DNA from: Mastigias papua
Lineage: Eukaryota; Cnidaria; Scyphozoa; Rhizostomeae; Mastigiidae
Length of the DNA stretch: 64,000 bases
Assembly: GCA_964019165.1 (NCBI GenBank)
Contig: OZ025287.1
Location: 2,904,017-2,968,016 of the forward strand
Direction: 5' to 3'
Shown here: positions 1-64,000 of the stretch, one piece after another
How the letters are laid out: each line of letters begins with the position of its first letter
How positions within the stretch are numbered: position 1 is the first letter of the stretch
Notes under the pieces: model-generated
Told to the model about the DNA's origin: nothing
Databases searched by the model: none
The model's input: only the letters and a program-made list of their open reading frames with translations
Made by a program: the position numbers and the translations under genes

Positions 1-32
1 TAAGATTTTCTGTGCTTTGTTGTTTTATTGAG

Positions 33-495
33 AAGTATTGTAAATTAAAATATTGATATGCAAATTTTGTATCAATTCATAGATGAAACTGGAGAACTAA
101 AATTTCATTGATTTACCAAGGAGATCAAATGTTAAAAAAACTCATGTTGTGTCCACATTTTTATGGAATTGTCCTTCATTTAAACTTTCATTTAGTTAGC
201 AACGCATTTCCATACCTACTTTCACCCTGGACTGCAGGGTATGGCCTTTTTTAGTGTGAACCTAACATGTGCATTTCACTTCTTGGCTTACCAATTAAAA
301 CAGATTTTGTTATTCCATGTTGATTTCAAAATTATTTATTGAAAAACATACAGATCAGAGCAATAACAAGACACCATACTGAGGATTACAGCAGTTTCAA
401 AGATATCTCTAGGTGCAAAACACAGTTGTCAATTGTCAGGTGTGCACGCCTGCAAGTGCTGTACAGGCAGCGAACTGTGCATACACACGTGCATA
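33..495 (+). repeat. Interspersed repeat, copy A of a 0.46 kb direct repeat
   Basis: This stretch recurs almost unchanged at 2811-3265 on the same strand. Both copies run from AAGTATTGTAAAT through the same internal sequence to the GCACGCCTGCAAGTGC segment, and diverge afterwards. Part of it (about 74-270) also recurs inverted at 585-788, so this end of the window can fold back on itself. The repeat contains the 3' end of the small reading frame described at 749-1129. It is probably a transposon or a dispersed duplication. No family name can be given from the sequence. Confidence 0.85.
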
Positions 496-584
496 CACAG
501 TAATAATGGGTGTGCACATATACTTCTCCGCATACACATGACTTTCAAAAGTAACAATCTCTTTTCATTAACAATCTCAATAAC

Positions 585-788
585 GTAAGGTTCACACTGA
601 AAAAGTCCATACTCTGCAATCCAGGGTGAAAGTAGGCAGGGAAATGCCTTTGCTACCATTATCAAAGTCTAAATGAAAGTTTAAATGAAGGACAATTCCA
701 TAAAAATAGGGACACACGAGTTTTTTAACATTTGGTCTCCTTGGTAAATCAATGAAATTTTAGTTCTCCAGTTTCATCTATGAATTGA
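585..788 (-). repeat. Inverted copy of the 33-495 repeat
   Basis: Reading the minus strand from 788 gives the same sequence as about 74-270 on the plus strand. This includes the GAAACTGGAGAACTAAAA segment, the downstream CAAATGTTAAAAAA segment and the CACCCTGGA(C/T)TGCAG segment. The arms are separated by about 315 bp, so a long stem-loop can form. The inverted copy is more diverged than the direct copy at 2811, which suggests an older event. Confidence 0.75.
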
Positions 789-1129
789 TCAAATTTCTTG
801 TACGTAATATTCATGTATTTGGCTTCTGTGCATAAATAGTATAGATCGATAGATCTCGTGCGTATGGTGGCCATACTCTTCAGTATGAACAACACGAAGA
901 CTGTAAATACAAACTTCATTACCCTCTTATTTGTTCTATAACTGGATCGCATCGCTCTCAGGACTCCTTTATCGTGCGGATATAGATCTGTGCCATCAAT
1001 GCTGCCAGCTTGAAGAGGGTGATAAACAAGGGCAGTTGGAGACCATTTGTCGTATGTTGGTATAGGATATAGCTCCTTGTTAGCAGCCATTTTCTTCAGC
1101 ATATGCACCATGTAGCAGGGGCTGGACAT
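749..1129 (-). CDS. Unrecognised 126-aa reading frame inside the repeat
   Basis: A single open frame starts with MSSPCYMVHMLKK and ends with ETGELKFH and a stop. A hydrophobic stretch (KFVFTVFVLFILKS, about residues 71-84) could be a membrane segment. The C-terminal codons are repeated in the other copies of this repeat (about 74-110 and 2855-2890, plus strand), so the frame belongs to a dispersed unit rather than a unique gene. A distantly similar stretch reading MATTRGRLLLFKF occurs at 10829-11092 upstream of the broken third PH/GRAM-like copy. I do not recognise the family, and it may be a non-coding repeat that is open by chance. Confidence 0.25.
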   Translation of the reverse strand: MSSPCYMVHMLKKMAANKELYPIPTYDKWSPTALVYHPLQAGSIDGTDLYPHDKGVLRAMRSSYRTNKRVMKFVFTVFVLFILKSMATIRTRSIDLYYLCTEAKYMNITYKKFDQFIDETGELKFH

Positions 1130-1139
1130 GACTTAAGGT

Positions 1140-2810
1140 GGTTCGCCTTTTTTAACTAATGCTCATTGCTATGGTTCCCCATCTCCCCTCGTAAGGGGGT
1201 CTGTACATTGAAGACTGTGTCCGACAAGAGGGAGGAGTTTAATAATTTAGAACCTTTTTAGACCTCAAATGTATGGCCCCCTAGCACCTCTTTCACTATC
1301 TTCCCATCCATGGGCGTATGACAAACTTGCCCAAACACAATGGACTTCTGCACAACTGGCAAGGGTGTGGAAAATCCAGCTCCCCATCCACTATGCCTAT
1401 GCTCCCATCAGCATCGTTTTTGCAATAGTTCCCGCAAAGGTATTTTCTGATATTGCTACGACTAAAGAGGTCGGTAGCTTGTTCAACACATTTGATCTAA
1501 TATTCACTTCCCTAGTACAGCATATTATACTGCTTTGCGCTCTTCTATAAAAGAGATTCTACCCTTCTGCAGATTTCACTATAGTCTGCACATTCAATAG
1601 AGGATTTTGCTAAAGGAACAGTCAATTACAGCAAGTGATAAATGTGTTCAAATAAATGGGTCGATAAAAAGAACGACAAAGTGTGTATTGTCACACACAC
1701 TAGCAGTCCAAATACGAAGCCAGTGTTACATTTACGTGGGTACAGCAAAGTGAGACATAAGGACATACTTCGGTTCTTCAGTCGAAACTCTTCAGAACTA
1801 ACTCACATAACTATTGGTTCTAAATATAACATGATATTAGGCAAATAATAATGATGGATCTAACAGAGACAACCAGAACAAAATCAACAATTCACATACA
1901 TTAATTATAGCACTCATAATATACGCTTTTATAAGAAAAAATGTTACAAGAAAATGATGCTCAAAAAGCCAAAATCTTAAGAAATTGTTAAGAAAATCAC
2001 GAGACTCGAATTCCAAACTTCACCTTTTTTACCTGCCAGAAATCGATATTAGCTCATTCTTTGCAAGCTCTTTACAAAGGTCAAAACTTTTCTTTGATAA
2101 TCTTGGTTAACAACGATCAACTTTTTTGTAACAAAACATGGTAACCTCAAATAGCCAGTTTACTCCAATAAAAGTTAAGAAAATGTCAGCCTCAATATTA
2201 GGAAAATTTAAGAAAATTGAGGCTAAGACGAAAAAGTGGATTTCTTATAAAACAAACGTGTAATCATAATCATTATACCAGCGGTGCAAAGGTGTGTGGG
2301 GGGCGGGGCAAAACCGAGCAAAAACAGCAAATTAAAGTTTAAAAAGCCGCCTTTTACTAATAAACATGCAAATTTTTGTATAAGAAAGTGGTTGGGTTTA
2401 CTAGAAAGCAGTACCAGGCTCCTCAAGAATTTAAGAAAGTTCAGCGCACTGGAATTCTGAGGCCTAAGGACGGTACTAAATTGATACATATTTCAAATTC
2501 AAAGTCTCAAACAAGTCCATCATCTCTTTTCTGTACTTAGGACAGATTTCCTATGAAAATCTATGTATTTCATTGTTATGTTTGTGTAGTGCCTGTCTGT
2601 GTTAACACTGTAGTGTTGCATCAACTCGAACATTCGTGTAGAATACAAATTAATCGAAAGATATCCACCACTACAGTACAATTCACTCGCTGCTACTGCT
2701 TCTCTTGCTTCGATTTTTCATGTCTTCCATGACTTTAGGTAAAAACATCTTTTCATTTTAACATTGTTCGTCGGGCAAAAAGAGTCAACACCTTTTGGTT
2801 GGCAAGGCAA
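1140..2810. other. Intergenic, no gene seen
   Basis: There is no convincing coding sequence here, only short chance frames. A CTTAAGGTGGTTC motif at about 1133 recurs at about 8823 and, in part, at 11120, so it may be an edge of a dispersed repeat. The rest is AT-rich unique sequence. Confidence 0.6.
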
Positions 2811-3265
2811 AAGTATTGTAAATGAAAATATTGATATGCAAATTTTGTATCAATTCATAGATGAAACTGGAGAACTAAAATTTCATTGATTTACCAAGGA
2901 GATCAAATGTTAAAAAAACTCATGTTGTGTCCACATTTTTATGGAATTGTCCTTCATTTAAACTTTCATTTAGTTAGCAACGCATTTCCATACCTACTTT
3001 CACCCTGGACTGCAGGGTATGGCCTTTTTTAGTGTGAACCTAACATGTGCATTTCACTTCTTGGCTTACCAATTAAAACAGATTTTGTTATTCCATGTTG
3101 ATTTCAAAATTATTTATTGAAAAACATACAGATCAGAGCAATAACAAGACACCATACTGAGGATTACAGCAGTTTCAAAGATATCTCTAGGTGCAAAACA
3201 CAGTTGTCAATTGTCAGGTGTGCACGCCTGCAAGTGCTGTACAGCGAACTGTGCATACCCCCGTG
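2811..3265 (+). repeat. Interspersed repeat, copy B of the 0.46 kb direct repeat
   Basis: This matches 33-495 nearly base for base, with a few substitutions and a short indel near the right edge (ACAGGCAGCG in copy A, ACAGCG in copy B). The two copies are 2,778 bp apart. High identity suggests recent duplication or transposition. Confidence 0.85.
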
Positions 3266-3269
3266 TAAA

Positions 3270-4042
3270 CACAATTACTTGTACACATTTATTAGGCTAA
3301 TAGATGGTATTGTTCAAATGCTATTTTAAGTAATGCAAGCAGATAAAAATATTTGATAACACAATCAGAAGACTTTCATGTTAATAGCGTAAATCCAGAC
3401 TGCAGACTGGGGGTGCTAGAATCAGGAGATTCGGGAGCCCAGTAGTGCAGTGCTGACTTGTTACCAATAGGGGCGCAAAACAGACTTCTCTTTTTGGAAA
3501 ATTTTTGTAATCCAATTCAACTGAATATGCACTACACAGCATTAAATTTGCAGTTCACTCTTGGTTCACTCTTGCCGTCAATGGAACAAAATGTGAATGC
3601 TAGGTTGCAGGTCTTGAGCAAAGTAAAAAACATCTGAGGCACATTTAAATAATCTTGAAACTCAAGTAGGGTCTGCGCCCTCCTAAGAGCTCCTACACAT
3701 TACTCAATACGCAGATCCCTTGAGCTACCCCAGGAATAGAAACCTGTCGGTGAACTATTTCTAGTCCGGCGGTTTTGTGTGGCAGCATACGACAACACGA
3801 CGAGGTAACTACAGTAAAGATGCGCTAGTTGTGCAAATCGATGATAACAGACAGTAACTTCGACCAAAACAATCTGGCCTAAGTGATAATATCTAATATA
3901 TATGTACATATATAACAATAATTGATTCCCCATCACCTACAGTAACATCTAAAATTATTCAAAGTACATTGTCAAATCCATGACAGCAACTGCAGCTTAC
4001 ATTTCAAGTATTCCACGAATTCCACGACTACACGTCCTATAT
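3270..4042. other. Intergenic; 3' flank of the first PH/GRAM-like gene
   Basis: No gene is seen. From about 3650 onward the sequence resembles 7530-8180 (GAAACTCAAG followed by the CTCCTACACAT segment and later the CAACACGACG and CTTCGACCAAAACAAT segments). The duplicated unit therefore includes 3' flanking DNA of the small gene that ends at 4043. Confidence 0.6.
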
Positions 4043-4465
4043 TTATAACAACCCATACGTTGTCTTGAATGCATCTTGGTTTTTGCTTTGGGATGCAGTG
4101 AGGTCGATTTGCTGACGCCAGTTGTCCGATTGGGGAACTGAGAATGCAACTAGTCCTGATGTGTATTCTATAACCAGCATTGGGCTCGAAGTATAGACAT
4201 ACACAGCCGGGACTCTAACACTTGTAGACAAGGACACTTTGGTGATAGCCGACAGTGGTATCTCTATTTCTTCATCACCACAACAAATAAAACGAAACCA
4301 TAGTTTCTCTTTTGTTAACACTAGTGCACCATTCCCCTCTCTCGTGCAACAAGATTGTTGAGTTGAAGCTCTCAAGTTGGCCCATCCAACATTTTTCATG
4401 ACGATGTCCGCTTCGTTAAACTTCTCTGCGACTTTTCTCTCCAGTTGACTACAGCAGCAACCCAT
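4043..4465 (-). CDS. Small acyl-anchored PH/GRAM-like protein, copy 1
   Basis: This single-exon gene encodes 140 aa. It starts MGCCCSQLERKVAEKF, a classic N-myristoylation Gly2 followed by three Cys suitable for palmitoylation, so the product probably sits on the inner face of a membrane (inference). Residues about 48-125 alternate strands in a PH/GRAM-like pattern: GALVLTKEKLWFRFI, then EIEIPLSAITKVSLS, then PMLVIEYTSGLVAFSV, ending in an amphipathic helix around DNWRQQI. I do not know a named family for it. A paralogue lies at 8185-8613 and a broken copy at 10500-10824, so this is a local tandem family. The chosen ATG has a good context (AAAATGGG), but an out-of-frame upstream ATG overlaps it (4449-4481). 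No intron is needed. Confidence 0.75.
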   Translation of the reverse strand: MGCCCSQLERKVAEKFNEADIVMKNVGWANLRASTQQSCCTREGNGALVLTKEKLWFRFICCGDEEIEIPLSAITKVSLSTSVRVPAVYVYTSSPMLVIEYTSGLVAFSVPQSDNWRQQIDLTASQSKNQDAFKTTYGLL

Positions 4466-4481
4466 TTTCTTCTCTCTTCAT
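4449..4481 (-). promoter_or_regulatory. Overlapping short upstream ORF
   Basis: An ATG 16 nt before the start of the small PH/GRAM-like gene opens a 10-codon frame (MKREENGLLL, then stop). It overlaps the true start in another frame. The same uORF, base for base, is present ahead of the paralogue at 8597-8629. If the transcript starts upstream of it, scanning ribosomes would be diverted and translation damped (inference). If transcription starts inside it, it has no effect. Confidence 0.4.
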
Positions 4482-4612
4482 TAGAGATGTTTCTCTTAAC
4501 AAGATGTTACGGCACTGCTTTCAAATAATTAGCTACTGGCTACGAATCAGATCAGGCACACAAAACCTTTAAGGCCGGTTTCATCTGGAGTGAATGCCGC
4601 AGCAAGGTCGTC

Positions 4613-5684
4613 AGCGAATGAGGTACTTGCAGTGGTCACATGACCATTACGTAATCTCGATTATGATTGGCCAATTCGGTCTGGTGGGCAAAACAACTTG
4701 TTGCAAAGAAAGGCAATGTCTGAACTGCAAGTAGTTGGCTGTAAATAGCTGAGCCGCTGCTATCATTCGTTGGTAATTTGTCAAGTCTTAAGTAATTTCT
4801 AAATATCTCAGTTCACATACTATTTCATTCACATTGTATCAGCATTTTCTCATGCAAACAAAGAACTCTGAATGCGTTTATGAGTTCCACTTTTAACCCC
4901 GCAAAGTCAATCAAGTCTAGGAAAGCATGATCACAGTCGTGGTCAATAACTTGATAATTTTAGTTACTTGCCTATCTGAAATGTGACGACAGGCTTTAAA
5001 AGCTTTAGATTCCTTCTGGAAGCATTCACTTTGTAAACTCTGACTGTATTGCCATCGATATAAAAGACTGTTGTTTTAATTTTAAAAACACTCAGGCCCT
5101 CAACCTGCCCGGACGATGGGTAAGTGCTTTCACAGCGTTTTTGACTATATACCAACAGATTACCAAATATGTAATCGAGGGTCAAGGACAGCAAAAAGCA
5201 TGCAAAATCTTCTGACTGTTTACAAAGGGAACAGTCTATTAATTTTAAAACAGTCAGAGTTTACAAAGTGAATGCTTCCAGAAGGAATCTAAAGCTTTTA
5301 AAACCTATCGTCACATTTCAGATAGGCAAATAACTAAAATTATCAAGTTATTGACCACGACTGTGATCATGCTTTCCTAGACTTGATTGACTTTGCGGGG
5401 TTAAAAGTGGAACTCATAAACGCATTCAGAGTCCTTTGTTTGCATGAGAAAATGCTGATACAATGTGAATGAAATAGTATGTGAACTGAGATATTTAGAA
5501 ATTACTTAAGACCTGACAAATTACCAACGAATGATAGCAGCGGCTCAGCTATTTACATCCAACCACTTGCAGTTCAGACATTGCCTTTCTTTGCAACAAA
5601 TTGTTTTGCCCACCAGACCGAATTGGCCAATCATAATCGAGATTACGTAATGGTCATGTGACCACTGCAAGTACCTCATTCGCT
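4613..5684. repeat. 1.07 kb foldback (long inverted repeat)
   Basis: Two arms of about 430 bp (about 4613-5045 and 5251-5684) are near-perfect reverse complements, from AGCGAATGAGGTACTTGC at the left edge to its complement at the right edge. The loop is about 200 bp and carries related AACAGTC/GACTGT fragments. It sits just upstream of the first small PH/GRAM-like gene and may include its promoter side. It looks like a foldback or large MITE transposon. No coding sequence is visible in it. Transcription across it would give a long hairpin RNA. Confidence 0.85.
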
Positions 5685-5772
5685 AAGTCTGTCAAGCGTG
5701 TCAAATGAAACAAAAGATTATTGCGGCCTCCTACGACATTGGTTCTCTTCTTGGCGACTGGCCCAAAAGTGT

Positions 5773-5898
5773 CACGGCAAACTCAACTTCTTTCACGGCA
5801 AACTCAACATCTCTCACGGGAAACTCATCTTCTTTCACGGCAAACTCACTTTCTCTCACGGCAAACTCAACTTCTTTCACGGCAAACTCAACTTCTCT
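5773..5898. repeat. 21-bp minisatellite, about 6 units
   Basis: A tandem array of the unit CACGGCAAACTCAACTTCTTT with small changes (for example CATCTCTCACGGG). Because the unit is 7 codons long, all three forward frames stay open, giving meaningless repeats such as HGKLNFF. No promoter or conserved flanking sequence supports translation. Confidence 0.85.
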
Positions 5899-6210
5899 AT
5901 CAAAAACTCCGGAGGTCAGAGTTAGATAAAGGTTGAGTCACGTACATTACTCTCGGGTGCTTAATACAATGTAATCAGGCTTAATGCGATACTGTTAATT
6001 TTAAATAGTTACAGATTTTTGTGATTTACACCATATGTTCGATTTGGAACTATCGTTGGACGATTAGGTCGGATACCAAGTGGCTTGAAGAGGCACTTGT
6101 ATCTTTCTAGGACGGTATTTGCATCGTATTGCTAGTATATGTTCTCCTATAACGTCAGAAGTGCCAAGGGAATATGAGCCAACAGAATTGCGATAGGTCC
6201 CATGAAACAG

Positions 6211-7075
6211 GGCCTTTTTTAACATACAAACTGGTGGGGGCAAATGCCCCCCAGGTCTATACTTTGCCCCCCGAGTGAAGGGGTTTTGACCCCAGAAAAT
6301 ATCCCTTTTTGTATAGGTTCTCAGCTATGTTGTCAAACAACTACTGCTGTCATCGTGTTGCAATGAATGGGACCCCTCGAGTTTCATCGGCAAAAGAATG
6401 AAACACAATAACACTTTTGCACAACATTAGGAAACTGTGAAATACACCAACAGTACGTTATTGTAACTATTACAAAACAAGAGATTTCATCTCCAAACTT
6501 TTTTACATCAAAATGTTCAGGCTCAGGTTCAGGTTCAGGTTTATAATTCTAAATTCCAGCTAACATACATTTCCATAAATAAAATACAACAATTTAAATA
6601 ACAAACAGTCTACAATTCAAGTGAAAGGATAACAAATTAATATGAAGCAAAAAACAACAAATATGAAGCAAAGAAAACTATCAGTTAGATATGTATGTTA
6701 TGGGAAACATTTAGAGGAGGAACTCCCTCAATAGCAGAGCTAATCGAGGAGGGAGACCACCTTGCTCACAGAAATATTGGTATTTTACAGAGATCAAAAT
6801 TACTTGCTTAAAAAGGAATCTTCAATTTGATTATTCAGGGATGTGAAAAGAGTGTTGGAAGTTTCAAAAGGCTAGTTTTCAATGCTTTCTGTGAGTAGAT
6901 AAGACTTTAGTTTATAGCGAAAGTATACCAAGGATACAGATGGCGTGACATTTATGAACATTGTTTCAATATATCTCATGTATCAACCTTATTTCAAATT
7001 AGGCTTTTTGTCCTAGTATCACGTCCCTTTTTGAGAGTTTGCCCCCCCCCAATAAAAATATCTTTAAAAAAGGCT
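6211..7075. mobile_element. Possible non-autonomous DNA transposon with G/C-run ends
   Basis: The left edge GGCCTTTTTTAACATAC is followed shortly by a run rich in GGGGGCAAATGCCCC. The right edge is GCCCCCCCCCAAT followed by AAAAAAGGCT. The outer bases form an imperfect terminal inverted repeat (about GGCCTTTTTTAA). The interior is AT-rich, has a short TCAGGT tandem near 6525, and no coding potential. Target duplications are not clear, so the boundaries are tentative. Confidence 0.35.
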
Positions 7076-7099
7076 ATGACAGGAAATGTTAGTATATTC

Positions 7100-8184
7100 G
7101 TAAGTGTATCACGCTATGGTAGCATCTGTATTGTGTTAGTTGCTTGTTGAAGTGAATTTAGTTCTTTATTCAATTCAGTATGAACAGCCCATAAATGTGC
7201 CATAACATATAGTATATATAACTACAATAATATGGGATTTTAATCAGTATTTGGGGTCAGAAACAAATTGTTGACATGGACCCGTATAGAGATGTAGGTA
7301 GTACACCCTGGGATGTGCGTGAGAACCGTCAATAGCTTTTGTGAAATTTTTGGACAACTATATATACCCAAAGTTTTGAGAAAGTTTCAGTAACGGTCAA
7401 AAAAACCTCTAACTGAACCAGAGGATATTTGTGCTAATAAAGCAAACCCAGAATTGATCGTACAATCAGCAGCATCTGCGATTCCCGCTGTGTGGTGCTA
7501 AATTAAAAATCTGATACACATTAAAAAAACTTGAAACTCAAGCAGGGTCCCGCTAAGACCTCCTACACATATAAGGGCCATAAATTTATGACGTAGTCAA
7601 TATTTGAGCCATTTTTTACCCCAGCACCATCGTTTCAACAAGTCCCCCCCCCCGGTTCCTAGGGCATAACGACGTCGAATTTTGACTCCCATCCCCCCAT
7701 TTCACATAAATAATGTACGTTAAGCGGAGAAAAAGTTAACTTTAGAGGCAGGAGCTACTACTGACGCTTTCTCCTAGATAGAATTTGGAACTTTTCTAAA
7801 GATTAGTAAGTATAATCCAATTTTATGACCCTTTTTCCAATCACTCATGTTAGAACAACAAAAGTAATAAACATTACGGCAACCTCAAGACGGTATATTC
7901 CTAGAGACTATCATGACTTTGCACCCTTCCCCCCTACCGGACGACGTCATATATGTATGGTACCTAACAAAGCGCAGAACTACAAGACTACCTGCGAGCT
8001 ATTTCCAGTCCCCCGGTTTGGCTGCATGACAACACGACGGGGCAACTGCAGTAAACAATGCGCCAGTTCTGCCAATCGATAATAACTTCGACCAAAACAA
8101 TATGGCCTAAGTTGTATTACCTACAATCTATTTACAATCGAACGGCAGGAGTTCACATTTCATGAATCCCACGACTAATCATAC
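7100..8184. other. Intergenic and duplicated 3' flank of the second PH/GRAM-like gene
   Basis: From about 7530 the sequence parallels 3650-4040, with about 200 bp of extra DNA in this copy. A run of nine C at about 7646-7654 and several C-rich patches are present. No gene is seen. Confidence 0.55.
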
Positions 8185-8613
8185 TCATAACAATCCATAC
8201 GCCCGTGTCTCCTTGAATGCATCTTGGCTTTTGCTTTGGGATGCAGTTTCTTCGATCTGTTGACGCCAGTTGTCCGATTGGGGAACTGAGAATGCAACTA
8301 GTCCTGATGTGTATTCTATAACCAGCATTGGGCTCAAAGTAGAGACATAAACAACAGAGACTCTAACACTTGTAGACAAGGACACTTTGGTGATAGCCGA
8401 CAGTGGTATCTCTATTTCTTCATCACCACAACAAATAAAACGAAACCATAGTTTCTCTTTTGTTAACACTAGTGCACCATTCCCCTTTCTCTTGCAACAA
8501 GATTGTTGAGTTGAAGCTCTCAAGTTGGCCCATCCAACATTTTTCATGACGATATCCGCTTCGTCGAACCTCTCTGCGACTATTCTCTCCAGTTGACTAC
8601 AGCAGCAACCCAT
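8185..8613 (-). CDS. Small acyl-anchored PH/GRAM-like protein, copy 2
   Basis: A single-exon gene of 142 aa that is closely similar to the gene at 4043-4465 over its whole length. The MGCCCSQLER acylation start, the CCGDEEIEIPL strand and the MLVIEYTSGLVAFSVPQ segment are identical. Differences cluster near residues 11-18, in the loop after the conserved STSVRV segment, and at the C-terminus (KETRAYGLL against KTTYGLL). The frame is intact and the same overlapping uORF precedes the ATG, so this looks like a functional tandem duplicate. Membrane attachment and lipid or protein binding are inferred from the acylation motif and the predicted PH/GRAM-like fold. Confidence 0.75.
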   Translation of the reverse strand: MGCCCSQLERIVAERFDEADIVMKNVGWANLRASTQQSCCKRKGNGALVLTKEKLWFRFICCGDEEIEIPLSAITKVSLSTSVRVSVVYVSTLSPMLVIEYTSGLVAFSVPQSDNWRQQIEETASQSKSQDAFKETRAYGLL

Positions 8614-8629
8614 TTTCTTCTCTCTTCAT
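8597..8629 (-). promoter_or_regulatory. Overlapping short upstream ORF, second copy
   Basis: Same 10-codon frame and same overlap with the main ATG as at 4449-4481. Conservation may reflect only the recent duplication. Confidence 0.35.
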
Positions 8630-8689
8630 TAGAGATGTTTCTCTTCAAGCTATTATGGCAATGCTTTCAACAAATTTGCTCCTGTCCAC

Positions 8690-10499
8690 TGATTTAATAA
8701 GCAACACTTCAGGAAGACGAAGTAAAAGTTCTAGAGCTGAATTTGCAATGCTGCACGTAGTTTCACAGACGTAACGTTGGAAAATAAATACAATAGAGTG
8801 TGATCCACCTTAGGTCTTTAAACCTTAAGGTGGTTCATCAATGCTATAAAGGTGGTTTTATTACTAGTAAAAATGAATAGTTTGCTTTTACTACCCCATG
8901 ATGCATTCTCTAGGGCTGAAAAAAGCTAGTGTTCATGGGCCTCAGGAATGGGTTCATAGGCATGGGAGAGTGCAAAAAGATGAAGCGCTAGACATCTAGT
9001 TTCCGGCCTAGAGCTAACAGTCTGAGCTTTATACTATTCAAGTAATAGCCCACCTGTCCATGCACCCAGATCGGATAGTGAATATCAAAAAGGAAAATCC
9101 TGACCAATGGTGTAACGCATTACGGTCACCTTAGTCCAAGAACTATGAGCCCCTAACCAATCTTGTGGCCTATGAATCTTGGTAAACAGGGCTGTAAAAT
9201 AGGTGCGTGGAGCTCTCTTCTACTTTTAATGAAGGTCTAGGCTCCCTTCTCTTTTTTGAATGTGAATCGGTAAAAAGAATAGACTTCTAATATCGGTTAC
9301 AACTATTCTTCCCATTTTAACAATACACAATATTGTTCCATCAGTTTGCATTAAAGTCAGGGGCATGCTTTTAAAAACTTTCAAAAACTTGCCGTCAACG
9401 CTTTAAACTGGCACAGCCTTCACACAAAAAAGAGCCCCCCCACCCCCTCTTTGTACAAAACTCAGCTCTACACTACTGCTGGCATTTGCCAAACAACTAG
9501 ACATCTAGTTGGTACTCTTTGGCTATCTTTGAAGTTTATAACACCTCGACTATAGACCCGATAATACTTTCGTGCTTGCTGCTTACCTACCTACTTAATT
9601 ACTACAGACAGACGTTTTGTCTAAGGGGTGTGAAACCATCCGCACCTCACTGTAGGAATGGGCCTTTCAGAGTCTTCTTTGTAGAACATGGCTACAGGGG
9701 GGAGATGGCCTGGAGGCACTGCAACCTTAACTCTCGATAAATTCTGCTCGAGCATGGGTCTCCTAGGGTGCTTGGTGCTCGTTAAACCTCCATCACCTAA
9801 CACAATGGCGAGTTGTTTGCTATTGGGGTGTTCCTCTCCTCCAGCTATCATTAGAATACTATATATTTAATTGTAAGTGTCATGTATAGTGGGAACTCGC
9901 TGACTATAAGTCCTTTCCCACTATGGATGGCACGTAGTAAATTGATTGTTGTTTTATTTAATTCCGTTTTCAAATGAATAAAAAAACAGTCTTCCTAATA
10001 CTAGTATCGAAAACCCATACAGTTGATAGATGATGTTTTTGAGATGCTACCTTAGATAATAACAGCAAACCATATAATGCATATTAAAACTCGCAGATTT
10101 TCACAGTAATAGGATAGAGTCCTAGAATTAAGACTCTCGGTGACGTATTTTCAGGCCAGTTTTGGTACGTTCAATAACACTAAGACAAATAATGAACACA
10201 ATCGGATGACAGAGCACGTGACTATGCATGATGAAAAACCAGCCCAAGCTTACTTGTCAACTCTAACTGCGCAGTCATAACTATTGATTGCCCATTATCA
10301 AAGCCTCACTACCAAAAAGTACTCTTGAGTACCGAGTAATTGGAGGATGGGTGGAAATAAGCTGGGGGTTGGAAAATGTTCAGAAAAATAATAATCTGTG
10401 GAGTCTGGAAGACAGAGCACATGGACATTACATAGGAATTTCCAATAAAAAGCGAGGTAAAGAGAATTATAGTCACGGTGTAAGCAACTATTAGATGAA
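8690..10499. other. Intergenic, no supported gene
   Basis: Short frames occur on both strands around 9520-9870, but they overlap each other, match no family I know and lack splice context. A palindromic patch at 8810-8860 contains CCACCTTA and TAAGGTGGTTC, the same motif seen at 1133 and 11120. The rest is AT-rich unique DNA. Confidence 0.5.
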
Positions 10500-10824
10500 T
10501 TTCCGGTTGATCTCTAAATGAAAACATTATCTGGGAAGAAATAGCTAGATAGATTTGGTGACGGCAGTACTCTGCTTCGGGTACTGAAAATGTAACAATT
10601 CCTGGTGTATATTCTATAATAAGCATTGGACTCAAAGTAGAGAGAGAACAACCGGCAATTGCAGGTGTTGTTGACAAGTGCAATTTGTGTATTTGTGAAA
10701 GTGGGATGGTTAGTCCTTGATCATCACAGCACATTCACCGTCCTTTTGGAACACATTTTTCATGATGATATCTGTTGAACTTCCTGGCGACTTTTCTCTC
10801 CAATTGACTGTAACAGCAACTCAT
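10500..10824 (-). pseudogene. Broken third copy of the PH/GRAM-like gene
   Basis: The minus strand from 10824 reads MSCCYSQLERKVARKFN, matching the start of the two intact genes, but a frame shift follows before the IIMKNV-like segment. About 30 residues (the STQQSCC to LWFRF region) are then missing. Similarity resumes in another frame as CCDDQGLTIPLSQI and continues through SPMLIIEYTPGIVTFSVPE to about RHQIYLAIS. At least one frame shift and one internal deletion separate the halves. Gly2 is replaced by Ser, which would also remove the myristoylation site. It is either a pseudogene or a gene whose missing part lies elsewhere. Confidence 0.7.
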
Positions 10825-10829
10825 TCTCT

Positions 10830-12705
10830 CAACCATACAGAAGCTTCATGTCGTAAGAGTAATCATGCAAGGGCTGATTTTGAAGTTCTGTCACGTAGTA
10901 TAACTGTAAAAATTGCAATAGAATATGATGTCGCGCTGAGAAGTTCTGTAGTTTTCGATCACGTATTAAGAGCATAAACAGGTAACCGCCAGGCCTGCAA
11001 GAGTTCAGGTACGGATGTAACGAGTGCGTATACGCATTTCCTTGCCTGTAGATGAATTTGAAAAGCAGCAATCTCCCTCGTGTGGTTGCCATACTCCGTT
11101 TCTCGGGGCGTAGAACGCTTAAGGTGGTTTCATCGAGCGTATTTGTTCATTATGGTTTGATTTTCGACACCTGATTAAAGCTAAGGTTCGTTAGCCACAA
11201 GGTCCAAACCTTTCCGAGCAGGCGGCCGCCGGCAAACTAGTCGAATAGTTGAATGGGATGAAGGTCAGACTACTGGCTCCAATCTTGGAAACAGATTTCG
11301 AGCACTCTATCCTCAAAACTCGTCCACACACTTGCCAAAGTGATTAGAAATATTTGAACTACCACAAATCCTCGAGTCCCCCCTCCGCCAGAAAAAGTTC
11401 CCCTCTGAATAAGTCCCCGTGCAAGGTCTTCAAATTGCTAATAAGCCTTTCTGAAATAAGTCCCCATTACAGGAGCTCAAAAAGACTACTGTAAACTGAC
11501 GCAGCTCTGTGACAAATGTAAAGACCAGAACAACGGTAAAGAGAGATAGCACTGTGTTGGTCTTTCATGGAATTAACATGACATCTAATTGAAGCAACGT
11601 GGCATCATTTACACTAATGCTAATATTTAGAATATTCCTTTTATATTAGTGAGAAGAGGTTGAAACTTAGATTTTGTAAGGGCATTTGTCAGTATAAGCT
11701 CCCCATAAAGTAAGCGTCCATCTAAAAATGTCAAAAATAAATATATATTCATGGTATGTTACGAGAGAATTCTCCCTTGAGCAGCGAAAAAGCAAGAACA
11801 CTCTGCGATGTACTGAAAGGACGTTTTGTCCGACACCCATCCGAGTATGAAACGCTACGCTGGATAACAACCAAAAGGTGAACCCAGATATATAAACAGA
11901 TGCGGAAGAATTGAAAAGATAGCTACATAATGTGGCCAACTGATACCTACTCGTCCCCAGTTCAGGTGAAGAGCTCAAGGCAGAAAAACTTGCTTAATGC
12001 AGACAAATAGAGATCGTTTCCTCCCTTAGGCTCCTCAGCTAAACTGGAATTGAGAAGATGTCAATTAGCCAGACCATGTGGTCAATCGGACGCAGTACAG
12101 TAAAAACCTGCAAAGAAGAACTACAAAGAACCTGTACCCTAGAATTACAGATTCATACACACAAAATATGAAATTTTGACCTTGACTGGTTCAGAAAAGA
12201 AACCTGGCGCTTTCTTTCAAGAGAAGAAGATCATTTCTCAATTCATACTGAGCAGGAAAAAATATTTTATTATGAACTATTACCCAAAGATTTTTATTCA
12301 TGCCTTTCATAAGAACCTTCTTAGTCTAGGTTCATAAAGGGGAGGTGGTTTTATCCGGGTTTTTACGCTGTTCCTCCTATCACGTAAATTCATCCACACC
12401 TGATCATCTCTTTTGGCTATAACACACAACTATTCAATTGCCTGGACTTTTCCTTGAGCTGGGTAACTGTTTCCATTCGGAATTGTACTGCTGTGATGCA
12501 CAATGTAGCAAAACTATTAAAACCAATAACTTAGTAGATGATGGAATGAAAGTAGAGGTCTAAAGGTCTAAAACCAAAAATGTCGAGAAAATAATTTGAT
12601 TGCAATATGACAGGACATATCTCATCAGCACAACACTATGCATATACTCAACTGTCTTGGGAGTTTCACTTGCAAAGATTGTGTGACAATTTGATCCACT
12701 CGACT
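10830..12705. other. Intergenic, 3' flank of EIF2B5
   Basis: No gene is supported. Upstream of the broken copy (10830-11090) the sequence keeps partial similarity to the flank of copy 2 (for example CACGTAGT). At 11365-11490 lies a repeat with AATAAGTCCCC-type subunits that is also found at 32195-32310. AATAAA polyadenylation hexamers for EIF2B5 on the minus strand occur at 12266-12271 and 12293-12298, about 410-440 nt after the stop. Confidence 0.5.
11365..11490. repeat. Dispersed repeat with AATAAGTCCCC subunits
   Basis: The sequence has several short near-repeats (AATAAGTCCCC, then AATAAGCCTTTC, then AATAAGTCCCC). It resembles 32195-32310 in an intron of the KAT6 gene (CCTCGAAT, CAGAAAGTCCCCTCTAATAAG and so on). 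Probably a small transposon fragment. The ends are not resolved. Confidence 0.45.
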
Positions 12706-29193
<16,488 letters not shown>

Positions 29194-30036
29194 GTTTAGA
29201 AATTCTATTTACTATATTGCTCCTGTTGTTCTGTAACCAATATATCGTCAGATCCGAAAACTCAATTGCCTGTAAAGTACCATCCTTTGAAGAAAGGTAA
29301 CGCATGAAATCTCAGAGAATAGTGCCATTTTACAATAGCCTCTTTTTCAGTGTCCCGTGGCCTGTCAGGTTGTTGATGCTGTACACAAACTAAGCAAGTA
29401 CTTCTCCATTTCGGATTGCCCAATCAGAGTTAATTTTTTTGCGGACAAAGTGGGAGAAAGAGACACCGTAAACAGTCCCTTCCTAATGTACTTTTGTTCA
29501 AAGAAGCTATCCAATATACCCTTGCCCTTGTGCTCAATCCAAAGTGACTTATAACAATTCAAATTTTCAGGAAAATTATGCAAACTCTTCAAACAGTGCC
29601 CAAGCTAATAGGCCAAACACAGGACTCATTGGGCCAATGGCCTAGTAGTGACAGTACTAAAAGCTATCCTATCAGGATTACTTGAGCAAATTGTGTATGT
29701 CTCATGTCTAAATGGGCGGGAAAAACTCTCTTTTAGTCCCATTCACAACACTTACTGTGGCATGCTATAGTAAAGCTGTCACAACTCCTGTCAAAGAATA
29801 CACCAGTGACTCAAAAAGACAAAGTTCTAAAGAACTCTAAAGTTCTACGAAAACTTCTATCCAGTGAAACTACATGCAAAATATTTCCTATAGTTTTTAC
29901 AACAGAACTGAGAAAATAACATGCTAAAAACCGTACCCTGTCATCTAAAAATATTTCTAAGGAAAGTGAAAAGGGCTACACTTCCGAAGATTTTTTAACG
30001 GCGATAACGTAATCTATGTTTTTCTCTGTTTACAAC
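29194..30036. other. Spacer between KAT6 and EIF2B5
   Basis: This is 843 bp between the KAT6 stop and the EIF2B5 start on the same strand. It must hold the KAT6 3' UTR and the EIF2B5 promoter. A CCAAT sequence (plus strand, about 29236) lies about 45 bp upstream of the EIF2B5 ATG. I see no AATAAA on the minus strand close to the KAT6 stop, so its polyadenylation signal is probably a variant. No gene is seen. Confidence 0.55.
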
Positions 30037-47654
<17,618 letters not shown>

Positions 47655-47939
47655 AACAATTAAGGTGATACCTTTTGCAGCATCAGTGTCAAATGTCTAC
47701 TTTAAACTAGAGCAAAAACAAATTTCACGCCACAACAAATTACCTAAACAGACAATGTGTAGCTTTCTTTGTTATTTCAAAATGTGGAAAAAACAATGAA
47801 CACATAATGAAGAAAAAATGGAATACTGCATCAGCTTCTGTAATAAGCCTAATAAAGAAATGGTAATCCATTAGAAATTTCCCCATGGAAATAGTCTACA
47901 CCTTTCTTTCACTAAACCTTTCACTGACTCTTCTGAAGT

Positions 47940-48240
47940 AACTACTGGGTGTACCCCAAGTCAAGAGATGGATTTCCCTGATTTTTCCCTAACATTTCCC
48001 TGAGAATTTAAGCTTTCATGTTTGATGTGGTGGTGTATTTCCCCCATTTTTGCAATCTGAATGCAAGTGCTGTAGGCTTCTGATAAATACAGCCAAGAAT
48101 TGTGGAGACAAATATAACAATTCATTTCACTTAAAATATGAAAAAAGGATCTGATTTCCTTGGAACTGCCCTGAAATTCTTGGCCTTCAAGTAGTTTCCC
48201 TGACACTTCCTTGACTTCCCTGACATGGCAGACACCATAA
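47940..48240. mobile_element. TTCCCTGA-rich repeat
   Basis: Multiple TTTCCCTGA/CTTCCCTGAC words lie at both sides of a unique centre, like the MITE at 17450-17879. The outer edges (GGGTGTACCCC on the left, GGCAGACACC on the right) are less clear. The long minus-strand frame through it (48440-47961) is this repeat, not a gene. Confidence 0.45.
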
Positions 48241-48603
48241 ACTAGGCCGCAGCAATAATATACGTAAATTGTTTTGTTATGTAGAACAAAGATGCTATCA
48301 ACTGATATACTAACGAAAGTCAAGATTATTATCAAACACAATCGGTCTGCATCGTACTTATTATGTACAAATAACAGTGCGACATTGCATCTGAATCCAT
48401 ATGAGGTATGGTTATTTAAATATATAAACCAATCTCTCATTTGTGTCAGTTAACGAAACTGTGGCCTAAACGAAGCAAGACAGATTCGTGGGTCTAATCT
48501 TGCGATGTACAGTTAAATGAGATTAACAGCAGCCATATCAATAAATGTCCCGAATACCTGGTGATTGAAATAAAGACATAAGCTTCCACATCAATATCTT
48601 ACC

Positions 48604-48665
48604 TTGAAAAAAGACGATTTGAACGGTCTGGCCACGGTAACAGCATTAAACTGGCGCCATTGTAC
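48604..48665 (-). promoter_or_regulatory. Candidate 5' UTR exon and promoter side of KAT6
   Basis: On the minus strand the sequence TTCAAG is followed by GTAAGA, a strong donor, at 48603/48602. GC content rises upstream, including GGCGCC. Acceptor-like sites (TTTTTGCTCTAG and a TAG about 60 nt before the ATG) precede the first coding exon. A non-coding first exon here would put the transcription start near 48.7 kb. This is inference from splice signals only. Confidence 0.35.
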
Positions 48666-49239
48666 TGCCCCTTTTTTATTGTTCTGTTTATAATTTACGC
48701 AAGCGAGATTTAGTTGAATTCTCACATGGGCAACAACGACAACAATCTCCAGCTCCAAGTTACAGATACGGCCAAAAGAAAATGCTCAATCAGTTCTGTC
48801 CGTGGGGGGCTTTAAGGTTATCACACAAGAATGTAGGGCATTCTATTCCATTTTGATAAAATGCACACACAGTGGAGCAGACAGAGGTCAAACCCAGGTT
48901 ATGAATGCCTCACTCATGTCATCGTCAAACTTTTATTCCACCCCCTCCCCCCAGAAGCATCATCGTCGAGATGGTCATGTATTTAGTTCTAGGAGAGCGC
49001 AAGCGCATTCTCTGTATACATGTCCACATGCCATTATGTCATGCAGAGGGGTCACAAATAACAGAGCGGGGAAAATTAGCTGACCACGTCCTTCAGTACA
49101 GCATGCAATGAAATACGCGACAAAGTATGCATGGCAAAGAGCAATGACATAATATAAGAAAGAATGCAACCCTTTGAGAAATCCCCACCTGCCTCCTCAA
49201 ACCTTTTGTCATCAAATTCGAACGAATTACAAAATTTAC

Positions 49240-49385
49240 CCTAAAGAAAACTGTCTCCCAGTCCCTTAATGGCATCCCCACTGATGTTAGGTACTCGCTG
49301 CTGATGATGTAAAGACGTTGAATCTGCAGACATTGAAAAATTAGTTCTGTAGCTGAAACTCCCAGAGCATCACTGGTACTGTGAT
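49240..49385 (-). pseudogene. Exon-like segment, possibly leucine-rich repeat
   Basis: An open stretch preceded by TTTTTATCACAG and followed by GGTAAAT reads DALGVSATELIFQCLQIQRL and then MPLRDWETVFF. The spacing of Leu and Ile is suggestive of a leucine-rich repeat. No partner exon was joined with confidence, so this may be a relic. Confidence 0.25.
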
Positions 49386-49423
49386 AAAAATGAATCATTT
49401 TGAAATCGATAGCGGCAGCTTGC

Positions 49424-49589
49424 CAGTGGCAGTTTTAGGGATCAAGGGGCCCGGGGCCAAATCATCTGCGGGGCCCTTGTTTGACAGTCTATTTTCGATT
49501 TTTTCTTAGACGTAGGGCCCCTTTTGGGTTACAAAAAGCGCGGGGCCTGGGGCCATGGCCCCTCTGGCACCCCCCTAAAACCGCCACAG
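49424..49589. mobile_element. 166-bp hAT-type MITE with 8-bp target duplication
   Basis: Left end CAGTGGCAGTTTTAGGG, right end CCCCCTAAAACCGCCACAG, and an exact CAGCTTGC duplication on both sides (49416-49423 and 49590-49597). CAGTGGCG ends with 8-bp duplications are diagnostic of hAT elements. The interior is GC-rich (GGGGCCCGG-like words) and non-coding. Confidence 0.8.
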
Positions 49590-51489
49590 CAGCTTGCCAT
49601 TCCTCACAGAAATTCAACTTTCCCTTATGGGTGGCAAATAGGTGTCTGAAGTGCTAATCAACAGACTTTTGCACAAATGGGACTTAACCTAATGAAGGTG
49701 AATCTTCTACGCGAAATTGCCATAGGAGACATTACTTAAAATCATTGCAGCATTTTAAGTAAAACGCTTTTTATGGAAAGGAGGCAGTCTTCCTCGGTGA
49801 AGTGGTTAGAAAAGCAGGCACAAAGCGCAACACGTTACTTTGTATTAATAATTCTTCTCAAAATATAAACATATCTTGTGGACATCCATTAGCAAAAGTT
49901 TTAAACATGCAACAAAGTGGATAGCGATCAGCGAGAGCAAGGAGACAAATTGTGTATCTGAAGATTTAGTGAGAATAACTTCCCGATACAATATGTCCTG
50001 AGAAGATTCTAATTTCTAAGAAATGCACACTTATATATCCTACCAGTTGGGTGTCATGTTAGCTCATATGTATATAATTAAGCATCCACACTGAAAATTG
50101 AGCAAAAACAATTCTTAAAACGAATCTTCTGAACTCAAATACACAACATGAAATGGTCCTGGAAGTTTGGTTTTGTGTACTAGTAAACAATACAGATACA
50201 CTAATGGAGGCTGCCTATTGTCTGGCCAGTTTTTTCTACAATGGATCTTGAGTCTCTAAGTACCAACAGGTGTCTGAACAGGCTTCTGTCTCTACCACTT
50301 CGTCGTAACAAGAATCTAAGAGGAAATGACTGATAATTCACTTTTACATGCTAGATAAAAGTAACTTCACTGCTAAGTATGCAAATCTAAAGCCTGGTTC
50401 ACACTTGTGAAGCAAGAGCTGAACCAAGCAAAGTAAGCATGCGCAGAAGGCACCTGGACGTGAAAAAGTCAGCACACATGATCTTTTCTCCCTCTCCATT
50501 TAGCCGCTATCTTTCTTCCTTTGTTGGTGGCTTTGCCATAGGCTTCTGGCCCTTTCCCCAACACAGTAAGCGGAAAAAATAAATTGTTATGAATATGAAA
50601 TCATGTGATCGCTTTCAACCCGTTTTGAATGACAATAAATGAGCGAAACTTGTGGAGATGTGGGGAGTGCAGTACTCGCCAATGACCAAAAAGGTGGATT
50701 GTCGGGCAATTTTATTTGGCTGCTTGCATACTAGTCAGATAATTCTGAAGAATATGATTTCTGTCACTCATTTATTGCTGCTTCTTGAACCAAAAGTTTA
50801 TGACAAATAAATAGACTTAAGCTTCTCATAGTTTTGTCCCCTTCTTACTAGCTCACGACATGCTCTTTCATCAAGCAATCCAGGCCGTTACGTCAGGCAT
50901 ATATGATTCAAGCATCCCTAATCCTTCTTTAGTGACTAATGTCGGGAAAGGTCTTGGAACCTATAACAAAGCCCAAACAAATGAAGAAAGAAAGGATGGG
51001 TAGACAGAGAGTTTGTTAATGTTAGCTTTGAAACAAGTTGTAGGACTCGGGGAAAGAAATGGAAGGCTAGGCGTTCCAAAGTTAACAAGTTCTTGGAATG
51101 AAAGATGATTTGTGGGAAAGAGTTCATGGATTAGCTAGTATAACTAATGACAACTATGAGGCTTCTCTTCTGCGACACTGCAACAGGTAGTCGAAATTAG
51201 ACTGACCCATCAACTATGTGTGTAAAGATTGGCACAAAAAGCCAGCTCAGAGTGTAAATTTATAGAAATTAGATTAGTTGCTTTAATATCAAACCAACAA
51301 AAATCTAGGAGGGAAAAGTGCAAAGGATCACAAACATTTACAAACAATGACATGAATCCGAGTTCAAAAGCACATTCTGCTTACCTTGCTCTAACTTTAA
51401 TTTTCCAAAATCTAAAATGGTGAGGATTCGTCATTTCCTAAAAGTTCTGGAGCGAAGATTGGCCTGGGAGCCATAGGAATGAACGCTCT

Positions 51490-51705
51490 TTGGAAACCTG
51501 ATAACGAGAAGAACATGAAATATCAATGACTCGTTTTGATGTAATTGTGTTAATGCTGTACAGCAGCGAGGCATAGAAAGAGCAATGAAATCATTAACTC
51601 GCAATTGGTCATTGCCAGGATTATCTTCCTCACAAAAGCCAGTGATTATCCGCATAGTAATCAAATGTTTCACTGGCTGAGATCTCTGATCAGGTATATA
51701 TTCTC
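51490..51705 (-). pseudogene. Exon-like open segment, family unknown
   Basis: The minus strand reads MRIITGFCEEDNPGNDQL, then DFIALSMPRCCTALTQLHQN, within an unbroken frame that runs from an acceptor-like TAG at about 51712. A gene on the same strand as the segment at 49240 is possible but no junction could be proved. Confidence 0.25.
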
Positions 51706-52007
51706 CCAACCTAGTTAACTAATTATCATTCAAAATGGGCCTAAATTCAGCTTTGGAGCAAATGTGTTGCAAGAATCCTGCAAGAGTATTGGCCAATTTA
51801 ATTTGGAGAATGTAGGCCTGATCAGAGCTCTCAATCAATCAAACATTTGGCAGCTAAACTATGGTTATGTACGAGCAGAGGATAGGCAATCTGAATTTGC
51901 TCTTGATGAGAAAGCAACCCATAGCTAAATCTAGTGTACAGTGACAACCGACTTCTCCAGCAAGCTGGTTTTGTATAGTTATAGACAGTAAGTGTGTAGC
52001 GGTAAAA

Positions 52008-52821
52008 CAGGCCCGTCGGAACCGGGGGGGCTGGGGGGGCTTCAGCCCCCCCAATATTTTGCAACTATTTGCTCTTTAAATTTTCGAGAAAACATTGCAA
52101 GACCATACTATAAATTCGCAAAAATATTAACCAATTCAGTTACCAGTTATCCCTTTCAATCATTTATTGCGTGTTCAAAGAACCAATGTATACTTGATCA
52201 GGAACGGTAAACAGCATGAGCGAAGAAAGTGAAATCTTGAAAACTGAATATGTTATGCGAAGATCCTGGGAGGGCGTCAGGGTCTGACTTTTATGTTCCA
52301 TCAACCTTAAAACACTTCATTATCGATAGTATTGTTTGATAACCTGATTATTTGGTAAGCAGATTTTTGGACAATTTTCGAACAGAGATTTGTGTATTAA
52401 AGGTAATGTAGCACACAAAAGCGCACAAGCATAGGTGATTGAAAAAGAGTGTTAAGAGGATCGTTAAATTTTGTTTTGGCAGTGTTTATGATTTGTTAAG
52501 TTGATTGCTGGCGTGCATTGCACGGAGACAGCAGGAAAGTTTTGCTGTCAATGACTGGAAAGTATTTCGTTAGCTTTTTCTGCCACAGGTAATGTTAGTA
52601 GGTGACTGCAAATACATAGATTCCAGCCAATTTACAACTTCCATTTCAAAAATTGTCTTAATTCTGTAAATAGTAATTCATCCATTAAAAATGGCAATTT
52701 GTATAGCCAGGTTGCTTTCCAGCAATCTAAAGGGCGTGGCCGAACAAAAATTCTCCCGGAGCCCAGTGCAGTTTGCTTTATTCACAGCCCCCCCAATATC
52801 AATTTCGTTCCGACGGGCCTG
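52008..52821. mobile_element. 0.8 kb hAT-type element
   Basis: The ends CAGGCCCGTCGGAAC and GTTCCGACGGGCCTG are inverted copies. Each is followed inward by a G7/C7 run (GGGGGGGCT and GCCCCCCC). GGTAAAAC repeats at both flanks, with one base shared with the element on the left, consistent with a 7-8 bp duplication. No transposase frame is left. Confidence 0.75.
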
Positions 52822-52905
52822 GGTAAAACCATTTAACTCTTCAAGAACGTATTCACGCAACCTTTCCATCAAGACTTGCTTTGATTAATGCATCATTTGT
52901 GATAT

Positions 52906-53080
52906 CAATAGCAATCACCAACCAATGTCCAGTCAATACAATCAATAATCAATGTTCAATCAATAGCAATCAATAATCAATGTTCAATCAATAGCAATCA
53001 CTAATCAATGTTCAATCAATAGCAATCACTGATCAATGTTCAATCAATTGCAATCACTAATCAATGCTCAATTCAATGAG
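52906..53080. repeat. 28-bp tandem repeat, about 5 units
   Basis: The unit is AATCAATGTTCAATCAATAG followed by CAATCACT. Copies differ by one or two bases. Non-coding. Confidence 0.85.
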
Positions 53081-54096
53081 CTTTGTAGGAAACTGGTGTC
53101 ACTCAAATTGTAAGTGAAATAATGGGCACGGTCACGACATTTCTAAAGGGCTTCTCCCAATACCCCAAATTTTCAGCGAAATGCTCAATGGTAAGTTTTT
53201 CTTATACCTTGAAATGAAAGCAAAGAGCCTGGTTTTACCAGAAGTTCCAGGTGGATTTGCCAAGAAAGCATAGAGCATAGGTTAAAAGTAGAAGTAATGT
53301 ATTGCTGTTCTATGTTTTAGGTTAATCTGTGTTGTATGTGGTGTCGCTTTACCATTGATGTTGTCTGTTAAAATCACATATTTGTTTTAAGTTCTGTCGT
53401 TAGCTAACTCCCGTGTAGTGCCAGTATCACCCTTTCCGGGCAATTTATTTGTCTCCGTCAACGTATATTGTGTATTGACGTAACGAGTGTTGTTTAGTAC
53501 TTAGCTTTATATACTGTGTACACTGGTATTTGATTCAGTTAGTTTGATTTGGTTATTAGTTCAGTTGAGTTCTTGACGTTGCCACAATAGTAGCTTTTCT
53601 CTGTGTCGCTTCAAACTTAGGCCCAGGTCTATGGCCTAGGCTTGAGCATTGAAGATGAGAGACCAATCGCCGGCCACCGAAGAGAGACCGTTTATGTTAC
53701 ATAGATCTATTGTATCCAATGTCCCACTAATATTTTGCCATTCAATTGTTGTATTTCTTCAATAGCTTCAGCGGACAAGAGTGCAGAGCTTACGGTAATA
53801 GAAATTCACAAGGCAGACATTAAAGGGCTTGTGCAAGTGGCCTATTGGAAAATCCTCCATGATCACACTAATTTCCAATAAGACACGTTCTGTCTGATCT
53901 TTTTCTAGAAAATTTTGCAGGTGAAGAACTCACTAATATTTAAACTGTTAATGTTTTTAAGACCATTTCTGAATTTTCAAAGCCACTACTAGTGGTCAAG
54001 GCCATTTTTTCAGGTCCCATGGGAACGCTCAGACAAAACCTTGGAAATTTCCGTCAGATATTGAACGTACGAAGAACAATCAGATATCAACTTGGA

Positions 54097-57000
54097 TTAC
54101 TTGCCTGGATAGCCACTGCTTGGAGCAGGTAACATAGCGGCTGAAGGTTGGTCGGAGAACCTACTTGGTCCCATCATCTCTGGCCCTTGATCCTGAGGAT
54201 ATGGCTGTTCAGGTGCTTGGTCCTGCATTGGAATCATACCGCTAAATCCCTCTGGTGCACCAAAGACCTGTCTCTTTACTTTGACTGGCTCTTTGGGAAT
54301 CATATTCTTAACATCAGTTGATGCCATGGCATGTCCTGGCCAAGCTACCGTTGTGAAGCCTGGATGTGTGACTGGGTGGCCATATGGTACTGCATAGCCT
54401 GAATTACCAAGATTTGCGCTGAATTCGTTGCCACCGAAGTGTCGCTTGTTTGCAGTTACCTATTACATAACGAAATAAAGAATATATGATACAGAATTTG
54501 GTATTGCTTACTTGATAGGACCTATTTTTATTAGACAGTCTTTGAACAGTAACATGGCATATTACTAATTAAGTGTCAAATATAAAAGTAACGGTTAATC
54601 TCAAATACGATTCCCTACATTGGGGAGTAGCTGTTAGAAAGGACACTTATCCTGGGCTGTCGCGGCATAGCGAAGTAAGGCGGGCAGTTCCTTCCCTCCC
54701 CACCTTTAACTCTCCAGTATTCCCACCAGGTACCCATTTGCTGTTGGGTGGACAGTAAGCAAGCAACCCAGCTATGTTCCAAAGGTTTGCTTTGACACAT
54801 CGATGTTCCACAGAGCAGTCAAATGCTCTAACCACTGGGCCACTCCCCACAGCATGAAATGCAAGAAGTGATTAAATGATGAAAATTAAAGACTCAATCT
54901 GACAGATCCCTACCTCTTTCATATTTTCAGGGAGTGGTGAGTTCTCTTTCTTTGAGGGCATGAAAGACTTTTTAACGGCTGATACTGCACCGCCATCATT
55001 CATTGCCGGGCTTTGGTTTGCATCACCATTGACAGCACTAACACCGCCCATACCTCCGAAGCCATAGCCCAGACGGTAGTTATCTCCACTTGCATATCCA
55101 TAACCAACATGAATCGTCTGCTTCTTTTCGTTCTTATGGACTGGCCCTGGGATCTGGTCTCGTTGAGTTGATTTCAAATCTTTAGAAGCTTTCTTCTCAT
55201 CTTTTTCGTTTGATTTCCCAGCTTTCTTTGCGTCAGAGGATTCTTCTTTTGCACCCTTTGGCACTTTTGACTTATACCATGGCCATCCCCATCCGTACAT
55301 TCCAAGGCCGGCTCCTGGGTAACCGTGCCAGAAGGGCCATCCATAACCACCATGGTATCCAATTGGAACACAGAATCGCTTCGATTTACTCTTGGTCTTG
55401 CCGCTTGCATCACCCTCATCTGGGACAATGTCCCTGCAATGAAGGCCAACACCATGGCCACCTCCATAGCCAAGAGATCCATAACCTCCACGAAGACCAT
55501 GATGACCACCACGTCCATGTGATCCCCATCCATGGTGTCCGTGACCACCCCACCAGTCAGCCCACCATGGGTATGATGCCCATGGACCATATCCGACAAA
55601 TGGGTAGACCACACCTTGCCTGCTAGAAGCTGAATCTTCCTTATCAGCCTTTGGGATACCACCTTTACCATAAAGGATTCCACGTCCATTACCAAATATT
55701 GGAAGAACTCTGTAATAATGACCATACAGTCCACCTCCTACATCACCGCCAAATGAGCCATGTCCAACAAAGTCTCCATATCCACCCCATGGCCAACTTC
55801 CCCATCCATACCATCCACCAAGAGGACGCCCAATTCTTCCAAAGAGACAACGTCGTGTTGCCTTCTTATTGCTTTTATGTATTACATCTTTGTATAAGCC
55901 ACCGATACAGCCTCCAAGTGGAGAATAGCCCACTATACCATGATGTCCAAATCCTCGATGACCGAGGCCGATTCCGTAGCTGCCTGGCCAGTATCCAACA
56001 CCGGGTCCTATACCAAGACCATGGCCGCGTCCAATGCCATAGCCATAACCAGCACCATAGCCGTGGCCTCCTGCACCAAGAGGGAAGCCCCAGCCACCAT
56101 AGTATGGATTGATTGGAACTAGATGGTACTTTTTGTCAGCTCCTGATGGAACCTCGTCTTTACCATATCCATGTCCATGACCTCCATGTCCCTCGTGAGG
56201 GTGTTCAAGGCCCTCAAGGTGTTGGAAGTTATGGTAGTTGTGGTCCCAATCTCCCCAATCATCTCCAAAATCATCATATCCAAAAGTCCATGGCCCTTCG
56301 AATCAAATAAAAAGGGAAAATCAATCCACTCGCAATCTCATCAAATATAAGTCTACATTAAGATAACCACACACTGCACAGTATGGCCTTTCAGTATTAG
56401 TATCATTCAGTGCTTTACAGACTGGGTTCCAGATTATTGCCCTTAACTGTTGCTCTTAAATAACCGGTTTTAGATAATTGCCCTTCAACTATCAATGTTA
56501 AAGTGACAACTACTCTTGCAAATTTTCCCCAATTCTATAGTAAAATATCTGGTCAAGTGGTTCCAAGTGATAATAGCCATCTGTATATTACTATATACTG
56601 CATATAACTCTATATAAACAAATGTCATGTCATTGCTAAGTGCTCAATTCATGACAGAGAAAATTTGATGAAAAGCCTTATGAATTACTCAAAAACAATG
56701 TAAAGCAACTTAACTCTCAGAATGCCTAGCCTAGTTCTCCCGATTTTTTGGAGAATCTGTGAAGTAACATTGTATTTGAGTTATAACTTAGGTGTCAAGT
56801 CTTAGCATCCATAAAATTACATAAACTTTAAGCGCAAACATTGGCCCGTTTGGCGGTGCCACAATTGATCTCATTTTCTCATTTATTCTTATCTACGTGG
56901 TAGAAAGTGTACGATCTCAAAAGATAAGAAAGAAATTGGCTGATGAACATCTTGGCAATCGATCACTTATTTCCAATGAAAAGACGAGGTATCACCAGGG

Positions 57001-60000
57001 ACGCCGCCGTGGCCATGAGTGAAGACAAGTCTCATGAAGGTGGTGAGCATCTACCTCTAAGGTGGAAGTCATGTTCATGGTGTCCTCCGTGATGATCGCC
57101 ATGATGACTACCGTGGTCAACAAAATGGTACCCATCTCCATGGTGACCTCCGTAGTGGCCACCAACACCATAGCCACCATAGCCATGACCACCAATGCCA
57201 TAGCCACCGTAGCCATGGCCACCAATACCATAACCACCAAAACCATGGTGACCACCACCATAGCCACCAAAACCATGGTGACCAATTCCCCCATGTAAGC
57301 ATCGTTTGTTGGTGGTAGCTGTTTCTGGATCATTGCAATCTGGAACCTATGAAAGATCAAACAGATACCACAATATGTCCAAACCACACAATTGAAAGCT
57401 TACGATGCAACACTGTAACTGTGAAACCAAAGATAGGAAATAGAAAGAATTTAAGGATGATTGCCACGACGAGCCACATGGTAGATGGTTAGAAAAAAAT
57501 AGCCATTTGTTGTTATTACATTATTTCATCGACATATCCATGACTTACACAAGCTAAGATAAATACTAGGTTGACATTATCAGTTGACATAAATCAGAAC
57601 GTTTCGGGACTAGCTTGTCCCATCCTCAGCTGTAAGAGGGGAAATCCAAAACATAGATATATGAACACATGTTAAACAATGGATAATGGGTAAACAGGCG
57701 AGAATTATCCATTGTTTAACATGTGTTCATATATCTATGTTTTGGATTTCCCCTCTTACAGCTGAGGATGGGACAAGCTAGTCCCGAAACGTTCTGATTT
57801 ATGTCAACTGATAATGTCAACCTAGTATTTATCTTAGCTTGTGTAAGTCATGGATATGTCGATGAAATAATGTAATAACAACAAATGGCTATTTTTTTCT
57901 AACCATCTACCATGTGGCTCGTCGTGGCAATCATCCTTAAATTCATCATTAAACTGCGCTTTCCAACTGACATCTCAATTTCAAGGAAATAGAAAGAGTG
58001 CAAATGCTACGAGTCCCGCTTCTATCATGTCTCGCATTAAAACCAGAAGCGTTTACAGTGAGTATGTGTATATCAAATGATAATGTAGAGAGCAAGATAA
58101 AATAAAACGAAACAAACTATGCTTCCTATAGCTAATAAACAAACAGCGTGTAAGGGAATCAAAAACATCAATACAAGACGACAAAAATAACCAATTCAAG
58201 AAAAAACAACCCTGTAAGGAGTTGTCAATGATCATAATACTCACTTCATCTCGGAAATGTCCGTGTGCGTGCTTCATTCCGGTGTGTCCGTATTCCCATC
58301 CGCCACCACCGTGATGCACATGATGTGGTGATCCCCAATGGTCATGGCCCCAGTGAACATGTCCATCACCGACTTTCCACCAGTTTTTAACACCACCCCC
58401 TTGAGACTCGTCCATAACTTCACTTGGCTTTGCTGCAGGCGCGGCTTGTTGATTACCCGCTGCTAATTGAACATTGCCCCAATTTAGGGTTTGGGGTTGC
58501 TGACCTGGTTTTGGGACGGCAGTTGCTTGGGCTTGAGCACCCTGAGCATCTTTTGTAGCCTCCTTTGCAGCATCTTTTGTAGCCTCCTTTGCAGCATCTT
58601 TTGTAGCCTCCTTCGCAGCATCTTTTGCAGCGTCTTTATCTGCTTTCTGTTCCTTCGCAGCACCCTGCGCTTTCTTGCTTCCCTTCTTAGCTTTACCTTT
58701 CTTTCCATTACTATCGGTCTTAATCTCCTCTTTCTTATAACCACCATGGCCACCATATCCGCCTAAGATAAACAGCAGCAACAAACCTGTCACCGTAATG
58801 TAACATACTTAACTTCCATAAAATTGATGCCACAGTTCCCTCGTGGCACTGTTTGGCTGAATGCTAGAGAAGAGTACTAATTTTCTCACCTAAATATTTT
58901 CTAAAAAATAAATTAATACCTCACTACTTCCAGTAAACATTCGGTTTAAAAGAACTATTCAAGTACGCTAGCAGTAGAGAGAGTGATAGAGTTTTAAATT
59001 ATTTACTTTTCGTGCAGAAGGACTTCTTACTGCATGAAAAGGCAGTTTTAAGTATATTCTATTATTGTACCTTGGTACTATGGACAAAATTGCTGGTCAG
59101 AACACTTTGCAGCCACTCATAGTACTATGAGCCTTATTTCGACAAAGGTAAATAACACAGCGTGTTCAACTCATGAAAATCATCCCTTTGGTTGCTAGAT
59201 TGCTAATAGTAATAACACTCCCATCATCCTTTGTGTTAGAGGAATCTTCTTCCAAACTGTGCCCACAATAGATGAGGTAAAAAAAACAATCATCATGAGA
59301 CTAGGTACGTTCTACTTCGTTTTGATTTTCTTCAGTCTCATCTTTTCCTCACTTTTTCGTTTCGATTCGTTTTCAGTTCCTCATTTTTATTTTATTTTTA
59401 GCTTTTCAGCTTCATTTCGTCTATAGATTTCACTTTCAGCATACTTTTCAGTTTTTTATTTTCACGTGTGCATATGGATAAATCAATAAACTGGGTATAA
59501 CATGGTCGAGAGGTTACAATTGTAAGTTTGTCCCAATTAAAAATTCATACCACCGCCATATCCTCCCAAGTGGTGCCCACCATGTCCTGCGTGTTCGCCT
59601 CCTTCGTTGTGTCCCCATTCGTGATGGTACCCTGCATGATGTCCGTGGTGTCCGTGTTCATGGCCCTCATGTCCATGTTCGTGTCCGCCACCATGACCGC
59701 CATATCCACCGTATCCACCATGACCACCATGACCGCCCTCATGGCCTCCATGATGACCACCCTCATGGTCATCGTACTCTTCATAAAATTCGTAACTGCG
59801 TTTAGGAGGAAAATATTAATAGCAGCCGATATTACGTGAGGCAACATAAATGCAATATATGCACTGATTTAGTTGTAGTTTAAATATATAATCGAGATTG
59901 GTCAAATCGATTGCTCCTCACAACTCAGATATTCGCTATTTGGACCCAATTTTCCATTACCCTTGCTTAGGTAACCCATAAAACACTGCCCAAATAAATT

Positions 60001-63000
60001 TAGATTGTTGACCCAAATAAATTTAGATTTCCCATAAGAGCTCAAATCATCGAATATCAACTGTAGTAAAAGATATGAAGCGAAGATTGAGAAAAATCAC
60101 TTGATTCCTATGTCTCGTTCACACTGCTGCATTTATATACAAAAACAGAGCGAAAATATCCGTTTTTGTGAAACCGTTCACACTACTCCGCACAAAAACG
60201 CATAAAACCGGTTTTCAAAAACGCTCTTCAAAGTGGATATTTACAAATGCCCCGTTCATGCTGCTCCGGTTTTGTACAAAAACGGAGCAAACAATATACG
60301 TTTTTGTGAAACCACTCACACTACTCCGCACAAAAACTGAGGTTTTCGAAAACGCTCTGGATCAGTATGAACGCGCAAAAACGAACGAAAACAAAAACGC
60401 GGTAAGCTACCTCCCAAAAACGTAGCAGTGTGAACGCATCGAAGCTACAAAAACGGTTATTTTTCCTCCGTTTTTGTGAGCAGTGTGAATGCAAAAAAGC
60501 ATATATTTTTATCTCCGTTTTTGTACAAAAATGGAGCAGTATGATTGGGTGACAGATATCTACAAAAACGAATAAGTTTGAAAACGAAGCAGTGTGAACG
60601 CAGTATTAGTCCCATTTGTTAAATACCCCATTTAACACTCCTAACATTTCTACTATTCAACATTTCTACTATTCAACATTTTTATTATTTTATATCTATT
60701 AGATACCGATTTCAAACATTGGCTCTTTCCTTTGATCAATGGAGCTATCTCCATTGCGCTTTGGCAGCAATAAATCTCAAGTACCTTGAAGAGGATTTTG
60801 GCAGAGTGTAATAATACCATCTTTTCCAATTCTACTATCCTAGTATTTATTCCAGCCTCCTTTATTTTCGCCATTAGTGCTGTTATAAAAGAGTTTCGTA
60901 CCGTAGGCCGCTAAAATCGAAGGGGGTATCACTCGTAGAGAAATTTACGAGATTTTTGTGATGTTTTGTAACTTTTTTGCGATTTCTGTGATTGTTTGTG
61001 ACTTTTAATGTGATTGTTGTTATTCCTTGTGAATATGTTGCGTTTTTTGTGCTTGATTGTTGTGATTTTTGTAATTTTTGTGACTTTATGACTTTTCACA
61101 AAGTGTACGAGATTTTTCCGAGTGATATGGTCCTCAGCCAAAGTGTAGTTTATCTACAGCTCATCAAAGCCTACTTAAAGGAAAACTTAGGCGACGACGA
61201 CATAAATATATAAATCAAACAAAAAAACGGCATAAATGGCTTCCAAACCACTATGGAATTCTGAGTTGATATAAAGCTCAACTAATAAACTTGGTAGGAT
61301 ATCTCTAGATGGTGCAGTCACCTATCTGACAACTTGGCAGGCGCAGAGAATATGGTGTGCTGGAAAAGTGCTTCTCCTACTCAAGGTATATGAAAACTGA
61401 ACGGGACCTTATCTGGACCATGAACCTCTCTTGAACGAAGTACCCATATACTACTAGAATATTCAATGACATCAGAGACTGGCATGATTGAATCCTCCTA
61501 CCAACCGGTCTAAACACTATCAGCCAATAGGAGATGCTTGTAGGTACGAAAGCGCGAAACAAATAAACTCACCCATGATCGTGATTATCATGACCATGTT
61601 CATGGTGTCCGTGCCCACCATGTTCACCGTGTCCATGACCACCATAGCCACCATACCCGCCATGGTGTCCACCATAGCCGCCATATCCGCCACCATGGCC
61701 GCCGTAGCCACCATAGCCGCCACCATGGCCACCCCATCCGTAGTCACGCTTACCAGCATCGTCTCCAGACTCCTTAGCTGCTTTGGCTTCACTGACAAGA
61801 GCGCTATTGGTTTCTTCTGGTTTAGTATCTAACACATTCTCCTTCTTAGCGGGACTCTCTTCTCCCTCAGTAGCAACTGCCGAAACGTCCGGAGAGTCAG
61901 GAACGAATTCTTTCTTTGCAGAGTCGTCCTGCAGTACCAAAAATAAATATCCAGGTATAGATCTAATCGTGCATCATTGTTACTTAAAACAAATATAGCT
62001 TCCAACAGAATCTGCCATTTCTTTACCAAGCAACTTGCCATACGTCAATTAGAGATAAAAAATACTCAATAGCCTTAGGGTAACGTTATGTAGGAAATTG
62101 GAGTTCACACAAGCCTAATACCGTTTGAATATCAAAATTTAAATTTTATATGGTCTCCCAAGCATCTGCCCTAGCAGTAGCTCATTCTTGTTAAACTCTG
62201 ATGTCAATACCTCAAACTATTATGAGTAACTGAATAAGATGAGAGGAAGAACTTTATTAAAGTTAGGAGCACGTGCATGAAAGCGTGATAAAGTATCTTG
62301 TAAGTCATTAATAGCGATAGGGAGGTATGTAATTTGGAGGAGAAATCAAAAGGATATGTGGAAGGGAACGCAAAGTGATTAATCACTACAAACCGTGATT
62401 ACTGGCAAGGGATAAGCGATTAGTTATAACTGATTATCGCACGTTTTAGGCACTTTTCCTGATAAGAATTAAAAATGTAGTAGACACATTCAAATAACCC
62501 CTGTCAGAAAGATAAAACTGAATATGAACAGAAATATATACATTTTCGGTTACTGGGGCCGAAACTAATATAAAATAACTACAGATATACTGGAAAATGC
62601 CCGGGATACATACCTGCTCTGAGTCATCGTCTTTTTCGAGATCTAGAATGAATTTACAGACGATAGTTGAGCCAATACTGAGATTCAGATAGGATTAACC
62701 ATGAAGTTTTCAAATGGGAGCATCAAGAGATAGAAGGTCCAATGTTTCTCAAGAGCCCAAACCACAAAAAGGGAATGAACGAGGCATTCTTTGCCATAAA
62801 CGCACATGCAAGAGAACTGATCGTATACGTGAAATTTATGCATGTACCAGTGTTAACGAATAAAAGCGTTCTAAAAGATCATGCAATAGTGATGAACCAC
62901 AGTTTGAATCAGAGGGGCCTTTATTTGCGTATTGCGTTCATCATGCGTTAACGAGTTTCAAGCTTCATGTCAAAAACCAGAGTGAATCTAGTGGAATTTA

Positions 63001-63706
63001 AGCAGTAAATAGGTGCTCAAAAGTTAACGAAATAGCAAAGAGAATGGCTTAATTATGATCTTATAAAGTGGAAATCAAAAACTGCATCCACGAAAGAAAG
63101 ATTTTGCATAAAGCACATTATATCTTGAAACTTGAAGCGAAGGAATGCTTCACAAATTGATTGAAACGAATTTCAAACAAGAACTTTTAAGTACAAACAT
63201 GTTTGCTGTCTTAAACAGTGATGGGGCATTCAACAAAGTAATGAGTTTCAGGTGAAAGGAAATCCAAAATGATTCACAGTACTTCCAGAAATCACCCAAA
63301 ATCTTGAAAAAATGAAAGCTATTCGTTTGATAATAATCTCAAATTGGAAAAGAAGATACCACAATGAACAGAATAACATTTCGCAGTGTTATGACACGTA
63401 ACTTTATTACGATTGACGTTACGGGTAGAGCTTTCGTTTGAGATAAGATAGAACAATCGTATTATACAAAGGCGAAGCCGTTTCGAAATTCTCTTGTAAT
63501 GGTTAAATGACTAAGTGAGAGATCTTACCATTCGAATCGCCATCAGCATCGCTCTCTTTATTGTCGATAATCTCTGCTGCTTTGCTCGAATCGACAATCG
63601 AAGTTTTCATGTGTTCTAAGTCGACAAGCTCGACTGGCATAGACAGTACAAAGTCATAGGCCGTGAGGCCTAAGACGACAAGAAGAAGAACAGAACGCAA
63701 TCTCAT
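54097..63706 (-). CDS. Secreted Gly/His/Trp-rich modular protein (8 exons, about 1,120 aa)
   Basis: Not a family I recognise. Exons in transcript order: 63706-63529, 62642-62614, 61928-61573, 59795-59551, 58762-58245, 57346-57055, 56295-54914, 54459-54097; 3,363 nt, phases agree and the frame closes at TAA. Exon 1 gives a signal peptide (RSVLLLVVLGL) and then acidic sequence. Exon 3 is an acidic linker, a KR site, then GGYGGHGGG repeats. Exon 4 is a His-rich block (HEHGHEGHEHGHHGHH). Exon 5 is a Lys/Ala helix with a repeated KDAAKEAT unit, followed by a His/Trp segment. Exon 6 is GGHGYGGYGIG repeats. Exon 7 is long, Gly/Trp/Tyr-rich (WYGWGSWPWGG) with basic patches. Exon 8 is Pro/Gln/Met-rich after a KVKRQ cleavage-type site. 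The only six Cys are in exons 6-7. It is probably an extracellular structural or metal-binding protein (inference). Gly codons make other frames look open, but these are shadows. Confidence 0.85.
54580..54848 (-). mobile_element. tRNA-derived SINE, near full length
   Basis: The minus strand begins GGGGAGTGGCCCAGTGGTTA, an A-box-like tRNA head. A degenerate B-box region (GGAACATCGATGTG) follows, then a core with TGGGTACCTGGTGGGAATAC, and a tail ending AACCGTTACTTTTATA. The core and tail match the truncated copy at 25455-25675. It lies in the last intron of the Gly/His-rich gene, in the same orientation. Confidence 0.75.
57447..57944. repeat. Near-perfect 241-bp inverted repeat (Penelope-type terminal repeat pair)
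   Basis: The arms 57447-57687 and 57704-57944 are reverse complements with very few differences, separated by 16 bp. Each arm contains a hammerhead-like core: CTGAGGA, one base, a 5-bp hairpin (GGGAC / GTCCC) and GAAACG (57600-57629 minus; 57762-57791 plus). This is the layout of paired pseudo-LTRs of a Penelope-like element without the coding part. It lies in the intron between exons 5 and 6 of the Gly/His-rich gene. Confidence 0.8.
58546..58635 (-). repeat. 24-bp coding tandem repeat
   Basis: The 24-bp unit encodes KDAAKEAT, repeated about three times with partial copies at each side, in exon 5 of the Gly/His-rich gene. Unit length keeps the frame, and copies are almost identical at the DNA level, so copy number may vary between individuals. 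Confidence 0.8.
60110..60608. mobile_element. About 500-bp MITE built of repeated AAAAACG words
   Basis: The left end CGTTCACACTGCTGC mirrors the right end GCAGTGTGAACGCAG. Inside, CACACTACTCCG followed by CACAAAAAC and CCGTTTTTGT-type words repeat many times on both strands. Open frames across it are due to this repetition. It lies in the intron between exons 3 and 4 of the Gly/His-rich gene. Confidence 0.65.
60945..61110 (+). repeat. Degenerate TTTTTGTGA-type repeat
   Basis: Short words such as GATTTTTGTGA, GATTGTTGTG and GACTTTTAATGTGA recur over about 165 bp. The minus strand gives a spurious Ser/Lys/Gln-rich frame. Intron of the Gly/His-rich gene. Confidence 0.55.
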
Positions 63707-64000
63707 GATTTTTGCGCTCGTTCATGAAAAACGGCCCAATATTGTAATGGTTTTCCACAGTAATTCTAGCAAGGAAAATGACTTCACGGTCGCCCGATTG
63801 ATCGTGTTAAATTTTAATGAGATATTTATCATGACAAACTTGAATGAGCAAGGGGTCAATACCTGTAGTTTTGGGCGCAGATTTGCTCAAGCAAAACTAC
63901 GCGGGGCGGTATGTTATATTTACAATTCCTTTCGAGCACACATCAGTTTTGAACAAGAGACAAAGGTAATGTCTTCCTGGGAAAATCTTTCCTAGAATCC
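63707..64000. other. Upstream flank of the Gly/His-rich gene
   Basis: It should contain the promoter. An out-of-frame ATG lies 19 nt upstream of the chosen start and opens a short overlapping frame, so the transcript start may lie between the two or the context of the second may decide. No clear TATA box is seen close to the start. No other gene is seen. Confidence 0.4.

What the first reader, a model, noticed from the sequence alone, without database searches (positions are those of the whole stretch)
54097..63706. Unrecognised 1,120-aa secreted Gly/His/Trp-rich modular protein
Eight exons join in phase into one protein with a signal peptide, acidic linker, GGYGGHGG arrays, an extreme His-rich block, a Lys/Ala helical repeat, a Trp/Gly segment and a Pro/Met/Gln tail. 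Each exon carries its own composition, as if built by adding modules. His clusters suggest metal-dependent cross-linking, and Tyr/Trp/Gly suggest a structural fibre or matrix. I know no family with this order of modules.
Basis: partly seen in the sequence, partly recalled or inferred. Interest (0 to 1): 0.8.

Follow-up and report, generated by a model that had tools for sequence, protein, structure and literature searches.

The report
Undescribed cnidarian secreted structural protein family
This is a real gene for a large secreted glycine-, histidine- and tryptophan-rich protein, one of an undescribed protein family found in Hydra, Clytia, a soft coral and unnamed relatives, probably used to build a tough extracellular structure such as part of the stinging capsule.

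Summary
The gene is real and on the minus strand. The eight proposed exons join in phase, but the 3' end was wrong: exon 8 ends at a GC-type donor and a ninth exon lies at 51412-51497, giving 1146 aa.

It is not without family. Three searches gave 52 relatives; the five that carry an organism name are all cnidarian: Hydra vulgaris (three records), Clytia hemisphaerica and Xenia. No Pfam, NCBIfam or PDB match was found, and no open paper on the family in ten searches.

The modules are not exons: none of the 7 internal exons is phase-symmetric. Gly/His/aromatic modules are separated by charged linkers that often start [KR]xx[IV]P and end in basic residues. All six cysteines form three pairs, each bracketing a dibasic site. 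AlphaFold models one such loop in a relative as a confident hairpin; nearly all the rest has low confidence.

Best reading: a secreted precursor with a large propeptide ending in Lys-Arg that becomes an insoluble structural material, most likely in nematocysts, with cuticle or mesoglea as the main rival. Location, cleavage and assembly are inferred, not shown.

The parts
63529..63706 (-). Exon 1: start codon, signal peptide, start of acidic propeptide (aa 1-59)
   Evidence: no tblastn hit of its own
62614..62642 (-). Exon 2 (29 nt), acidic propeptide (aa 60-69)
   Evidence: AG/GT sites and phase only
61573..61928 (-). Exon 3: end of propeptide with Lys-Arg at aa 129-130, then GGYGGHGG repeats (aa 70-187)
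59551..59795 (-). Exon 4: His/Gly block with YEFYEE and HHEWGHNEGG motifs resembling relatives (aa 188-269)
   Evidence: P0038 match
58245..58762 (-). Exon 5: end of M1, Lys/Ala linker L1 (24-nt tandem repeat at 58545-58631), NWWKVGD His/Trp module M2, first residues of L2 (aa 270-442)
   Evidence: P0001 hit at 58266-58412
57055..57346 (-). Exon 6: most of linker L2 and Gly/His repeats of module M3 (aa 443-539)
54914..56295 (-). Exon 7: Trp/Gly modules, rest of M3 to M8, linkers L3-L7 and most of L8 (aa 540-1000)
   Evidence: hit by 48 of 52 relatives in tblastn
54105..54459 (-). Exon 8 (corrected 3' end, GC donor): end of L8, M9, L9 and most of M10 (aa 1001-1118)
   Evidence: 34 of 52 relatives hit it
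51412..51497 (-).
   Evidence: P0013 residues 503-530 match at 86%, the only relative of 52 to hit it; sequence; model
51498..54104 (-).
61746..63640 (-). Acidic propeptide aa 23-130 (across exons 1-3), 29.6% Asp+Glu, ends in Lys-Arg
   Evidence: start placed by eye
57299..57337 (-). Cys-bracketed dibasic loop 1, C446-C458 around KR456
55847..55909 (-). Cys-bracketed dibasic loop 2, C669-C689 around RR687
55370..55438 (-). Cys-bracketed dibasic loop 3, C826-C848 around KR845, the CxD...RFC(V)P loop
   Evidence: hairpin modelled in relative P0018
54974..55120 (-). Signature module M8, QTIHVGYGYASGDNYRLGYGFGGMGGV, the most conserved block of the family
54310..54441 (-). Module M9 with GHPVTHPGFTTVAWPGHA

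Best explanation
A cnidarian gene, with no second copy found in its genome, for a secreted, mostly disordered, multi-module structural precursor. A signal peptide and a large acidic propeptide ending in Lys-Arg are removed in the secretory pathway. The mature chain is a string of about ten Gly/His/aromatic modules separated by charged linkers and pinned by small disulfide hairpins. It packs and cross-links (disulfides, aromatic and His contacts, perhaps metal) into an insoluble material. The most likely site is the nematocyst (wall, shaft or spines). Supported by computation: gene model, family, linker pattern, cysteine pattern, low predicted order. Inferred: propeptide cleavage, disulfides, assembly, cross-linking chemistry, nematocyst location.
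For: Nine-exon gene and 1146-aa protein. 52 relatives; the 5 with an organism name are Cnidaria, one octocoral and four hydrozoan records. Two family probes found only the window gene in its own 346.8-Mb genome. [KR]xx[IV]P occurs 10 times against 0.33 in shuffles (0 of 300), and 163 against 7.9 over 32 proteins of 350 aa or more. All 6 Cys bracket 3 of 6 dibasic sites; 0 of 20,000 random placements did so. [quoted passage not shown] Spinalin, a Gly/His-rich protein, sits in Hydra nematocyst spines (passages of PMC2687796 and PMC9205923). Hydra and Xenia have the gene although, to my knowledge, they lack a perisarc or horny axis.
Against: No expression or proteomic evidence for this protein was found. 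No minicollagen cysteine-rich domain. Hydra spinalin and Nematostella v1g243188 could not be compared. Dibasic excess in the window protein alone is moderate (6 against 2.29; 9 of 300 shuffles reach it; KR alone 411 of 20,000). In the commonest loop Lys is replaced in 6 of 35 (QR 4, TR 2), and in the model the Arg lies at the start of a strand rather than in an open loop, so cleavage there is doubtful. Low model confidence can also come from shallow alignments.
Confidence: 0.5

Rival explanations
1. The same kind of structural precursor, but used in an epithelial cuticle, perisarc/periderm, glycocalyx, egg or cyst coat, or mesoglea rather than in nematocysts.
For: Gly-rich low-complexity secreted proteins are typical of tough extracellular materials in many animals (PMC4944945 passages). 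The octocoral relative P0010 is named 'fibroin heavy chain-like' in the database. No minicollagen-type domain is present.
Against: The gene occurs in Hydra and Xenia, which to my knowledge have no perisarc or horny axis; the KR-ended propeptide is described as typical of nematocyst proteins.
Confidence: 0.35
2. A polyprotein whose linkers are cut to release separate short peptides (signalling, antimicrobial or adhesive), not one material protein.
For: Dibasic sites in excess over the family (229 against 69.7 over 32 proteins); three modules of the window protein would start with Gln after a basic residue; octocoral relatives carry many KR sites.
Against: Modules are 34-148 aa long, most of them Gly-rich and of differing sequence; several linker ends are single basic residues or KK; disulfides, if formed, would hold three of the cut ends together.
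Confidence: 0.1
3. The gene model is wrong: two or more genes, or low-complexity reading frames joined by chance.
For: No transcripts of this species were available; exon 2 is 29 nt; exons 1, 2, 3, 4 and 6 have no composition-corrected tblastn hit.
Against: Relatives such as P0002, P0003 and P0005 are single proteins from signal peptide to C-terminus in the same order; all 9 exons are in phase; P0038 matches exon 4.
Confidence: 0.04

Closest known systems
Uncharacterised cnidarian proteins: Hydra vulgaris LOC100198893 and LOC101239391, Clytia A0A7M5WIY2, Xenia 'fibroin heavy chain-like'
   Same: Same signature KQT[IV]H[VLI]GYGYASGDNYRLG, linkers and KR sites; homologous by search
   Different: Xenia and its two nearest rows lack the Trp/His modules and repeat CGGCG units; Hydra and Clytia type sequences include a second, shorter paralogue group that was not found in this genome
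Hydra spinalin / nb054
   Same: Gly- and His-rich, cnidarian, in nematocysts; one locus with long transcripts of about 3 kb (PMC2687796, section 9 read)
   Different: Sequence not available here; by my recall spinalin begins with a Gly/His block and ends acidic, the reverse order; nb054 was called putatively Hydra-restricted in 2009 (passage)
Cnidoin (silk-like nematocyst elastomer)
   Same: Signal peptide, unusually large propeptide ending in Lys-Arg, long Gly-rich centre (PMC4321713 passages)
   Different: Gly/Gln repeats flanked by minicollagen cysteine-rich domains, which are absent here
Nematostella v1g243188 'fibroin-like factor'
   Same: A structural factor of the nematocyst thread; knock-down thins shaft filaments and disturbs barbs without stopping thread operation (PMC9205923, section 10 read)
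   Different: Sequence not available; homology untested
Annelid jaw His/Gly proteins (Nvjp-1 and similar, recalled)
   Same: Very high Gly and His
   Different: No annelid among the named hits; lead from memory only, not tested

Membership tests
Unnamed cnidarian GYASGDNYRLG family | Signature block KQT[IV]H[VLI]GYGYASGDNYRLG | tested here: met
   Window aa 931-949; most columns invariant or nearly so in alignments A1-A3 of 9, 7 and 33 rows
Unnamed cnidarian GYASGDNYRLG family | Significant sequence similarity over the C-terminal half | tested here: met
   E 1e-140 to 9e-8 for the 12 hits; 44 hits with profile A2, where only the 7990 best candidates were scored
Unnamed cnidarian GYASGDNYRLG family | CxD...RFC(V)P loop | tested here: met
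   Present in 35 of 53 proteins incl. the window; not in Xenia P0010 or its nearest rows P0011, P0012
Minicollagen / Cnidoin (nematocyst CRD proteins) | Cysteine-rich domain of the (CXXX)4-CC pattern (pattern from PMC2687796) | tested here: not met
   Six Cys at 446, 458, 669, 689, 826, 848; no CXXXC
Minicollagen / Cnidoin (nematocyst CRD proteins) | Large propeptide ending in Lys-Arg | tested here: met
   Acidic aa 23-130 ending KR; its cleavage is not testable here
Spinalin | Sequence similarity to Hydra spinalin | not testable with these tools
   Spinalin papers not held and no record named spinalin among the hits
Spinalin | Location in nematocyst spines | not testable with these tools
   No expression data
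Silk-like structural proteins (SLSP) | Signal peptide and Gly-rich low-complexity tracts | tested here: met
   By composition and hydropathy, not by the SilkSlider program; a descriptive class, not a homology family
Any Pfam / NCBIfam / PDB family | Profile or sequence match | tested here: not met
   0 Pfam families for the 8-exon window protein and 5 relatives, 0 NCBIfam for 5 relatives, 0 PDB for profile A1 of 9 relatives

The most novel reading that the evidence does not exclude
The family uses a 'cut but hold' maturation: a convertase nicks the precursor at basic sites that lie within disulfide-closed hairpins, so the modules separate in backbone yet stay chained, turning a soluble precursor into a flexible disulfide-linked fibre. 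This would be a pan-cnidarian way of making an insoluble material, with the octocorals having multiplied the unit.
Probability: 0.2. Interest if true: 0.75.

Novelty: new variant of a known kind. Interest (0 to 1): 0.5.

Why it matters
A protein family kept in both hydrozoans and an octocoral, with a block of about 25 nearly invariant residues in an otherwise variable Gly/His/Trp chain, is a good candidate for a basic cnidarian building material that I did not find described in the open papers searched. If it is a nematocyst component it adds to the known structural parts of the stinging organelle and is testable in Hydra or Clytia. If it is cuticle or mesoglea it is a new candidate for those. 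The disulfide-bracketed basic sites offer a specific maturation hypothesis.

Tried and rejected
Annelid jaw protein was my first idea; dropped when the named hits proved cnidarian. Paper searches for histidine-rich coral skeletal matrix, Nereis jaw protein and Clytia perisarc found no paper. Perisarc with histidine and glycine gave one unrelated paper (listing). Mixed periderm/fibroin terms gave 17 papers, of which I read passages of PMC4944945, PMC9205923 and PMC4321713. Gorgonin/antipathin gave 8, none opened (listing). Spinalin terms gave 9, of which I read passages of PMC10014300, PMC9205923, PMC2687796 and PMC9935875. Searches for the Hydra gene ids and two motif strings found no paper; nb054/v1g243188 terms gave 5, two of them irrelevant. 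Structure of P0001 with 9 sequences: mean pLDDT 36, of no use as a fold, so no fold search was run. A family member within 100 kb beyond the 5' end or about 90 kb beyond the 3' end of the gene: none. Relatives of P0038 and of the short paralogue P0033 in the own genome: only the window gene matched, 2 of 2 places each; probes P0001, P0012 and P0017 did not complete. The organism was not identified. The bacterial promoter scan is irrelevant to an animal gene.

My module and linker borders were drawn by eye, so the composition contrast is partly circular; the shuffles are free of that choice. Of the 10 [KR]xx[IV]P sites of the window, 6 are at linker starts, 1 lies inside linker L7 and 3 (aa 75, 846, 1122) are elsewhere; 3 of the 9 linkers (L1, L4, L8) do not start with the motif. 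The bracketing permutation is not striking in several Cys-rich relatives (P0047 1407, P0045 1102, P0040 893, P0032 622 of 2000). In that count 18 of 53 have no bracketed site. P0014 is the window gene over again and is counted as a separate row.
Full report
What is there. The close relative P0013 goes on after the window's exon 8, and its residues 503-530 match 51415-51498, 2.6 kb further downstream, at 86%. Exon 8 of the window ends in CAG|GCAAGT, a GC-type donor, and the stop codon at 54097 lies just inside the intron. A cag acceptor precedes GTTTCCAAAGAGCG at 51497. The corrected gene has 9 exons and 1146 aa and ends ...SGYPGFQRAFIPMAPRPIFAPELLGNDESSPF. P0013 aligns to window aa 673-1146 at 66%. 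P0013 is the only one of 52 relatives to hit exon 9.

How well each exon is supported. With composition correction, tblastn of the 52 relatives hits exon 7 (48), exon 8 (34), exon 5 (2) and exon 9 (1), and nothing else in the window. Without correction exons 3, 4 and 6 are hit by 33, 37 and 35, along with 586 matches at other places or on the other strand, mainly low-complexity by the look of the first ones. P0038 matches exon 4 at 69% in a separate search. Exons 1 and 2 have no hit.

Relatives. The first search used aa 540-1120 of the 8-exon protein and gave 12 proteins; the second, on aa 926-1070, gave the same 12. A profile of seven C-terminal segments gave 44, of which 40 were new; only the 7990 candidates sharing most words were scored. 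Names with an organism are on 5 of the 52: Clytia, Hydra (three records) and Xenia; Clytia and Xenia were checked in the taxonomy. P0033 bears only a transcript id, which I recall as Clytia style. P0014 is almost certainly the same gene in another assembly, read on into intron 7, with one substitution. Pfam gave nothing for the window protein or 5 relatives, NCBIfam nothing for 5 relatives, and the PDB nothing for profile A1.

Family shape. A tree of 41 rows of the C-terminal core puts the window with P0014 (100/99). These fall with P0013, P0015, P0016 and P0017, with weak support (87/42). Three other groups stand apart: an 11-row group with the Hydra and Clytia long forms (97/94), a 16-row group of shorter forms with Hydra paralogues (100/99), and a 5-row group with Xenia (99/95); the program warned of long branches for P0052, P0038, P0010 and P0024. 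The window species is therefore probably a medusozoan outside Hydrozoa, such as a scyphozoan; this is inference. In its own genome (346.8 Mb, 172 contigs, window at C27:2904017-2968016), the probes P0038 and P0033 found only this gene.

Modules are not exons. All 7 internal exons are asymmetric in phase, which argues against growth by simple exon shuffling or exon duplication. The repeating plan is at protein level. Gly/His/aromatic modules alternate with charged, aromatic-poor linkers (borders by eye). Linkers tend to start [KR]xx[IV]P (6 of 9): 10 sites in the window against 0.33 in shuffles, 0 of 300 reaching it; over 32 proteins of 350 aa or more, 163 against 7.9. They end in KR, RR, KK or a single basic residue. 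The Lys/Ala repeat of exon 5 is in the longest linker (24-nt tandem repeat at 58545-58631). Linkers are less conserved than modules in the four relatives compared: identity per residue 0.22 vs 0.43 (P0001), 0.19 vs 0.44 (P0002), 0.17 vs 0.36 (P0003) and 0.19 vs 0.26 (P0005).

Cysteines. All six Cys of the window protein form three pairs, each around a dibasic site; 0 of 20,000 random placements did so. A bracketed site is present in 35 of 53 proteins. The 18 without it are 5 with no Cys, 4 with one Cys and 9 with two or more. Counted separately, the CxD...RFC(V)P loop is in 35 of 53, not the same 35; the residue before Arg is Lys in 29, Gln in 4 and Thr in 2. AlphaFold gives low confidence to most of the chain (mean pLDDT 36 for P0001; 52 for P0018 with 33 sequences). 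The exception in P0018 is this loop: residues 21-40 average 82-85 and form a hairpin with strands 22-29 and 36-43. By that register C25 would face C40, as a disulfide needs; coordinates were not inspected. The Arg then lies near the start of the second strand, so cutting there is less sure than cutting at the end of the propeptide.

Function. The precursor has a signal-like N-terminus and a 108-aa acidic propeptide ending in Lys-Arg. [quoted passage not shown] Spinalin is a Gly/His-rich protein of Hydra nematocyst spines, and its locus also makes transcripts of about 3 kb (PMC2687796, passages and section 9). In Nematostella a fibroin-like factor supports shaft and barbs (PMC9205923, passages and section 10). 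These make nematocyst use the likeliest single location, but none of them tests this protein. The distribution argument (Hydra and Xenia have no perisarc or horny axis) rests on my own knowledge. I put a structural role at about 0.85, nematocyst location at about 0.5, and cuticle, coat or mesoglea at about 0.35.

Novelty. Members have been in databases as uncharacterised proteins. I found no description in ten searches of an open-licence library, which misses most subscription journals. I file it as a new variant of a known kind: silk-like secreted structural precursors of Cnidaria, with its own signature block, linker plan and cysteine loops.

Noticed in passing
window 57447-57687 and 57704-57944 (intron 5): A perfect 241-nt inverted repeat with a 16-nt spacer: a very recent fold-back element or an assembly artefact.
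   Followed up: partly
window 60119-60600 (intron 3): Inverted-repeat-rich stretch with several copies of an AAAAACGGAGCAGTGTGAACGC-like unit, resembling a MITE.
   Followed up: partly
window 4046-4477, 8188-8625, 10312-10734, minus strand: By eye, two near-identical reading frames of about 145 aa with MGCCCSQLER and a third, partial, more distant copy: a tandem-duplicated small gene. The copy tested (8188-8625) has no Pfam match.
   Followed up: partly
window 47250-47696, minus strand: SAMD1-type winged-helix frame, closest in the PDB to KAT6A: perhaps the start of a KAT6-like acetyltransferase gene.
   Followed up: partly
window 15516-15836, minus strand: GIY-YIG-like frame, just under Pfam's cut-off (22.5 against 22.6 bits), perhaps a Penelope-like retroelement remnant.
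   Followed up: no
window 31468-31721: A CAC trinucleotide array of about 85 copies; its frames read as long poly-His, poly-Thr, poly-Pro or poly-Gly, and it draws false matches from His-rich queries.
   Followed up: partly
P0001 and P0038; P0005 and P0037; P0029 and P0034: Pairs of family members list a longest contig of the same length, suggesting paralogues on one contig in several species, unlike the single gene found here.
   Followed up: no
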